Shown piece by piece: positions 1 through 64,000 of a DNA stretch of 64,000 nucleotides. How positions within the stretch are numbered: position 1 is the stretch's first letter; each line of letters starts with the position of its first letter. The stretch covers positions 310,001-374,000 of the forward strand of contig NZ_JARUBN010000001.1 of the NCBI RefSeq assembly GCF_029626265.1. The letters are read 5' to 3'. A program made the translations under genes and the position numbers. The DNA comes from Micromonospora sp. WMMD1102 (GTDB taxonomy: Bacteria > Actinomycetota > Actinomycetes > Mycobacteriales > Micromonosporaceae). The notes below the pieces were generated by a model that saw only the letters and a program-made list of their open reading frames with translations, had not been told where the DNA came from and made no database searches.

Positions 1-568
1 CCCGGTCGCCGAGCGCGGCCTCCTCGATCACCGCCGAGTACTGCGGCGCATCGCCGTCGCGGGTCAGCAGCGACTGCCGGGCCATCCGGGCCTTCACCTC
101 GGTCTCGGCGTCCTCGGTGTCGTCGCTCTCAGGGTCGTCCACGAGCTGCCGGGAGGAGAGGATCCGCAGGTTGACGTACTGCCTGGCCTGCAACAGACCC
201 GGCACGATCACCGGGCTGTACTCGCGGATCTCGGCGCAGCCGGCCTCCAGTTCGGCGTAACCGCGCTGCCGGGGCGTCATCGTCGCGTACGAGCGCAGCC
301 AGCCCCGGATGTCGCCGGCCTCGTTGGTGATCGCGGTCAGCTCCTCCCGGAGCGCGCCGGTGACCTTGTAGAGGTCCAGCAGGTCGAGGACGTCGCGCAG
401 GTCGGGTCGGCTGCGGCCGTTCTCCAGGCGGGACAGTTTGGAGGCCGATGCCCAGCCCACCGCCTCGATGACCTGGTCACCGGTGAGCTTGGCCGACTCC
501 CGCAGCTTGCGCAGTTCCGTGCCGAGCCTGCGCCGCCGCAGGATCGGGCTGGGGTGGGCAGGAGGCAC
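1..568 (-). CDS. XRE-family regulator with DUF5753 domain (3' end outside window)
   Basis: This is the first 189 codons of a helix-turn-helix DNA-binding protein; the gene runs off the left edge. Near the N-terminus the frame reads LRRRRLGTELRKLRE, then GDQVIEAVGWASASKLSRLE, a classic XRE/Cro helix-turn-helix. It continues into a segment with REYSPVIVPGLLQARQY, which is typical of the DUF5753 ligand/partner domain of Streptomyces-type XRE regulators. The GTG start at 568 follows a GAGAGCGAGG purine stretch; an in-frame stop lies further upstream and no ATG is available. The family is large in actinobacteria and often pairs with a small DUF397 protein, which would lie left of this window. The target is unknown. 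It is divergent from the MFS gene at 848, so regulation of that exporter is possible but unproven. Confidence 0.85.
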   Translation of the reverse strand, partial: MPPAHPSPILRRRRLGTELRKLRESAKLTGDQVIEAVGWASASKLSRLENGRSRPDLRDVLDLLDLYKVTGALREELTAITNEAGDIRGWLRSYATMTPRQRGYAELEAGCAEIREYSPVIVPGLLQARQYVNLRILSSRQLVDDPESDDTEDAETEVKARMARQSLLTRDGDAPQYSAVIEEAALGDR

Positions 569-847
569 TGGATCCTCGCTCTCGATCGGGTCGAGCCCGT
601 CACCGGGCGGGTGCGGACCGTCCGGCTCGTGCTCCCGGCGGTCCAGTATGCCGCTCGTTCTTCACGGCCTGCCGTCGAATGGTAACGGCGTGTCTAAATG
701 GAGGGGGCCTTCCGTGACACTTCCGGCACCTGTCGTCAGATAGCCGATCGAGTTCCGAGCCCCTGCCGGCCGGCCCAGCACCATCGACTGCGAGAAATCC
801 TCGGCACCCCCGGGCGGTCCGCCGCCACCTCGAAAGGGACCCCTCGC

Positions 848-2281
848 ATGCGAGCCATCCTGCGTCGCCCGGACTTCCGGCTGCTCTTCGCCGGTCTCGT
901 GTTCAGCATGACGGCAGAGTCGATCATGCTGTTGGCGCTGGCCGTCTGGGTGAAGGACCTGACCGGTTCGAACGGTCTGGCCGGCGCCACCATCTTCGCC
1001 ATGGTCGCCCCGATGGGGCTGGCCCCGATCGTCGGCTGGGTGGTCGACCGGTTCCGCCGCCGCCCGTTCTTCCTGGTCACCAACCTCGGCACGGCGCTGG
1101 TGCTCACCCCGCTCTTCCTGGTCCGGGACCGCGCCGACGTCTGGATCATCTATGTGGTGGGTGCCCTGTACGGGCTCTCCTACGTCGCCCTCGGCGCCAC
1201 CCTGAACGGACTGATCAAACAGATCGTCCCCGAGGAGCTGATGGCGCAGGCCAACGGCGTACTGCAGACCGTCAAACAGGGCCTCCGGCTGGTCGGCCCG
1301 CTGGCCGGGGCGGCGCTCTACACCGGGGCCGGCGGCTGGACCCTGCCCACGGTCGGCATGGTCGGCTTCACCGGCGCCGCCTGTGCGATCTCCGCGCTGC
1401 GGATCGCCGAGCGGCGGCCCGGTCCGGCCCAGCTGCGCTGGGTCACCGAGGTCGGGGCGGGGCTGCGGCACATGGTCGGCGAGCCGGCGCTGCGCCGGGC
1501 GGTCGTCGGTGCCGCGTTGGCGGTACTGGTGATGGGGTTCAGCGAGTCGTTGATCTTCGCGTACGTGGACCAGGGGCTCGGCCGGGAACCCGGCTTCGTG
1601 GGAGTACTGGTCACCGTGCAGGGCGTCGGCGGAGTGCTCGGCGGACTCCTCTCCCCGGCCGTGGTACGCCGGTTCGGCGAGCTGGCCGCGCTCGGCGTCG
1701 GCGTGGCGATCTTCGCGCCCGGTGCGCTGCTGCTGGCGTACCCGAGGATCTGGCTCGCCTTCGTCGCCCTGGTGCTGCTCGGCTTCGGCCTGCCGATCGC
1801 GTTCGTCGGGCTGAACACGCTGATCCAGCGGCGTACCCCGGGCCCGCTGCTCGGCCGGGTCACCGCCGCCGCCGAGACGCTGATCAGCGGCCCGCAGGCG
1901 GTCTCGATCGGCACCGGTGCGGTACTCGTCGGCTTCGTCGACTACCGGCTGCTCTTCGTGGTGATCGCGGTGGTGATGGCGGTCGCCGCCGGCTATCTCT
2001 GGGCCGGCCGGGGACTCTCCGCGCCGCCCGCCGCCGGTACGCCGGTGCGGACCGACCCGTCGACCGGCGTGCTGCCGCCCGACATGGTCCTGCCCGAGGT
2101 GCCGCCGGTCAGCACCGGCCCGCCGGGGACGCCGTCCGCCACCGACCCGCCCGAGGTGCCGCCGGTCACCGATCTGCCGGCGGTGCCGTCGGGCGCGGGG
2201 CCGGACGGCGGAGGTGGGCCCGGGACGGGCCCACCTCCGGACCGGGTCAACTCCCGGCGAGCGCGGCCAGGTGCTTCTTGA
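848..2281 (+). CDS. MFS transporter (drug-efflux type) with proline-rich tail
   Basis: A 477-residue integral membrane protein of the major facilitator superfamily. It opens MRAILRRPDFRLLFAGLVFS, the usual N-terminus of actinobacterial MFS exporters, followed by about 12 hydrophobic segments across residues 10-395. A loop after the second segment contains DRFRRRPFF, matching the family's conserved cytoplasmic loop 2-3. Residues from about 400 on form a long Pro/Gly/Thr/Asp-rich low-complexity tail that is probably cytoplasmic. The ATG at 848 is preceded by GAAAGGGA at good spacing, so it is preferred over earlier in-frame codons. The last 35 bp overlap the 3' end of the convergent mycoredoxin gene. 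Substrate unknown; efflux is inferred from family resemblance only. Confidence 0.85.
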   Translation: MRAILRRPDFRLLFAGLVFSMTAESIMLLALAVWVKDLTGSNGLAGATIFAMVAPMGLAPIVGWVVDRFRRRPFFLVTNLGTALVLTPLFLVRDRADVWIIYVVGALYGLSYVALGATLNGLIKQIVPEELMAQANGVLQTVKQGLRLVGPLAGAALYTGAGGWTLPTVGMVGFTGAACAISALRIAERRPGPAQLRWVTEVGAGLRHMVGEPALRRAVVGAALAVLVMGFSESLIFAYVDQGLGREPGFVGVLVTVQGVGGVLGGLLSPAVVRRFGELAALGVGVAIFAPGALLLAYPRIWLAFVALVLLGFGLPIAFVGLNTLIQRRTPGPLLGRVTAAAETLISGPQAVSIGTGAVLVGFVDYRLLFVVIAVVMAVAAGYLWAGRGLSAPPAAGTPVRTDPSTGVLPPDMVLPEVPPVSTGPPGTPSATDPPEVPPVTDLPAVPSGAGPDGGGGPGTGPPPDRVNSRRARPGAS

Positions 2282-2492
2282 CGTCGACGATCGACGGGTT
2301 GGTCAGCGCCGAGCCGTCGTCGAAGCGCACCGTCGGCACGGTCTGGTTGCCGCCGTTCACGCTCATCACGTACTCCGCGGCGGCGAGGTCCTGCTCGATG
2401 TCCACCACCGTGTACCCGATGCCCTCGCGGTCCAGCTGTGACTTCAGCCGGTGGCAGTAGCCGCACCAGGACGTGGAATACATCGTCAACAT
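2247..2492 (-). CDS. Mycoredoxin / glutaredoxin-like protein
   Basis: An 81-residue thioredoxin-fold oxidoreductase. The active site C10-G-Y-C13 follows MLTMYSTSW, and the cis-proline motif TVP is at 51-53. The length and CGYC motif match mycoredoxin-1, which reduces mycothiol-mixed disulfides in actinobacteria. The ATG at 2492 has a GGAGG ribosome site 8 nt upstream; longer upstream starts lack family similarity. It is divergent from uvrD2, the same arrangement as Rv3198A next to Rv3198c (uvrD2) in M. tuberculosis. Role inferred: mycothiol-dependent reduction of protein disulfides in the cytoplasm. It overlaps the MFS gene tail convergently. Confidence 0.92.
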   Translation of the reverse strand: MLTMYSTSWCGYCHRLKSQLDREGIGYTVVDIEQDLAAAEYVMSVNGGNQTVPTVRFDDGSALTNPSIVDVKKHLAALAGS

Positions 2493-2628
2493 CGTCGAGA
2501 CCTCCGCGGTGCTCAGTCGTTCCCAGCCCGGTCCACCGGTTCGCACCGGCCGGACACCGGATCGGACGGATTGCCGATCACACAGGCTAAAGGTGCAACG
2601 TCGGCGGGGGCTGCCATGATTCCTACCT

Positions 2629-4797
2629 GTGGCGGCTGACCTACGCGTGGAACGGATCCTGGCCGGGCTCGACCCCGAGCAGCGGACCGCGGTGACCGCC
2701 GCGGCCGGACCGGTCTGCATCCTGGCCGGCGCCGGGACCGGCAAGACCCGGGCGATCACGCACCGGATCGCCTACCGGGTGACCAGCGGCGAGGTCGCCG
2801 CCCGGCACGTGCTCGCGGTCACCTTCACCGCCCGGGCCGCCGCCGAGCTGCGGGCCCGGCTCGGCGCGCTCGGCGTGCCGGGGGTGCAGGCGCGGACGTT
2901 CCACGGCGCCGCGCTGCGCCAGGTGCGGTACTTCGCGTCCCGGCTGCTCGCCGGCCGGGAGATGCCGGAACTGCTGGACAGCAAGGTCCGGCTGGTCACC
3001 CTGGCCGCCGCCCGCGCCGGGCTGCGCACCGACCGGGCCGCCGCCCGGGACCTGGCCGGCGAGATCGAGTGGGCCAAGTCGTCCCTGGTCGAGCCGGGGG
3101 AGTACGTCGTCGCGGCGGCCAAGGCACTCCGCGAGACCCCGCACGACCCGGCGAAGGTGGCCGAGGTGTTCGCCGGCTACGAGAAGGTCAAACGGGCCAA
3201 CGGTGTGATCGACTTCGAGGACATGCTCCGGGCGGCAATCTGGGGGATCGAGGAGCACCCGGACGTCGCCGAGCAGATCCGGGCACAATACCGGCACTTC
3301 GTGGTCGACGAGTACCAGGACGTGAACCCGCTCCAGCAGCGGTTGCTGGACGCCTGGCTGGGCGGCCGGGACGACCTGACCGTGGTCGGCGACGCCAGCC
3401 AGACGATCTACTCGTTCACCGGGGCCACCTCGGCGTACCTGGTCGACTTCCCCCGGCAGCGCCGCGACGCGGTGGTGGTCCGGCTGGTCCGGGACTACCG
3501 CTCCACGCCGCAGGTGGTCGGGCTGGCCAACGCGGTGATCCGGCAGGCCCGGGGCGCCGAGGCGCGACTCCGGCTGGAGCTGGTCGGGCAGCGTCCGCCG
3601 GGCCCCGAACCGGACCTGCGGATCTTCGCGGACGAGCCGGCCGAGGCGGCGGCGGTGGCGGTGCGCTGCCGGGAACTGGTCGCCGCCGGCACACCGGCCC
3701 GGGAGATCGCCGTGCTGTTCCGGACCAACGCACAGTCCGAGGCGTACGAGAAGGCGCTGGCCGAGGCCGAGGTGCCGTACCAGGTGCAGGGCGCCGAGCG
3801 GTTCTTCGAGCGGACCGAGATCCGGCAGGCACTCGTCGCGCTGCGTGCCGCGACCCGGTCGACGCCCGGGGACATGCCGCTGGTCCCGGCCGTGGTGGAG
3901 GCGCTGGCGGCGGTCGGCTGGACCCCGGAAAAGCCCCCGCCCGGCGGCGCGGCCCGGGAGAGCTGGGAGGCGCTCGCCGCCCTGGTCCAGCTTGCCGAGG
4001 AGTACGCGGCCAGCCCGGCCGTGCTGCCGATCGGCGAGGCGGCCAGCGTGGAGCGGCCGGTGACGCTTGCCGACTTCTGCGCCGAGCTGGGCCGGCGGGC
4101 CGCCGCGCAGCACGTGCCGACGGTAGACGGCGTGACGCTGGCGTCGCTGCACTCGGCGAAGGGGCTGGAGTGGGATGCCGTGTTCCTGGTCGGACTCTCC
4201 GACGGCACGCTGCCGACCAGCTACGCCAAGACCGTCGAGCAGGTGGAGGAGGAGCGTCGACTGCTCTACGTCGGGGTGACCCGGGCCCGTCAGTGGCTCT
4301 GGCTGTCGTACGCCTCGGCCCGCTCGCCCGGTGGCCGGGCCCGCCGGCCGTGCCGGTTCCTGCCGCAGTTCGACCGCTCCGGCGGGGCGCGTACCGCCGA
4401 CGCCCCCGGCGGGAGTCGGAAACCCGACCGTCGACGTACCCAGGTCGTCTCCTGCCGGGTGTGCGGGGCGACCCTGCTGGCCGGCGCGGACCGCAAGCTC
4501 GGCCGCTGCGCCACCTGCCCCTCCGATCTCGACGAGGAGTTGCACGACCGGCTGCGCGACTGGCGGGCCCGGGTCGCCGGGGCGCAGAAGGTCCCCGCCT
4601 ACGTGGTGTTCACCGACGCCACCCTGGTCGCGCTCGCCGAGCGTCGGCCCGGCCGGGCGGCGGAACTGCTGGCCATCGCCGGGATCGGCCCCCGCAAGGT
4701 CGCGTTGTACAGCGATGCCGTGCTGGCGCTTGTCGACGGCGTCGGGGTCGACGACGTGCTGCTGACCGAGGAGCCGACCGAGCCGTCGTCGGGTTGA
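2629..4797 (+). CDS. uvrD2: ATP-dependent DNA helicase UvrD2 (SF1, with HRDC domain)
   Basis: A 722-residue superfamily-1A helicase. The Walker A motif AGAGTGKT is at residues 33-40, the Walker B-type DEYQDVNP at about 226, a Q-motif region LDPEQRTAV lies near the N-terminus, and TLHSAKGLEWD-like motif V/VI sequence is at about 505. Two features mark it as UvrD2 rather than UvrD1/PcrA. It has a tetracysteine cluster (C609, C612, C627, C630), and after it a C-terminal HRDC domain (about 645-715). Mycobacterial UvrD2 has this same architecture. The GTG start at 2629 sits before the conserved LDPEQ segment. Conserved neighbours (mycoredoxin before, whiB7 after) support the assignment. Role: DNA unwinding in repair or replication. 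Confidence 0.95.
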   Translation: MAADLRVERILAGLDPEQRTAVTAAAGPVCILAGAGTGKTRAITHRIAYRVTSGEVAARHVLAVTFTARAAAELRARLGALGVPGVQARTFHGAALRQVRYFASRLLAGREMPELLDSKVRLVTLAAARAGLRTDRAAARDLAGEIEWAKSSLVEPGEYVVAAAKALRETPHDPAKVAEVFAGYEKVKRANGVIDFEDMLRAAIWGIEEHPDVAEQIRAQYRHFVVDEYQDVNPLQQRLLDAWLGGRDDLTVVGDASQTIYSFTGATSAYLVDFPRQRRDAVVVRLVRDYRSTPQVVGLANAVIRQARGAEARLRLELVGQRPPGPEPDLRIFADEPAEAAAVAVRCRELVAAGTPAREIAVLFRTNAQSEAYEKALAEAEVPYQVQGAERFFERTEIRQALVALRAATRSTPGDMPLVPAVVEALAAVGWTPEKPPPGGAARESWEALAALVQLAEEYAASPAVLPIGEAASVERPVTLADFCAELGRRAAAQHVPTVDGVTLASLHSAKGLEWDAVFLVGLSDGTLPTSYAKTVEQVEEERRLLYVGVTRARQWLWLSYASARSPGGRARRPCRFLPQFDRSGGARTADAPGGSRKPDRRRTQVVSCRVCGATLLAGADRKLGRCATCPSDLDEELHDRLRDWRARVAGAQKVPAYVVFTDATLVALAERRPGRAAELLAIAGIGPRKVALYSDAVLALVDGVGVDDVLLTEEPTEPSSG

Positions 4798-4977
4798 CAC
4801 AGGGCGTCGGGCTGGGACAGGTCGCCGGGCCGAGGCGGGGGCGGCCCCGTGCCGCGCGGCCGTGGCCGACCGGGCTCGTTGCGGTCCGGCCCGAGCTGAC
4901 CGGCTCGCGGTTCGGGCTGGTCGGAACGGCCGTCGACGAGTGTCGGAAGAAAGTTCCGCAATCTCGCCGTAATTCGT

Positions 4978-5007
4978 TTGCCCTCGCGCGGGGCGGGGGC
5001 ATAGCCT
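4978..5007 (+). promoter_or_regulatory. Probable whiB7 promoter
   Basis: A -35-like TTGCCC (4978-4983) and a -10-like TAGCCT (5002-5007) are separated by 18 nt. Just upstream is an AT-rich patch (GTAATTCGT, about 4969-4977) in otherwise GC-rich DNA. Known WhiB7-activated promoters carry an AT-rich block next to the -35, which the WhiB7 AT-hook binds, so autoregulation is plausible. The predicted start lies about 480 nt before the whiB7 codon, which leaves room for the long leader. Confidence 0.55.
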
Positions 5008-5099
5008 CATGGCACACCTTGCGAGCGGCGGTCTTCCGGCTGCTCAAGAGGGGGATGAGTCCGATGTTGGCGACGAGTGAGAGTCAGGAGGTGGCCCCA

Positions 5100-5357
5100 A
5101 TGGGGACGACCTATGTCACCCAGCGACCGTGGGCGCTGCCTGCTGCCCCCGCTCCGGTGTCAGAGGTCGGCTGCATGCTGATCACTGATCTCCTCCGGCG
5201 CTCGCAGGCGCACCAGGTCCTGACCCAGGCCGAGCTGGTTCAGGCCCCCGCGTCCGCGCAGCACCAGGGGACCAATGGATTCACGGGCAATGGCATCCGT
5301 GTCGGCGTCAAGCGGATGGATGTCAGCGGGGTTCCACCTCGAGGGAGACCGGTCTAA
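5100..5357 (+). CDS. Leader ORF (uORF) in the whiB7 5' region
   Basis: An 85-codon ORF starts at ATG 5100 with a perfect AGGAGGT ribosome site at 5086-5092. A longer in-frame start at ATG 5064 behind GAGGGGG is also possible. It begins MGTTYVTQRPWALPAAPAP and ends PPRGRPV; I recognise no domain. Its TAA stop (5355-5357) lies inside a small hairpin directly before an attenuator stem, and whiB7 follows 130 nt later. Leader ORFs that sense slowed translation upstream of whiB7 are established in other actinobacteria. The peptide sequence is probably less important than ribosome position. Whether all 85 codons are translated is inferred from the ribosome site and stop placement. Confidence 0.6.
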   Translation: MGTTYVTQRPWALPAAPAPVSEVGCMLITDLLRRSQAHQVLTQAELVQAPASAQHQGTNGFTGNGIRVGVKRMDVSGVPPRGRPV

Positions 5358-5383
5358 CACAGACCAGCCGGCTCACCTCGAGG
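5337..5383 (+). promoter_or_regulatory. Candidate antiterminator segment of whiB7 leader
   Basis: Two copies of the self-complementary octamer CCTCGAGG (5337-5344 and 5376-5383) can pair with each other. They enclose a CCGG/CCGG pairing (5349-5352 with 5368-5371). An alternative local hairpin GGTCT-aacac-AGACC (5351-5365) holds the leader ORF stop codon. The second octamer covers the first three bases of the downstream terminator stem, so the two folds compete. The pairing is visible in the sequence; the regulatory reading is inference. Confidence 0.45.
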
Positions 5384-5415
5384 CCGCGGACCCCGTACAC
5401 CGGGATCCGCGGCCT
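5381..5415 (+). terminator. Attenuator-like hairpin upstream of whiB7
   Basis: AGGCCGCGGA (5381-5390) is perfectly complementary to TCCGCGGCCT (5406-5415), and inner CCC/GGG pairing extends the stem. It is followed by a weak T-containing tail (TAGTCATTT). It lies 24 nt after the leader ORF stop and 75 nt before whiB7, which suits transcription attenuation. Confidence 0.65.
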
Positions 5416-5490
5416 TAGTCATTTCCGCACTGCCGAAGTAAGTCGGAACAGCGATCTAAAAGATCGGAACGAGAGAGAGGTGACCGGGCG

Positions 5491-5856
5491 ATGAGTCTGG
5501 CGTTGGCCCCCCTCGACGCGAACGTCGAGCTGGAGGCGAACCTGCCCTGCCGGAAGTTCGACCCCGACCTGTGGTTCGCCGACTCGCCTGCCGAGCTGGA
5601 GCTGGCCAAGTCGCTCTGCGGGGACTGCCCGCTGCGCGTCGAGTGCCTCGCCGGTGCGGTGGACCGGGCGGAGCCGTGGGGCGTCTGGGGCGGCGAGATC
5701 TTCGAGCGTGGCGCGGTCGTTCCGCGCAAGCGGCCCCGGGGTCGCCCGCGCAAGGAGGACGTCGCCCGGGACGCGGCGCTGCGGGTCGAGGCCCAGGCGC
5801 GGCTGGCGGCCAGTGGCCTTGCCGAGTCGCGCAGCGCGGTCCGGTTGGCGGCCTGA
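5491..5856 (+). CDS. whiB7: WhiB7-type iron-sulfur transcription factor
   Basis: A 121-residue WhiB-family regulator. The four cluster cysteines are C20, C43, C46 and C52 (Cxxc spacing C-x2-C-x5-C for the last three). The turn motif GVWGGE is at 64-69, and an AT-hook RGRPRK is at 83-88. The AT-hook is the hallmark of WhiB7, which binds the housekeeping sigma factor and activates intrinsic antibiotic-resistance genes when translation is inhibited. Its place directly after uvrD2 and before an ABC1/AarF kinase is the same as in M. tuberculosis. The tail after the hook (RKEDVARDAAL...) is longer than in mycobacterial WhiB7. Expression is probably controlled by the promoter, leader ORF and attenuator described above. 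Confidence 0.95.
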   Translation: MSLALAPLDANVELEANLPCRKFDPDLWFADSPAELELAKSLCGDCPLRVECLAGAVDRAEPWGVWGGEIFERGAVVPRKRPRGRPRKEDVARDAALRVEAQARLAASGLAESRSAVRLAA

Positions 5857-5965
5857 CATGAACCCGATCCGTACCAACGCCGGTCTGGTATCGGCGCCGA
5901 ACACCGCGATGGCCGCGGTGTCGAGAACGAGTACTGCCATGCCCATCCGAGACGGAGCCACCAAG

Positions 5966-6115
5966 ATGCATCTCATCCACGAAGCGTTGTCACGGGCGCG
6001 AATGCGACTGCCTCAGGCCGGTCGCAGCACCACGAGCACTGAGGCAACCCGATCCGCCCGCACCATCGCGCTGGAGGCCCGTCGCCGGGCCGCCCGCGAG
6101 CTGGGCAGCCTGTGA
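5966..6115 (+). CDS. Small basic protein, unknown function
   Basis: A 49-residue protein beginning MHLIHEALSRARMR and ending RRRAARELGSL. It is rich in Arg/Ala and has predicted helix throughout. GGAG lies 8 nt before ATG 5966. Similar short proteins opening with M-[HN]-L-I-H-E-A-L-[AS]-R-A occur commonly in Micromonosporaceae and Streptomyces (recalled, not searched). Longer in-frame starts exist at 5858 and 5939 but have no comparable ribosome site. No function can be assigned. It lies between whiB7 and the convergent AarF gene. Confidence 0.6.
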   Translation: MHLIHEALSRARMRLPQAGRSTTSTEATRSARTIALEARRRAARELGSL

Positions 6116-6309
6116 ACCGTCGGCCTGGGCCGCCGGTAACCAACCGAATCTGAAAACGATCAGCCGGGCCGGTCGGTGGTGGGGTGAACCCGCCGCCGGC
6201 CGGCCCGGCGCCGTTGCGTCGTGCTGTCGTCCGGAGTCGTGCTGTCGCCTGGAGTCGTGCTGTCGCCCGGAGCGGCCCGGGGCAGAAGTTCCGTCAGTCC
6301 GGTCAGGTC

Positions 6310-7695
6310 TCAGGCCACCGGGGCGAATCCGGGCAGCCAGCGCTCCACGATGCCCCGATAGGGAGCCTTCGCCTCCAACTGGCACAGCACCCCGATCGAC
6401 CCGAGGGTCACCCGGTGGATCAGCAGGTACGACGGCGGCAGGTTGAGCTGCCGCGACAGCTGGTACGCCGGGGAGCGCGGGTTGCCGAGCCGGGCCGCCT
6501 CGACCCGCAGCCACGCCCGGGTGAACCGGAACTCCTCGACCGAGAGCGGTTGCAGGATCGGCATCAGGAAGTCGAGTACGGCCTGGGCGTCGATCGGCGA
6601 GTCGAGCCGGATGAAGCCCTCCTCGCGCAGCCCGGCGACGACCGCGTCGGCGTCCCCGGCCAGGGCCAGCCGGACCAGCCGGCCGATCGGCTCCGGGTGC
6701 CCGCCGGGCAGCCGGGCCACCGCGCCGAAGTCGATCACGCCGAGCCGGCCGTCCGGCAGCAGCCGGAAGTTGCCGGGGTGCGGGTCGGCGTGCAGCAGTC
6801 CGGCGCGCATCGGCGCGGAGAAGTGCAGGGTGGCCATCAGCCGGCCGGCCCGGTCGCGTTCGGCCTCGGAGCCGGACTCGATGATCGCCGAGAGCGGGGT
6901 GCCCTCGACCCAGTCGGTGACCAGCACCCGGGGTGCCGCCGCGACCACGCCGGGCACGAAGATCTCCGGGTCGTCGGCGTAGGCGGTGGCGAAGGCCCGC
7001 TGCGACTCCGCCTCGAGTTCGTAGTCCAGTTCCTCGCTGATCCGCTCGCGCAACTCGCTGAGTAGCGGTTTGATGTCCAGGCCGGGCTGGATCGCCCGGA
7101 ACATGCCACCGAGTCGGGACAGTTGCTTCAGATCGGAGAGCAGCGCCGGCCCGGCACCCGGGTACTGCACCTTGACCGCCACCGGCCGACCGGCAGGGGT
7201 CGGCGTATCCGTCCTGGCGACCGCCTTGGTGCCGCGTCGGCGTACCGGCGGGGTGCCCTCGACCTTCCAGACCGCCCGGTGCACCTGCCCGATGCTGGCG
7301 GCGGCGGCCGGCTTGTCGTCGAACTCCACGAACAACGACCGCCAGTTCGGCCCGAGCTGCTCGGCGAGCACCTTGTGCACGCTGGCCGCCGGCAGAGGCG
7401 GCGCCGCCTCCTGGAGCTTGGTCAACGCCTGCCGGTAGGGCGCGGCCACCTCCTCGGGCAGGGCCGCCTCGAACACCGACAGCGCCTGGCCGAACTTCAT
7501 CGCCCCGCCCTTGAGCTGGCCCAGCACGCTGAACAGCTGCTCGGCGGTGCGCTGCTGGATCTCGTTGGAGATCACCTCGGAGGCGAGGCCGGTGACCCGC
7601 TTGCCCACCCCGAGGACGGTCCGGCCGGCGAAGCCGAGCGGCAGGGCGGCGAGCTTGGCGGTCCGGGAGACGGCCCGGCGCGGGATGTCGGTCAC
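6310..7695 (-). CDS. AarF/ABC1/ADCK-family atypical kinase
   Basis: A 461-residue protein of the ABC1/UbiB protein-kinase-like family. The family signature K67-x-G-Q70 is in the N-terminal extension, the Ala-rich loop AAASIGQVHRA is at 131-141 (replacing the glycine-rich loop), and the ATP lysine is K175 in VAVKVQYPG. The catalytic loop HADPHPGNF is at 302-310 and the metal motif IDFG at 321-324, so all key residues are present. It occupies the position of Rv3197, the M. tuberculosis ABC1 protein next to whiB7, whose gene has been linked to the WhiB7 response. The GTG start at 7695 has TAACAA 7 nt upstream, consistent with a leaderless transcript. Substrate unknown. Confidence 0.92.
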   Translation of the reverse strand: MTDIPRRAVSRTAKLAALPLGFAGRTVLGVGKRVTGLASEVISNEIQQRTAEQLFSVLGQLKGGAMKFGQALSVFEAALPEEVAAPYRQALTKLQEAAPPLPAASVHKVLAEQLGPNWRSLFVEFDDKPAAAASIGQVHRAVWKVEGTPPVRRRGTKAVARTDTPTPAGRPVAVKVQYPGAGPALLSDLKQLSRLGGMFRAIQPGLDIKPLLSELRERISEELDYELEAESQRAFATAYADDPEIFVPGVVAAAPRVLVTDWVEGTPLSAIIESGSEAERDRAGRLMATLHFSAPMRAGLLHADPHPGNFRLLPDGRLGVIDFGAVARLPGGHPEPIGRLVRLALAGDADAVVAGLREEGFIRLDSPIDAQAVLDFLMPILQPLSVEEFRFTRAWLRVEAARLGNPRSPAYQLSRQLNLPPSYLLIHRVTLGSIGVLCQLEAKAPYRGIVERWLPGFAPVA

Positions 7696-7906
7696 CAGAT
7701 CATTGTTACCGACTCGACGGGATCCGGTCCGCCGTCAGCGGGTGGCTCCGGCCACGTCCTCGCCGCCCTCGACCCGGGGTGGCGAAATCGGGCGGAGCGA
7801 TCCGCCCTCCCGTTCTGGGCGTCCCACGCTGGGCGGCGCGTCGTGGAGGTCCGGTTCGTACGGGCGGGTCCCGTCCGGCGGTTCCGGGTCGGTTTCGGCG
7901 GGACGG

Positions 7907-9121
7907 TCATCCGGCGGCCGGGCCCTCGGACGCGGTTCCGGGTGAGGTATGCGGCGGCGGCGTGCGGCGGCCGCGGACGACACCGCTGCTTCCTGGTCGC
8001 CGGGTCGCTGATGGTCGCGGGTCGGTCCCGTAACTGCGCTGGTCATCGCCCGGTCGCCCGGCCGCGGTACGGCGCCGTCGGGCGGTGCAGTCACAGGCCG
8101 GGTGCGGTGGCCAGCTGCGCCTGCGTAGCCGGCCGTGGCCGGTGACCTCGACGGCTCCGCCGACCGTCTCCGGCGTACCGCCGTCGAGGAAGGTGAGCAC
8201 CTCGCCGACCGCGTAGCCGACCGCCGCCAGCAGGGTCGAGGTGAGGCAGGGTTCCTGGCCGTCGCCGGCGGCCAGCTGGGCGGCCAGGCCGGGCCAGCCC
8301 GGGTCGCGGTCCCGGCGGTGCAGGTCGAGGCAGTTGAGGCAGGGCGATCCGGCGACCCGGACCAGCGGGCCGACGACCGGTACGCCGTCGCGCATGGTCA
8401 GCAGCAGGTGCGCCTGCCGGTGCTGGGCGTAGCCGGCGGCGAGCAGTTCGACGGGTCGGTCGACCCCGACCTGGACCACCAGGTCGGCTCGGCCCCGCCG
8501 GACGGGTCGGGTGACGGTGCCGGGCGTGCACCGGGCGATCGCGTCGGCGACGGCGTCGGCGCTCGGCCGGCGTACGTCGGTGGCCAGCAGTCCACTGCCG
8601 GTGGTGTCCGCCGGCCCGACCCGGCCACGCAGGTCCGGGTGCAGGTGTCCGACGCCGGCCTGGGCCAGGGTCACCGCCACCGGGGCGGCGAGCCGGCCCT
8701 GACCGGTCACCACCACCCGGGCGGCGGCTCGCCGCCGGAGGAGTTGGGCGGGGGTGCCGGGCGAGTCCCGGCCGTGCAGGGCGAGTGCCGCCGCCTCGGC
8801 GCCGAGGCGCTGCCGGGCGGGTTCGGGCAGGTCGGTGGGGAGCAGGGTGTGCCCGGCGACGACCAGGCCGGCGGCGCGCAGGGTGTCGATCAGGGTACGG
8901 GCGTCGTCCCGGGAAACGGCCATCGTGCCGGCCTGGTCGAGGACGGCCCGCTCGCTGCGGCTGCCGTCGAGCAGGTCGAGCAGCCGGGCGGCGGCCGGGT
9001 TGGCGACCTCCAGCAGGACCGCCCGGCGGGGGTCGAGGCCGAGTTGCAGGGTGTGCCGGTCACGCCAGAGTCGGGCGAGGCCGGGCAGCAGGGTGGGGCG
9101 GGGCAGCACGGTTCTGGTCAT
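7907..9121 (-). CDS. ThiF/TOMM cyclodehydratase-like protein (Rv3196-like)
   Basis: A 404-residue protein resembling the E1-like/ThiF superfamily and the leader-peptide-binding (F or C) components of thiazole/oxazole-modified peptide clusters. It opens MTRTVLPRPTLLPGLARLWR, has a winged-helix-like N-terminal region, a Rossmann-like core (AARVVVTGQGRLAAPVAVTLAQAGVG, split near residue 140), and two metal-type Cys pairs, SPCLNCLDLHRRDRDPGW and HPACDC. No glycine-rich ATP motif GxGxxG is intact. The C-terminus is Arg/Pro-rich and probably disordered. It sits beside the AarF gene in many actinobacteria. No precursor peptide or partner cyclodehydratase is visible here, so a peptide-modification role is unproven. 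Confidence 0.65.
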   Translation of the reverse strand: MTRTVLPRPTLLPGLARLWRDRHTLQLGLDPRRAVLLEVANPAAARLLDLLDGSRSERAVLDQAGTMAVSRDDARTLIDTLRAAGLVVAGHTLLPTDLPEPARQRLGAEAAALALHGRDSPGTPAQLLRRRAAARVVVTGQGRLAAPVAVTLAQAGVGHLHPDLRGRVGPADTTGSGLLATDVRRPSADAVADAIARCTPGTVTRPVRRGRADLVVQVGVDRPVELLAAGYAQHRQAHLLLTMRDGVPVVGPLVRVAGSPCLNCLDLHRRDRDPGWPGLAAQLAAGDGQEPCLTSTLLAAVGYAVGEVLTFLDGGTPETVGGAVEVTGHGRLRRRSWPPHPACDCTARRRRTAAGRPGDDQRSYGTDPRPSATRRPGSSGVVRGRRTPPPHTSPGTASEGPAAG

Positions 9122-9163
9122 GGCGCCACACGCTGTCACCGGCGGGGTGCGGACCGATGACGG

Positions 9164-9225
9164 TTGTCCACAACGGGTGGAGGCTGTGCACTGCTTTATC
9201 CACAGGTTCTCGGGTGTTATCCACA
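9164..9225. promoter_or_regulatory. Cluster of three DnaA-box sequences
   Basis: TTGTCCACA (9164-9172), TTATCCACA (9196-9204) and TTATCCACA (9217-9225) lie in the same orientation within 62 bp. TTGTCCACA is the preferred DnaA box of Streptomyces and mycobacteria, and TTATCCACA is the E. coli consensus. They sit 43-104 bp upstream of the ThiF-like gene. There is no dnaA or dnaN nearby, so this is not oriC. Options are DnaA titration or DnaA-dependent control of the adjacent gene. Confidence 0.6.
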
Positions 9226-9290
9226 ACTGATGGGTAACTTCTGTCGGCGCGCGGACATCACAGCGGGTGTCGGCAGCGCGACAGAACAGC

Positions 9291-9319
9291 GGAAGGGGTG
9301 GCGCTCGGCCACCCCTTCC
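9291..9319 (-). terminator. Terminator hairpin after zinc-ribbon gene
   Basis: GGAAGGGGTGGC (9291-9302) pairs perfectly with GCCACCCCTTCC (9308-9319) over a 5-nt loop. It lies 26 nt past the stop of the gene at 9345-9512 on the minus strand. There is no strong T-tract, as is common in actinobacteria. Confidence 0.7.
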
Positions 9320-9344
9320 CGCAGTCGCGCGTGCTTCCCGGCGA

Positions 9345-9512
9345 TCAGACCTTCGCCTTGCCGAGGATCCGGTTGACGGTCGTGCCGCAGACCGGGCACT
9401 TGCCCTTGGCCATGTTCATGCCCGTCTTGGAAACCTCGACGTTGCCCTCGAAGTCACGCTTTTCCTTGCACTTCACGCAGTACCCGTTGTAGGTCTGGGC
9501 CTTCTCGGCCAC
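9345..9512 (-). CDS. Small zinc-ribbon protein (DUF5679)
   Basis: A 55-residue protein beginning (GTG) VAEKAQTYNGYCVKCKEKRDFEG and ending KCPVCGTTVNRILGKAKV. Two C-x2-C knuckles (C12/C15 and C39/C42, roughly) form a zinc ribbon. The length and sequence match the DUF5679 family that is widespread in actinobacteria. A GGAGGGCACC ribosome site precedes GTG 9512. It is too short for ordinary ORF cut-offs but has clear cysteines, a ribosome site and a terminator. Function unknown; nucleic acid or protein binding is typical for the fold. Confidence 0.85.
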   Translation of the reverse strand: MAEKAQTYNGYCVKCKEKRDFEGNVEVSKTGMNMAKGKCPVCGTTVNRILGKAKV

Positions 9513-9974
9513 GGTGCCCTCCTCGTCTCATCCGCCGGACTCTCGCGAGCCCGACGTGCGCCCGGCGGCGGGCGGCCACGTAGGCGCCAGCGCTGGGATT
9601 TCTCCGCGATCACCGATGTGACCGCCGGTTCGCGGACCCTACCCAGATCTGGGCAGTTCCATGTCAGCGATCTGTCGACACTGTGAGGAAGTCGACGCCC
9701 AGAGTGTGCATGCCGCAATAGGTCGGATAAGTCAGTTTCGCAGGGACACGCCGGATGAACCCCGTCAGATCGCTGATCAGGGGCCCACTGCCGGCCTCGC
9801 GGAGGGGCGGCTGGCGAACTCGGCGGATGATCGTTTACGGTTGCCACCGGCGGGCCGACCGTACGCCGTCGGTGCCCGGGACCGGGCGATCATGGGTACG
9901 CAGGCGATCACCGCAATGAATTTTTTCCGGACGCTTGGGCGCTAACCGGTATTTTTCCGGCGGCCTTCCATAGG

Positions 9975-10004
9975 TTGACCCTTGGGTGACCTGGCCAGTA
10001 CGCA
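9975..10004 (+). promoter_or_regulatory. Probable promoter of the YgjP-like gene
   Basis: TTGACC (9975-9980) and TACGCA (9999-10004) with an 18-nt spacer lie 46 nt before ATG 10050. The rest of the 537-nt gap 9513-10049 shows an AT-richer patch around 9910-9960 but no convincing gene or RNA. Confidence 0.5.
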
Positions 10005-10049
10005 TTACTTTTCCATCGTGAACGAAACCCGGGGCTGCGCGAGCCGCTA

Positions 10050-10580
10050 ATGGCGGGGTTGCGGAAGCCGGTCGTCGAGGTACGGCGCAGTCAGCGTCGG
10101 CGTCGGACGGTGTCCGCGTACCGGGACGGCGAGCGGGTCGTGGTCCTGATCCCGGACCAGTTCTCCCGCGCCGAGGAGACCGAGTGGGTCGACCGGATGC
10201 TCGCCCGGCTGGCCGCCCGGGAGGAGCGGCTCGGACGTTCCGACGAGGAACTGCTGCTCAGGTCCAGGCGGCTGATCGACCGCTACCTCAGCGAGCACGG
10301 CCGGGCGGCGGTGCCGGCCAGCGTCCGGTGGGTGACGAACCAGAACGGCCGCTGGGGCTCCTGCACCCCGGCCGACCGGACCATCCGGATCTCGCACCGC
10401 ATCCAGGAGATGCCCGACTGGGTGATCGACTACGTGCTCCTGCACGAACTGGCCCACCTCGTCGTGCCGAGCCACAACGCGCGGTTCTGGGAACTCGTCG
10501 GGCGCTATCCGAAGACCGAACGCGCCCGGGGTTACCTGGAGGGCGTCGCGGCGACCGCCGGAGTCGTCCTGGCTGACTGA
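10050..10580 (+). CDS. YgjP-type (DUF45) metal-dependent hydrolase
   Basis: A 176-residue protein of the M48-like YgjP/WLM metallopeptidase group. The zinc motif HELAH is in the segment YVLLHELAHLVVPSHNARFWELV (about residues 132-154, given in part), preceded by the family signature RWGSCTPADRTIRISHR. The C-terminal half is complete; the N-terminal half is a shortened DUF45 sandwich (RRRRTVSAYRDGERVVVLIP). The likely role is a cytoplasmic zinc peptidase; substrates of the family are undefined. The ATG at 10050 has a weak ribosome site but a good promoter 46 nt upstream. It is followed 102 nt later by the nucleotidyltransferase-like gene on the same strand. Confidence 0.88.
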   Translation: MAGLRKPVVEVRRSQRRRRTVSAYRDGERVVVLIPDQFSRAEETEWVDRMLARLAAREERLGRSDEELLLRSRRLIDRYLSEHGRAAVPASVRWVTNQNGRWGSCTPADRTIRISHRIQEMPDWVIDYVLLHELAHLVVPSHNARFWELVGRYPKTERARGYLEGVAATAGVVLAD

Positions 10581-10682
10581 GGCCACGGTCATCAGGGCAG
10601 CGGTCGTCGAACCGGCCTGAGCGGCGAGGGGTGCGGTCCGGTGCACCGGCTGCGGCGCGCTCCGGGCCGGTAGGGTCGCCGG

Positions 10683-11279
10683 GTGACCCGCCGTGTGATC
10701 GTGGTGCTGCCCGGACCCGTGGCCTGGGCGCCACCGGAAACCGACCCGGCCCGGTGGCGGTCCGCCCTCACCGAGGACGTCGTCGACCTGGTCGCCATGC
10801 TGGCCGAGGTGGAGCCGGCGATCGCCGTGACCGCGGCCGACCGCCCGCTGGCCGACGCGGTCGCCTGGCCCGGCATGCCGGTGTACGACCTGCCGGCCCG
10901 CCGGGTCGGCGCCGCGCTGGACGCCGCGACCCGGGACGGGTACGACCAGGCCGCCGTGCTCGTCGCCGACGCGCCCGACGTACCCGGCCTGATCCTCGGC
11001 AAGCTGCTCCGCCCGCTGACCAGCCGGACCGTCGCGGTCGCCCCGGCGAATCCCGGTCCCGGGCTGCTCGGCCTGGCCACCCGGCTACCCGCGCCGGACT
11101 GGCTGCCGGAAATCGACCTGGACACCGCCGACCCCGGCCTGGTACGCGCCGCCGCGCCACGCCCCGCCGAGGTCGCGGTAGCCCCGGGCTGGCGCCGGCT
11201 GCGCACCCCGGCCGACCTGTCGACGCTCGACCCGGCGGTGGAGGGCTGGGACACCACCCGAATGCTGCTCGGCGGCTGA
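10683..11279 (+). CDS. Hypothetical protein, nucleotidyltransferase-like (DUF2064/CofC resemblance)
   Basis: A 198-residue protein starting (GTG) VTRRVIVVLPGPVAWAPPE. The central segment AAVLVADAPDVPGLILGKLL resembles the GxDxPxLP segment of the DUF2064/CofC/MobA nucleotide-transferase fold. The usual glycine-rich NTP loop is not obvious, so activity is doubtful. A TAGGGT hexamer at 10671-10676 lies 6 nt before the GTG, which suggests a leaderless mRNA. It converges with the DUF2342 gene, whose stop is 33 nt away. I cannot name a function. Confidence 0.6.
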   Translation: MTRRVIVVLPGPVAWAPPETDPARWRSALTEDVVDLVAMLAEVEPAIAVTAADRPLADAVAWPGMPVYDLPARRVGAALDAATRDGYDQAAVLVADAPDVPGLILGKLLRPLTSRTVAVAPANPGPGLLGLATRLPAPDWLPEIDLDTADPGLVRAAAPRPAEVAVAPGWRRLRTPADLSTLDPAVEGWDTTRMLLGG

Positions 11280-11312
11280 CATCGGCCTGCGGGTGACCCG
11301 GGTCGTCCCGGG

Positions 11313-12686
11313 TCAGCGCCGCTCGGTACCGCCGCCCGCCTCGCCGTCGTCGTCCCGCGCGTCGCCGGCCGTCCCGCCGCCGTCGTCACCGTCCCGGGGC
11401 CGGTCGGTGTCGGTTTCGCCCCGGAGTTCGGCGGGTCCGGGCGTACCGGAACCCTCCTCGGCGGCGGCGGCGCCGAAGTCGAAGTCGTCCAGGTCGCCGA
11501 GGTCGAGCTGGGACCGGGCGAACGCGTCCGGGTCGGCGAAGTCGTCCTCCCCGGGGAGCAGGTCGGGATGTCCCCACAGGGCGTCCCGGCCGGCGATGCC
11601 CCGGTGCTCGGTGAGCGCCGCCCAGAGCGCGGCGGCCTCGCGCAGCCGGCGAGGGCGCAGCTCCAGCCCGACCAGCGCGGCGAAGGTCTGCTCGGCCGGG
11701 CCACCGGCGGCCCGGCGGCGCCGGAACGCCTCGGCGAGCCGGTTCACGTTCGGCAGCCGCTCGGCGGCGGCGGTGTCGACGACGTGGCAGACCCAGCCCT
11801 CGACCAGGGCCAGCGTGGTCTCCAACCGGGCCAGCGAGGCCTTCTGCGCCGGGGTGTCCTCCGGGGTGAAGATGCCCTCCACCGAGAGGGCCTGCATCGA
11901 CTCCGGGTTCATCGGGTCGAGCTGGCCCATCGCCTCCTCGATCGCCTCCCGGTTCACCGTGATGCCGGTGGCGTACATCTCGACGGTGGTCAGGACGTGC
12001 CCGCGCAGCCACGGTACGTGCTGGAAGAGGCGCTGGTGGGCGGCCTCGCGCAGGGCGACGTAGAGGCGTACCTCGTCCTCGGGGAGTTCGAGGCCCTCGC
12101 CGTACGCCCGGATGTTCGCCGGCAGCAGCGCGGCCGTGCCGGCCGGGCCGAGCGGCAGGCCGATGTCGCCGGCCGAGAGCACCTCGGCGGCGAGCGAGCC
12201 GAGCGCCTGCCCGAGCTGGCCGCCGAAGAGCGCGCCGCCCAGCGTGGTGAGCATCGACTGCATCGGGCCGAGCTGGGCGCGCGCCTCCGGCGGCACCAGG
12301 TCGCCCATCGCGGCCACCATCCGGCCGGCGACCGGGTCACACAGCTTCTTCCAGACGTCGAGCGTCCGGTAGATCCACTCGTTCCGGTTCCAGGCGACCG
12401 AGGTGCGGATCCCGGAGGGGTGTGCCGAGGTCGGGTCGAGCCAGAGGTCGGCCAGCCGGAGCGCCTCCTCCACGGCGTTGCGCTCGTACGGCGTCACGGC
12501 CGGGTCGCCGGCCGAGGAGAGCTGGCTGGCCGCGACCTGGCGGGCCAGGTCCCAGTTGACCGGACCGCTGCCCGGCGCGGCGAGCAGCTGTTGCAGCTGC
12601 GCCATGAACTGCTGCATCTGCTGCGGGTCGTTGGGGTCGGGCGGCTGGCCACCCGGCAGTGCGAAGCCGAACGGGATATCAGGCAC
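11313..12686 (-). CDS. Zinc-dependent metalloprotease, DUF2342 family
   Basis: A 457-residue protein starting (GTG) VPDIPFGFALPGGQPP. A Gln-rich segment (QQMQQFMAQLQQLL) follows, then the DUF2342 core with NEWIYRTLDVWKKLCDPVAGRM, an A/G-rich stretch, REAAHQRLFQHVPWLRGH (family metal site region) and VEGWVCHVVD. The C-terminal 70 residues are acidic and disordered. It matches Rv3195 by neighbourhood (ThiF-like, ABC1 kinase, PDZ-Lon, UPF0182). Some databases name the family after coenzyme F420 biosynthesis, but direct evidence is thin. An alternative in-frame GTG lies at 12695; neither start has a clear ribosome site. Confidence 0.85.
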   Translation of the reverse strand: MPDIPFGFALPGGQPPDPNDPQQMQQFMAQLQQLLAAPGSGPVNWDLARQVAASQLSSAGDPAVTPYERNAVEEALRLADLWLDPTSAHPSGIRTSVAWNRNEWIYRTLDVWKKLCDPVAGRMVAAMGDLVPPEARAQLGPMQSMLTTLGGALFGGQLGQALGSLAAEVLSAGDIGLPLGPAGTAALLPANIRAYGEGLELPEDEVRLYVALREAAHQRLFQHVPWLRGHVLTTVEMYATGITVNREAIEEAMGQLDPMNPESMQALSVEGIFTPEDTPAQKASLARLETTLALVEGWVCHVVDTAAAERLPNVNRLAEAFRRRRAAGGPAEQTFAALVGLELRPRRLREAAALWAALTEHRGIAGRDALWGHPDLLPGEDDFADPDAFARSQLDLGDLDDFDFGAAAAEEGSGTPGPAELRGETDTDRPRDGDDGGGTAGDARDDDGEAGGGTERR

Positions 12687-12801
12687 GGCGTCCACGGTAC
12701 GCGCGCCGGGGGGCGTACCGCCCGCCCAGGTGTCACGCCGAGGGCGAACTTGGGGTTCACGAACCGGCCCGGGGGGTGCCGGCTGGGTAGGCTTGGCGGC
12801 C

Positions 12802-13818
12802 ATGAGACGTCGCGGTGTCACGGTCCTGCTCGGCGCGCTGCTCACCGCCCTGCTCAGCATCGGCGTGCTCGCCGCACCCATCCCGTACGTCGTGCTCGGT
12901 CCCGGGCCGACGGTGGACACGTTGGGCCGGCAGGACGACAAGGAGGTGATCCAGATTTCCGGCCGGGAGACCTCGACGTCGGCCGGGCAGCTCCGGCTGA
13001 CCACGGTCGGCGTGCAGCCCGACGTCAAGCTGCTCTCCGCGATCGCCGGCTGGATCTCCTCGGACGAGGCGGTGGTGCCGTACGAGCTGATCTATCCGCC
13101 GGGGCAGACGCAGCAGCAGGTGGAGGAGCGCAACGCGGAGGACTTCGCCGCCTCGCAGACCAGTGCCGAGACCGCGGCGCTGCGCGAACTCGGCTATCCG
13201 GTGCAGGTGGTTGTCAAGACCGTCGCCCCGGGCGGCCCCTCGGAGGGCGTCCTGAAGGTCGGTGACGTGATCACCTCGGTCGACGACAAGCCGGTGGAGG
13301 TGGCGGCCAGCCTCACCGGGGCGATCCGGGGGCGTCCGGCCGGCTCGGAGCTGAAGATCGGTTACACCCGGGACGGTGCGCCGGCCGGCGCGACGATCGT
13401 CAGCGCCGCCACCGGCAACGACCCGCCGCGGATCGGCGTCGAGATCGAGCAGCGGCAGCCGCACCCGTTCGAGTTGAAGATCGACCTCGGGGACATCGGC
13501 GGGCCGAGCGCCGGGCTGATGTTCGCGCTCGGCATCGTCGACAAGGTCCGCAGCGAGGATCTGACCGGCGGAAAGATCATTGCCGGCACCGGCACCATCG
13601 ACGATCTGGGACAGGTCGGGCCGATCGGCGGCATTCCGCAGAAACTGGTCGGCGCGAAGAATGCGGGCGCGAAGTACTTTCTCGTGCCGGCCGACAATTG
13701 CGAGGAGGCCGTCCGCAACGCCCAGCCGGGGTTGCCGATGGCCCGGGTCGGAACCCTCGACGAGGCACTGACCGCGCTGGACGCGATCCGGGCCGGAGGC
13801 ACGCCGGCGAAGTGCTGA
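12802..13818 (+). CDS. PDZ domain / Lon-type (S16) serine protease, membrane-anchored
   Basis: A 338-residue protein. A single membrane segment at residues 7-30 places the rest outside the cytoplasm. A PDZ domain lies at about 135-205 (APGGPSEGVLKVGDVITSVDD). The S16 Lon protease domain at about 210-330 carries the Ser-Lys dyad, S236 in GGPSAG and K281 in IPQKLVGAKNAG. The family (YlbL/Rv3194c) is conserved in actinobacteria and Firmicutes. The start at ATG 12802 has TAGGCT (12788-12793) 8 nt upstream, so the mRNA may be leaderless. It precedes the UPF0182 gene by 100 nt on the same strand, as in M. tuberculosis. Role: envelope protein quality control is plausible. Confidence 0.93.
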   Translation: MRRRGVTVLLGALLTALLSIGVLAAPIPYVVLGPGPTVDTLGRQDDKEVIQISGRETSTSAGQLRLTTVGVQPDVKLLSAIAGWISSDEAVVPYELIYPPGQTQQQVEERNAEDFAASQTSAETAALRELGYPVQVVVKTVAPGGPSEGVLKVGDVITSVDDKPVEVAASLTGAIRGRPAGSELKIGYTRDGAPAGATIVSAATGNDPPRIGVEIEQRQPHPFELKIDLGDIGGPSAGLMFALGIVDKVRSEDLTGGKIIAGTGTIDDLGQVGPIGGIPQKLVGAKNAGAKYFLVPADNCEEAVRNAQPGLPMARVGTLDEALTALDAIRAGGTPAKC

Positions 13819-13918
13819 ACCGCGCAGGGCCCGCAGGGGGACCGGTCCCACTCAGAAACACCCCGTAGTCTAGGTGCTCTGATCAGAGCCGGTCATTGCC
13901 GAAGGTGCGGAGCCAACA

Positions 13919-16900
13919 GTGGTCATGCGTAGCAGCCCCCTGCCAAGAATGAGTCGACGTGGTCGCGTCACGGTCGGCGTACTCCTAGGGGTGTTCCTGC
14001 TCCTCACCCTGCTGGGCTGGGGAGTCCAGGCGTGGACCGACTGGCTCTGGTTCGACGAGGTCGACTACACCCGGGTCTTCAGCGGGGTGCTTGTCACCCG
14101 GATCCTGCTCTTCGTGGCGGTCGGCGTGTCGATGGCGCTGCTGGTCGCCGGCAACATGTGGCTGGCCTACCGGCTCCGGCCGCTGCTCCGGCCGAGTTCA
14201 CCGGAGCAGGTGACCCTGGAGCGGTACCGTTCGGTGCTGGCGCCCAGGGTCGGCACCTGGCTGGTCGCGATCGGCGTGGTCGTCGGGCTCTTCGCCGGTC
14301 TCTCCGCGCAGACCCGCTGGGGGCAGTGGATGCTGTTCCGCAACGCGCAGACGTTCGGCATCGAGGACCCGGAATTCAAGATCGATATCGGGTTCTACGT
14401 TTTCCAGTTCCCGTTCCTGCGCTATCTGCTCGGGGTCGGCTTCACCGCCGTGGTGCTGGCCGTGATCGGCTCGCTGGCGATGCACTACCTCTTCGGCGGG
14501 GTGCGGCTACAGGGCATCGGCGACCGGATGACGAACGCCGCCCGGGCCCACCTGACCACGCTCGTCGCGGTCTTCGTGCTGCTCAAGGCGCTGGCCTACG
14601 TGCTCGACCGGCGGGCGATGCTGCTGGAGTTCAACGAGGGCGTCGACCTGTACGGCGCCGGCTACGCCGACATCAACGCGCTGCTGCCGGCCAAGGAGAT
14701 CCTGGCGTACATCTCGGTGGTGGTCGCGCTGGCCATCGTCGTCTTCTCCAACGCCGTGATCCGGAACCTGGTCTGGCCCGGCATCTCGCTCGCCCTGCTC
14801 GGCATCTCGGCGGTGGCGATCGGCGGCATCTACCCGTGGGCGGTGCAGACCTTCGAGGTCAAGCCGAGCGTCAAGGACAAGGAAGCCGCCTACATCGAGC
14901 GCAGCATCGTCGCCACCCGGGACGCCTTCGGGCTCGCCGGCACGGTCTCGGCACCCTTCGGCGCCGAGAACCTGCGCCCGCCGGAGTCGCTGGCCACCGA
15001 AACCTCGGTGGTGCCGAACATCCGGCTGCTGGACCCGCAACTCGTCTCGGAGACGTACACCCAGCTCCAGCAGGTGCGTGGCTTCTACGACTTCGGCCCG
15101 AAGCTCGACATCGACCGCTACCAGGTGAACGGCGAGACCCAGGACTACGTCGTCGGCATGCGGGAGATCAACTATCTGGAGCTGACCGACCAGCAGAGCA
15201 ACTGGATCAACCGGCACACGGTCTTTACCCACGGGTACGGCCTGGTCGGCGCCCCCGCCAACCAGGTGGTCTGCGGCGGGCAGCCGTACTTCGTCTCCGG
15301 TTTCCTCGGCGAGCGCACCGAGGAGGCGTGCTCGTCGGCGACCGAGACGATCCCGGCCACCCAGCCGCGGATCTACTACGGCGAGCAGATGGACGGCAGC
15401 GACTACGCGATCGTCGGGCAGACCGAGGGGAAGAACCCGGTCGAGTTCGACCGGCCGACCGGCCGGGAGGGCGGCGAGCAGTACTACACCTACACCGGCT
15501 CCGGTGGTGTCGAGATCGGCTCGTTCGGCCGCCGACTGCTCTATTCGATCAAGGAGCAGGAGCCGAACTTCGTGCTCTCCGGCGCGATCAACGATGCCTC
15601 CAAGCTGCTCTACGTGCGTAACCCCCGGGACCGGGTGGAGAAGGTCGCACCCTTCCTGACCCTGGACGGCGACCCGTACCCGGCGGTGGTCGGCGGGCGG
15701 ATCCAGTGGATCGTCGACGGCTACACCACGGCGGCCACCTACCCGTACGCGGAGCAGGTCAACCTCCAGGAGCAGACCGCCGACGAGCTGACCGGGCTGG
15801 GCACCTTCGAACTCGCCCGGGAGAACGTCAACTACATCCGGAACTCGGTGAAGGCGACGGTCGACGCGTACGACGGCACGGTGAACCTCTACCAGTTCGA
15901 CGAGACCGACCCGGTGCTGAAGGCCTGGAACAAGGCGTTCGGCGGCGACCTGGTGAAACCGAAGTCGGAGATCCCGGCCGACCTGGCGGCACACTTCCGC
16001 TACCCGGCCGACCTGTTCAAGGTGCAGCGCAACCTGCTGGCCAAGTTCCACGTCACCGACCCGTCCGAGTTCTTCTCCGGGCAGGACTTCTGGGAGGTGC
16101 CGAACGTCCCGGACGCGCCGGACTCCGGCGAGCGGCAGCCGCCGTACTACCTCTACACCCAGTTCCCGGGGCAGGAGGGGCCACGCTTCCAGCTCACCTC
16201 GGCGGTCACCCCGGCCGGCCGGCAGAACCTCGCCGCGCTGATCAGCGGGTCGTACCTGAACGGCCAGCCCCGGTTGGAGGTGCTGGAACTGCCCGACCAG
16301 ACGGCGGTCTCCGGACCCGTCCAGGTGCACCAGAAGATGACGAACAACGCGAACATCCGGCAGGAGCTGAACCTGCTCTCCTCCAACCAGGCCCAGGTGC
16401 AGTACGGCAACCTGCTCTCGCTGCCCTTCGGTAACGGGATGCTCTACGTCGAGCCGGTCTACGTGAAGAGCAACCAGACGAACGCCTACCCGCTGCTGCA
16501 ACGGGTGCTCGTCTCGTACGGTGACGGCGGCCAGTACGTCGTCCTGGCGAACAGCCTCGAAGAGGGCATCAAACAGCTGGTGGAGCAGGGCAAGAAGGCG
16601 GCACCGACCACCCCGACGCCGCCACCGCCGAACACCGACGGGTCCCCGAACCCGACACCCACCCCGACGGCACCGCCGACCGGCGATCCGCAGCTCACGC
16701 CGGAACTGGCCGCCGCCGCCAGCAAGGTGCAGGCGGCGATCGCCGAGGTGAAGGCCGCCCAGACCTCGGGCGACTTCGAGCGGTACGGCCGGGCGCTGAA
16801 GGCGCTCGACGACGCGATGACGGAGTTCCAGAACGCCCAGCGGGCCGCTGGCGGGGCACCGGCTCCGGGCGGGTCCGCCGCCCCGACCGGCTCACCGGTC

Positions 16901-16948
16901 GCCGGCGGCGGTACGCCCACTCCGTCGCCGGCCCTGCCGAGCGGCTGA
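13919..16948 (+). CDS. UPF0182-family large membrane protein
   Basis: A 1009-residue protein of the UPF0182 family (Rv3193c type). Seven hydrophobic segments occupy residues 20-315, the first containing GVFLLLTLLGWGVQAW followed by DWLWFDEVDYTRVF, a highly conserved family segment. A large extracellular domain fills about 320-890. The C-terminus is Pro/Thr-rich (PTTPTPPPPNTDGSPNP) and then helical with Ala-rich heptads, ending in a disordered Gly/Pro tail. The GTG 13919 start follows GGAG at 7 nt; ATG 13925 is an alternative. Function unknown despite wide conservation. A GC-rich hairpin follows the stop. Confidence 0.95.
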   Translation: MVMRSSPLPRMSRRGRVTVGVLLGVFLLLTLLGWGVQAWTDWLWFDEVDYTRVFSGVLVTRILLFVAVGVSMALLVAGNMWLAYRLRPLLRPSSPEQVTLERYRSVLAPRVGTWLVAIGVVVGLFAGLSAQTRWGQWMLFRNAQTFGIEDPEFKIDIGFYVFQFPFLRYLLGVGFTAVVLAVIGSLAMHYLFGGVRLQGIGDRMTNAARAHLTTLVAVFVLLKALAYVLDRRAMLLEFNEGVDLYGAGYADINALLPAKEILAYISVVVALAIVVFSNAVIRNLVWPGISLALLGISAVAIGGIYPWAVQTFEVKPSVKDKEAAYIERSIVATRDAFGLAGTVSAPFGAENLRPPESLATETSVVPNIRLLDPQLVSETYTQLQQVRGFYDFGPKLDIDRYQVNGETQDYVVGMREINYLELTDQQSNWINRHTVFTHGYGLVGAPANQVVCGGQPYFVSGFLGERTEEACSSATETIPATQPRIYYGEQMDGSDYAIVGQTEGKNPVEFDRPTGREGGEQYYTYTGSGGVEIGSFGRRLLYSIKEQEPNFVLSGAINDASKLLYVRNPRDRVEKVAPFLTLDGDPYPAVVGGRIQWIVDGYTTAATYPYAEQVNLQEQTADELTGLGTFELARENVNYIRNSVKATVDAYDGTVNLYQFDETDPVLKAWNKAFGGDLVKPKSEIPADLAAHFRYPADLFKVQRNLLAKFHVTDPSEFFSGQDFWEVPNVPDAPDSGERQPPYYLYTQFPGQEGPRFQLTSAVTPAGRQNLAALISGSYLNGQPRLEVLELPDQTAVSGPVQVHQKMTNNANIRQELNLLSSNQAQVQYGNLLSLPFGNGMLYVEPVYVKSNQTNAYPLLQRVLVSYGDGGQYVVLANSLEEGIKQLVEQGKKAAPTTPTPPPPNTDGSPNPTPTPTAPPTGDPQLTPELAAAASKVQAAIAEVKAAQTSGDFERYGRALKALDDAMTEFQNAQRAAGGAPAPGGSAAPTGSPVAGGGTPTPSPALPSG

Positions 16949-16965
16949 ACAGGGGTTTCGTGGCC

Positions 16966-16997
16966 ACCCGGCGGTGGTTCGACAACCGCCGCCGGGT
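16966..16997 (+). terminator. Terminator hairpin after UPF0182 gene
   Basis: ACCCGGCGGTGGTT (16966-16979) pairs with AACCGCCGCCGGGT (16984-16997) over a 4-nt CGAC loop, with one G-U pair. It lies 18 nt after the stop codon. Confidence 0.75.
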
Positions 16998-17012
16998 AGT
17001 CCACCCCCCGTT

Positions 17013-17042
17013 TTGCGGGGCGTGGGTGGTGTGCGCTAGTGT
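17013..17042 (+). promoter_or_regulatory. Probable tRNA-fMet promoter
   Basis: TTGCGG (17013-17018) and TAGTGT (17037-17042) are spaced by 18 nt, and the tRNA begins 12 nt later. Confidence 0.55.
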
Positions 17043-17053
17043 TAACGAGTCGA

Positions 17054-17127
17054 CGCGGGGTGGAGCAGCTCGGTAGCTCGCTGGGCTCATAACCCAGAGG
17101 TCGCAGGTTCAAATCCTGTCCCCGCTA
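17054..17127 (+). tRNA. Initiator tRNA-Met (CAU)
   Basis: The 74-nt cloverleaf begins CGCGGGGTGGAGCAG, has anticodon arm CTGGG-CTCATAA-CCCAG with anticodon CAT, and a T-arm GCAGG-TTCAAAT-CCTGT. Two hallmarks identify the initiator. Position 1:72 is unpaired (C1 against T72), and three consecutive G-C pairs close the anticodon loop. CCA is not encoded. It sits between the UPF0182 gene and the accessory region and is a typical integration target, though I found no repeat of its 3' end elsewhere in the window. Confidence 0.97.
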
Positions 17128-17143
17128 CGAAGAAGTAGCAGTC

Positions 17144-17181
17144 CATGGGTCGGTTCTCGAGAAATCGAGAACCGACCCATG
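17144..17181 (+). terminator. Perfect 17-bp hairpin after tRNA-fMet
   Basis: Two perfectly complementary 17-nt arms (17144-17160 and 17165-17181, starting CATGGGTCGG) flank a GAAA tetraloop. It begins 16 nt after the tRNA and is followed by GTTTGT. This is the strongest intrinsic terminator in the window. Confidence 0.85.
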
Positions 17182-17346
17182 ATCGTTTGTCCGCCGGACG
17201 TGACGTCAGGCCCCGGCAGGTTCGGGACCTGCTGGCCACCCCGGCGCGATGGTCTGGTCGATGTACCATCCTGCCCCCTCCTCCCGAAGCAGGGCCGTTG
17301 CGTAGTTGGTTGAGGGGCTGTTGAGCTGGGGTTTCGGATGGGTTAG

Positions 17347-17484
17347 GGCGAGTTCGCCCGCGCCGTCGCTACGGAGATCGACAGCGTCGACGACGACTCA
17401 TGCCTGATCGTGCATGTGATCAGTCATGGCGCCACTACACGCGACCGCCCGGATTTGCTTGACGTCGTGCCCCGCTGCGGCCGT
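17347..17484 (+). pseudogene. Possible remnant of a caspase-like (peptidase C14 fold) gene
   Basis: A 46-codon open stretch after an in-frame TAG reads GEFARAVATEIDSVDDDS then CLIVHVISHGATTRD and LLDVVPRCG, stopping where the IS701 element begins. The VHVISHG segment resembles the catalytic-His strand of bacterial caspase-like domains, but the catalytic Cys region would lie in the missing part. There is no start and no domain outside this scrap, so it would be a dead fragment cut by the insertion. The other 165 nt between the tRNA terminator and this point (17182-17346) show nothing recognisable. Confidence 0.25.
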
Positions 17485-17488
17485 CTAA

Positions 17489-19081
17489 CTTGATCTTTAA
17501 CCTGTGGGGCGGCGGCATCGACCCCGGCTGATCATGGTGACAGCCCTTGATCGATCATTCCTCTTGTCTAGGGAAGAAGATCGCAACCAAGGGCTGTCTG
17601 GTGGTCAGTGTGCACGATGCCGGGACGAAGGATGAGGTCGGACGGCTGGCGGCGTTCCGGCGCGAGTTCCACGCCTGTCTGACCGCTCGCCGGGATGCGT
17701 TGTTCGAGCTGGCCGACGCGCTGTTGTGCGCAGGCGCGCCGGTGCGGTCTCTGGTCGAGTTGTCGCTGGTGGGTGAGCACCGCCGCGGTCACGGCTCGCT
17801 GTACGCGGCGTTGAACCGCGGCCGGATCGACATCGAGCGGCTGCGGACCGCGGTGGCGGCGGTGCCGCTGCCGCGGGCCGCGGACGGGCGGATCGTTCTG
17901 GCGGTGGACGTGACCTGCTGGCTGCGGCCGGAGGCGCACACCTGCCCGGAGCGGGTGCTGTGCCACACCTACGGGCGCGGCAAGGACACCCACATCGGGG
18001 TGCCGGGCTGGCCGTACTCGTTCGTCACCGCCCTGGAGGCGGGGCGCACCTCGTGGACCGCCCCGTTGGACGCCCGCAGGCTGGCACCCGGCGACGACGC
18101 TGCCACGGTCACCGCCGGCCAGTTGCGGGACGTGGTGCGACGGCTGATCACTGCCGGGCAGTGGCAGCCCGGTGATCCGGACGTGTGGATCGTCGCGGAC
18201 GCCGGATACGACGGACCCCGGCTGGCGTTCCTGCTGGCCGACCTGCCGGTGCAGGTTCTGGTGCGGATGCGTTCCGACCGGGTGCTACGCCGCCCCACGC
18301 CACCCCGACTGCCGGGCACCACCGGCCGCCCACGCAGGCATGGCGGCGAGTTCATCTTCGGTGACCCGGCCAGCTGGGGCGACCCGGACGTCGCCACGAC
18401 CACCGACACCCGTCTCTACGGCACCGCGACCGCCCGGGCCTGGCACCGGCTGCACCCCAGGCTGACCCACCGCACCGCATGGACCGCCCAGCACGGCCCG
18501 CTGCCGATCATCGAGGGCACCGTGATCCTGCTGACCGTCGACCGGCTGCCATCAGGTGCCAACGCGAAACCGGTCTGGCTCTGGTGGTCCCAACCGGCCG
18601 CCACTGACGCCGAGGTCGACCTGCTCTGGCAGGCGTTCCTGCGCCGCTTCGACATCGAGCACACCTTCCGCATGCTCAAGCAAACCCTTGGCTGGACCAG
18701 CCCGAAATTGCGCGATCCGCACGCCGCCGACCGTTGGACCTGGCTCGTGCTGGCCGCCTACACCCAGCTGCGCCTCGCCCGAGGCGCCGTCGGCGACCTG
18801 CGCCGGCCCTGGGAACGCCCAGCGTCGCCCGAGCGACTCACGCCCGCCCGCGTCCGGCGAGGGTTTCGGCACCTGCGCGGCAAAGCCGGCAACCCCGCCC
18901 GCGCGCCGAAACCGTCCCGACCAGGACCCGGCCGACCACCCGGACTACGCAACCGCCACCCGGCAACCCGCCACGACGTCCACATCGTCACCGCCGCCAC
19001 CAGCACAAAACCGAAAGGCTGCACGAAGAAAACGAAGACTTCGAATAACCCGAGGCCACGTCGCACAGGTTAAAGATCAAG
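17489..19081 (+). mobile_element. Complete IS701-family insertion sequence
   Basis: A 1593-bp element bounded by perfect 18-bp inverted repeats, CTTGATCTTTAACCTGTG at 17489-17506 and its reverse complement at 19064-19081. It is flanked by a 4-bp direct repeat CTAA (17485-17488 and 19082-19085). A CTAA duplication fits the YTAR target preference of IS701-type elements. The intact ends, target duplication and single long transposase frame indicate a recent insertion. Its target lies exactly at the left end of the IS5-like element that follows. An 11-bp inverted repeat (GACAGCCCTTG at 17539-17549 and its complement at 17588-17598) precedes the transposase start and could fold to limit translation of read-through mRNA. 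Confidence 0.93.
17601..19073 (+). CDS. IS701-family DDE transposase
   Basis: A 490-residue transposase of the IS4-related DDE superfamily. First aspartate: ILAVDVTCW (about residue 95). Second: IVADAGYDGPRLAFLL (about 195). Glutamate: RRFDIEHTFRMLKQTLGW, which holds the R-x4-E-x5-K spacing of the IS4/IS701 signature (about 350). The C-terminal 60 residues are basic. It fills most of the element and stops 8 bp inside it. Start uncertain: GTG 17601 or 17610, because the further in-frame TTG at 17547 lies within the fold-back arm. Intact, so the element may still be mobile. Confidence 0.92.
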   Translation: MVSVHDAGTKDEVGRLAAFRREFHACLTARRDALFELADALLCAGAPVRSLVELSLVGEHRRGHGSLYAALNRGRIDIERLRTAVAAVPLPRAADGRIVLAVDVTCWLRPEAHTCPERVLCHTYGRGKDTHIGVPGWPYSFVTALEAGRTSWTAPLDARRLAPGDDAATVTAGQLRDVVRRLITAGQWQPGDPDVWIVADAGYDGPRLAFLLADLPVQVLVRMRSDRVLRRPTPPRLPGTTGRPRRHGGEFIFGDPASWGDPDVATTTDTRLYGTATARAWHRLHPRLTHRTAWTAQHGPLPIIEGTVILLTVDRLPSGANAKPVWLWWSQPAATDAEVDLLWQAFLRRFDIEHTFRMLKQTLGWTSPKLRDPHAADRWTWLVLAAYTQLRLARGAVGDLRRPWERPASPERLTPARVRRGFRHLRGKAGNPARAPKPSRPGPGRPPGLRNRHPATRHDVHIVTAATSTKPKGCTKKTKTSNNPRPRRTG

Positions 19082-19959
19082 CTAAGGGATGTCTCGCAAC
19101 GCGGTAGGTGTCCATGTGGATCATGTCAGGGTGCAGGTGATCTCGGTAGCTCGCCCGGAGTGGATCTTCCCGTTCACCGGGCTGCAGCCCGTCCAGTTCC
19201 GCAAGCTGGTCAGGCTGGTCGCCGAGCATGGCGGCGACGCGATCGCGGCCGGCCGGCCGGGCCGGCAGTGGGCTCTCGACCTCGCCGATCGGGTGTTGCT
19301 GGTCGCCGCGTACTGGCGCACGAATCTGACGATGCGGCAGATCGGCCCGCTGTTCGGGGTGTCGCACTCCGCCGCCCACCGAGTCATCGACACCCTCGGC
19401 CCCCTGCTCGCCCTGGCCCCGGCACGCCGACGCCGGGTCGACCAGATCGCCATCGTCGACGGCACCCTGATCCCGACCCGAGACCACCGCCTGGCCGCCC
19501 AGAGCAAGAACTACCGCTACTCCACGAACTTGCATCGCCATCGACGCCCACACCCGCCTCGTGGTCGCCCTCGGCGACCCGCAACCGGGCAACCGCAACG
19601 ACACGATCGTCTACCGCACCAGCGGCATCGACCAGAAGCTGGCCGGACGGCCGGTGATGGCCGACGGCGCCTACCGCGGCAACCCTGAGGTGATCACCCC
19701 GTACCGCAAGCCCGCCGACGGCAGCGTACTACCCGACTGGAAGAAGGATCTGAACAAGCAGCACCGAAGGTCCGAGCCCAGGTCGAACACGCCCTCCCCA
19801 GGATGAAGACCTCCAAGATCCTGCGCGACTACCGCCGCGCCGCCCGCACATTGACCGATACCGCTTCCGGTATCGCCCATCTCCACAACATCACCCTGGC
19901 GGGATGACACCAGCACCGTTGCCGGGCAATCCTTCACCGAGTTACGAGACGTCCTTTAG
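19082..19959 (+). mobile_element. Decayed IS5-family element (IS427-like ends)
   Basis: Left end CTAAGGGATGTCTCGCAAC (19082-19100) and right end GTTACGAGACGTCCTTTAG (19941-19959) are inverted repeats matching at 16 of 19 positions. The element is about 0.88 kb and holds a frameshifted transposase. The IS701 copy inserted into the CTAA that spans this left junction. The outer TA on both sides may be its 2-bp target duplication (inference). Its right end lies 5 bp before the -10-like box of the truncated dipeptidase gene. Confidence 0.8.
19089..19907 (+). pseudogene. IS5-family transposase, two frameshifts
   Basis: Three frame segments together give a near-complete DDE_Tnp_4-type transposase: ARPEWIFPFTGLQPVQF then WALDLADRVLLVAAYWRTNLT, AIVDGTLIPTRD, then AIDAHTRLVVALGDPQPGNRND and VMADGAYRGNP, then VEHALPRMKTSKILRDYRR to a TGA at 19905-19907. 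Frame breaks lie near 19535 (about 2 bases missing after TTGCA) and near 19767 (one base missing after CACCG). The DG, DG and E-containing segments are all still visible, so decay is recent. Programmed frameshifting is unlikely because neither site has a slippery heptamer. Confidence 0.85.
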
Positions 19960-19976
19960 GGTCGTAGGGTAGCGCC

Positions 19977-20288
19977 GTGACGGGTCGTACCGGTGTCGAA
20001 CGCATGCGGGCGCTGCTTGCAGCGGCGCCAGTCTTCGACGGGCACAGCGATCTGCTGTGTACGTTACGCCGCCGGGCGGATTTGCCCCGGCTGAGGGCCG
20101 GCGGAATCGGCGCCCAGTTCTGGTTGGTTTTCGTGCCGTGTTCGTTTACCGGTGACGCCGCGGTCACGGCAACCTTGGAGCAGATCAACGCGGTGTACCG
20201 GATGATGCGGCGCTACCCCGACGACCTGGCGATGGCGACGACGGCGGCGCAGGTCGACCGGGCGGTCGCCGCTGGCCGGGTCGCGTCT
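19977..20288 (+). pseudogene. N-terminal fragment of a membrane dipeptidase (peptidase M19)
   Basis: About 104 codons from GTG 19977 resemble the start of M19 dipeptidases: LLAAAPVFDGHSDLL with the zinc H-x-D, then LPRLRAGGIGAQFWLVFVPC, and YPDDLAMATTAAQVDRAVAAGR. Similarity stops after RVAS, where family members continue with the GMEGGH metal segment. Roughly 20 residues between DGHSDLL and LPRLR also seem missing. The frame then continues with unrelated sequence. A TAGGGT box (19965-19970) sits 6 nt before the GTG, but the IS5-like element ends just upstream, so any -35 is lost. Probably a native gene broken by rearrangement. Confidence 0.75.
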
Positions 20289-20448
20289 CCCGCGCAGGAA
20301 GCTCTCCCGACAGACTCGGCGACTGCCCTACCAAGCCAAGCTACTTTGCCGACCATAACGCCCATCACGGCACGAGCGACCCAGATGGTAGATCCTTCTG
20401 TGTATCGTTGGCTCCTGTGTGTTGATCTCAAGGTTCGGGGAGGGGCCG

Positions 20449-21144
20449 ATGAGTTCCGGAATGGTCGTTCTGCTATTAATTGTCGTCGCCTTCGCTGGTG
20501 CGTTGGCGATATTGATCCCGATCAGGCTAGGTAAGCGCCAGAAACTTCAAGACACAGCCGCCGTATTATCGGAATTCGCCATGCGTAACGGGATGCGCTT
20601 TGGTCGCTTCGAGCCGAACCTACCCGGCAGAGCGCCTGACATCAACGACATTGTCGGCGACCCGATGATTTACGTGGACTTCCAGATTGACGGAGCCATG
20701 CGCGGCGTGCCGTTTCAGGCATTCCAGGTGCGACGTCCGGCGCCTCGGCAGCACGCTGTCACCTTCGAAGTCTCGACACGCACCCCCGAGTACACCGTGG
20801 TGTTGGTGCCGCGCCCTGTAGCTGGTCCGCCGCTGCGCCTTGCCCCACAGCGGCTCTCTTGGGCCACCGCATTCCGCCGAGACATCCAGATCGGGGACCC
20901 GCAATTCGATGCGACCTTCCACGTCAGCACCGATACTCCGGCTTTTGCGCAATTCCTGCTACGTCCACCGCTGATCCATTGGCTTGCGGCCGATCCACGA
21001 GCATCTCAGGCCATTATCGTATTCGAGCCTTCCGACTTGATGGCGGTCGTGCGGGGGCCGCTCACGCCTGACAGCGCCATGACACTGGCAGATCTGATGA
21101 CCGACCTTCATCAGCGCATCCCATGGAGGTCCCTCACGCACTGA
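20449..21144 (+). CDS. Hypothetical membrane-anchored protein
   Basis: A 231-residue protein with one strong N-terminal membrane segment (residues 4-24, MVVLLLIVVAFAGALAILIP) followed by a basic stop-transfer (RLGKRQK), so the C-terminal domain is cytoplasmic. That domain begins LSEFAMRNGMRFGRF, which recalls DUF3137-type membrane proteins. It also contains PAPRQHAVTFEVSTRTPEY and ends LADLMTDLHQRIPWRS. GGGGAGGGG precedes ATG 20449. Codon use here is less GC-biased than in neighbours (for example TTAATT, GGCGATATTG), consistent with acquired DNA. No function can be assigned; intact despite the debris around it. Confidence 0.6.
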   Translation: MSSGMVVLLLIVVAFAGALAILIPIRLGKRQKLQDTAAVLSEFAMRNGMRFGRFEPNLPGRAPDINDIVGDPMIYVDFQIDGAMRGVPFQAFQVRRPAPRQHAVTFEVSTRTPEYTVVLVPRPVAGPPLRLAPQRLSWATAFRRDIQIGDPQFDATFHVSTDTPAFAQFLLRPPLIHWLAADPRASQAIIVFEPSDLMAVVRGPLTPDSAMTLADLMTDLHQRIPWRSLTH

Positions 21145-21159
21145 CAACCGCAAGCGCAC

Positions 21160-21490
21160 GCCCGGGTCATGCGCCGTATCGGCCTGCAAGGGCTGCGGCT
21201 GGGCCGCCGACACCGCACCACGATCCCGGACCCGGCCGCGGCCAAGGCCCCGGACCTCATCGGCCGGGACTTCACCGCCGGGGCCCCGAACCAGCGCTAC
21301 GTCGGCGACATCACCTACCTGCCCGTGGGCGAGCGCGGGTTCCTCTACCTCGCGACCGTGCTGCGATCGAGGCCGCTGGTCGGGTACGCCATCGCCGACC
21401 ACATGCGCGCCGACCTCGTCGTTGACGCCCTGACCGCCGCGCGGCGAACCAGGGGCAGCCTGGACGGTGCGGTCTTCCATTCCGACCACG
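21160..21490 (+). pseudogene. IS3-family transposase orfB fragment
   Basis: The frame reads VMRRIGLQGLRL, then TIPDPAAAKAPDLIGRDFTA and PNQRYVGDITYLPVGERGFLYLATV, GYAIADHMRADLVVDAL and FHSDHGG. This is the HTH_21 end plus the first half of an rve integrase core, with the first catalytic D (GDIT) and second (HSDHG). The N-terminal part, the usual VIDLASR segment (altered to LRSRP) and everything after the second Asp, including the catalytic Glu, are missing. No inverted repeats found at its edges. Confidence 0.8.
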
Positions 21491-21849
21491 GCGGGGAAGG
21501 CGGATTCCAGTGTCGTCGCAACACCCTGATCGAGGGTGTGCCATGGGAAGACCTGGGGGCTGGACGACAGCGGTGACGGGCAGGCCGCCGATGCGGTCGC
21601 CGCGACGTCCGGGCGTGAACGAGCCGCCCGGCCCCTCCTCCCGAAGGGAGGGGGCCGGGTGGGGCAGGGGCACCGTGACTCACGCGTATGTCACGCGTGA
21701 CACGGCGGCCCGGGCAGGCGGGTGAACCCTTGCTCACGGTTCTGACTCGGGGGCGGCCGGACGCCACGCGTCGGTAGGGCTGGGTGCCTTCTACACGGCC
21801 AGTGCCGCCGCGAGGGCTGCGGGTGAGGGCGCTGGTGGGGCTGACAGGG
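21491..21849. other. Non-coding stretch with two fold-back sequences
   Basis: No convincing gene. A GC-rich hairpin lies at about 21627-21660 (CCCGGCCCC...GGGGGCCGGG around CTCCCGAAGGGAG). A perfect 12-bp palindrome GTCACGCGTGAC lies at 21690-21701, preceded by a partial copy TGACTCACGCGTA. These could be a terminator and an operator left from deleted genes; neither has a clear gene attached. Confidence 0.4.
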
Positions 21850-21856
21850 CCAGGGC

Positions 21857-22192
21857 GTGATCGCACGGCGGTGGACGTACCCGAGGTGGCGGGGTCGCCC
21901 ACCGGTCACGGCCGAGGTGCGCCGGTTGGTGCTGCGGCTGGCTCGGGACAACCCGACCTGGGGATGTCGGCACATCCAGGGAAAGTTGGCCAACCTGGGT
22001 CACCGGCTGGCAGCCAGCACGGTCTGGGTGAGCCTGAACAGGGCGCGGTGCCGGTCCGGCACCGCGACGGATGGGACCGACATGGAGCGAGTCCCCCCAC
22101 CGCAGAGGCCAAAAGGCATCCTGTCCTGCGACTTCCTGCACGTCGATACCATCGGCCTGACCCGCATCTACGTCTTGTTTCTCATGGAGATT
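21857..22192 (+). pseudogene. Integrase-core transposase fragment (rve family)
   Basis: The frame reads IARRWTYPRWRGRPPVTAEV, LVLRLARDNPTWGCRHIQGKL, HRLAASTVW, then KGILSCDFLHVDTIGLTRIYVLFLMEIA, where similarity ends. This is the common actinobacterial rve transposase with the first catalytic Asp in DFLHVDT. Both ends are missing and the middle (RCRSGTATDGTD) is garbled. The following 158 nt up to the lipoprotein gene are not recognisable. Confidence 0.75.
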
Positions 22193-22350
22193 GCTCCGCC
22201 CGCCGGTACGGCGAGCAGATCACCACCTCCGGCCGTCGCCGTGCAGGCAGCACCGCCAGACGCCGCCCGACCGCGCGCCTGCGCCTCGTCCAACACCACC
22301 TCGTCACCACCGACAGCCGACCGGGCGGGGACCGATTCTGGCCAGCGTTG

Positions 22351-23109
22351 TTACCGCAGTAGGCCGAGCGCCTCGGGCAGCAGATCCTCCACAGCGGGCT
22401 GTAGCCGAGACTCCGCAACGGCTTTCGTGACAAGCTGCAGACCACGCGGCAACGTCGGATCAGTGGTGAGGTCGGCGCCGCTGAACTCGACGGTGACCAC
22501 GGCATTGGCAATCCGGACCGCGGATTGCACTTCGCCGCTCGTACCCGTCGCCGACCGTCGCGTCGCGTAGACGTAGTAGCCGTCGTCGGCAGATACCGTC
22601 GGCTTGCCCTCACGTACGACGGTGATGTCCTTGTGCTCCCACAAGCCGTCGTGCCCCTGCGTGTACACCGTCTGGGCGACTACGGGCGCGCTCTCCCGCT
22701 CGGGTTGTATCACCGCGTACGCGACCCGCATGGTCCACTGGTTGGGGCGGCCGCGTGGCCCTTTCGTCGGGTTTGCCACCACCCACTCGCACGTGACAAG
22801 GTCGTAGATCACCAACGGGTCCTTCGTCGTGGCGGAATCCCTTGCGAACTGCGTCGTCGATCGTGGGGTCGCGTCGGTCATGCCAAGCCGCTTGGCCAGC
22901 TCCGGCGAAGCCGCGGCGCATGGGTCGGCCGGTTGCTGGTATACCACTCTCCCTGGCGTGGTGGTGGTCGCTTCGGAGTTGGCGGGTCCATCATTACGGA
23001 ACGGGCTGACTCCACAACCAACAGTAGCGATAGTGGCGGTGGCGAACGCCGTCACGACGAACGCCCGGTTAAGGCGCTCGGGCCGCGGCTTACGACTCAC
23101 CCCTGGCAT
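22351..23109 (-). CDS. Putative lipoprotein, DUF3558-like
   Basis: A 252-residue exported protein. The signal sequence (RLNRAFVVTAFATATIATVGC) ends in a lipobox-like A-T-V-G-C32, so it is probably lipid-anchored. The mature part has a Thr-rich linker (SEATTTTPG), then DPCAAASPELAKRLGM and LVTCEWVVANP. The paired cysteines DPC...CEW and spacing are typical of DUF3558/DUF3558-like actinobacterial lipoproteins. ATG 23109 is preceded by GGGGGAG at 8 nt; another start at 23118 is possible. It sits alone in the accessory region with no partner. Function unknown. Confidence 0.6.
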   Translation of the reverse strand: MPGVSRKPRPERLNRAFVVTAFATATIATVGCGVSPFRNDGPANSEATTTTPGRVVYQQPADPCAAASPELAKRLGMTDATPRSTTQFARDSATTKDPLVIYDLVTCEWVVANPTKGPRGRPNQWTMRVAYAVIQPERESAPVVAQTVYTQGHDGLWEHKDITVVREGKPTVSADDGYYVYATRRSATGTSGEVQSAVRIANAVVTVEFSGADLTTDPTLPRGLQLVTKAVAESRLQPAVEDLLPEALGLLR

Positions 23110-23148
23110 GTCCAGCACTCCCCCGTTCCCCGATCGGAACCGCTAATG

Positions 23149-23364
23149 CTAACGGCGTCGTGGCGGGCCCGGCCACACCTGAAACTGCGTCCGATGGGAC
23201 GTGAACCCGAGACGAAGCCGCCGTGGGCAGGGCTTCCAGGTCGGCAAGGCCCTCAATAGGCCGCCGAAGGCGCGCGGGTCGACCGCCACCGCGAGCAGGA
23301 ACGCGACCGGTAACCACCGGATGCCCGGCCGGGCCGAGAACCATAGCAAGGTGTCCTGGTCCAT
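23149..23364 (-). CDS. Doubtful small ORF, possible gene remnant
   Basis: A 71-codon ORF starting MDQDTLLWFSARPGIRWLPV with a short hydrophobic stretch (LPVAFLLAVAV) and then Arg/Pro-rich sequence. It lies between the lipoprotein gene and the IS5 element. It has no recognised family and a weak ribosome site. It may be the first part of a membrane protein truncated by rearrangement. Confidence 0.15.
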   Translation of the reverse strand: MDQDTLLWFSARPGIRWLPVAFLLAVAVDPRAFGGLLRALPTWKPCPRRLRLGFTSHRTQFQVWPGPPRRR

Positions 23365-23469
23365 CGCCGTCGTCCGTGCCGGGCCTGTGCCGTTCGTAAA
23401 CCCGGTTCTGGCTACGCTGCCTGCGAGTGTTCGCCGAACGTCCGGAACACTCAGACGTGCAGAATGAAG

Positions 23470-24452
23470 TGATCTCAGCGACTTTTCGGTAGGTATTCGT
23501 ACTCGAAGTGGGTCAGGTGTAGCGCGGTGGCGGCGATGTCGCCGATTCGGCGTGGGCTGACGGTCGTGTGGCGTAGCGTCTTCCAGCGTCCGACCAGGAT
23601 GGCGAAGCCGCGTTCGCCTTGCCAGCGTAGGCCGCGGAGCAGTCGGTTGTAGGCGCGGTTGTGGGGTGCGAGCCGGCTACCGTCGGTGGGCTGCTTGATC
23701 GGGGTCTTGATGCCGTGGCCTGCGCTTTCATAGCCGGAGTCGGCCAGGGCCGGCAGGTCGAGGTCCGCGGCGGACCAGTTCAGTGCGGCGGTGATTCCGA
23801 GTTCGCGGGCGCAGCTGGTGTCGTGCAGGTGCCCGGGCATCGCTGCGGAGGTCCAGATCGGCAGCCCGCCCGGGCGCATGACAGCCTGGATGTTCGCGCC
23901 GAAGTCGCGGTGCTTCCCGGAGTACCAGGCGTCGATCGTTTCGCCCTTGACCGACAGGGTGGTTTCGGTGAGCCGGTCGCAGTCGAACAGTTTTCCGTCG
24001 AGGATCACGTGGGACCAGCCGTCGGCGGCGGCCCGGTGCAGGGCGGTGTGTGGGTCGGTCGCCTGGGCGGCGAGGACCGTGATGCCTTCGTCGCGGTAGC
24101 GGTAGGCGGTCGCTCGGGAGATGCCGAAGCCGGCTGCCAGCAGGGTCATGTCCTCGGCCTTGCGGAACCAGACGAGCACCATCAGGGCTTGGTGGAAGCA
24201 GGTCATCGCCCGGGTGTCACGGCGGGTGCCGCGGGCACGGCGTTGTACGTACAGGAGCCGCGCGAGGTACTGCACGAGTTCCCTCGGGACGTCGACCGTG
24301 GCACGATATGCGATTATGCGTGGTCCTCACCGTGTAGGTGATCTTGTGGTGAGAACTACCTACCGAGGACCTCACGTCCGCTTCCAGCACCGTCCGATCT
24401 CGCCGCATTCATCCGTGTCGCACCAATCAACACGTTCGCGTCGCTGAGATCA
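23470..24452 (-). mobile_element. IS5-family insertion sequence (ISL2-like)
   Basis: A 983-bp element with perfect 13-bp inverted repeats TGATCTCAGCGAC (23470-23482) and GTCGCTGAGATCA (24440-24452). No direct repeat is visible outside them (AAG left, GCT right), so the flanks may have been rearranged after insertion. The transposase fills the minus strand. The right end lies 21 nt before the methionyl-tRNA synthetase start, so the element forms or replaces that gene's upstream region. Confidence 0.82.
23475..24275 (-). CDS. IS5-family transposase
   Basis: A 266-residue DDE_Tnp_4 transposase. HTH segment: LAAGFGISRATAYRYRDEGI. First Asp: VILDGKLFDCDRL, then WYSGKHRDFGANIQ. Second: LPALADSGYESAG. 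Basic KTPIKQP and NRLLRGLRWQGERGFAILVGRW carry the Glu. The frame is also open upstream with family-like residues (IAYRATVDVPREL) but begins at ATA 24317, where relatives have ATG (MITYR...). So the natural start may be mutated, leaving GTG 24275. If so, the enzyme would lack about 14 N-terminal residues. Confidence 0.85.
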   Translation of the reverse strand: MQYLARLLYVQRRARGTRRDTRAMTCFHQALMVLVWFRKAEDMTLLAAGFGISRATAYRYRDEGITVLAAQATDPHTALHRAAADGWSHVILDGKLFDCDRLTETTLSVKGETIDAWYSGKHRDFGANIQAVMRPGGLPIWTSAAMPGHLHDTSCARELGITAALNWSAADLDLPALADSGYESAGHGIKTPIKQPTDGSRLAPHNRAYNRLLRGLRWQGERGFAILVGRWKTLRHTTVSPRRIGDIAATALHLTHFEYEYLPKSR

Positions 24453-24473
24453 GCTCAATCCCCGGGGGAGATC

Positions 24474-26030
24474 GTGGTAGAGACGGCCTTCGTATCGGCC
24501 ACCATCCCGTACGTCAATGCGCGCCCGCACCTCGGGCACGCCCTGGAGTACGTGGAAGCCGACGCCTACGCGCGTCACCTGGCCTCCCTGGGAGTCGACG
24601 TCTACCTCCTCACCGGTTCCGACGAGAGCTCGCTGAAGAACGTGCTCGCCGCCGAGCGCGAGGGTCTGTCGGCGCGCGAACTGGTGGACCGGAACGTCGA
24701 CCATTTCGTGCGGCTGCTGGACAGGCTCGACATCGGGTACCGGCGGTTCATCCGGACCTCGGTGGACGCCGACCACCTCGACGGCGCCCAGCGCATCTGG
24801 GAGCGGATGAGCGCGGCCGGCGACATCTACTCGCGGGAATACGAGGGCCTCTACTGCGTCGGCTGCGAGCAGTTCTACACCCCGGCCGAACTGGTCGACG
24901 GAAAGTGCCCCGAGCACCTCGTCGAGCCCGAGCCGGTCAGCGAGACCAACTACTTCTTCCGGCTGTCCCGGTATGCCGAGCCCCTGCTCAAAGCCATCGA
25001 GGCGGGCGAGATCCGGGTGGTGCCGCAGACCCGGTCGAACGAGGTGACCAGCTTCGTCCGGGCGGGGCTGGCCGACATCAGCGTCTCGCGCTCGATGAAC
25101 CGGGCCCGTGGTTGGGGCATCACGGTGCCGGACGATCCCTCGCAGGTGATGTACGTCTGGATCGACGCGCTCACCAACTACACCAACGCGCTCGGGTGGT
25201 CGCGGGGCGGGGACGACTACCGGCGGTACTGGGTGGACGCCGCTCGCCGGGTGCACGTCGTCGGCAAGGGGGTGCTGCGCTTCCACGCCGTCTACTGGCC
25301 CGCGATGCTGATCTCCGCCGGCCTGCCGACCCCCACCGAGGTCGTGGTGCACGGCTACATCACCGTGAGCGGCCAGAAGCTGAGCAAGAGCCTCGGAAAC
25401 GCCGTCGACCCGGCCGAGCTGATCGAGCGGTACGGCGTCGACGCCGTACGGTACTTCCTGCTCGCGGACTTCTCCCCGTTCGGCGACGGGGACTTCTCCG
25501 AGGAGCGCCTGGTCACCCGCTACAACACCGATCTCGCGAACGGCCTCGGCAACCTGCTCAGCCGGGCGACGAGCATGACGCTGCGCTATCGCGACGGCGT
25601 CGTGCCGGCGGCCGGCGAGGCGGGTGCGCCCGAGGCGTCGCTGGCGCGGCAGGTGCGCGACAGCGCGGCGGGATCGCTCGACGCGATGGCCGGATACGAC
25701 CACAAGCAGGCGCTGACCCGCATCTGGGACCTGGTCCGGCGTACCAACGCCTATGTGGACGAACGCGCGCCGTGGAAGCTGGCGAAGGCCGCCGACGCGG
25801 GCGACACCGCCGCCTCGGACGCGCTTGACACCACACTGCACCACCTGGTGGCAGCCGTTCGACAGCTCGGGGCGCTCGTCTCGCCGTTCCTGCCCGGTCC
25901 GGGTGCGGCGATCCTGGCGGCGGTCGGCTCGTCCTCGGCCCCCGTGCCCCCGGCGGCGGCCTGGCTGGACGGCGTCGCGGGGACGACCGTCAGCAAGCCA
26001 CCGGCGCTCTTCCCACGCCTGGAGACGTAG
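24474..26030 (+). CDS. Methionyl-tRNA synthetase, divergent second-type copy
   Basis: A 518-residue class I synthetase. HIGH-type motif PHLGH is at 18-22, zinc knuckle cysteines C128 and C131 (CVGC) and C145 with a nearby His, WIDAL in the active-site region, and KLSKS at 302-306. The anticodon-binding domain follows (RTNAYVDERAPWKLAK). Unusual is LLTGSDESSLKN where standard enzymes have GTDEHGQK. No C-terminal tRNA-binding domain is present. Standard actinobacterial MetRS is longer (about 600 residues), so this is probably an extra paralogue. Some bacteria use second MetRS types for inhibitor resistance; that role is inference. GTG 24474 follows GGGGGAG. An IS5 end lies 21 nt upstream. Confidence 0.85.
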   Translation: MVETAFVSATIPYVNARPHLGHALEYVEADAYARHLASLGVDVYLLTGSDESSLKNVLAAEREGLSARELVDRNVDHFVRLLDRLDIGYRRFIRTSVDADHLDGAQRIWERMSAAGDIYSREYEGLYCVGCEQFYTPAELVDGKCPEHLVEPEPVSETNYFFRLSRYAEPLLKAIEAGEIRVVPQTRSNEVTSFVRAGLADISVSRSMNRARGWGITVPDDPSQVMYVWIDALTNYTNALGWSRGGDDYRRYWVDAARRVHVVGKGVLRFHAVYWPAMLISAGLPTPTEVVVHGYITVSGQKLSKSLGNAVDPAELIERYGVDAVRYFLLADFSPFGDGDFSEERLVTRYNTDLANGLGNLLSRATSMTLRYRDGVVPAAGEAGAPEASLARQVRDSAAGSLDAMAGYDHKQALTRIWDLVRRTNAYVDERAPWKLAKAADAGDTAASDALDTTLHHLVAAVRQLGALVSPFLPGPGAAILAAVGSSSAPVPPAAAWLDGVAGTTVSKPPALFPRLET

Positions 26031-26074
26031 CCTGGCACAGCGGATGTCGACGGGAGCGACGGGGAGGCGGACAG

Positions 26075-26569
26075 GTGTTGACCGGAATCGTCCTGGGGGG
26101 CGCCGCGATGACCACCGGGCTGGTGGCCGGCGTCTTCGTGCTGTACGCGCACACGATCATGCCGGGCCTGGGCCGCACCGACGACCGTACCTTCGTGGGC
26201 GCGTTCCAAGCGGTCGACCGGGCGATCATCAATCCGTGGTTCATGTCGTGCTTCTTCGGAGCGCCGATCCTCACCGGGCTCTCCGCCGTGCTGCGCCTGC
26301 GGGCGGACACCGACGACGGGCTGCCGTGGATCGCCGCCGCGTTCCTGCTGTACCTGGCGGTGATCGTGATCACCCTGGCGGTGAACGTACCGGCGAACGA
26401 CGCGATCAAGGCGGCCGGTGACCCGGACGGGATCGCCGACCTCGCCCGGGTACGCCGGGACTTCGGCGAGGCGCGGTGGCGGGCGTGGAACCTGCTCCGG
26501 GTCGTACTGACCGGGACGGCGTTCGGCTGCCTGCTCGTCGCTCTCGTCAGCTACGGCCGGCAGGGCTGA
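26075..26569 (+). CDS. DUF1772 (anthrone-oxygenase-like) membrane protein
   Basis: A 164-residue protein with four membrane segments. It reads GLVAGVFVLYAHTIMPGLGR near the start, IINPWFMSCFFGAP in the second segment, NVPANDAIKAAG, then ARWRAWNLLRVVLTGTAFGCLLVALVSY. The N-P-x-N and W-x3-N motifs are those of DUF1772/anthrone oxygenase-like proteins. Function in bacteria is unknown. GTG 26075 is preceded by GGGGAGG. It follows the MetRS gene by 44 nt on the same strand, so co-transcription is possible. Confidence 0.8.
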   Translation: MLTGIVLGGAAMTTGLVAGVFVLYAHTIMPGLGRTDDRTFVGAFQAVDRAIINPWFMSCFFGAPILTGLSAVLRLRADTDDGLPWIAAAFLLYLAVIVITLAVNVPANDAIKAAGDPDGIADLARVRRDFGEARWRAWNLLRVVLTGTAFGCLLVALVSYGRQG

Positions 26570-26676
26570 CCCGGCACCGGCCGCGCGGCGTGACCGACAC
26601 CGGCGGGGCCGGTGATCCGCCCCGCCGAGCGGCCGGGTTGCCGGCGGGACTTGCCGGCAGCCCCGAGGATGTAGGC

Positions 26677-26928
26677 ATGGAGATTTTCCGCAACTGGTGG
26701 GTCCGCCTGACCGCAGTGCTCGGTACGGCGGCGTTGACAGTGTTCGTACCGGCCGTGGCCTGGGCGTCGAGCGGACCCGGGGAGCTGGTCCTGGAGGCTG
26801 CCCGTGGCCGCCGGGCCCGGGGCAGCTTCGGGATATGGGGCCTGGTCTGCTGTCTGATCGTGGTCGGCGGGATCGTCGCCGTCCTGGTCCTGGTGATGCG
26901 CAACCGCGGGCGGGGCGGAAAGGGCTGA
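26677..26928 (+). CDS. Small exported or membrane protein, unknown
   Basis: An 83-residue protein with a signal-like N-terminus (WWVRLTAVLGTAALTVFVPAVAWA, residues 7-30), a short basic middle (AARGRRARG) and a second hydrophobic helix (WGLVCCLIVVGGIVAVLVLVM, about 55-75, given in part) before a basic end (RNRGRGGKG). The layout suits a small membrane protein. GAGGATG precedes ATG 26677. No family recognised. Confidence 0.5.
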   Translation: MEIFRNWWVRLTAVLGTAALTVFVPAVAWASSGPGELVLEAARGRRARGSFGIWGLVCCLIVVGGIVAVLVLVMRNRGRGGKG

Positions 26929-26956
26929 CCGGCCCGGTCGGCTGCCCCCGTGCCGT

Positions 26957-27022
26957 CGGAGTGCAAGGAAGGGCCCCCGCTACAACAGAAAGCGATAACG
27001 GGGGGCCCTTCCTTGCACTCCG
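26957..27022. repeat. Palindromic intergenic repeat, bidirectional terminator (copy 1)
   Basis: Perfect 22-bp arms (26957-26978 and 27001-27022, containing GCAAGGAAGGGCCCCC) surround a loop with ACAACAGAAAGCGATAAC. It lies between the convergent genes ending at 26928 and 27032, so it can terminate both. A second copy with the same loop is at 58633-58688, so this is a dispersed family. Confidence 0.85.
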
Positions 27023-27031
27023 GGAACCCGT

Positions 27032-28429
27032 TCAGCTGGTCAGCGCGGCGTTCGCCTGGTTGATGAAGGACGCCGCCGCCGCACGTGGCGAGGCCCGGCC
27101 GAACTGGACGTCCTCGGCCACCTGGATCAGCAGCTGCTTGATCGTGGCGTGCCCCTTCGGCGGCGGCACCGGCGCCGACCCGAACTTCTCCGTCATGGTG
27201 GTCTCGAAGTCGACCGACTTCTTCATGCTCTCGTCGGTCAGCGACGCCTCCACGGCCCGCCGTACGTCCAGGTTGGCGCTCAGCCCACGCTCGGTGCCGA
27301 GGATCTCGCCAGCCACGGCGTCGTTGACCAGGAAGTCGATGACGTGCACGACGGTGTCCGGGTGCCGGGTCCCCCGGTAGGCGGCCCAGTAGAGCGAGGC
27401 TCGGGCCCAGTGCGCGGCCGGGTCGCCGGGATAGCTCACCACCCCGAGTTGGTCCTTAGTGAGCTTCTGCAACTCGGGCAGCTGGTTCGACCAGACGAAC
27501 GAGGTCGCGGCTTGGCCGCTGGTCACCAGCTGCTTCGTCACGTCACCGCTGTTCGCGGGCTGGGTCACCGAGGCCGGCGGGGCGGCACCGCGCTGCCGGG
27601 CCCCGGCCCACAACTCGAACCAGCGGGTCAGGTCGTTCTCGGTGAAGCCGACCTGCCGGCCCCGGTAGAGCTCCTTGTCCTGCGACCGCAGCCAGAGCCA
27701 GAGTGCCTTGTAGTCGGCGGACGGGTCCATGGTGCCGAAGACGTCGCCGTCGCTGCGCTCGGAGACCTGCTCGGCCCAGGCCAGGTATTCCTGGTAGGAC
27801 ATTCCGATCGTCGGTTCCGGGATGTCGAGCCGGTCGAGCAGGCTCTTGTTGTAGATCAGGCCGGGGGTGTTCTCCGCCGCCGCGGCGGCGACCGTACGGC
27901 CGGTGACCTGGCTGGACTGGGCCAGCCCGGCCGGCAGCTTCCGCAGGTCCAGTACGTCGGTCCGGACGTAGTCGGTGAGGTCCAGCAGGATCTCCCGCTG
28001 GGCGTACTCGGTGAGGTAGTTGTCGTCGATCTGGAAGATGTCCGGGGCGTTGCCGGCGGCGGCCTCGATGGAGAGCCGGTCGAAGTAGCCGGCGTTGCCC
28101 TGGTGGGTGAACTTGAACGTGACGTGCGGGTAGCGCTTGGTGTAGACCTCCAGCGCCTGCTTGGTCAGCTCGGCCCGCCGATCGCCGCCCCACCAGAAGA
28201 CGGAGATCTTCGCGCTGTTGTCCCTGGGTGCGGCTTCCTCGCCGGTGCAGCCGGCGGCGAGCGCGGTGACGACCACGAGCAGCGCGGCACCCAGCCGCCG
28301 GCGTAGCCGGCCGCCGGCAGGTCCGCCCGCTGTGGAACGTCCGCCCGGGACGGGGACTCTGGCGGAGACGTGGGCGCTGTTCGGCCCGGGAGGTTCGTTG
28401 GCCACGGGGGAGGGGGAGGGAAAAGGCAC
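27032..28429 (-). CDS. ABC transporter sugar-binding lipoprotein (ABC type 1 SBP)
   Basis: A 465-residue solute-binding protein. The N-terminus is long and Pro/Ser-rich, then LGAALLVVVTALAAGC is the lipobox (Cys about residue 60). The mature domain has ISVFWWGGDRRAELTKQALEVYTKRYP, FDRLSIEAAAGNAPDIFQIDD and NTPGLIYNKSLLDRLDIPEP, the hallmarks of the MalE/SBP_bac_1 family. GTG 28429 is preceded by AGGAG at 6 nt, so longer N-termini (to 28519) are less likely. No permease or ATPase genes are beside it, so it is an orphan binding protein or serves a distant transporter. The repeat at 26957-27022 terminates it. Confidence 0.9.
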   Translation of the reverse strand: MPFPSPSPVANEPPGPNSAHVSARVPVPGGRSTAGGPAGGRLRRRLGAALLVVVTALAAGCTGEEAAPRDNSAKISVFWWGGDRRAELTKQALEVYTKRYPHVTFKFTHQGNAGYFDRLSIEAAAGNAPDIFQIDDNYLTEYAQREILLDLTDYVRTDVLDLRKLPAGLAQSSQVTGRTVAAAAAENTPGLIYNKSLLDRLDIPEPTIGMSYQEYLAWAEQVSERSDGDVFGTMDPSADYKALWLWLRSQDKELYRGRQVGFTENDLTRWFELWAGARQRGAAPPASVTQPANSGDVTKQLVTSGQAATSFVWSNQLPELQKLTKDQLGVVSYPGDPAAHWARASLYWAAYRGTRHPDTVVHVIDFLVNDAVAGEILGTERGLSANLDVRRAVEASLTDESMKKSVDFETTMTEKFGSAPVPPPKGHATIKQLLIQVAEDVQFGRASPRAAAASFINQANAALTS

Positions 28430-28632
28430 GACAACTCCTGACGACAGCGGGTCAGCTGTGGCGGCAACCGGATCATTTACACAGTCGACCTCGGCGGGTG
28501 TCAACGCCCGTACGGGCAAGATCGCCCAACCGCCACCCGGAACGGCCCGGCTGTCCGACTCCGCTGTCCGACCCGGCCCGGCGGCTCGGGCCGGACCGGG
28601 CCCGGCCCGGCCAGCGTGATGTACTTGGGCAC

Positions 28633-29463
28633 GTGGAACTGCTGCATTCGGGCAAGGTCCGGGACGTCTACGCCGACGGCGACGACCTGGTCCTGGTCGC
28701 CTCGGACCGGGTCTCGGTCTACGACGTGGCGCTGCCGACCCCGATCCCGGACAAGGGCAAACTGCTCACCACGCTCTCGCTCTGGTGGTTCGAGCAGCTC
28801 GCCGACCTGGTGCCGAACCACGTCGTCTCGGCCACCGACGTGCCGGCCGGGTGGGCCGGGCGGGCGATCCGGGTACGCCGGCTGGAGATGATCCCGGTCG
28901 AGTGCATCGCGCGCGGCTACCTCACCGGTTCCGGCATGAAGGAGTACGAGCGGACCGGTGCGGTCTGCGGCGTGCCGCTGCCGGCCGGGCTGGTGGAGGC
29001 GTCGATCCTGCCCGAGCCGATCTTCACCCCGACCACCAAGGCGCCGCAGGGCGAGCACGACGAGGCGATCACCTTCGCCGACGTGGTGGCGAAGGTCGGC
29101 GCCGAGACCGCCGAGCGGCTGCGTGAGACCACCCTGGCCGTCTACCGGCGCGGCGCCGAACTCGCCGCCGACCGGGGCATCCTGGTCGCCGACACGAAAC
29201 TCGAGTTCGGCTGGGCGCCGGACGGCACGATGGTGCTCGGCGACGAGCTGCTGACCTCCGACTCGTCCCGGTTCTGGCCGGCCGACTCCTACCAGCCCGG
29301 CCGGGAGCAGCTCAACCTGAGCAAGCAGTTCGTCCGGGACTGGGCGGTCGGCACCGGCTGGGACAGGACCGGGCCGGCCCCGGAGATGCCGCCGGAGGTC
29401 GTCGAGGTGGCCCGGACCCGCTACGTCGAGGTGTACGAGCAGCTCACCGGCCGCCACTGGTAG
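28633..29463 (+). CDS. purC: Phosphoribosylaminoimidazole-succinocarboxamide synthase
   Basis: A 276-residue SAICAR synthetase (purine pathway, ATP + CAIR + aspartate). It opens (GTG) VELLHSGKVRDVYADGDD, the family's ATP-binding start, followed by LVLVASDRVSVYDVALPTPIP, IPVECIARGYLTGSGMKEYE and FTPTTKAPQGEHDE; all are signature segments. LILVADTKLEFG-type sequence (GILVADTKLEFGW) holds the metal site. Length is as expected for the family. It is divergent from the sugar-binding gene by 203 nt and overlaps the convergent glycosyltransferase 3' end by 20 nt. Confidence 0.96.
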   Translation: MELLHSGKVRDVYADGDDLVLVASDRVSVYDVALPTPIPDKGKLLTTLSLWWFEQLADLVPNHVVSATDVPAGWAGRAIRVRRLEMIPVECIARGYLTGSGMKEYERTGAVCGVPLPAGLVEASILPEPIFTPTTKAPQGEHDEAITFADVVAKVGAETAERLRETTLAVYRRGAELAADRGILVADTKLEFGWAPDGTMVLGDELLTSDSSRFWPADSYQPGREQLNLSKQFVRDWAVGTGWDRTGPAPEMPPEVVEVARTRYVEVYEQLTGRHW

Positions 29464-30778
29464 CCGACGGCGCGCCCCTGCCCCTGCCCCCGGCCGTGAC
29501 GGCCGCCGTAGCCGTGGCGATTGCCGTAGTCGTGCCGGCGGTCGCGACCGTGGGGGCGGTCAGGGGCTCGGCGGGTACCGGCAGGTCGTGCGCGGCCAGG
29601 AAGCCGGCCACCGCCGTCGACCACGGGAAGCGCTCGGCCTGACGGCGGGCCGCCGCCCGGCGTTCCGGCGCCGGCCGGCCGGCCAGCTCCAGCACGGCCT
29701 CGGTGTAGCCCGGCCCCTCGCCCGGCGCGGCCAGCCCGGCCGGACCGAGCACCTCCGGCAGGGCGCTCTGGTCGCTCGCCACCACCGGGGTACCACTGGC
29801 CAGCGCCTCCAGGGCGGCCAGGCCGAACGTCTCCACCGGCCCCGGTGCCAGCACCACGTCGGCGGTGGCGAGCAGCCGGGCCAGCAGGTCCCGGTCGGCG
29901 ACGTGCCGGAGGAACCGGACCGGCAGGTCGTACCGAGCGGCTGTCGCGCGAAGCCGGTCCCGGCGCGGCCCGTCGCCGACCACCACCAGCACCGCCGGTA
30001 CGCCCCGGTCCCGCAGCCCGGCCAGCGCGGCGAGGGACCGCTCGGGGCGTTTCTCCGGCGAGAGCCGGCCACAGTGCAGCAGGAGCAGCTCGTCGGGTCG
30101 GGCATGGCCGGCGCGCAGCCGAGGGTCGTACCGGTCCGGCCGGAAGTGGTCGAGGTCGACGCCGAGCGGTACCTGGGTCAGGTTGGCGGCGCCGATCCGC
30201 CGGAACTCCGCCGCCGCCCACGAGGTGGTGCAGACGATCCGGTCGTGCCCGGCGACGGTGCGCCTGTTGAGCCGGTCGGCCACCCGGCGCACCCGGTCGT
30301 CGGTGACCAGCCGGGCCTGCCTGCCGTTGTCGAGCCGGGCCTGCCCGTCGTCGACCAGCCGAGGCCGGCTGCCGGCTGCCGGCCCGGCGTGGCCGCCGGG
30401 GAGCAGCCGGAGCAGACCGTCGAGGCTCTCGTGCGACACCATCATGCTCGGCACGCCGTGCCGGCGGGCCCAGGCGCCGGTCCAGCGCAGCGTGGTCCGG
30501 TCGGAGATCTCCAGCCGGTCGGGGCGCAGCTGTCGCAGCAGCCGGGCCAGGCGTACCCGGTCGACGATCACCCGGTAACCGCCCATCCCCGGTACGGCCG
30601 GACTGGCGAGCGTGATCACCCGACCCTGCTCGGTCCACTCGTCGCGGTCGTACCGGCCGGGCATCACCAGCACCGGCTCGTGCCCGGCGGCGGCGTACCC
30701 GGCGCCGAGCTGGCGCAGTGCGGTACGCAGCCCACCCGAACTTCCCGTGATGAAGTTGGCCAGCCGCACGATCCTCAT
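29444..30778 (-). CDS. GT4-family glycosyltransferase
   Basis: A 444-residue GT-B glycosyltransferase. Residues 1-40 hold the acceptor-side glycine loop (NFITGSSGGLRTALRQLG). The donor-side region has LLHCGRLSPEKRPERSL, VVVGDGPRRDRL and PVETFGLAALEALASGTPVVAS with the E-x7-E motif. The middle (residues about 150-185) has an Arg/Asp-rich insertion and the C-terminus is a Thr/Ala-rich tail. Its ATG overlaps the TGA of the upstream glycosyltransferase by 4 bp (ATGA), so the two are translationally coupled. Phosphatidylinositol mannoside or glycolipid mannosylation is likely for such pairs, but not provable here. Confidence 0.85.
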   Translation of the reverse strand: MRIVRLANFITGSSGGLRTALRQLGAGYAAAGHEPVLVMPGRYDRDEWTEQGRVITLASPAVPGMGGYRVIVDRVRLARLLRQLRPDRLEISDRTTLRWTGAWARRHGVPSMMVSHESLDGLLRLLPGGHAGPAAGSRPRLVDDGQARLDNGRQARLVTDDRVRRVADRLNRRTVAGHDRIVCTTSWAAAEFRRIGAANLTQVPLGVDLDHFRPDRYDPRLRAGHARPDELLLLHCGRLSPEKRPERSLAALAGLRDRGVPAVLVVVGDGPRRDRLRATAARYDLPVRFLRHVADRDLLARLLATADVVLAPGPVETFGLAALEALASGTPVVASDQSALPEVLGPAGLAAPGEGPGYTEAVLELAGRPAPERRAAARRQAERFPWSTAVAGFLAAHDLPVPAEPLTAPTVATAGTTTAIATATAAVTAGGRGRGAPSATSGGR

Positions 30779-31971
30779 GCGGCCCTGCCGTCCACGGCGG
30801 ACCCGGTTGCCTGGCGCAGCCGGAACAGCCGGCCCGGCCGGGGTGCGGGCACCGCCGGTGCCTCGGCGAGCACCGCCGAATAGTGCCCGAGCAACTCGTC
30901 GCCGACCGCGGCCCAGGTACGCCCGCGCACCGCCGCCCGCCCCGCCCGGCCGTACTCCGCCCGGCGATGCGGGTCGGCGACCAGCCCCGCGACCGCGGCG
31001 GTGAACGCCTCCGGGTCGTCCGGCGGGACGAGGTGACCGGTCCGGCCATCCCGGACCAGGTCCAGTGGCCCACCGGCGGCCGGCGCCACCACGGGCAGCC
31101 CGCTGGCCATCGCCTCCTGCACCGTCTGGCCGAACGTCTCGTACGGCCCGGTGTGCGCGAAGACGTCGAGGCTGGCGTAGATCCGGGCCAGCTGCCGGCC
31201 GTGCCGGGCGCCGACGAAGAGCGCCTGCGGCAGCGCCCGGCGCAGCGCCGGGGCGGCCGGGCCGTCGCCGACCACCACCACCCGGACCCCGGGTAGGGTG
31301 CTCGCCCCGGCCAGCAGCTCCACCCGCTTCTCCACCGCCAGCCGGCCCACGTAGCCGACCAGCACCTCGCCGCCGGGAGCGAGGACCCGGCGCAGCGCGG
31401 CGCTGCGGTGCTCCGGCCGGAACCGCTCGCTGTCCACCCCGCGCTGCCAGAGCCGGATCCGCCCGATGCCGTGCTCGGCGAGCGCGGCGGCGGTGGCGGT
31501 GGACGGGGCCAGCGTACGGCTCGCCGCGTTGTGCACCCGGCGCAGCCAGCGCCACGCCGCGGCCTCGGTCAGCCGCACCCGGTACGCCCGCGCGTAGGCG
31601 GCGACGTCGGTCTGGTAGACCGCCACCGAGGGCAGTCCCATCGTCCGGGCCGTCGCGACGCCTCGGGCGCCGAGCACGAAGGGGCTGGCCAGGTGCACCA
31701 GGTCGGCGTCGTGCCCGCGCAGCGCCGCCGCCAGCTCCCGCCCCGGCAGGCCGAGCCGGAACTGCGGGTACCCGGGCATCGGCACCGAGGGCAGGCGTAC
31801 CACCGGGTAGGGCAGCGCGTCGGTGGCGTACCGGGTGCCGGGCGCCGGTTGCGGGGCGATCACCAGGGGCCGGTGACCGCTCCGTACCAGGTGCTCGGCG
31901 ACCCGTACGACCGAGTTCGCCACCCCGTTGACGTCCGGCGGAAAGGACTCCGTGACGATCGCGATCCGCAT
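30775..31971 (-). CDS. GT4-family mannosyltransferase-like (MgtA/GtfA type)
   Basis: A 398-residue GT-B enzyme. It opens MRIAIVTESFPPDVNGVANS, the start of GDP-mannose-dependent alpha-mannosyltransferases such as MgtA (Rv0557). It continues with LVHLASPFVLGARG, VAVYQTDVAAYARAY, IRLWQRGVDSERFRP and GPYETFGQTVQEAMASGLPVVAP with the E-x7-E donor motif. First gene of a two-gene unit with the downstream GT4, coupled by ATGA. Role: probably mannosylation of an envelope glycolipid, by homology. Confidence 0.88.
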   Translation of the reverse strand: MRIAIVTESFPPDVNGVANSVVRVAEHLVRSGHRPLVIAPQPAPGTRYATDALPYPVVRLPSVPMPGYPQFRLGLPGRELAAALRGHDADLVHLASPFVLGARGVATARTMGLPSVAVYQTDVAAYARAYRVRLTEAAAWRWLRRVHNAASRTLAPSTATAAALAEHGIGRIRLWQRGVDSERFRPEHRSAALRRVLAPGGEVLVGYVGRLAVEKRVELLAGASTLPGVRVVVVGDGPAAPALRRALPQALFVGARHGRQLARIYASLDVFAHTGPYETFGQTVQEAMASGLPVVAPAAGGPLDLVRDGRTGHLVPPDDPEAFTAAVAGLVADPHRRAEYGRAGRAAVRGRTWAAVGDELLGHYSAVLAEAPAVPAPRPGRLFRLRQATGSAVDGRAA

Positions 31972-32084
31972 GCGCCCACCGTCGTGCAGGTCCCCACCGT
32001 CCAGGTCACGCCATCATGACCTGCCGGCGAACTGTCAGCGACGATGCGAGGAGCGCCACGGCCGTGCCACCCGGTCCGGTCCGG

Positions 32085-37261
<5,177 letters not shown>

Positions 37262-37456
37262 CTTCGCCCTCGCCCTCGCTTCCGCCTGTCGCTCGTCGGC
37301 CCGGCCGTTGGTCGCTCGTCGTGGTCGGTCCGTCGACTGTCCGGAGTTGATTGTCCGGGTCGGCGGCCCGAAGCCGGACAACGAGTCGGCGACTAGACAT
37401 CTCCTCAGCGGGGGTGCGACAGGCGCCCCACCAGGCAGATCACGAGGTGATCAGAA

Positions 37457-38014
37457 ATGCGTTCCACTTTGTTCCGCAGTCCGCTCCGGTTCCGTCCGCT
37501 CGGGGTGGCGGCGGTCCTGCTCGGACTGACCGTGGCCCTGCTCGCCGGTACGGCCTCGCCGGCCAGCGCCGCGATCATCACGGTGCAGGACGGTTTCGAG
37601 GGCAACCAGGCGGCGAACTGGAGCTTCACCCACACCGGTGACGGCACCGGCGGGATCAGCTCGTTGCAGACCCACACCGGGGTCAAGGACGGGTTCCTCT
37701 CGATGCGCAGCGCCGGGTTCTCCTCGGTCGGCCGGCGGGTCTTCCTGCCGGCGACCACGAGCTGCACGGCGGGCATCTGGGTCAACCCGGTACTTGCCAC
37801 CCAGCAGATCAACTTCGAGATCATCGAGCCGGTCAGTTTTACGTACGTGGCGTTGCAGACGGTGGTGCTCAGCGGTGACGCGCCGTACACCTTCGTCTCC
37901 ACCTCGTGGAACCACGGCCCGACGGACATCCTGGTCCGGGTCTCGCTGATCGGCGCCAACGGCGTGCAGAAGGGCACCTGGGTCGACGACCTGGGCATCC
38001 TCTGCCACACCTGA
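37457..38014 (+). CDS. Secreted protein of unknown function
   Basis: A 185-residue exported protein. The signal peptide (RFRPLGVAAVLLGLTVALLAG, cleavage near ASPASAA) ends at about residue 38. The mature part starts IITVQDGFEGNQAANWSFTH and is rich in beta-type sequence (VSFTYVALQTVV, FVSTSWNHGPTDILVRVSL), ending with GTWVDDLGILC, typical of jelly-roll carbohydrate-binding-like modules. Two cysteines (SCTAG and LC) may form a disulfide. GAGGTGATC precedes ATG 37457. It is divergent from the nSTAND gene (195-nt gap). Function not known. Confidence 0.6.
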   Translation: MRSTLFRSPLRFRPLGVAAVLLGLTVALLAGTASPASAAIITVQDGFEGNQAANWSFTHTGDGTGGISSLQTHTGVKDGFLSMRSAGFSSVGRRVFLPATTSCTAGIWVNPVLATQQINFEIIEPVSFTYVALQTVVLSGDAPYTFVSTSWNHGPTDILVRVSLIGANGVQKGTWVDDLGILCHT

Positions 38015-38226
38015 GCAATCTCCGGAGGTGACTCGAGGTGACCTTCCGAGCGTGGGCGCCACTCCCGGTTCCGGGGTGGCGCCCTGCCGTGCCGGGCGCA
38101 GGTGGTGCGGTTCGCAGGCTGTCGAGCTGCCCCGCTCATGCACCCACGACCGACCGGCCATCCAGAACCGCAGAAGCGTCATCCGGGACCGCAGGACGCG
38201 TCGTCCGGTGCCGGGCAGCGCCGTCG

Positions 38227-38688
38227 TCAGGTGCCGGAGTCACCGGCACCGGCGTCGGTCAGGTTGGCGCTGATCCGCACGGTGGTGCCCTCCGGACCGC
38301 TGCGCACAAGCATCTCGTCGCTGAGCTGCCGGGCCAGCCAGAGCCCCCAGCCGCCGGCGATCTCCGGAGCCGGTCGCCGCCGGTCGTCGATCCGTTCGGT
38401 CCGGATGCCGGCACCGTTGTCGGAGACGAGGCAGTAGAGAATTTCGCCGGTACGCCACAGGCGCAGCCAGCCCTGCCCGCCGCCGTGGCGTACCGCGTTG
38501 GTGATCAGCTCGTTGACGGCGAGTACGAAGTCGTCCAGCCGTGTCCCGTCGAGACCGGCTTCCCCCGCGCACGCCGTCACGGTGTGCCGGAGCTCGGTCA
38601 CCCGGTCGCCGTCGAAGGTCTCGGCGAGCAGTGGCGGTGACCCGTCCGAGGCGACAGCCGTGGGCGCGAGGGGATCTGTGTCGCTCAT
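38227..38688 (-). CDS. RsbW-like anti-sigma/ATP-binding protein (HATPase_c_2)
   Basis: A 153-residue serine kinase-like ATPase. It starts MSDTDPLAPTAV and carries the GHKL motifs: N box LAVNELITNAVRHGGGQGWL (VNELxTNAxxHG), G1 VSDNGAGI and G2 GGWGLWLA. These match the actinobacterial RsbW/SpoIIAB-type regulators that bind a sigma factor or anti-anti-sigma partner. No partner gene is beside it. ATG 38688 is chosen over GTG 38733. It lies 131 nt from the divergent sensor kinase gene. Confidence 0.85.
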   Translation of the reverse strand: MSDTDPLAPTAVASDGSPPLLAETFDGDRVTELRHTVTACAGEAGLDGTRLDDFVLAVNELITNAVRHGGGQGWLRLWRTGEILYCLVSDNGAGIRTERIDDRRRPAPEIAGGWGLWLARQLSDEMLVRSGPEGTTVRISANLTDAGAGDSGT

Positions 38689-38819
38689 GGCCGTCCCACT
38701 GCTGCTCGTCGAGTCCTTTCGTGGCTTTCCCACCCTACGTCAGGGTATGTAGCTGCGCATCCGGGCCACCGGGTCGGGAAGACGGGTGCACGGGTCGTCC
38801 CGCCGAGGGCGGTTGTGCG

Positions 38820-40013
38820 ATGGTCGGTGGCGTGCCGGACTCGTCGAGCGACGCGCCGGGCGGGCGCCGCCGCGACCCGCCCGGCAGCCTCCAGGCGCCG
38901 CTGTGGCGGTCCATCGCCGTCTACCGGTTCGCCGCCCTGGCGTACGTCGCCGTGCTGGCGGTACGCAACCTGGGCGACTACACGCATCCGGTGTCGGGTG
39001 CGGTACTCCTGCTCGCGATGACCGGCTGGACCGTGCTCAGCGCGTACGCGTACGCCGATCCGGCCTGGCGGCGCTGGCCGCTGCTCCTGGCCGACCTGGC
39101 CGTGGTGCTGGCGGTGGTGGTCGCCGCCCCCCGGGTGGTCGGCCGGGACGTCATGCACGACGGGGTGCCCCCGCCCAGCGTCGCCTGGCTGGCCGGGCCG
39201 GTGCTCGCCTGGGCGGTCTCCGGCGGGCGGCGGCGGGGCGTGGTGGCGGCACTTGTCATCGGCGTCACCGACCTGGTGGCCCGGGAGCGGTTCGCCCAGG
39301 CGTCGCTCACCGGTGCCGCGCTGATGCTGCTGGCCGGGATCGCCGTCGGGCACGTCGTCCGGCTCGCCGTGATCGCCGAGGAGCGGTTGCAGCGGGCGGT
39401 CGAGCTGGAGGCGGCGACTCGGGAACGGGAGCGGCTGGCCCGGGGGATCCACGACTCGGTCCTCCAGGTGCTGGCCCTGGTGCAGCGCCGCGGTGCAGAC
39501 CTGGACGGCGAGGCCGGCGAACTGGCCCGGCTCGCCGGTGAACAGGAGGCGGCGCTGCGGTCGCTTGTCGCCAGCCGGGCACCGGACGGGCTGGACCGGC
39601 AGGAGGTCGACCTGCGCGCGATGCTCGGCGGGTACGCCTCGCCGACCGTCTCGATCGCCGCTCCGGCGACCTCGGTACCACTGCCCGCCGGAGTCGCCGG
39701 TGAGGTCGCTGCGGCCGTCGGTGCGGCGCTCGACAACGTGGCCCGGCACGGCGGCGGACGGGGCTGGGTGCTGGTCGAGGACGATCCGGCCGCGGTCACC
39801 GTCTCGGTCCGTGACGACGGGCCGGGCATCCCGCCGGGGCGGCTGACCGAGGCGGCCGGTCAGGGGCGGCTCGGCGTGGTCCAGTCGATCGAGGGCCGGA
39901 TCGCCGACCTCGGCGGCACGGTCCGGATCAGCTCCGCCCCGGGCGAGGGGACCGAAGTGGAACTCCGGATACCCCGTGGCCCGTCCGTCCCCGGGCAGCG
40001 CACGGACCGGTGA
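38820..40013 (+). CDS. MacS-type sensor histidine kinase
   Basis: A 397-residue HisKA_3 sensor kinase. Four to six membrane helices fill residues 30-190 (WRSIAVYRFAALAYVAVLAV, LLLADLAVVLAVVVAAP). The dimerisation domain has the phospho-His motif RGIHDSVLQVLAL with H211. The GHKL domain has ALDNVARHGGG (N box), VRDDGPGIPPGR and GRLGVVQSI. The layout and following response regulator match the Streptomyces MacR/MacS pair. ATG 38820 is used. The response regulator gene follows after 103 nt on the same strand. Confidence 0.92.
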   Translation: MVGGVPDSSSDAPGGRRRDPPGSLQAPLWRSIAVYRFAALAYVAVLAVRNLGDYTHPVSGAVLLLAMTGWTVLSAYAYADPAWRRWPLLLADLAVVLAVVVAAPRVVGRDVMHDGVPPPSVAWLAGPVLAWAVSGGRRRGVVAALVIGVTDLVARERFAQASLTGAALMLLAGIAVGHVVRLAVIAEERLQRAVELEAATRERERLARGIHDSVLQVLALVQRRGADLDGEAGELARLAGEQEAALRSLVASRAPDGLDRQEVDLRAMLGGYASPTVSIAAPATSVPLPAGVAGEVAAAVGAALDNVARHGGGRGWVLVEDDPAAVTVSVRDDGPGIPPGRLTEAAGQGRLGVVQSIEGRIADLGGTVRISSAPGEGTEVELRIPRGPSVPGQRTDR

Positions 40014-40116
40014 CCGGTCGCCCGGAACGGCTCGACCGGTCGCCCGACACGGCTTGACCAGGTGCACGGCATGGGCTTGACCGGGGCACGCCACGGGCTC
40101 GTCTAGGCTCGCCGAT

Positions 40117-40782
40117 GTGACCGACGAGGGCGTGCCGGAAGTCCGGGTGATGGTGGTCGACGACCATCCGATGTGGAGGGAAGGGGTGGCCCGCGACCTC
40201 ACCGAGGCCGGCTACCAGGTCGTCGCCACCACCGGCGAGGGGCGGCAGGCTGTCCGGGTGGCCCCGGCAACCCGGCCCGACGTCGTCGTACTCGACCTGC
40301 AACTGCCGGACGTCTCCGGCGTGGAGGTGCTCCGGGCGCTGCTCGCCGAACTGCCCGGGGTGCGGGTGCTGATGCTCTCGGCCAGCGGCGAACAGCAGGA
40401 CGTGCTGGACGCGGTCAAGGCCGGGGCCACCGGCTACCTGCTCAAGTCGGCCGGGCCGGCGGAGTTCCTGGACGCGGTACGGCGTACCGCGGCCGGTGAC
40501 GCGGTCTTCACCCCGGGGCTGGCCGGGCTGGTGCTCGGGGAGTACCGGCGGATCGCCGCCGCGCCGGCACCGCCCGGTGACTCCCTGCCCCGACTCACCG
40601 ACCGGGAGACCGAGGTGCTCCGGCTGGTCGCCAAGGGGATGTCCTACAAGCAGATCGCCGGCCGGCTCGGGCTGTCCCACCGTACGGTGCAGAACCACGT
40701 GCAGAACACGCTCGGCAAGCTGCAACTGCACAACCGGGTGGAACTCACCCGCTACGCCATCGAGCAGGGGCTCGACGGGTGA
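40117..40782 (+). CDS. MacR-type response regulator (NarL/LuxR family)
   Basis: A 221-residue response regulator. The receiver has acid pair VVDDHP (D15/D16), phospho-Asp D60 in VVVLDLQLPDVSG, the conserved Ser/Thr in LMLSASG and the lysine in YLLKSAG. The C-terminal LuxR HTH reads LTDRETEVLRLVAKGMS, then IAGRLGLSHRTVQNHVQNTLGKL. Paired with the upstream MacS. A TAGGCT box at 40104-40109 lies 7 nt before the GTG, so the gene may also have its own leaderless transcript. Confidence 0.94.
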   Translation: MTDEGVPEVRVMVVDDHPMWREGVARDLTEAGYQVVATTGEGRQAVRVAPATRPDVVVLDLQLPDVSGVEVLRALLAELPGVRVLMLSASGEQQDVLDAVKAGATGYLLKSAGPAEFLDAVRRTAAGDAVFTPGLAGLVLGEYRRIAAAPAPPGDSLPRLTDRETEVLRLVAKGMSYKQIAGRLGLSHRTVQNHVQNTLGKLQLHNRVELTRYAIEQGLDG

Positions 40783-40825
40783 CCGGCCGACGGCCGAGCG
40801 CTCAACGGCCGAGCGGCCGGGGTCG

Positions 40826-41395
40826 TCACGGCGGTGGCTGGGTCTCGTTGATCGCCAACTCCTCGGCACTGGCACCGCCGCCCGCGGCGCCCCGGTCGAA
40901 GGCGACCGAGTCGGTCTCGTCGTCGTCGCGGGCCCCCTCGTCCGGCTCCACCAGCCGGCCGACCGGCCCGCCGCCGGGCGCGTCGCCGAGGTTGCCGTGG
41001 TCGTAGATCGACACCGGGGAGTTCGGGTCGGAGGTCGGACCCGGGTCCAGCACGTCCGCGTCGAGCTGTGCCTCGGCGGCCGCCTCCTCGCTGTCCGCCT
41101 CGCCGGAGATCGCCTCGTCGGCCGGGCCGGCGAGCGGCTCCTCGACCGGGATGTCGGGCCGTTCCTGGGCGAGCTTGTAGTCCAGCGGCTCACCGTCGGC
41201 CTGCTCCTCGGCGGTGTTGCCGTACCGGTCGACCCCGAGGGGCTGGCGGTCGGTGGGAAGTGCGGCGGGATTCCGGCCGTCCGCCTCCCGACCGGTCTCG
41301 ACGTCGTCACGGGCCGTCGAGTCGTCGTCGGCGGTGTCGGGCAGACCCTCCGCCTCCGGGTCGGACACGGGCGTCGGAAACTCGTCATCGCGCAT
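40826..41395 (-). CDS. Acidic DUF5709 protein
   Basis: A 189-residue, very acidic, low-complexity protein (MRDDEFPTPVSDPEAEGLPD) with the family-type segment YGNTAEEQADGEPLDYKLAQERPD, and GRLVEPDEGARDDDETD near the C-terminus. DUF5709 is common in actinobacteria and has no known function. It converges with the MacR gene (43 nt apart). Confidence 0.8.
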   Translation of the reverse strand: MRDDEFPTPVSDPEAEGLPDTADDDSTARDDVETGREADGRNPAALPTDRQPLGVDRYGNTAEEQADGEPLDYKLAQERPDIPVEEPLAGPADEAISGEADSEEAAAEAQLDADVLDPGPTSDPNSPVSIYDHGNLGDAPGGGPVGRLVEPDEGARDDDETDSVAFDRGAAGGGASAEELAINETQPPP

Positions 41396-41740
41396 GACAG
41401 ACCACTACCCGCTCCCCGGGTACCCGTAACCGGGCGAAGGCGGACCGGCCACTCCGCCGGTGGACCGCCGGCCGGCGCTCAGGCCGGGCCGGGCCCGGGC
41501 CGGCGCTCCGCCGGTGAACCGCCGGAAGCCCGACGGCGCGGGATTAGCCGGCGGCGGAACGGGAAGGACCGCGACGGCGCGGGCGGTGACGTTCCCGCCA
41601 CGCAGGGCGTCGACGCGTCCGGTGGGCGGGCCGATCGGGTCGGCGGGCCGGTTTGCCAGGTTTCCGCTCGGCCCGTCGCGGTTAATGGGAGCCTCTGATC
41701 GAACGGCCCTAGCCTGCCGTAGCCGTCGCTGGAGGTGACC
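41396..41740. other. Non-coding gap before GT4 gene
   Basis: 345 nt with GC-rich inverted sequences (around 41450-41560, GCCGGCGCTCCGCCGG) but no gene. A TAGCCT at about 41710 may be the -10 of the glycosyltransferase promoter. A GGAGG ribosome site at 41731-41735 belongs to that gene. Confidence 0.4.
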
Positions 41741-42940
41741 ATGCGCGTTGGCCTCGTCTGCGCACACGCCGGCCCGCCGCAGGAGCGTCGCCGTCAGTTC
41801 GCCGGCACGCACCAGCACGTGGCCCGGGTGGCCGTGGAACTGACCGAACGGGGCCACGACGTCCGCGTGTACGAGCGGCTCGACGACCCGGACGCGCCAC
41901 CGACCACCGAGATCGGCGGGTACCGGGTGGAACGGGTGCCGGTCGGGCCGTCCCGGCGGGCCGCCACCGCCGAGCTGGTGCCGTACGTGCCGGAACTCGG
42001 CCGCTGGCTCACGGACCGCTGGGCCGGGGAGTGGGCGCCCGAGGTGGTGCACGGGCACTTCTGGGTCGGCGGGCTGGCGGCGGCGAGCGCCGTCCGGGAG
42101 ACCGTCATCCCGGTCGTGCAGACCTTCCACTCCCTCGGCGTCGAGCAGCAGCGCCACCTCGGCCAGGCGTACCGCGGCCCGGGTGAGCGGATCCCGCTGG
42201 AGCTGGCGCTGACCAGGGCGGTCGACATGGCGGTGGCCGGGTGCACCGACGAGGTCGACGAGCTGACCCGAATGGGTCTGCAGCGCGCCTCCGTGGTGGT
42301 GGTGCCGGCGGGCGTGGACACCGAACTCTTCGCCCCGGAGGGCGAGGCGGTTTCCCGGGACCGGCGACCACGCATCCTGGCCGCCGGCGGGCTGGAGCCC
42401 GGACACGGGCAGGAGGACCTGATCCGGGCGATGCGGCTGGTCGGGGACGCCGAGCTGGTGATCGCCGGCGGCCCGTCCGCCGACGGCCTCAACAACCACG
42501 CCGAGGCCCGGCGGCTGCGGAAGATCGCCGAGGCCAGCGGGGTCGCCGACCAGGTCCGGCTGGTCGGCACGGTGCCGCACGACCAGATGCCCGCCTGGTA
42601 CCGCTCGGCGGACGTGGTGGCCTGCACCCCCCGGTACGCCTCCGCCGGCCGTATCCCGCTGGAGGCGATGGCCTGCGGGGTGCCGGTGGTCGGCTACTCG
42701 ATGGGCGGCATCGTGGACACCGTGGTCGACGAGGTCACCGGCCGGCTCGTCCCGCCCGGCGACGTACGCGGCCTCGGGGTGACCCTGCGCCGGCTGCTCG
42801 CCGCCGACGCGGAGCGGTTCGCGTACGGGCACGCGGCGGTGGACCGGGTGCGGTGCAGTTACACCTGGGACCGTACGGCCGGCGCGCTGGAGCGCCTCTA
42901 CGAGCGGGTGGTGCGCCGCCGCCAGCCCGCCCCGAGCTGA
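41741..42940 (+). CDS. GT4-family glycosyltransferase
   Basis: A 399-residue GT-B enzyme. Start: GGAGG at 41731-41735 gives ATG 41741 (GTG 41735 overlaps the ribosome site). It reads MRVGLVCAHAGPPQERRRQF, GTHQHVARVAVELTERGHDV, PEVVHGHFWVGGLAAASAVRE and TFHSLGVEQQRH. The donor domain has SVVVVPAGVDTELFAP, ILAAGGLEPGHGQEDLI and RIPLEAMACGVPVVGYSMGG with E-x7-E-like geometry. Resembles the GT4 group near UDP- or GDP-sugar transferases such as MshA-like enzymes; acceptor unknown. It stands alone between unrelated genes. Confidence 0.88.
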   Translation: MRVGLVCAHAGPPQERRRQFAGTHQHVARVAVELTERGHDVRVYERLDDPDAPPTTEIGGYRVERVPVGPSRRAATAELVPYVPELGRWLTDRWAGEWAPEVVHGHFWVGGLAAASAVRETVIPVVQTFHSLGVEQQRHLGQAYRGPGERIPLELALTRAVDMAVAGCTDEVDELTRMGLQRASVVVVPAGVDTELFAPEGEAVSRDRRPRILAAGGLEPGHGQEDLIRAMRLVGDAELVIAGGPSADGLNNHAEARRLRKIAEASGVADQVRLVGTVPHDQMPAWYRSADVVACTPRYASAGRIPLEAMACGVPVVGYSMGGIVDTVVDEVTGRLVPPGDVRGLGVTLRRLLAADAERFAYGHAAVDRVRCSYTWDRTAGALERLYERVVRRRQPAPS

Positions 42941-42992
42941 CCCGCCGACCGACCCGACCGACCCGACACGCCAGCCCGGTCCCGTCTCGTGC

Positions 42993-43985
42993 TCAGCGGC
43001 GCGGGAGCGGTACGACGGAGGTGGACCGGCGCCGGCCGGGTGTGGTCGACCGGGGTAGTCCCGGCGCGGGACCTGCCGGCAGGGCCGCCCGGGATCCCGA
43101 ACGCCGTTCCCGGTCGCGCCGGTGTGGCAGCTCGCGCTGGCTGGGCAGCAGGGTGTGCTGGTGCTGCGGCTCGGCGTACCGGGTCAGGCCGAGCACCGCG
43201 GCCAGGGTGATCAGGAAGCCGACCGCGGCCAGCCACTCCCGGCCCGGCCAGATCCGGTCGCCGAGCAGCAGCAGCCCGACGATCGCCGCCGGCACCGCAC
43301 CGGCGGCGTCCATCGCGGCCACCGCGGCGGTGGTCGAGCCGCGCTGCATCGCCAGGCCGAGCAGCAGTTGGCCGACGATCGAGTGGACGATCAGCAGGTA
43401 GAGCAGCGGGTCCCGGAGGAAGGCCTCGAACGAGTGCACCGAGGCGAGCGGGCGGGCGGCCACCGCGGCGGCCGAGAACGCCAGCCCGGCCAGCGCGCCG
43501 AGGGCGACCGAGCCCGGCACGCCGTGCAGGCGTACGGCGGGAAAACCGAGCGCGCCGATCACGCCGAGTGCGACGACCAGCCCGACCACCCCGGCGGTCC
43601 CCAGCTGCCGGGACGGCGCCGGTTTGGCGGCCAGCACCAGCGCGGTTATGCCGGCCAGCAGCAGCACCAGCAGCACCACCTCGGCGGCCGGCAGGCGCCA
43701 CTTGAGCAGCAGCACTCCGAGCACGGCGGTCACGCCCAGCCCGGCCGCCACGCTCGCCTGGACCAGGAACAGCGGCAGGTCCCGCCGGGCCAGGAAGGCC
43801 AGGACGAAGCCGAGCATCTGGCAGGTCAGCCCGACCAGATAGCTGCGGTGCCCGGCCAGTCGCAGCAGCAGCCCGGGGTCGAAGGTGTGGTGCAGGGTCG
43901 TCCGGGTCGCGGCCACCGACTGGAGCAGGTTGGCCACGCCATAGGCGGCGATCATGGCCGCGAGGAAGCACCAACCGGTAGACAC
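42993..43985 (-). CDS. DMT-superfamily (EamA-like) membrane transporter
   Basis: A 330-residue membrane protein with about 9-10 hydrophobic helices (LLRLAGHRSYLVGLTCQMLGF, VVLLVLLLAGITALVLAA, PAAIVGLLLLGDRIWPG). The repeat-like halves and G-D-R-I-W-P-G turn are typical of EamA/DMT exporters. The C-terminal 60 residues are basic and soluble (RRDRERRSGSRA). GTG 43985 chosen. It lies 41 nt downstream of hisN on the same strand, so the two may be one transcript. Substrate unknown. Confidence 0.8.
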   Translation of the reverse strand: MSTGWCFLAAMIAAYGVANLLQSVAATRTTLHHTFDPGLLLRLAGHRSYLVGLTCQMLGFVLAFLARRDLPLFLVQASVAAGLGVTAVLGVLLLKWRLPAAEVVLLVLLLAGITALVLAAKPAPSRQLGTAGVVGLVVALGVIGALGFPAVRLHGVPGSVALGALAGLAFSAAAVAARPLASVHSFEAFLRDPLLYLLIVHSIVGQLLLGLAMQRGSTTAAVAAMDAAGAVPAAIVGLLLLGDRIWPGREWLAAVGFLITLAAVLGLTRYAEPQHQHTLLPSQRELPHRRDRERRSGSRAALPAGPAPGLPRSTTPGRRRSTSVVPLPRR

Positions 43986-44026
43986 CTGGCGAGGATAGAG
44001 GCTGCCGCCCCGCTTCGCTCGGCCGG

Positions 44027-44818
44027 CTAGCCGAGCCGGTCGAGCAGATCCTGGTGCAGTTTCCCGTTGCTGGCGACCGCGCTCCCGCCACCCGGGCCGG
44101 GACGTCCGTGCAGGTCGGTGAAGGTGCCACCGGCCTCGGTCACGATCGGGATCAGCGCGGCCAGGTCCCACAGCGACAGCTCCGGCTCGACCATCGCGTC
44201 GACCGCACCCTCGGCGAGCAGCATGTAGCCGTAGAAGTCGCCGTACGCCCGGCTCCGCCACACCGTCCGGATGATGTCCAGCACCGGGTCGAGCCGGCCG
44301 GTCTCCTCCCACCCGTTCAGCGACGAGTAACAGAAGCTGGCGTCGGCGAGCCGGCCGACCCCCGAGACCCGGATCGGGGTGGCCGCGGCCTGGTGCCGGC
44401 CGGCGTACGCCCCGAGTCCGGTCGCCGCCCACCAGCGGCGGCCCAGGGCCGGTGCGGAGACCAGCCCGACGACCGGGGTGTCGCCCTCCATCAGCGAGAT
44501 CAGGGTGGCCCAGATCGGCACGCCCCGGACGAAGTTCTTGGTGCCGTCGATCGGGTCGATCACCCACTGCCGGGTGCCGGCTCCGGCTGCCGGGCCGGAG
44601 GCGCCGTACTCCTCGCCGAGCACGCCGTCCCGGGGCCGGGTGCGGGCCAGGGTGGCCCGGAGCGCCTTCTCCACCGCGGTGTCCGCGTCGGTGACCGGGG
44701 TCAGGTCCGGTTTCGCCTCGACGTGCAGGTCCAGGGCCCGGAACCGGGCCATCGAGATCGAGTCGGCGGTGTCGGCGAGCATGTGCGCCAGAGACAGGTC
44801 GTCCGCGTGCCGGGCCAT
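44027..44818 (-). CDS. hisN: Histidinol-phosphatase / inositol monophosphatase family
   Basis: A 263-residue IMPase-family phosphatase. Metal motifs: GEEYGASG (about 69), WVIDPIDGTKNFVRGVP (about 89-105), and WDLAALIPIVTEAGG near 220. Length and F-R-x-L-D-L opening fit actinobacterial HisN, which removes phosphate from histidinol-phosphate; some members act on inositol phosphates instead. A TAGGTT box lies 6 nt before ATG 44818, so it is probably leaderless. It is divergent from the DUF2087 gene, with a 51-nt shared promoter region holding a second leaderless -10. Confidence 0.92.
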   Translation of the reverse strand: MARHADDLSLAHMLADTADSISMARFRALDLHVEAKPDLTPVTDADTAVEKALRATLARTRPRDGVLGEEYGASGPAAGAGTRQWVIDPIDGTKNFVRGVPIWATLISLMEGDTPVVGLVSAPALGRRWWAATGLGAYAGRHQAAATPIRVSGVGRLADASFCYSSLNGWEETGRLDPVLDIIRTVWRSRAYGDFYGYMLLAEGAVDAMVEPELSLWDLAALIPIVTEAGGTFTDLHGRPGPGGGSAVASNGKLHQDLLDRLG

Positions 44819-44869
44819 GGCGGAAACCTACTCGATCCGGTCGAGCCGGGTGCGTTAGCATCCCGCGCC

Positions 44870-45475
44870 GTGGCCACCGAACCGATTTCCGACGTCTCTC
44901 CCGAAGTACTGATCGGCCTGCTCGCCGAGCCGGACCGGCTGGCCGTCTTCGCCGCCGTGGTGCTCGGCGCGGGCGGTCCGGCCGAGGTGGCGGAGCGGAC
45001 CGGGCTGCCCGCCCGGACCGTGCACGCCGCGCTGCGCCGGCTGGAGTCCGGCGGCCTGGTCGAGACCGTGGACGACCGGACGGTCGCCCTGGTCGGCGCG
45101 TTCAAGGAGGCGGTACGCGCCCACCCGCCGACCCCGGCCGTGCCCGACGCGGAGCTGGACCCGGACCGGGCCACCGCCGCGGTGCTCCGATCCTTCGTCC
45201 GGGGCGGCCGGATCACCCAACTGCCGGCCGCGCAGGGCAAGCGCCGGTTGCTGCTGGAGCACGTCGTGACGACCTTCGTCCCCGGGGTGCGCTATTCCGA
45301 GCGGGAGGTGAACGCCCTGCTCCGGGCCTGGCACGACGACTACGCCGCGCTGCGCCGCTATCTCGTCGACGAGGTGCTGCTGACCCGCCGGGACGGCGTC
45401 TACTGGCGCAGCGGCGGCCCGGTCGACATCGATCCCGGCCCGACCGCCACCGACCCCGACGGCCTGCCCGGCTAG
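44870..45475 (+). CDS. DUF2087 protein with N-terminal winged HTH
   Basis: A 201-residue protein. Residues 5-80 form an ArsR-like winged helix (EVLIGLLAEPDRLAVFAAVV, VAERTGLPARTVHAALRRLESGGLVE). The C-terminal DUF2087 domain has AAQGKRRLLLEHVVTTFVPGVRYSEREVN and ALRRYLVDEVLLTRRDGVYWR, the family signature. Probably a DNA-binding regulator. A TAGCAT box (44856-44861) lies 8 nt before GTG 44870, so leaderless. Confidence 0.88.
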   Translation: MATEPISDVSPEVLIGLLAEPDRLAVFAAVVLGAGGPAEVAERTGLPARTVHAALRRLESGGLVETVDDRTVALVGAFKEAVRAHPPTPAVPDAELDPDRATAAVLRSFVRGGRITQLPAAQGKRRLLLEHVVTTFVPGVRYSEREVNALLRAWHDDYAALRRYLVDEVLLTRRDGVYWRSGGPVDIDPGPTATDPDGLPG

Positions 45476-45531
45476 CGTTCCGGCCACCGGGTCGCCTCTG
45501 GCGGGTGGCTACCCGGTCGCCTCGGCGCGGC

Positions 45532-46566
45532 CTATTCGGTCTCGCCGGCCCGGGAGGCCAGCAACCGGCGGTACGACGCCAGCCGGCGCGGGTCGGCGTT
45601 GCCGGCCGCCACCCAGGCGTCCAACGCACAGTCCGCCTCGTCCGAGGTGTGCTCGCAGTTCGGCGGGCACTCCACGGTCCCCTCCACCAGGTCGGGAAAG
45701 CCGTGCAGCAGGCTCGCGGCGGAGACGTGCGCCAGGCCGAAGCTGCGTACCCCCGGGGTGTCGACGATCCAGCCGGGGTGCGGGGTACGCCGGCCGCCAC
45801 CCTTACCCGCCTTGGACCCGGCCGGCCCGGCAAGCGACGGCAGGCGGAGCGCGACCGCGCTGGTGGAGGTGTGCCGGCCCCGGCCGATCGCGCTGACCGT
45901 GCCGACCGCCCGGTCCGCCTCCGGCACCAGCCGGTTGACAAGCGTCGACTTGCCCACCCCGGAGTGCCCGACCAGCACCGACAGGCGCTCGGCGAGCAGC
46001 CCGCGCAGCTCGTCGAGGTCCGAGTCGGGCCCGACGAGTACGTGCGGCAGGTCCAGCTCCGCGTAGTAGCCGAGCACCCCCTCCGGAGTGGCCAGGTCGG
46101 ACTTGGTCAGGCAGAGCAGCGGCTCGATGTCGGCGTCGTACGCCGCCACCAGGCAGCGGTCGATGAACCCGGTCCGGGGCGGCGGGTCGGCCAGCGAACT
46201 GACGATCACGAGCTGGTCGGCGTTGGCCACCACCACCCGTTCGAGCCGCCCCTCGGCGGTGCTCTCGTCGTCGTCGGCGGTACGCCGCAGCACCGAGGTC
46301 CGCTCGGCGATCCGGACGATCCGGGCCAGCGCGCCGGCCGTGCCGGAGGTGTCCCCGACCAGGGCCACCCGGTCGCCGACGACCACCGACTTGCGGCCCA
46401 GCTCCCGGGCCCGCATCGCGGTCACCGTCCCCGCGCCGTCCCCCGCCTCGACGCCAGCCCCCGCGCCGTTACCGGGGCCGGACCGGTCACCCCGGCCGCC
46501 CGCTGGGTCGTCGCCGGTGACGCAGGTGTAGCGGCCCCGGTCCACGGCGACCACGAATCCGTCCAC
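45532..46566 (-). CDS. rsgA: Ribosome small-subunit GTPase RsgA
   Basis: A 344-residue (as annotated) circularly permuted GTPase. Order: OB fold, G4 TKSD at 154-157, G1 GHSGVGKS at 200-207, G3 DTPGV, then the zinc site CPPNCEH...DC near 300. All motifs are intact; it acts in 30S subunit maturation. A Gly-rich insertion lies at 20-50. The frame stays open upstream of GTG 46566 for 34 more codons (GKRREYDEDDVRVRPG), a conserved-looking extension, but the only start-like codon there is CTG 46668 behind GGGGGCGGAA. The true start may be that CTG. It follows aroA on the same strand. Confidence 0.92.
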   Translation of the reverse strand: MDGFVVAVDRGRYTCVTGDDPAGGRGDRSGPGNGAGAGVEAGDGAGTVTAMRARELGRKSVVVGDRVALVGDTSGTAGALARIVRIAERTSVLRRTADDDESTAEGRLERVVVANADQLVIVSSLADPPPRTGFIDRCLVAAYDADIEPLLCLTKSDLATPEGVLGYYAELDLPHVLVGPDSDLDELRGLLAERLSVLVGHSGVGKSTLVNRLVPEADRAVGTVSAIGRGRHTSTSAVALRLPSLAGPAGSKAGKGGGRRTPHPGWIVDTPGVRSFGLAHVSAASLLHGFPDLVEGTVECPPNCEHTSDEADCALDAWVAAGNADPRRLASYRRLLASRAGETE

Positions 46567-46734
46567 CGCGTCGGAGTGTCGGGGGCGGGTGCGGGTGCGC
46601 GGACGGGACGAGCGCCCGGGCCGGACCCGTACGTCGTCCTCGTCGTACTCCCGCCGCTTGCCGGCCAGTTCCGCCCCCGTCTCGTCGTCGGCGTCGAATC
46701 GGCGGCGACCGGCGCGGGAACGTACCGGTCCCGG

Positions 46735-48045
46735 CTATCGGCGCCCGTCGCCGCCGGTCACCATCGTCGACCATAGTGCCGGGAACTCGGGCATGGTCTT
46801 CGAGGTACATGCCACGTCGTCCAACCCGATCCCCGGCACTGTGAGCCCGATCACCGCTGCCGCGTGCGCCATCCGGTGGTCGGCGTAGGTCCGGAACGTG
46901 CCGCCACGCAGCGGTCGAGGTCGGATCTCCAGCCCGTCGGCGGTGTCGGTGACCTCGGCGCCGAGCCCGTTCAGCTCCCGGGCCAGCGCGGCCAGCCGGT
47001 CGGTCTCGTGTCCCCGGATGTGTCCCACCCCGCGCAGCCGGGACGGCGAGTCGGCCAGTACGGCGAGGGCGGCCAGCACCGGCGTGAACTCGCTGACGTC
47101 GGAGAGGTCGGCGTCCAGCCCGCGGATCGTCCCGGTGCCGCGCACCGTCAGGCCGTCGGTGCCCAGCGTCACCTCGCCACCCATCCGGGAGAGCAGGTCC
47201 CGCAGCGTGTCGACCGGTTGCAGGCTGCTGCGCGGCCAGCCGAGCAGGGTGACGCCGCCGCCGGTGACAAGCGCGGCGGCGAAGAACGGCACCGCGCCGG
47301 AGAGGTCTGGTTCGATGTCCCAGCCGCGTCCGGAGAGCCGACCCGGCTCCACCGTCCAGACGTCCGGGGTGGCGTCGTCGACGGCGGCACCGGCGGCCCG
47401 GAGCATCTGCACGGTCATCCGCAGGTGCGGCGCGGACGGCACCGGCGGCCCGACGTGCCGGACCACGATCCCGCGCTCGAACCGGGCGGCGCCGAGCAGC
47501 AGCCCGGAGACGAACTGGCTGGAGGCCGAGGCGTCGAGCACCACCTCGCCGCCGGCCACCCGCCCGGCGCCGCGCACCGTCAGCGGCAGGCTGGCGCCCT
47601 CGGTGGTGTCGATGCCCACCCCGATGGAGCGCAGCGCCTCGACCAGCGGGCCGAGCGGGCGGGTCCGGGTGTGCGGGTCGCCGTCGAAGGTGACCGGCCC
47701 CTCGGCCAGCCCGGCGACCGGCGGCACGAACCGCATGACCGTGCCAGAGAGCCCCACGTCGACGTGCGCCGGGCCCCGGAACGGGTGCGGCCGGACCAGC
47801 CAGCGCTCGTCATCCACTGTGGAGACGTGTGCGCCCATCGCGCGCAGCCCGGCGGCCATCAGCTCGGTGTCCCGGGCGCGCAGCGGCTGGCGCAGCGTGG
47901 AGGGGCCGTCGGCCACCGCGCTGAGCACCAGGGCGCGGGCGGTCAGCGACTTGGAACCGGGCAGCCGCAGCGTCGAGGCGACCGGGTCGGTCGCGGTCGG
48001 CGCGGTCCAGGGTTCGAGCGGGCGGACCGCCGTCAGGTTCGGCAC
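46735..48045 (-). CDS. aroA: 3-phosphoshikimate 1-carboxyvinyltransferase (EPSP synthase)
   Basis: A 436-residue enzyme of the shikimate pathway. Substrate lysine K32 is in LRLPGSKSLTARAL. Further motifs: VGLSGTVMRFVPPVA (PEP loop), LDASASSQFVSGLLL, EPDLSGAVPFFAAAL, VSEFTPVLAALA and the C-terminal TYADHRMAHAAAVIGL. Length and motif order are normal for actinobacterial AroA. GTG 48045 is preferred; a few upstream codons are also open. rsgA follows 66-168 nt downstream depending on its start, so they probably form an operon. It is divergent from the SRAP gene. Confidence 0.96.
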   Translation of the reverse strand: MPNLTAVRPLEPWTAPTATDPVASTLRLPGSKSLTARALVLSAVADGPSTLRQPLRARDTELMAAGLRAMGAHVSTVDDERWLVRPHPFRGPAHVDVGLSGTVMRFVPPVAGLAEGPVTFDGDPHTRTRPLGPLVEALRSIGVGIDTTEGASLPLTVRGAGRVAGGEVVLDASASSQFVSGLLLGAARFERGIVVRHVGPPVPSAPHLRMTVQMLRAAGAAVDDATPDVWTVEPGRLSGRGWDIEPDLSGAVPFFAAALVTGGGVTLLGWPRSSLQPVDTLRDLLSRMGGEVTLGTDGLTVRGTGTIRGLDADLSDVSEFTPVLAALAVLADSPSRLRGVGHIRGHETDRLAALARELNGLGAEVTDTADGLEIRPRPLRGGTFRTYADHRMAHAAAVIGLTVPGIGLDDVACTSKTMPEFPALWSTMVTGGDGRR

Positions 48046-48221
48046 CCGTACATCCTGCCCCCTGGCCGGGCGGACCGGATCCGAGTCCCGGCCCCTCCCG
48101 CCTGGCGGGACGGCCGGCCGGGCCGGAAGCACCGGCGTGACCGGGTCTGCCGGGCGGGCCGGGCCGCCGGGGCCGGGGTACGGGACGGCCGGCCGGCGCC
48201 GGAGGCGCTAGCGTTGCCCCC

Positions 48222-48944
48222 ATGTGCGGCAGGTACGCCACCACCCGGAGCGCGGCCGATCTGAGCGCCCTCTTCGAGGCGTTCGACGAGACCGGTGGCC
48301 GGCTCGCCGCCGACTACAACGTGGCGCCGACCGATCCGGTGCCGGTCGTGCGGCGCGACGTCGACTCGGACCCTCCGGTGCTCTCGGTGGCCCGCTGGGG
48401 GTTGCTGCCGCACTGGGCGAAGGACACCCGGGGTGCGGCCCGCATGATCAACGCTCGCGCGGAGACGGTCGCCACCACCCGGGCGTACGCGCAGTCGTTC
48501 GCCCGGCGCCGCTGCCTCGTCCCGGCCGACGGCTGGTACGAGTGGGTCCGCCGGGACGGCGGCAAGCAGGCGTACTTCATGACTCCGCGCGACGGTGGGG
48601 TGCTCGCCTTCGCCGGTCTCTGGTCGCGTTGGCACGGCGCCGGCGAACCACTGCTGACCACGAGTGTGGTCACCACGGCCGCCCTCGGCGAACTGGCCCT
48701 GGTGCACGACCGGATGCCGCTGCTGCTGCCCCGGGACCGCTGGGCCGACTGGCTCGACGGCGACGACGACCCGGCCGTGCTGCTCGCGCCGCCGGACGGG
48801 AAATCGCTGGCCGAGATCGAGATCCGGCCGGTCGGCAAGGCCGTCGGCGACGTCCGCAACGACGGCCCGGAACTCGTCGCCCGGGTCCCCGCCGCGCCGC
48901 TGCGAGCGTTACCAGAAGGGCCGATGGCGACGACGCTGTTCTGA
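48222..48944 (+). CDS. SOS-response-associated (SRAP/YedK) DNA-crosslinking protein
   Basis: A 240-residue SRAP protein. Cys2 in MCGRYATT is the catalytic residue that forms a thiazolidine link to abasic sites in single-stranded DNA. Asn is in YNVAPTDPVPVV, Glu in INARAETV, and His in ALVHDRMPLLL; all catalytic positions are present. Homologous to Rv3226c and human HMCES. TAGCGT (48209-48214) lies 7 nt before ATG 48222, so leaderless. Divergent from aroA. Confidence 0.95.
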   Translation: MCGRYATTRSAADLSALFEAFDETGGRLAADYNVAPTDPVPVVRRDVDSDPPVLSVARWGLLPHWAKDTRGAARMINARAETVATTRAYAQSFARRRCLVPADGWYEWVRRDGGKQAYFMTPRDGGVLAFAGLWSRWHGAGEPLLTTSVVTTAALGELALVHDRMPLLLPRDRWADWLDGDDDPAVLLAPPDGKSLAEIEIRPVGKAVGDVRNDGPELVARVPAAPLRALPEGPMATTLF

Positions 48945-49032
48945 ACACGGAACCGCGCATTTGCCTGCACCGATTTGTCACCGTTCGGGGTGGAACGTCG
49001 GCGGGACTTTTCCACACCTTTGCTGAGAGCAC

Positions 49033-49062
49033 TTGTCACGCATCGTGTTGGTGCGATAGAAC
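49033..49062 (+). promoter_or_regulatory. Possible promoter of WhiB-like gene
   Basis: TTGTCA (49033-49038) and TAGAAC (49057-49062) with an 18-nt spacer lie about 80 nt before the WhiB start. Confidence 0.45.
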
Positions 49063-49144
49063 ACAGCGCCGACAGTGGGTGTCGGCTCGCACCGGGCGAG
49101 CGGCACTCACCGATCTTCGTCGGTCCCACGGGGGAGGTGGGTGA

Positions 49145-49549
49145 ATGACACGGGCGCGGATGCCACGCCCGCACGAGGTTGCCGCGGCACGACGAGACCC
49201 GAGATTGCTTCGGGCTCTGAGCGAGCGGCGCCTGGACGATGCCTGGCGTACCCGGGGGGTGTGCCAGAGCGTGGACCCGGAAACGTTTTTCCCGGCGCCC
49301 AGCGAGCCGGCCGATTCGGCCGTCGCGCTGTGCCGGACCTGTGACGTGCAGGGCCCCTGCCTCGCCTGGGCACTCGAGGTGGGCGACTGCCACGGTGTCT
49401 GGGGGGCGACCACACCCCGTGAACGCCGGGCGATGTTGGTGGCCTGGCGGGACCAGGTGGAGCACGATCCGGACGCGGTCGGCGACGCCGGGCCGCCGGT
49501 CCGGGACCGCCTGCTGACCCTCGTACCGCTCAGTTCGAGCCGCCGCTGA
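49145..49549 (+). CDS. WhiB-family iron-sulfur protein, divergent
   Basis: A 134-residue WhiB protein. Cluster cysteines C40, C63, C66 and C72 keep the WhiB spacing (GVCQSVDPETFFP; CRTCDVQGPC). The turn is GVWGA (84-88) instead of the usual GVWGG, and an additional cysteine C82 precedes it. N-terminal 30 residues and a 35-residue C-terminal extension are longer than in WhiB1 or WblE. No AT-hook. The ribosome site GGGAGGTGG precedes ATG 49145. Which Wbl class it belongs to is unclear. Confidence 0.9.
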   Translation: MTRARMPRPHEVAAARRDPRLLRALSERRLDDAWRTRGVCQSVDPETFFPAPSEPADSAVALCRTCDVQGPCLAWALEVGDCHGVWGATTPRERRAMLVAWRDQVEHDPDAVGDAGPPVRDRLLTLVPLSSSRR

Positions 49550-49649
49550 CCGTCCACCGGCGTACCCGGATCGCAGTCACGCCGGGTCACCTGGACGGGT
49601 GGGGCGGCGATCCGGGCTCGGCCGACCGGCGTTGCCATACAGTGGCGCC

Positions 49650-50264
49650 GTGCGGCACGGTGACGAGATCGACACTCCACGCGGCCCAGCCCGGGTGGAC
49701 GTCGACCTGCCGGGCTCCGAGCCGACGACCCTGCTGGTGCTCGGGCACGGTGCGGGCGGCAGCGTGGACGCGCCGGACCTGGTGGCGCTGCGCGGGGCGG
49801 CGGTCGCGGCCGGGGTCACGGTGGCCAGGGTCACCCAGCCGTACCGGGTGGCCGGGCGGCGGGCGCCCGCTCCGGCCGGGCAGCTCGACGAGGCGTGGGT
49901 GGCGGTCGTCACCGCACTGCTGGACCGGTGGCCCTCGACCCGCACGCTCGTCGTCGGCGGCCGGTCCAGCGGTGCCCGGGTCGCCTGCCGGACCGCCGGC
50001 ACCGTGGGCGCTTCGGCAGTGGTGGCGCTCGCGTTCCCACTGCATCCGCCGGGCCGGCCGGAGCGGTCCCGGGCGGCGGAGCTGCGCACCGGGCTGCCGA
50101 CCCTGGTGCTCAACGGTGATCGGGACCCGTTCGGGATACCGGCCCCGGGGCCGGGCGTCCGGGTCGAGGTGCGGCCCGGCGAACGGCACGACCTGCGCGT
50201 CGACCCGGCAGGCACGGCCGAACTGGTGCTCGACTGGCTCCGCGGGCATGGCTGGGCGGCCTGA
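49650..50264 (+). CDS. Alpha/beta hydrolase (KANL3/Tex30-like)
   Basis: A 204-residue hydrolase-fold protein. It has LLVLGHGAGG (oxyanion loop), TLVVGGRSSGARVAC (nucleophile elbow G-R-S-S-G), VLNGDRDPFG (Asp strand) and the final GERHDLRVD (His), so the triad is complete. Small size and motifs match the KANL3/Tex30 group. GTG 49650 has TACAGT 6 nt upstream, consistent with leaderless expression. The last 50 nt of the gene are duplicated downstream (see repeat). Confidence 0.8.
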   Translation: MRHGDEIDTPRGPARVDVDLPGSEPTTLLVLGHGAGGSVDAPDLVALRGAAVAAGVTVARVTQPYRVAGRRAPAPAGQLDEAWVAVVTALLDRWPSTRTLVVGGRSSGARVACRTAGTVGASAVVALAFPLHPPGRPERSRAAELRTGLPTLVLNGDRDPFGIPAPGPGVRVEVRPGERHDLRVDPAGTAELVLDWLRGHGWAA

Positions 50265-50424
50265 GCGGCCGGGCTCGGGCTGAGCCGCTGTGCTCGACGC
50301 GGCTGCGTGAGCGTGGCCGACGGCCGAACTGGTGCTCGACTGGCTCCGCGGGCATGGCTGGGCGGCCTGAGCGGCCGGGCTCGGGCTGAGCCGCCGTGCT
50401 CGACGGGCTGCGTGAGCGTGGCCG
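50215..50424. repeat. 106-bp tandem duplication over hydrolase gene end
   Basis: Unit 1 at 50215-50320 and unit 2 at 50321-50424 differ by one substitution (CGCTG/CGCCG) and one base missing (GACGCGG/GACGGG). Unit 1 covers the last 16 codons and stop of the hydrolase; unit 2 is a non-coding copy. Indicates a recent tandem duplication. Confidence 0.9.
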
Positions 50425-50642
50425 GGCGGCTGACCGGCCGGGCCGGCCGCTGGGCCGAGGCCGCGCCGGCCCGGCCGTTTCTGTCGTAGCAGGGTGATCG
50501 TTGCTCCAACTGATGCCGGACGCCACAGACGATGCGCGAATCGGACGTGGCGCCCGGTTTCATCCTCCCAGGCCCTTCCTGGTCCCAGCCGTGGACGGTC
50601 CGCCTCGGATCGGTCACGGCGGGGCCAGGGATGGGGGGTGCC

Positions 50643-50668
50643 GGAATGCCCCGCCCGGCGCGGCGGTT
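50643..50668 (+). promoter_or_regulatory. SigR-type promoter of sigR
   Basis: GGAAT (50643-50647), 18 nt, then GTT (50666-50668) is an exact match to the SigR/SigH consensus GGAAT-N18/19-GTT. The transcript would start about 8 nt later and include GTG 50711. This gives autoregulation of the sigma factor. Confidence 0.85.
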
Positions 50669-50710
50669 ACAACTCCCGGAAGCCAGTGAAGCCACAAGGG
50701 GGTTTGCCCG

Positions 50711-51562
50711 GTGTCGACCGAGACACGGAGCCTGGAGTACGACCGCGGCGCGCGGTCACCGGATCGGCGGCGGAACGGCCCGCCCACCCGGTCGTCGGAG
50801 GGCCGGCCCGGAGTGGGTACCAGCACCCTCCGAACGGAGTCGCAGCCGCGCGCTTTCCGCGTATCCTCGGCGGGACAGCCGAATAACGCTGCGGTGACGG
50901 GGAAGAAGGTCACCGCGCCGGTTCGGTACCGAGGCGAGGGAGACGGCCGGTTGACAGCGGAGAAGACGGACGAGCGCAGGGCCCGGTTCGAACGTGACGC
51001 GCTGCCCTTCGTCGACCAGTTGTACGCCGCCGGCCTGCGGATGACCCGCAACCCCGCCGACGCGGAGGACCTGGTCCAGGAGACGTTCCTGAAGGCGTTC
51101 GCCGCGTTCCACCAGTTCGAAGAGGGCACGAACCTCAAGGCGTGGCTCTACCGGATCCTGACCAACACCTACATCAACTCCTACCGGCGGCGGCAGCGGC
51201 AGCCCGTGCAGGCGCCCACCGAGGAGATCACCGACTGGCAGCTCGCCGAGGCGGAGTCGCACACCTCCAGCGGACTGCGCTCGGCCGAGACCGAGGCGCT
51301 GGACCGGCTCCCGGACACCGACGTGAAGGAGGCGTTGCAGCAGCTCCCGGAGGAGTTCCGGCTCGCCGTCTACCTCACCGACGTCGAGGGGTTCTCCTAC
51401 AAGGAGGTCGCCGACATCATGGGTACGCCGATCGGCACCGTGATGTCCCGGCTGCACCGTGGCCGGCGAAACCTACGGAAGCTGCTGGAGCGTTACGCTG
51501 CCGAGCGGGGCTTCTCGTCCGCCCCGTCGACCAGGTCCGCTGCGGCCGGCCGGGAGGTGTGA
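50711..51562 (+). CDS. sigR: ECF sigma factor SigR/SigH (oxidative and thiol stress)
   Basis: A 283-residue frame from GTG 50711. Sigma region 2: [34 protein letters not shown], given here by its ends ([26 protein letters not shown]); region 4: [19 protein letters not shown] and [16 protein letters not shown]. The core is SigR-type. The first 80 residues are a non-conserved, disordered extension. TTG 50951 with GAGGGAG 8 nt upstream gives a 203-residue form beginning [14 protein letters not shown], the normal SigR length. In Streptomyces an extended, short-lived SigR' form is made from the upstream start after induction; the same arrangement is visible here. rsrA follows 4 nt later. Confidence 0.95.
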
Positions 51563-51566
51563 GCCA

Positions 51567-51851
51567 ATGAGTTGCGGTGACCCGCACGAGACCGACTGCC
51601 GTGAGGTCCTCACCGAGGTGTATCTCTACCTCGACCTGGAGTGCGCGGACGAGCGGCGCGACCTGATCCGGAACCATCTCGACGAGTGCTCGCCCTGCCT
51701 GCGCGAGTACGGCATCGAGCAGGAGGTCAAGGCCCTGGTGGCCCGCTGCTGCGGCAACGAGACCGCACCCGCCGAGCTTCGCGAGCGGCTGCGGGTCCGG
51801 CTGGCCGAACTGGTCTTCGAGACCGACTCCCGGGAGTACCTTCCCGACTGA
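51567..51851 (+). CDS. rsrA: Zinc anti-sigma factor RsrA (mycothiol system)
   Basis: A 94-residue ZAS-family anti-sigma factor. Cys11, His37, Cys41 and Cys44 (NHLDECSPC) occupy the same numbers as the redox-sensing zinc residues of S. coelicolor RsrA. Oxidation would form a disulfide, release zinc and free SigR. The region EVYLYLDLECADERRDLI binds the sigma factor. Starts 4 nt after sigR, so the two are translationally linked. Homologous to RshA. Confidence 0.96.
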   Translation: MSCGDPHETDCREVLTEVYLYLDLECADERRDLIRNHLDECSPCLREYGIEQEVKALVARCCGNETAPAELRERLRVRLAELVFETDSREYLPD

Positions 51852-52006
51852 GCCGCCGGCCGCGCCGGTGAGATCGCCGGCCGCGTCCGTCCTCGGGCGC
51901 GGCGCCGGCGGCCGGATCGCCGGGCGGGCCGGGTGGTGGCGAGCGCTCTGCCGCGATCGCCGACCCGTCCCGTGCCCCGCCCGGCCGCTCGGGCCCGGCG
52001 CCGAAC

Positions 52007-52081
52007 TCAGGAGTTGGGGCGCTTGCCGTGGTTGGCGGAGCTCTTCTTCCGCGCCTTCTTCTTCCGTGCCTTCTTCGCCAT
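52007..52081 (-). CDS. Ribosomal protein bL37
   Basis: A 24-residue highly basic peptide, MAKKARKKKARKK followed by SSANHGKRPNS. The NHG[KR]RPN ending and length match actinobacterial bL37 of the 50S subunit. Strong GGAGGAGG ribosome site before ATG 52081. Too short for usual gene calling. It is on the minus strand between rsrA and the biotinyl protein. Confidence 0.85.
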   Translation of the reverse strand: MAKKARKKKARKKSSANHGKRPNS

Positions 52082-52259
52082 GCTGTCCTCCTCCGTCTGC
52101 CGGGGGCGGCGCCGGCAGGAGTCGCCGGCCGCCCGTTCTGCTCGCGCCGGCAATCCTTTCATGGTCCCCGGGCGACCGGCCGGCGCAGTGCCCACGCCCG
52201 TGGCCTGCGCATGATTGGATGTCGTTCGCAGGACAACGGTGACGACGAGGGGGAAACCC

Positions 52260-52475
52260 ATGGCCGAGGAGATCCGCGCCGAGATGGTGGCGAACGTCTG
52301 GAAGGTCGTGGCCTCGGCCGGCGACTCGGTGTCCGAGGGTGACACGCTGGTGATCCTGGAGTCCATGAAGATGGAGATCCCGGTGCTGGCCGAGTCCGAC
52401 GGGGTGCTCCGGGAACTGCGCGTCAACGAGGGTGACGTCGTGCAGGACGGCGACCTGATCGCCGTCATCGAGTAA
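52260..52475 (+). CDS. Biotin/lipoyl attachment domain protein (TB7.3-like)
   Basis: A 71-residue single-domain protein, MAEEIRAEMVANVWKV, with biotinylation motif ESMKMEI and acceptor K37. It equals the biotinylated protein TB7.3 (Rv3221c) next to sigH/rshA in M. tuberculosis. A GAGGGGG ribosome site precedes ATG 52260. A biotin carrier function is likely; the enzyme it serves is unknown. Confidence 0.92.
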   Translation: MAEEIRAEMVANVWKVVASAGDSVSEGDTLVILESMKMEIPVLAESDGVLRELRVNEGDVVQDGDLIAVIE

Positions 52476-52539
52476 TCGCGGCACCACCGGGCCGGCGACG
52501 AACGACCGCGGCACCACCCCGACGGAACGAGGGAACGGA

Positions 52540-53073
52540 ATGACCGACCTGCTGGTCCGGGTGGCCGAGCCGGCCGACTTCGACGCGATCGCCCGGCTCA
52601 CCGTGGCGGCGTACCGGGCGGACGGGCAACTCGACGGCGAGCACGGGTACGAACAGGTTCTCGCCGACGTACCGGCCCGGGCCGGTGCCGGTGAACTGCT
52701 GGTCGCCGCCGACAGGGCGACCGGTGAACCGCTCGGCGCGGTGCTGTTCGTGCTGCCCGGCTCGGCGTACGCCGAACTCTGCGGTGCCGGCGAGGCGGAG
52801 TTCCGGATGCTGGCGGTGGACCCCCGGGCGCAGGGCCGGGGTGTCGGCAAGGCGCTGGTCCGGGCCTGCCTGGACCGGGCGGAAGCGCAGCACTGTTCCC
52901 GGGTGGTGATCTGCGTCCGCAGCTTTTCCGCCCCGGCGCACCGGCTCTACGACGGGTTCGGCTTCGTGCGAACCCCCGACCGGGACTGGTCCCCGGCCGC
53001 CGGGGTGGACCTGTACGCGCTCCGCCTCGACCTGAACCCCGCCCCGGCCGTGCTGGCCGATCCCGGCCACTGA
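52540..53073 (+). CDS. GNAT-family N-acetyltransferase
   Basis: A 177-residue acetyltransferase. Acetyl-CoA motif A reads FRMLAVDPRAQGRGVGKALVRACL (R/Q-x2-G-x-G/A intact: QGRGVG), with motif B HRLYDGFGFVRTPD. N-terminus MTDLLVRVAEPADFDAIARL is the usual beta-1/alpha-1 start. ACGAGGGAACGG precedes ATG 52540. Substrate unknown. It follows the biotinyl gene by 64 nt. Confidence 0.9.
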   Translation: MTDLLVRVAEPADFDAIARLTVAAYRADGQLDGEHGYEQVLADVPARAGAGELLVAADRATGEPLGAVLFVLPGSAYAELCGAGEAEFRMLAVDPRAQGRGVGKALVRACLDRAEAQHCSRVVICVRSFSAPAHRLYDGFGFVRTPDRDWSPAAGVDLYALRLDLNPAPAVLADPGH

Positions 53074-53080
53074 GCCGGGC

Positions 53081-53129
53081 GGCGGGGCCAACCCGGAGGC
53101 GGGGGCCAACCCGGAGGCGGGGGCTAACC
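53081..53129. repeat. Short tandem repeat, 18-bp unit
   Basis: Two and a half copies of GGCGGGGGCCAACCCGGA (first copy one G shorter; last ends GGCTAACC). It lies between the GNAT stop and the TetR stop and overlaps the latter. Confidence 0.7.
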
Positions 53130-53702
53130 GGATCCGGCCGGAGTCTCGCCGATCCGGTCGAGCAACTCGTTGGCGACATCGAGCGCGAGTGCCTGCCGTT
53201 CCTCGCCGCTGATCTCGCCGCGCAGCGCGAAGAGACTGCCGTGTACGGCGAAGAGCGCCAGCATCGCCCGGAGCTGTCCGGCCGGTGACGGATCGGCCCG
53301 GGAGAGCAGTTCGGCGACCCGCAGCATCCGGTCCCGCATCATCTGGCCGGCGGGGTGGTGCTTGACCACCGTCCGGTTCTGCTCGAAGAACTGCATCACG
53401 CTGCGCCCGCCGTCGCCGAAGAACTCCGCGGAGTACCGGCGCAGCGTGGCCCGCCGGCCGGTGGCGTCGGCCGGCTGCTCCGCCGCCCACTCGATCAGCC
53501 GGTCGAGCCGGTCGAGCCGGTCGGCGACGAAGCTCTCGACGATGTCGTCCTTGCTCTTGAAGTGGTAGTAGAGGGCAGCCTTCGTCACGCCCAGCCGTTC
53601 GGCGATCTCCCGTAGCGAGGTTTTCTCGTAACCCTGCTCGGTGAAGAGTTCGAGCGCGACGGCCTGGATCCGGGACCGTGTGTCACCTGTGCTGCCGGTC
53701 AC
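53124..53702 (-). CDS. TetR-family repressor
   Basis: A 192-residue TetR regulator, starting (GTG) VTGSTGDTRSRIQAVALELF. The HTH is TSLREIAERLGVTKAALYYHFKSKDDI, shown by its ends here (SLREIAERLGVTKAALYYHF). The C-terminal ligand domain is variable. GTG 53702 follows GAGAGGTGG; the longer in-frame start at 53735 lies inside the operator region. It is divergent from the exporter gene, with two palindromic sites between. It probably represses both itself and the exporter, with a drug as inducer. Confidence 0.93.
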   Translation of the reverse strand: MTGSTGDTRSRIQAVALELFTEQGYEKTSLREIAERLGVTKAALYYHFKSKDDIVESFVADRLDRLDRLIEWAAEQPADATGRRATLRRYSAEFFGDGGRSVMQFFEQNRTVVKHHPAGQMMRDRMLRVAELLSRADPSPAGQLRAMLALFAVHGSLFALRGEISGEERQALALDVANELLDRIGETPAGSG

Positions 53703-53745
53703 CCGGACCACCTCTCGTAATCGCTTGACGGGCACCAGGCACCCA

Positions 53746-53788
53746 ACTTACCGTACGGCAAGTAGAATTCACTAGCCGGTCGGCAAGT
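53746..53788. promoter_or_regulatory. Two TetR-type operators
   Basis: Site 1 ACTTACCGTACGGCAAGT (53746-53763) is an 18-bp palindrome with 16 of 18 positions symmetric. Site 2 ACTAGCCGGTCGGCAAGT (53771-53788) shares the right arm CGGCAAGT and is 14 of 18 symmetric. Centres are 25 bp apart, in the 120-bp gap between tetR and the exporter gene. Confidence 0.75.
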
Positions 53789-53822
53789 AAGTGGGCCACG
53801 CGCAGGGGGAGAGAGCCTACCG

Positions 53823-55412
53823 ATGACCACCATGGCGGAAGCGCCGCAACGACCAGTCAACATCAGGGTCGTCCTCGGCGGCCTGATGATCGCGATGATG
53901 CTCGCGATGCTCGACAACATGATCGTCAGCACCGCGCTGCCGAGAATCGTCGGCGAGTTCGGCGGGCTCAACCACTTCACCTGGGTGGTCACCGCGTACG
54001 TGCTCGGCTCCACGGTCTCCACGCCGATCTGGGGCAAGCTCGGCGACCTGTACGGCCGCAAGAGCATCTTCCTCACCTCGATCCTGCTGTTCCTGTTCGG
54101 CTCGGCGCTCTGCGGGATGGCCGGGTCGCAGCTGCTCGGCGGCCCCGCCGAGGGGATGGCGGAACTGATCGCCTTCCGCGCGGTGCAGGGCCTCGGCGCG
54201 GGCGGCCTGATGGTCGGCGTGATGGCGATCATCGGCGACCTGGTCCCGCCCCGGGAGCGGGGCCGCTACCAGGGCATGATCGCCGGCATCATGGCCATCG
54301 CCATGGTGGCCGGTCCGCTGGTCGGCGGCTTCATCACCGACCACCTCTCCTGGCGCTGGGCGTTCTACGTCAACCTGCCGCTCGGCGGCGTGGCGCTGAT
54401 CCTGCTGGCCACCCGGATGCACCTGCCGAAGTACCGCACCGAGCACCGGATCGACTGGCTCGGGGCCGCGCTGCTCTCGGTCGGCATCACCGCGATCGTG
54501 CTGGTCACCACCTGGGGCGGCAACGAGTACGACTGGACCTCCGGGCAGATCCTCGGGCTGGCCGCCCTCGCCGTACTCGCGCTGGCCGGCTTCGCCCTGG
54601 TGGAGCGCCGGGTCGCCGAGCCGATCCTGCCGTTGAGCCTCTTCGCCAACCGCAACTTCGCGGTAATCTCCGTGATCGGCTTCCTGCTGGGCTTCGCGAT
54701 GTTCGGCGCGATGAACTTCCTGCCGCTCTACCAGCAGACCGTGCAGGGCGCCTCCGCCACCAACAGCGGCCTGCTGCTGCTGCCGCTGATGTTCGGCATG
54801 CTCGTGGTGTCGATCGTGGTCGGCCGAGCGATCACCAGGACCGGCCGCTACCGGGCCTTCCCGATCGTCGGCGGGATCGTGATGACCGCCGGCATGGCGC
54901 TGCTGGCCATGCTCGACGTCGACACCGGCAAGCTGGAGTCCTCGCTCTACATGATCGTGCTCGGCGTCGGGATGGGCTTTCTGATGCAGACCTCGATGCT
55001 GATCGCGCAGAACAGCGTCGAGCAGAAGGACCTCGGTGCGGCGAGCGGTGCCGCCACCTTCTTCCGGTCGATCGGCGGCTCGTTCGGCATCTCGCTCTTC
55101 GGCGCGGTCTTCGCGAACCGGCTGGCCGACTCGGCCGCCGGGCCGATGATCGCCGGCGGTGGCGAGGGCGCCGGGGTCGACCCGGCGACGCTGCGGGCAC
55201 TGCCGCCGGAACAGCAGCACGCGGTACTCGGCGGACTCGCCGACGCGATCGGGACGGTCTTCGTCTGGGCGGTGCCGTTCGCACTGGTCGTCGCGGTGCT
55301 GGCCTGGTTCGTCAAGGAGATCCCGCTGCGCGGCGGCCCGGCCGCCACGGAGGCGGCCGAGACGCCCGAGGAGCAGGCAGAGATCGCCCTGGCCCGACCA
55401 CCCGTGCGCTGA
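53823..55412 (+). CDS. DHA2-family multidrug exporter (14-TMS MFS)
   Basis: A 529-residue exporter. Motif D1-like LDNMIVSTALPRIVGEFGG follows the first helix; motif A GKLGDLYGRKSIFL; motif C GPLVGGFITDHLSWRWAFYVNLPLG in the fifth helix, given in part. Fourteen hydrophobic segments place it in the DHA2 (EmrB/QacA) group. Motif C marks antiporters. A divergent TetR and two operators control it. Ribosome site GGGGGAGAGAG before ATG 53823. Probable role: drug or toxic compound efflux. Confidence 0.93.
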   Translation: MTTMAEAPQRPVNIRVVLGGLMIAMMLAMLDNMIVSTALPRIVGEFGGLNHFTWVVTAYVLGSTVSTPIWGKLGDLYGRKSIFLTSILLFLFGSALCGMAGSQLLGGPAEGMAELIAFRAVQGLGAGGLMVGVMAIIGDLVPPRERGRYQGMIAGIMAIAMVAGPLVGGFITDHLSWRWAFYVNLPLGGVALILLATRMHLPKYRTEHRIDWLGAALLSVGITAIVLVTTWGGNEYDWTSGQILGLAALAVLALAGFALVERRVAEPILPLSLFANRNFAVISVIGFLLGFAMFGAMNFLPLYQQTVQGASATNSGLLLLPLMFGMLVVSIVVGRAITRTGRYRAFPIVGGIVMTAGMALLAMLDVDTGKLESSLYMIVLGVGMGFLMQTSMLIAQNSVEQKDLGAASGAATFFRSIGGSFGISLFGAVFANRLADSAAGPMIAGGGEGAGVDPATLRALPPEQQHAVLGGLADAIGTVFVWAVPFALVVAVLAWFVKEIPLRGGPAATEAAETPEEQAEIALARPPVR

Positions 55413-55547
55413 CCACCCGCACGCTGACCACCCGCACGGCGCCGCCTTCCACCTGGGGGCGGCGCCGTCGCGTACCCGACCAGAGCCGCCGGGCACACCC
55501 GCCCAGCCATCCCGCCACCGGCCCAGTCCTGCCGGGTGTCACCCGGC

Positions 55548-57389
55548 TCAGTCCTGCCGGGTGAGGCGTCGCCACATCCGGTCCAGCAGCCGGCCGAACC
55601 GGCGTTGCCGGGGTGCCACCGCGGTGCCGTCCCGGGTGAGCAGCAGCCGGGCGGTGTCCAGCGCGGCCGGCTCGGCGGACGGGGTGGCCAGCACCAGGTG
55701 GGCCAGCGACCGCAGCATGCTGACCGGCCGCCGCTGGGCCACCTCGACCGCGTCGCCGAGCCGCTCGGCGATCAGCCGGGCCACCTCGGCGCGCACCGAC
55801 GGGTCCACCCAGGCGGCGGTGACCAGGGCGAACAGGGCCGCCTCGGTGATCCAGTCCTCCACACCCCAGACCAGGTCGAGGAGTACCCGGCGCCGGGTCG
55901 AGTCCGGCCACGGCTCGTCGGTGCGGTGGTGCAGCAGCCCGAGGCAGGCCCAGACCTGGACACAGCGCACCCAGAGCGTCGGGTCGTGCCGGCCCAGCGT
56001 GCGGCCCAGCTCGGTCTGCGGCGGGGCCGGCGGATGGACCAGCAGGCCGAGCAGGTCGTCGAGTTCGAGGGTGGCCAACCCGACCGCCGCGTCGTAGGCG
56101 GCCGGCGGGTGCGGCCAGGCGGGGTGCGCCAACTGCTGGATCCGGCGTACCGCCGCGTCGGCCGGCGGCGGCACGGCCGGTACGGCGGTGATCCCGGAGT
56201 ACCGCCAGAGCTGGTGCCCGACCGGCCGGCGCGGCTCGCGGGGATCCGGTTCCGGGGTGGCGGCGACCGCGACGTCCAGGGCCGGGGCGGTGTGGTGCAG
56301 GGCCCGCATCGCACTCGGCGGCTCCAGCCCGGCCAGCGACAGCCGTACCCCGTCGGCCGGGTCGCCGGTGGCCAGCCGCTGCCGCACCGCCGTCGCCACC
56401 AGCTCGGTGGCCGGCGGCACCCGGCCCAGCCACGGCTGGCTCTGGCAGCACTCGGCGAGGTCGCTGTGCTCGTGCGAGTCGTCCGGATGGTCGCGCTGGA
56501 AGTCGGCCAGCGCGACCAGGTGGCCCAGGTCGCCGTCGCGGCGGTAACGCAGCCGGTGCCCGGTGTGCACCGCGCAGTCGAAGGAGGGGTCGCGGGCCAG
56601 TGCCCGGTCGATCCACTCCAGTGCCTCGTCGAGGCGGCCGTGGTCGGCGAGGGTGCCGGCGATGTCGGCGTACACCGAGAGGTCGTCGGGGTCGTGGTCG
56701 ACGGCCCGGCGCAGCGCGGCGAGCGCCTCGCCGGTCCGTCCGGCGCTGCGGTAGGCGTAGCCGAGCCACACCTCGGAGAGCTTCGACGGCAGTTCCCGGG
56801 CGCCCTGACCGGCCCACTCGACGGCCTGGCCGACCGCGCCGACCCGGCGGGCCAGCGCGGACGCCGCGCCGAGCAGCAGGCCGTGCCGGGGATGCGCCGC
56901 CACCGCGTGCCGGGCCAGCCGCAGGTAGGGCCAGAGCGGTTCGCGGGCGGGCTCCGGCACCGGGTCGGGGATGCCGGCGCAGACCTGCATCAACACCCGG
57001 GCGATCCGGTCCGGGTCGAGATTGCCGGGGAGTTCGGGGGCGCTCACCCAGGGCACACCGGCCCAGTCAGCCGACGGGACGTGCCCGGTGGCGGCGGCCA
57101 GCAGTTCCAGCCCGTCGCCGGGGCGTCCGGCGGCGGCGAGCAGGTGCGCGCGGGCCACCACGGTACCGATGAACGGGTGCTGGTCGAGCGGGAAGAGGTC
57201 CACCCCGCCACCGGACCGGGCGGCGAGCTGGGCGAGCGCCTCGTGCACCTCGGGCATGGTCGGGGCGTACGCGATCGCCCCGGCCAGGTGCCCGGCGGCG
57301 TGCCGGAGATCTCCCTCGTCCAGCGCCAGCCGGGCCAGCGCGAGTTCCCCCTCGGCCGAGAGCCGGGGGTCGTCCGTTCCCTCGGGCAC
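55548..57389 (-). CDS. TPR-repeat protein, unknown role
   Basis: A 613-residue protein. Residues 10-320 contain TPR-like helix pairs (ELALARLALDEGDLRHAAGHL, EALAALRRAVDHDPDDLSVYADIAGTL, RLDEALEWIDRALARDPSF). The C-terminal 290 residues are Arg/Pro-rich with hydrophobic helices (WVRCVQVWACLGLLHHRTDE) and no recognised domain. Possibly a scaffold. GTG 57389. Alone on its strand between the exporter and the SIS gene. Confidence 0.65.
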   Translation of the reverse strand: MPEGTDDPRLSAEGELALARLALDEGDLRHAAGHLAGAIAYAPTMPEVHEALAQLAARSGGGVDLFPLDQHPFIGTVVARAHLLAAAGRPGDGLELLAAATGHVPSADWAGVPWVSAPELPGNLDPDRIARVLMQVCAGIPDPVPEPAREPLWPYLRLARHAVAAHPRHGLLLGAASALARRVGAVGQAVEWAGQGARELPSKLSEVWLGYAYRSAGRTGEALAALRRAVDHDPDDLSVYADIAGTLADHGRLDEALEWIDRALARDPSFDCAVHTGHRLRYRRDGDLGHLVALADFQRDHPDDSHEHSDLAECCQSQPWLGRVPPATELVATAVRQRLATGDPADGVRLSLAGLEPPSAMRALHHTAPALDVAVAATPEPDPREPRRPVGHQLWRYSGITAVPAVPPPADAAVRRIQQLAHPAWPHPPAAYDAAVGLATLELDDLLGLLVHPPAPPQTELGRTLGRHDPTLWVRCVQVWACLGLLHHRTDEPWPDSTRRRVLLDLVWGVEDWITEAALFALVTAAWVDPSVRAEVARLIAERLGDAVEVAQRRPVSMLRSLAHLVLATPSAEPAALDTARLLLTRDGTAVAPRQRRFGRLLDRMWRRLTRQD

Positions 57390-57470
57390 CGAGTCGACCC
57401 TTCACGTACGTGGAATTTCCCCTGGGTTGGGGAGCCTAGGGCATGGTGGCGGCGGGTGGTGATCTACTGC

Positions 57471-57519
57471 GCAAAGCTGCTCGTTAGATTGCTTAGACGC
57501 GTCCAATCGTGCAAAGCTG
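57471..57519. repeat. Direct repeat GCAAAGCTG upstream of SIS gene
   Basis: GCAAAGCTG occurs at 57471-57479 and 57511-57519, 40 bp apart, in the otherwise AT-richer 170-bp gap upstream of the SIS gene. The spacing (about four helical turns) suits binding of one regulator at two sites. No known operator matches. Confidence 0.5.
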
Positions 57520-57558
57520 AGCACAGAACGCGCGGGAATCGCGCATGAGGAGGTCATC

Positions 57559-58614
57559 GTGGCGCAACCGGGAGCCGGCATGGCGGCGGACATCGCCGAG
57601 CAGCCGGAGGGCTTCGCGCGACTGCTGGAACCAGCCTCGACGGCGGCGATCGCGCAGGTGGCGACCGTGATCGCGGAACGCCGCCCGAAGCACGTCGTCT
57701 TCACAGCCCGGGGCACCTCGGACCACGCCGCGCTCTACGCCGCCTATCTGACCGAGATCCGACTCGGGCTGCCGGCCGGGCTCGCCTCGCCGAGCACCAT
57801 CACCGTCTTCGGCGCCCGCCCAGACCTCTCCCAGGCCCTCGTCGTCGGGGTGAGCCAGAGCGGCGGGTCACCGGACCTCACCGAGGTGCTCCGGGTGGCC
57901 CGGTCCGCCGGCGCGCTCACCCTGGCGGTAACCAACGCCCCCGACTCGCCGCTGACCGGTGCCGCCGAACTCGCGATCGACGTGGCCGCCGGGCACGAGC
58001 GGGCGGTTGCCGCGACCAAGACGTACACCGCCGAACTGCTCGCCCTGCTGATGCTGGTCGAGGGGATCCGGGCCGGCGACGGCGCGATCCCCGCCGAGGA
58101 ACGCGCCAGCCTGGCGGCACTGCCGGAGCTGGCCGCGCAGACCCTCGCCGGCCCGGCGCCGGAGCAGCTGGCCGCCCGCTACCGCTTCGCCGACCGGATG
58201 GTCACCACCGGCCGGGGCTACGCGTACCCGACCGCCCGGGAAGCCGCGCTCAAGCTGATGGAGACCTCCTACCTGCCGGCACTCGCCTTCTCCGGCGCCG
58301 ACCTGCTGCACGGCCCGCTGGCGATGACCGACCCGGACGTACCCGTGCTGGCCGTCGTCGGCGGCGGTGCCGGCGGTGCCGCCATGCGGGAGGTGGTCGC
58401 CAAGGTCGGCGAGCGCGGCGCCGACCTGGTCGTGGTCGGGTCGGCCGAGGTCGCCGGGGCCGCCGCCCGGCTGGCGGTGCCGGAGGTGGACGAGCGGTAC
58501 GCCCCGCTGCTGGACATCCTGCCGATGCAGCGGCTCGCCCTCGCCCTCGCACTGGCCCGCGGCGAGGACCCGGACGCCCCGCGCGGCCTGCACAAGGTGA
58601 CCTCCACCCTGTAG
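57559..58614 (+). CDS. SIS-domain sugar isomerase (glucosamine-fructose-6-P type)
   Basis: A 351-residue protein with two SIS domains. SIS1 motif FTARGTSDHAALYA and the loop VVGVSQSGGSPDLTEVLR. SIS2 region holds TTGRGYAYPTAREAALKLMETSY with the GlmS/NagB-II-type K. The protein ends GLHKVTSTL, like other stand-alone isomerase domains. No glutaminase domain, so it probably isomerises/deaminates an amino-sugar phosphate rather than synthesising one. GAGGAGGT precedes GTG 57559. The 40-bp direct repeats upstream may regulate it. Confidence 0.88.
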   Translation: MAQPGAGMAADIAEQPEGFARLLEPASTAAIAQVATVIAERRPKHVVFTARGTSDHAALYAAYLTEIRLGLPAGLASPSTITVFGARPDLSQALVVGVSQSGGSPDLTEVLRVARSAGALTLAVTNAPDSPLTGAAELAIDVAAGHERAVAATKTYTAELLALLMLVEGIRAGDGAIPAEERASLAALPELAAQTLAGPAPEQLAARYRFADRMVTTGRGYAYPTAREAALKLMETSYLPALAFSGADLLHGPLAMTDPDVPVLAVVGGGAGGAAMREVVAKVGERGADLVVVGSAEVAGAAARLAVPEVDERYAPLLDILPMQRLALALALARGEDPDAPRGLHKVTSTL

Positions 58615-58632
58615 CCCGCGCCGGCGTCTGCC

Positions 58633-58688
58633 TGTAAGGCGGGGGCCCTTCTACAACAGAATGCGATAACAAGGGGCCCTTCCTTGCA
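58633..58688. repeat. Palindromic intergenic repeat (copy 2)
   Basis: Arms 58633-58650 and 58671-58688 match at 15 of 18 positions around the loop CTACAACAGAATGCGATAAC, the same loop as copy 1 at 26979-26999. It lies between the SIS gene and pdtaS and can act as a terminator. Confidence 0.8.
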
Positions 58689-58723
58689 CCCCGCCCCGGG
58701 CGTGGTCGTGGCAGGCTTGCCCG

Positions 58724-60244
58724 GTGTCCACGCTGCGCGATCTCGCCGAGGAGCACACCCGTCTGCGTCCGGTCGACATCGACCACCTGCACCGGGTGGC
58801 CGGCGACTGGCAACTCCTCTCCGACCTCTCCTTCGCCGACCTGCTGCTCTGGGTGCCGGTAAACGACACCGACGGCTTCGTCTGCGTCGCCCAGGTACGC
58901 CCGACCACCGCGCCGACCGCGTACCAGGACGACCAGGTGGGGCGGATCGTCGGCGGGCCCGAGGTGGCGCACCTGGCGATCGCGTACAGCCAGGGCCGGA
59001 TCTGGCGGGAGGGCGACCCGGTCTGGTACGGCGACACCCCGGCCCGGCACGAGGCGATCCCGGTCCGGCTGCGCTCCAGCGACGGGGAGGCGGGCGAGGT
59101 GATCGCCGTGGTGGGGCGGGACACCAACCTCTCCACGGCGCGCACCCCGAGCCAGCTCGAACTGAACTATCTGACCACCGCCGACGACCTGGCCCAGATG
59201 CTCTCCGACGGGACGTTCCCGCCGGTACGCCACCCCGGCGAGACCACCACGGCACCCCGGGTCGGCGACGGGCTGGTCCGGCTGGACGCCAACGGCAAGG
59301 TCACCTACGCCAGCCCGAACGCGCAGTCGGCGTACCGGCGGCTCGGGTTCGCCTCGCACCTGGTCGGCGAGGACCTGGCGGCGCTGAACGGCCGACTGGC
59401 CGCCGACCCGCTGGAGGGCACCGAGGCGTCGAACCGGGTACTCGCCGCGCTGCGCGGTGAGGCACCGCCGCGCCGCGAGATCGAGGCCCGGGGCGCCACC
59501 GTGCTGACCCGGGCCCTGCCGCTGATGCCGGCCGGGGTGCCGATCGGCGCGCTGGTGCTGGTCCGGGACATGACCGAGGTACGCCGCCGGGATCGGGCCC
59601 TGATCACCAAGGACGCCACCATCCGGGAGATCCACCACCGGGTGAAGAACAACCTGCAGACCGTCGCCGCGCTGCTCCGGCTCCAGGCCCGCCGGGTCGG
59701 CATCCCGGCCGCCCGCGCCGCCCTCGAGGAGTCGGTACGCCGGGTCGCCTCGATCGCGCTCGTGCACGAGACCCTCTCGATGTCCAGCGACGAGGCGGTC
59801 GAGTTCGACGGCATCGTGGACCGGGTGGCGGTGGCCGCCGCCGAGGTCGCCGCGACCGAGGTCCCGGTCCGGGTACGCCGGCAGGGCAGCTTCGGGGTAC
59901 TGCCGGCGGAGATCGCCACCTCGCTGGTGATCGTGGTGAACGAGCTGCTGCTCAACGCCGTCGAGCACGCCTTCCCGGAGCCGGCCGAGGGCGAGCCGGT
60001 GCCGCCGCCGGCCGAACCGGCCGAGGTGGTCGTCTCGGCGCACCGGTTCCGCAAGCAGCTGCACGTCACGGTCGCCGACAACGGCCGGGGCCTGCCGGCG
60101 GACTTCGACGCCGACCAGGGCAGCCGGCTCGGCCTCCAGATCGTCCGGGCCCTGGCCACCGGCGAACTGCGCGGCACCATCGAACTGCGCAACCGCGCGG
60201 ACACCGGCACCGAGGCCCTGCTCGTGGTCCCACTGGCCCGCTGA
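58724..60244 (+). CDS. pdtaS: Sensor histidine kinase PdtaS
   Basis: A 506-residue soluble kinase. GAF domain at 20-145 (PVDIDHLHRVAGDWQLLSDL), PAS domain at about 180-275 (GLVRLDANGKVTYASPNAQ), and a HisKA_2 domain with phospho-His region REIHHRVKNNLQ (H304/H305). The GHKL domain has NELLLNAVEHAF and DNGRGLP. Matches Rv3220c (PdtaS), which with PdtaR controls antitermination. No pdtaR is in the window. GTG 58724. It follows the sugar isomerase in place of whiB1. Confidence 0.95.
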   Translation: MSTLRDLAEEHTRLRPVDIDHLHRVAGDWQLLSDLSFADLLLWVPVNDTDGFVCVAQVRPTTAPTAYQDDQVGRIVGGPEVAHLAIAYSQGRIWREGDPVWYGDTPARHEAIPVRLRSSDGEAGEVIAVVGRDTNLSTARTPSQLELNYLTTADDLAQMLSDGTFPPVRHPGETTTAPRVGDGLVRLDANGKVTYASPNAQSAYRRLGFASHLVGEDLAALNGRLAADPLEGTEASNRVLAALRGEAPPRREIEARGATVLTRALPLMPAGVPIGALVLVRDMTEVRRRDRALITKDATIREIHHRVKNNLQTVAALLRLQARRVGIPAARAALEESVRRVASIALVHETLSMSSDEAVEFDGIVDRVAVAAAEVAATEVPVRVRRQGSFGVLPAEIATSLVIVVNELLLNAVEHAFPEPAEGEPVPPPAEPAEVVVSAHRFRKQLHVTVADNGRGLPADFDADQGSRLGLQIVRALATGELRGTIELRNRADTGTEALLVVPLAR

Positions 60245-60302
60245 GCCCCCGTCCCCTCCCCGCCCTCGCCCCGCCTTCCCCGTTGCGCCCTCGCTCGCTT
60301 GC

Positions 60303-60415
60303 TGCCGGGCAAGATCGTGCTCTTTCCCGGTAATCATGCTCTTTCCCGGTAAGAGTTCCCTCCGCCGGGACCGAGGCCACTCTTTCCCGGAACTAGTGCG
60401 ATCTTGCCCAGCAGG
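60303..60415. repeat. Inverted-repeat element with three CTCTTTCCCGG copies
   Basis: 16-bp arms CTGCCGGGCAAGATCG (60303-60318) and CGATCTTGCCCAGCAG (60400-60415), one mismatch, flank three copies of CTCTTTCCCGG (60321-60331, 60340-60350, 60381-60391). It lies in the gap between convergent pdtaS and the glycosyltransferase. It may be a terminator or a small non-autonomous repeat. Confidence 0.75.
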
Positions 60416-60444
60416 GCGGGGCGGGGATCGGGGCGGCGGGTGGG

Positions 60445-62001
60445 TCAGGAGGGGTGGGTCAGGAGGGTGACGGTGAGGCCGGGGACTGTCCAGGTCCGGG
60501 TGGGGCGGAAGCGGGCGTGTAGCGGGGCCGCCCGGTTCTCGGGCAGGTGGGCGAGTGGATCGGAGTGTTCGCCCCGGACCAGCAGCCAGAGCCGATCCGT
60601 CGTGGCCAGACAGGGCTCGGGACGGGGGCACTCGGTGGCCCAGAAGTCGGCCCGGCGGGCCTGGCCGGAGACGAGGAGCACGTCCCGGGGGCGGTCGGTG
60701 CGCAGGTAGTAGGCGGTGGCGAGGTCGAGGAACGCCCAGCCGTCCCGGGGGGAGTAGACGATGCCGTCGCCCGGTCGTTGGTGTGCGGCGATGACGCGTA
60801 CCGCCGCCGGGTAGTCGACCGGGGCGCTGCGCGGGGACTCGTGGGTGCGGCGCAGGGCGGCCTGCTCGGGTGCGCCGAGCAGCCCGGCGGCGAGCACGAT
60901 CGCCAGCCCGGCGGACAGCCGGAGCGGGGCCAGGGCCGCGCCGGCCAGCACGGCGGCGAACGGCAGCACGAAGACCAGGTAACGGGGTACGAAGAGCGGC
61001 GTGACCCGCCCGGCGACGAAGAGCAGCAGCGCCGGCAGCAGTACGGTCAACCCGAGCAGTACGCCCAGGCGGCCCCGGGCGGCGACCCCGACGGCGGCCA
61101 GCCCGAACAGCAGCCCGCCGACCACTCCGGCCTGGACGATGCTGCCGGGCAGCCCGAGCAGGTCCCCGGCGCCGGGCCGGCCGACCCAGTCGAGCTGCCG
61201 GCCCTGCTGGCTGCGGCCGAGCACGGCGAGCGGCGCCAGCACCAGCACCGCAACGCCGACCGAGACCGCCCAGCGCGGCCGTACCCCGGCCCGTCGGTCG
61301 CCGAGGGCGGCGAACGCGTGCCCGGCGGCCAGGCTGAGCGCGAAGAGGTTGGCCAGGCCCACCCCGGCCAGCGCCGCCGCGTAGCCGGCCCAGCGCGGCC
61401 ACGTCGCGGCTGGATGCGGCGATGAACGGCCCGGGGACCGGTCCAGTGCCCGGCACAGCAGCAGGGTGGCCAGCACCGCGAGCAGGGTGACCAGGGCGTA
61501 CGGCCGGGCCTCCTGGCCGTACCGGGAGGTGCTCGGCAGCAGTGCGAAGAGCAGTCCGCCGAGCAGCCCGGCGCGGCGGCCGAAGAGCCGGGCGCCGAGT
61601 ACGGCGGTCAGCGCGGCGGCACCTGCCATGGCCAGCGTAGACGGCAGCCGCAGTGCGACGACGGAGTCCCCGGCGACCGCGACCCAGCCGTGCATCAGCA
61701 GGTAGTAGGGGGCGCTCACCGCGTCGACGGTGCCGACCAGCCGGAGGAGGTCGCCGAACGGGCGGGTGGCGGCGCTCCAGGTCGCCAGCTCGTCGCGCCA
61801 GAGTGGGGCCCGGTCGAGCTGGACGGCGGTGCCGAGCAGGGTGGCCAGGCCGGGCCAGAGCCAGGTCGCCCGCTGGCGGAACGGGGCCGGCAGGACGATC
61901 CGCCGGGCCGGCAGGACGATCCGCCGGCCGGCGGCCAGGACGATTCGCCGAGTTGTGGCCGACGGGCCACCATTTGTCGCTTTCGTTCCAATGTCCGAAA
62001 T
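60445..62001 (-). CDS. Polytopic membrane glycosyltransferase (GT39/ArnT-like)
   Basis: About 518 residues with about 11 hydrophobic helices. The early acidic segment in PLWRDELATWSAATRP holds the D-E of the GT-C catalytic loop; RYGQEARPYALVTLLAVLA is the second GT-C signature. It resembles lipid-linked sugar transferases to proteins or glycans. The reading frame has no ATG/GTG/TTG start upstream of the first helix: nearest options are ATT 62001 or internal CTG codons. A 21-nt tandem repeat (RRIVLPA repeated) forms the N-terminus. The ATG at 61973 is in another frame. Start therefore uncertain. Confidence 0.85.
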   Translation of the reverse strand: MSDIGTKATNGGPSATTRRIVLAAGRRIVLPARRIVLPAPFRQRATWLWPGLATLLGTAVQLDRAPLWRDELATWSAATRPFGDLLRLVGTVDAVSAPYYLLMHGWVAVAGDSVVALRLPSTLAMAGAAALTAVLGARLFGRRAGLLGGLLFALLPSTSRYGQEARPYALVTLLAVLATLLLCRALDRSPGRSSPHPAATWPRWAGYAAALAGVGLANLFALSLAAGHAFAALGDRRAGVRPRWAVSVGVAVLVLAPLAVLGRSQQGRQLDWVGRPGAGDLLGLPGSIVQAGVVGGLLFGLAAVGVAARGRLGVLLGLTVLLPALLLFVAGRVTPLFVPRYLVFVLPFAAVLAGAALAPLRLSAGLAIVLAAGLLGAPEQAALRRTHESPRSAPVDYPAAVRVIAAHQRPGDGIVYSPRDGWAFLDLATAYYLRTDRPRDVLLVSGQARRADFWATECPRPEPCLATTDRLWLLVRGEHSDPLAHLPENRAAPLHARFRPTRTWTVPGLTVTLLTHPS

Positions 62002-62085
62002 CGTAGCGTGAAGCCCGCCACAGCGGGTCCGCCAGGCGGGATCGAAGGTCGCGGGTGGTGGTCCGGCCGGTACTGATGTGGCAGC

Positions 62086-62193
62086 ATGACGGGTATGACC
62101 GCCGCAGTGCGCCGCTTCGCGAGGCCGGGATTCACCTCCCGCCGCCACGTGGACTACGGCCGCGTGCGCAGCGCGATCTGTCCGGCCCACTGA
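62086..62193 (+). CDS. Leader peptide of sulfur-gene attenuation type
   Basis: A 35-residue peptide, MTGMTAAVRRFARPGF then TSRRHVDYGRVRSAICPAH. The RRHVDxxRVxSAxC core matches the actinobacterial leader peptides found before sulfur and cysteine genes. The single late Cys codon could sense cysteine supply by ribosome stalling. No strong ribosome site, and a TACTGA at about 62071 suggests leaderless expression. It lies 134 nt before the reductase gene on the same strand. Confidence 0.75.
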   Translation: MTGMTAAVRRFARPGFTSRRHVDYGRVRSAICPAH

Positions 62194-62326
62194 CGCCGCC
62201 TGGACCTTTCCGTCCCGGGCGCCCAGCGCGCCGGCCCCTTCCGGCACCGTCGCTTCCGGCCCACTGTGGCCGAGGTCGTCGCGCTGCGCGTCCACCTGGT
62301 CACACGAAACTACGGAGGACGCCGCG

Positions 62327-64000
62327 ATGGCGGTCAGTGACACCCCGGCCCGGCCCGCCACCACCACTGCACCCGCTGTCGGCAACGCACCAGCGGGCGG
62401 CAGCGCGGCATCCGGCGGCAGCGCGGCACCCGGCGGCGGCAGTGCTCGGGCGGCCCGACCGGCTCGTCGGCCGCGCGGCGAGGGGCAGTGGGCACTCGGG
62501 CACCGGGAGCCACTCAACCCCAACGAGCGGACCAAGAAGGACGACAACCCGCTCAACGTACGGGCCCGGATCGAGAACATCTACGCGCACCGGGGCTTCG
62601 CCTCGATCGACCCGCAGGACCTGCGCGGGCGATTCCGCTGGTGGGGGCTCTACACCCAGCGCAAGGCCGGCATCGACGGCGGGCGGACCGCCGTACTGGA
62701 GCCGCACGAGCTGGAAGACGAGTACTTCATGCTCCGGGTGCGGATCGACGGCGGCCAGCTCAGCCTGGAGCAGCTGCGCACGATCGCCGACATCTCGCAG
62801 ACGTACGCCCGGGACACCGCCGACATCACCGACCGGCAGAACATCCAGCTGCACTGGATCCGGGTGGAGGACATGCCGGAGATCTGGCGCCGGCTGGATG
62901 CGGTCGGCCTGCAGACCACCGAGGCGTGCGGCGACTGCCCCCGGGTGGTGCTGGGCAGCCCGGTCGCCGGGATCGCCGAGGCGGAGGTGCTCGACCCCAC
63001 CCCGGCGATCGACGAGATCGTCCGGCGCTACGTCGGCGACCCGCAGTACTCCAACCTGCCGCGCAAGTTCAAGTCGTCGATCTCCTGGCTGGTCGACACG
63101 CCGTACGAGGTGAACGACATCTCCTTCCTCGGCGTCGAGCACCCGGAGCACGGCCCCGGTTTCGACCTCTGGGTCGGTGGCGGGCTGAGCACCAACCCGA
63201 TGCTGGCGCAGCGGCTCGGCGTCTGGGTGCCGCTTTCCGAGGTGCCGGACGTCTGGGCTGGCGTGGTCGGGATCTTCCGGGACTACGGCTACCGCCGGCT
63301 GCGGCACCGCGCCCGGCTCAAGTTCCTGGTCGCCGACTGGGGCGTGGCGAAGTTCCGCGAGGTGCTGGAGAAGGAATACCTGGGCCGGGGCCTGCTCGAC
63401 GGGCCGGCGCCGGAGCTGCCGGCCAAGCCGATCGACCACATCGGGGTGCACCGGCAGCGGGACGGGCGGCACTACGTCGGGGCCGCCCCGGTGGTGGGCC
63501 GGATCTCCGGCAGCCAGCTCGCCGAGCTGGCCGACGCCGCCGCCGAGCACGGCAGCGGTCGGGTCAGCCTCACGCCGTACCAGAAACTGCTGGTCCTGGA
63601 CGTGCCGGCCGAGCGGACCGACTCGCTGGTGACGGCGCTGCGCCGGATCGGCCTGGAGGCGTTCCCCTCGGTGTGGCGGCGGGACACCATGGCCTGCACC
63701 GGCCTCGAATACTGCAAGCTCGCCATCGTCGAGACCAAGGCCCGGGGCCAGGAACTGGTCGCCCGGCTGGAGGAGCGGCTCGCCGGGGCCGACCTCGGCG
63801 AAGGGCTGAGCATCCACCTGAACGGCTGCCCCAACGCCTGCGCCCGGACCCAGACCGCCGACATCGGCCTCAAGGGGCAGCTCGTGGTCGGGCCGGACGG
63901 GCGCCAGGTCGAGGGCTTCCAGGTGCACCTCGGCGGCGGCCTCGGGATGGCCCAGGGCCAGTCCGCCGGATTCGGCCGCAAGCTGCGCGGCCTGAAGACC
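62327..64000 (+). CDS. Sulfite/nitrite reductase, siroheme-Fe4S4 (3' end outside window)
   Basis: At least 558 codons, open at the right edge. An 80-residue Ala/Pro-rich N-terminus precedes the catalytic core: DRQNIQLHWIRVEDMPEIWR, GDCPRVVLGSP, and siroheme-Fe4S4 cysteines in MACTGLEYCKLAIVETK (C-x5-C) and HLNGCPNACARTQ (C-x3-C). Typical of ferredoxin-dependent sulfite reductase (SirA/NirA) of actinobacteria. ATG 62327 behind GGAGGAC. The upstream leader peptide suggests cysteine-responsive control and favours the sulfite role. Confidence 0.93.
   Translation, partial: MAVSDTPARPATTTAPAVGNAPAGGSAASGGSAAPGGGSARAARPARRPRGEGQWALGHREPLNPNERTKKDDNPLNVRARIENIYAHRGFASIDPQDLRGRFRWWGLYTQRKAGIDGGRTAVLEPHELEDEYFMLRVRIDGGQLSLEQLRTIADISQTYARDTADITDRQNIQLHWIRVEDMPEIWRRLDAVGLQTTEACGDCPRVVLGSPVAGIAEAEVLDPTPAIDEIVRRYVGDPQYSNLPRKFKSSISWLVDTPYEVNDISFLGVEHPEHGPGFDLWVGGGLSTNPMLAQRLGVWVPLSEVPDVWAGVVGIFRDYGYRRLRHRARLKFLVADWGVAKFREVLEKEYLGRGLLDGPAPELPAKPIDHIGVHRQRDGRHYVGAAPVVGRISGSQLAELADAAAEHGSGRVSLTPYQKLLVLDVPAERTDSLVTALRRIGLEAFPSVWRRDTMACTGLEYCKLAIVETKARGQELVARLEERLAGADLGEGLSIHLNGCPNACARTQTADIGLKGQLVVGPDGRQVEGFQVHLGGGLGMAQGQSAGFGRKLRGLKT

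Follow-up and report, generated by a model that had tools for sequence, protein, structure and literature searches.

A conserved whiB7 leader in Micromonosporaceae and its probable role as a ribosome-controlled transcription attenuator

Described whiB7 leaders and the Micromonospora locus

In actinobacteria, WhiB7 controls intrinsic resistance to many drugs that target the ribosome. Actinobacterial whiB7 leaders comprise an upstream open reading frame (uORF), a terminator, and an antiterminator overlapping both (PMC10727445, citing Lee 2022, Burian and Thompson 2018); the same three elements of whiB7/wblC are described in PMC11550727, PMC9618640 and PMC13393426, citing Lee, Lee and Roe 2022, and a conserved uORF with a predicted terminator in front of whiB7 in two mycobacteria (PMC4128351). 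The locus studied here shares with the Streptomyces and Mycobacterium whiB7/wblC attenuator the gene, a promoter with an AT-rich site, the uORF, the terminator and an antiterminator drawn from uORF and terminator. Other leaders show further likenesses: the ilvB motif of Corynebacterium (PMC11109978, PMC10272879) has a uORF, terminator and antiterminator, and in the ilvB1 model of M. tuberculosis (PMC13236596) a ribosome at the stop codon masks the antiterminator; the ilvB/ilvB1 uORFs are enriched in branched-chain codons, whereas the body of the present uORF showed no amino-acid constraint in a substitution test. In the ARE ABCF leaders are5sc and tiaA of Streptomyces (PMC12421871) and the vmlR leader of Bacillus (PMC9226507), antibiotic-hindered ribosomes turn the terminator off, as proposed here, but the translated uORFs of are5sc and tiaA comprise 3 and 9 codons, with stalling at the start codon (PMC12421871), compared with 85 codons in this leader. 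The mechanism is thus in kind already known, and the Micromonosporaceae element is a family-level member. An earlier reading of the DNA without database searches (the sequence-only reading) had taken the arrangement to be undescribed, which does not hold for its kind, since leaders of this kind are described in PMC10727445 and the same element was found class-wide here.

The leader, about 475 nt long, lies between a helicase gene (2629-4797) and whiB7 in a 64,000-nt stretch of the genome of Micromonospora sp. WMMD1102, the whole of which was analysed and is called the window. Its features are as follows.

4969-4974, + strand: candidate AT-rich site of WhiB7/WblC type, GTAATT, ending 3 nt before the -35
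4978-5007, + strand: predicted promoter, -35 TTGCCC (4978-4983), 18-nt spacer, -10 TAGCCT (5002-5007)
5086-5091, + strand: Shine-Dalgarno (SD) sequence AGGAGG, 8 nt before the ATG
5100-5357, + strand: leader ORF (uORF) of 85 aa, ATG at 5100, TAA at 5355-5357
5322-5329, + strand: 5' strand of helix P0, GTCAGCGG, pairing with 5384-5391 (7/8 pairs in the window)
5330-5336, + strand: 5'-side bulge of 7 nt that separates P0 from P1, from the offset of the GCGG match
5337-5344, + strand: 5' strand of helix P1, octamer 1 CCTCGAGG, inside the uORF (codons CCT CGA GG)
5351-5365, + strand: stop-codon hairpin P3, GGTCTAACACAGACC (GGTCT AACAC AGACC), with two-sided changes at 5/6 pairs
5376-5383, + strand: 3' strand of P1, octamer 2 CCTCGAGG, complementary to octamer 1 across relatives
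5381-5415, + strand: GC hairpin resembling an intrinsic terminator, sharing 5381-5383 with octamer 2
5384-5391, + strand: 3' strand of P0, CCGCGGAC, the core of the terminator 5' arm
5491-5856, + strand: whiB7, 121 aa, Pfam Whib PF02467 (E 1.4e-13)

The sequence-only reading had described this layout, i.e., a promoter with an AT-rich patch, a leader ORF with a ribosome site, its stop codon within a small hairpin, two self-complementary octamers, and a GC hairpin 24 nt past the stop, and each of these elements is confirmed at the positions listed. As in the whiB7/wblC attenuator, a WhiB7 orthologue, recognised by PF02467, lies immediately 3' of the leader; an AT-hook match in its product was below cut-off and a search of NCBIfam gave no match at E 0.01. 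The helicase gene 5' of the leader encodes UvrD and HRDC domains, and mycobacterial whiB7 has the same neighbour. Homologues of whiB7 were found in 146/150 Micromonosporaceae genomes and, in an order-wide search, in 116/121 genomes (loci L131-L148 from this search were left out of the leader counts). On the 3' side, an 85-aa ORF (5858-6115, + strand) begins 1 nt past the whiB7 stop and has no Pfam match at E 0.1; an ORF with a common core (EALSRARM, then PQAG) stands just 3' of whiB7 in 26 of 30 loci, the window included, with a start that differs in some of them, and in the remaining four the script met a short ORF first.

A scored search placed the promoter in 123/130 leaders, its scoring favouring the AT-rich patch at the same place. 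The WblC motif GAAAWY sits 3 nt before the -35 (PMC7157823), a position that the candidate site GTAATT also takes, agreeing in 5/6 letters. A sigma-70 consensus scan of the window did not detect the promoter of the whiB7 leader because its -35 and -10 depart from TTGACA/TATAAT, and a T-run/consensus scan of the window missed the terminator of this leader because the T tract 3' of the hairpin (5416-5427, TTAGTCATTT) is interrupted: 6 of its 12 nt are T (5-9 across the family). Many relatives have at least 6 consecutive T after the hairpin, unlike the window's TTAGTCATTT. At Rfam cut-offs no family was reached in the leader, and the whole window yielded only a tRNA at 17054.

Competing folds in the family and the class

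We collected 130 leaders from 41 Micromonosporaceae genera, including the window (its own genus is g1 in our numbering), and a second set of 15 more; G051, one of the 146 genomes with whiB7, is outside both sets. Pair counts were made on the leaders themselves and on alignment A2, which holds 60 of the 130, hand-picked for diversity from 40 of the 41 genera (g21 was left out). Alignment A4, which contains opposite-strand matches, and the class alignment A5, in which the 7-bp and 8-bp forms of P1 are offset by one column, were excluded from pair counts.

A lone octamer is no rarity in the window (3 occurrences vs 3.16 expected), and its frequency was dropped as evidence, being at chance level; the spaced pair occurs once vs 0 in shuffles. 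The two strands lie 5' of a terminator-like hairpin in every leader of both sets. They are complementary in 130/130 leaders of all 41 genera (1038/1040 cells paired, the two failures lying in L110 and L121), and, as the search pattern required CCYCGRRR on the 5' side and NNNNGAGGCCG on the 3' side and so fixed most letters of pairs 1-4, the free test lies in pairs 5-8, where 519/520 cells are paired. P1 is also fully paired in 15/15 leaders of the second set. Counted as leaders and genera rather than as independent changes on a tree, two-sided changes from G-C to A-U occur at pair 7 in 14 leaders (8 genera) and at pair 8 in 8 leaders (3 genera); they alter the encoded residue and keep the RNA pair. 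On A2, where the L121 octamer was misaligned by MAFFT and so scored as unpaired, 92.3% of the cells of the antiterminator fold are paired (27-42% in slid controls) with 38 two-sided cells vs 15.6 in shuffles; on one of five measures, 'further pair types', this fold was not above shuffles on A2 (100/500).

The terminator fold has 98.2% of its cells paired on A2 and 10 two-sided cells vs 0.7 in shuffles, and in L094, where the core reads CCGTGG for CCGCGG, both the 3' arm and the upstream strand have changed to match. A Rho-independent terminator is therefore indicated by the predicted hairpin together with its covariation, its T tract being interrupted in the window. The sequence-only reading had named lack of covariation in either fold as one result that would refute it; since both folds covary, that objection falls. 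P3 is paired in just 79% of cells (A2) and competes with an alternative pairing, CCGG:CCGG, which is the one favoured by the predicted fold of the window. In the bulge region, GGGGTTC and GGACCCC could also pair, as noticed by eye in the window; since variants do not keep this pairing, an impression not backed by a count, it was set aside.

Upstream of octamer 1, the strand GTCAGCGG can pair with CCGCGGAC. When the transcript is folded only up to the terminator 5' arm, the P0 helix is predicted beside P1, across the 7-nt bulge. Its core GCGG:CCGC is complete in 126/130 leaders, against at most 15/130 at 16 other offsets; over all eight positions P0 has 7 or 8 pairs in 63/130 and 5 or 6 in 62/130, and predicted folds of the truncated transcript hold 4/4 core pairs in just 79/130. 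The octamer pair shares just 3 nt with the terminator. Before the 3' arm exists, the antiterminator fold beats the terminator hairpin in 129/130 leaders (-35.1 vs -29.9 kcal/mol in the window), a comparison in which the antiterminator is the longer RNA. Once the RNA is complete, the terminator conformer is stabler than the P0+P1 conformer by a mean of 8.7 kcal/mol (-56.6 vs -48.5 kcal/mol in the window), so that the switch would have to be kinetic and decided during transcription. When octamer 1 and the stop are masked as if by a ribosome, at least 90% of terminator pairs form in 125/130 leaders vs 75/130 unmasked, a test that discriminates weakly because at a 70% threshold they form in 124/130 already without the mask.

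A covariance model built from the Micromonosporaceae element, whose E-values are rough and some of whose matches are on the opposite strand, matched 144/197 class genomes at E up to 0.01, 3 of them from Micromonosporaceae, and whiB7 lies downstream in 27/27 of the best 27 loci outside the family. The genome of the window has one strong place, the leader itself. A second copy was considered and set aside: the next sense-strand match (E 0.0098) lies in an 807-aa ORF, RHS/intein-like by eye, and was taken as chance; a further sense-strand match is weaker (E 0.80), and two opposite-strand matches at the window are the element's own near-palindrome. Outside the family P1 takes forms such as CCTGGAG/CTCCAGG, CCCTGGAG/CTTCAGGG and CTTGGAG/CTCCAAG, among others. 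Of 96 class loci, 87 entered a comparison of P0; in 8 the terminator core could not be recognised, and one more was dropped. In 49/87 of these leaders vs 29/174 control windows, the 8-mer that precedes the terminator core finds a partner with at least 7 pairs. P0 itself reaches 8/8 pairs in 15/87 vs 2/87 controls, and at least 7 pairs in 36/87 vs 24/87. Eleven of the 15 belong to one genus (g107) and keep exactly the 7 nt between P0 and P1; the other four are the named Mycobacterium loci L238, L241, L244 and L247, in which, unlike in Micromonosporaceae, it is the P0-like strand (GTCCGTGG or GTTCGTGG with CCACGGAC) that stands out clearly. The remaining Mycobacterium loci in this comparison have a P0-like helix of 5 to 7 pairs. 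Given the margin at 7 pairs and the restriction of full P0 to two genera, support for P0 outside the family is narrow.

These data bear on two other accounts of the octamers. They might be a DNA palindrome for a protein: CCTCGAGG is self-complementary, and in Micromonosporaceae, unlike in the whiB7 leaders of other families, P1 is usually this palindrome, which stands at both sites in 94/130 leaders. At least one octamer is off the palindrome in the other 36, however, and compensatory changes keep full pairing (with G-U allowed) in 34 of them, e.g., CCTCGAAG with CTTCGAGG (11 leaders, 6 genera), CCTCGAGA with TCTCGAGG (6 leaders of g12) and CCTCGAAA with TTTCGAGG (2 leaders), and the strands of other families (CCTGGAG/CTCCAGG and the like) are non-palindromic, so we regard a protein site as extremely improbable. 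The sequence-only reading made the octamer pair alone the antiterminator, to which P0 would be incidental. P1 does have the clearest covariation, the conservation of P0 is partly explicable as coding (R/S-G), with one two-sided change within the family, and complete P0 outside it is confined to the two genera named above. Yet P1 coexists with the terminator: when the terminator core is forced, at least 4/8 P1 pairs persist in the minimum-energy fold of 118/130 leaders. The overlap of octamer and terminator arm that had been claimed is thus real, at 3 nt (5381-5383), but does not by itself exclude the terminator. P0, moreover, keeps a fixed distance with its core in 126/130, and the third codon position over it is constrained, with C as third letter in 128/130 while the next codon, GGN, takes all four. 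The switch probably involves more than the octamers, and we consider it unlikely that they act alone; because they do not exclude the terminator, P0 matters, and exclusion more likely stems from the additional upstream strand GTCAGCGG (GCGG core) on the terminator 5' arm.

The leader ORF, its stop codon and its last codons

A start preceded by an SD was assigned by rule in 115/130 leaders (GGAGG in 99); the uORF has 85 codons in the window and a median of 95 in these 115, and a second in-frame ATG stands at 5064. An in-frame stop follows octamer 1 by 10-28 nt in 124/124 leaders outside genus g12 and in 6/6 such leaders of the second set. Where TGN or TAN stands at +10, which is the case in 109 non-g12 leaders, it is a stop in 103 (TGA 54, TAA 25, TAG 24). 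A putatively translated uORF ending just 5' of the terminator, as in the whiB7/wblC attenuator, is thus present in the window; the stop is lacking before the terminator end in 12 of the 15 leaders of g12 (L115, L117, L125-L128, L283-L291), where only L286, L289 and L290 have a stop in between and the frame of L125 is open into the whiB7 match. Despite the missing stop, the octamers of g12 pair fully and the hairpin is present.

The peptide body varies freely in the leaders inspected and in the substitution test, which covered 7 genera (the g1 count excludes L006, whose start was assigned too far upstream): position 2 changes at least as often as position 3 in six of the seven and nearly so in the seventh, and position 1 changes are lower in g1 and g4. 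This suggests selection on most of the uORF for being translated and terminated and not for the peptide it encodes, as would suit a generic sensor of translation. In the last 14 codons, third-position changes exceed second-position changes in 5/7 genera (e.g., 5, 0, 15 in g1; 15, 74, 180 in g4), and these codons are constrained by RNA pairing and perhaps by the peptide as well. Within octamer 1 the codons CCT and CGA each occur in 129/130 leaders; in the adjacent helicase gene, CCT accounts for 0/41 Pro and CGA for 3/78 Arg codons. Among the codons at the uORF end (5334-5348), CCA, CCT, CGA and AGA are absent or rare in the helicase gene, the sole gene compared; such codons could delay ribosomes on octamer 1.

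Three further accounts concern what the ribosome does there. If the uORF encoded a specific arrest peptide (C-terminal RGVPPRGRPV), the conserved letters would serve the peptide and not RNA pairing; PPR is encoded in 130/130 leaders, consecutive prolines can slow ribosomes, and the third-position excess in the last 14 codons suits a peptide as well as an RNA. We find this very improbable, since in 20/130 leaders PPR is followed by S, R, E or K in place of G and octamer 2 matches the change (fully in 19), synonymous sites are frozen within the octamer and free beside it, and third positions show no excess of changes in the peptide body. The stop might instead be dispensable, with pausing of the ribosome over octamer 1 mattering rather than parking at the stop. 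The g12 leaders without a stop, with their full P1 and their hairpin, speak for pausing, whereas the unbroken retention of the stop outside g12 (124/124 and 6/6) speaks against it, and we give it little credence. A two-part lock is somewhat less doubtful, though we hold it only tentatively: P1 would be a clamp that coexists with the terminator and serves nucleation only, P0 would be the true switch, and g12 would have the lock without the uORF stop. Were this so, ribosomes stalled over 5322-5329 should not induce, even though the octamers can pair, and the textbook parked terminating ribosome would have been replaced in one genus. A parked-ribosome model does not account for the stop loss in g12.

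Proposed mechanism and its bearing on the family

We conclude that the whiB7 leader is real, well conserved and probably functional and that, judged from comparative sequence evidence, it very probably is a ribosome-controlled transcription attenuator of whiB7 with P0 and P1 together as antiterminator. An attenuator of this kind with competing folds, as the sequence-only reading had it, is well supported; its interpretation as a whole is partly supported. RNA polymerase would start near 5013-5016 and a ribosome would translate the uORF. An unhindered ribosome at the stop (5355) would sit over octamer 1; with octamer 1 covered, P1 and P0 could not form, the hairpin at 5381-5415 would form, and transcription would end near 5420. 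If ribosomes were stalled or too few, e.g., through an antibiotic or amino-acid shortage, 5322-5344 would be free, octamer 1 would pair with octamer 2 (P1) and GTCAGCGG with CCGCGGAC (P0), an antiterminator predicted from uORF and terminator sequence as in whiB7/wblC leaders. P0 and P1 would then hold the terminator 5' arm by kinetic capture until the polymerase has passed, and whiB7 would be made, with WhiB7 presumably activating its own promoter through the AT-rich site.

A literature search for whiB7 with Micromonospora and attenuation, or for whiB7 with Micromonosporaceae, returned no paper. As far as this limited search shows, the family-wide covariation record, the dissection of P0 and P1, the evidence that the peptide is largely not under selection, and the stop loss in g12 are new. 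With the covariation record across Micromonosporaceae, a known mechanism can be modelled base by base and yields sharp predictions, namely on the parts of P0 vs P1 and on the positions at which a stalled ribosome would induce whiB7.
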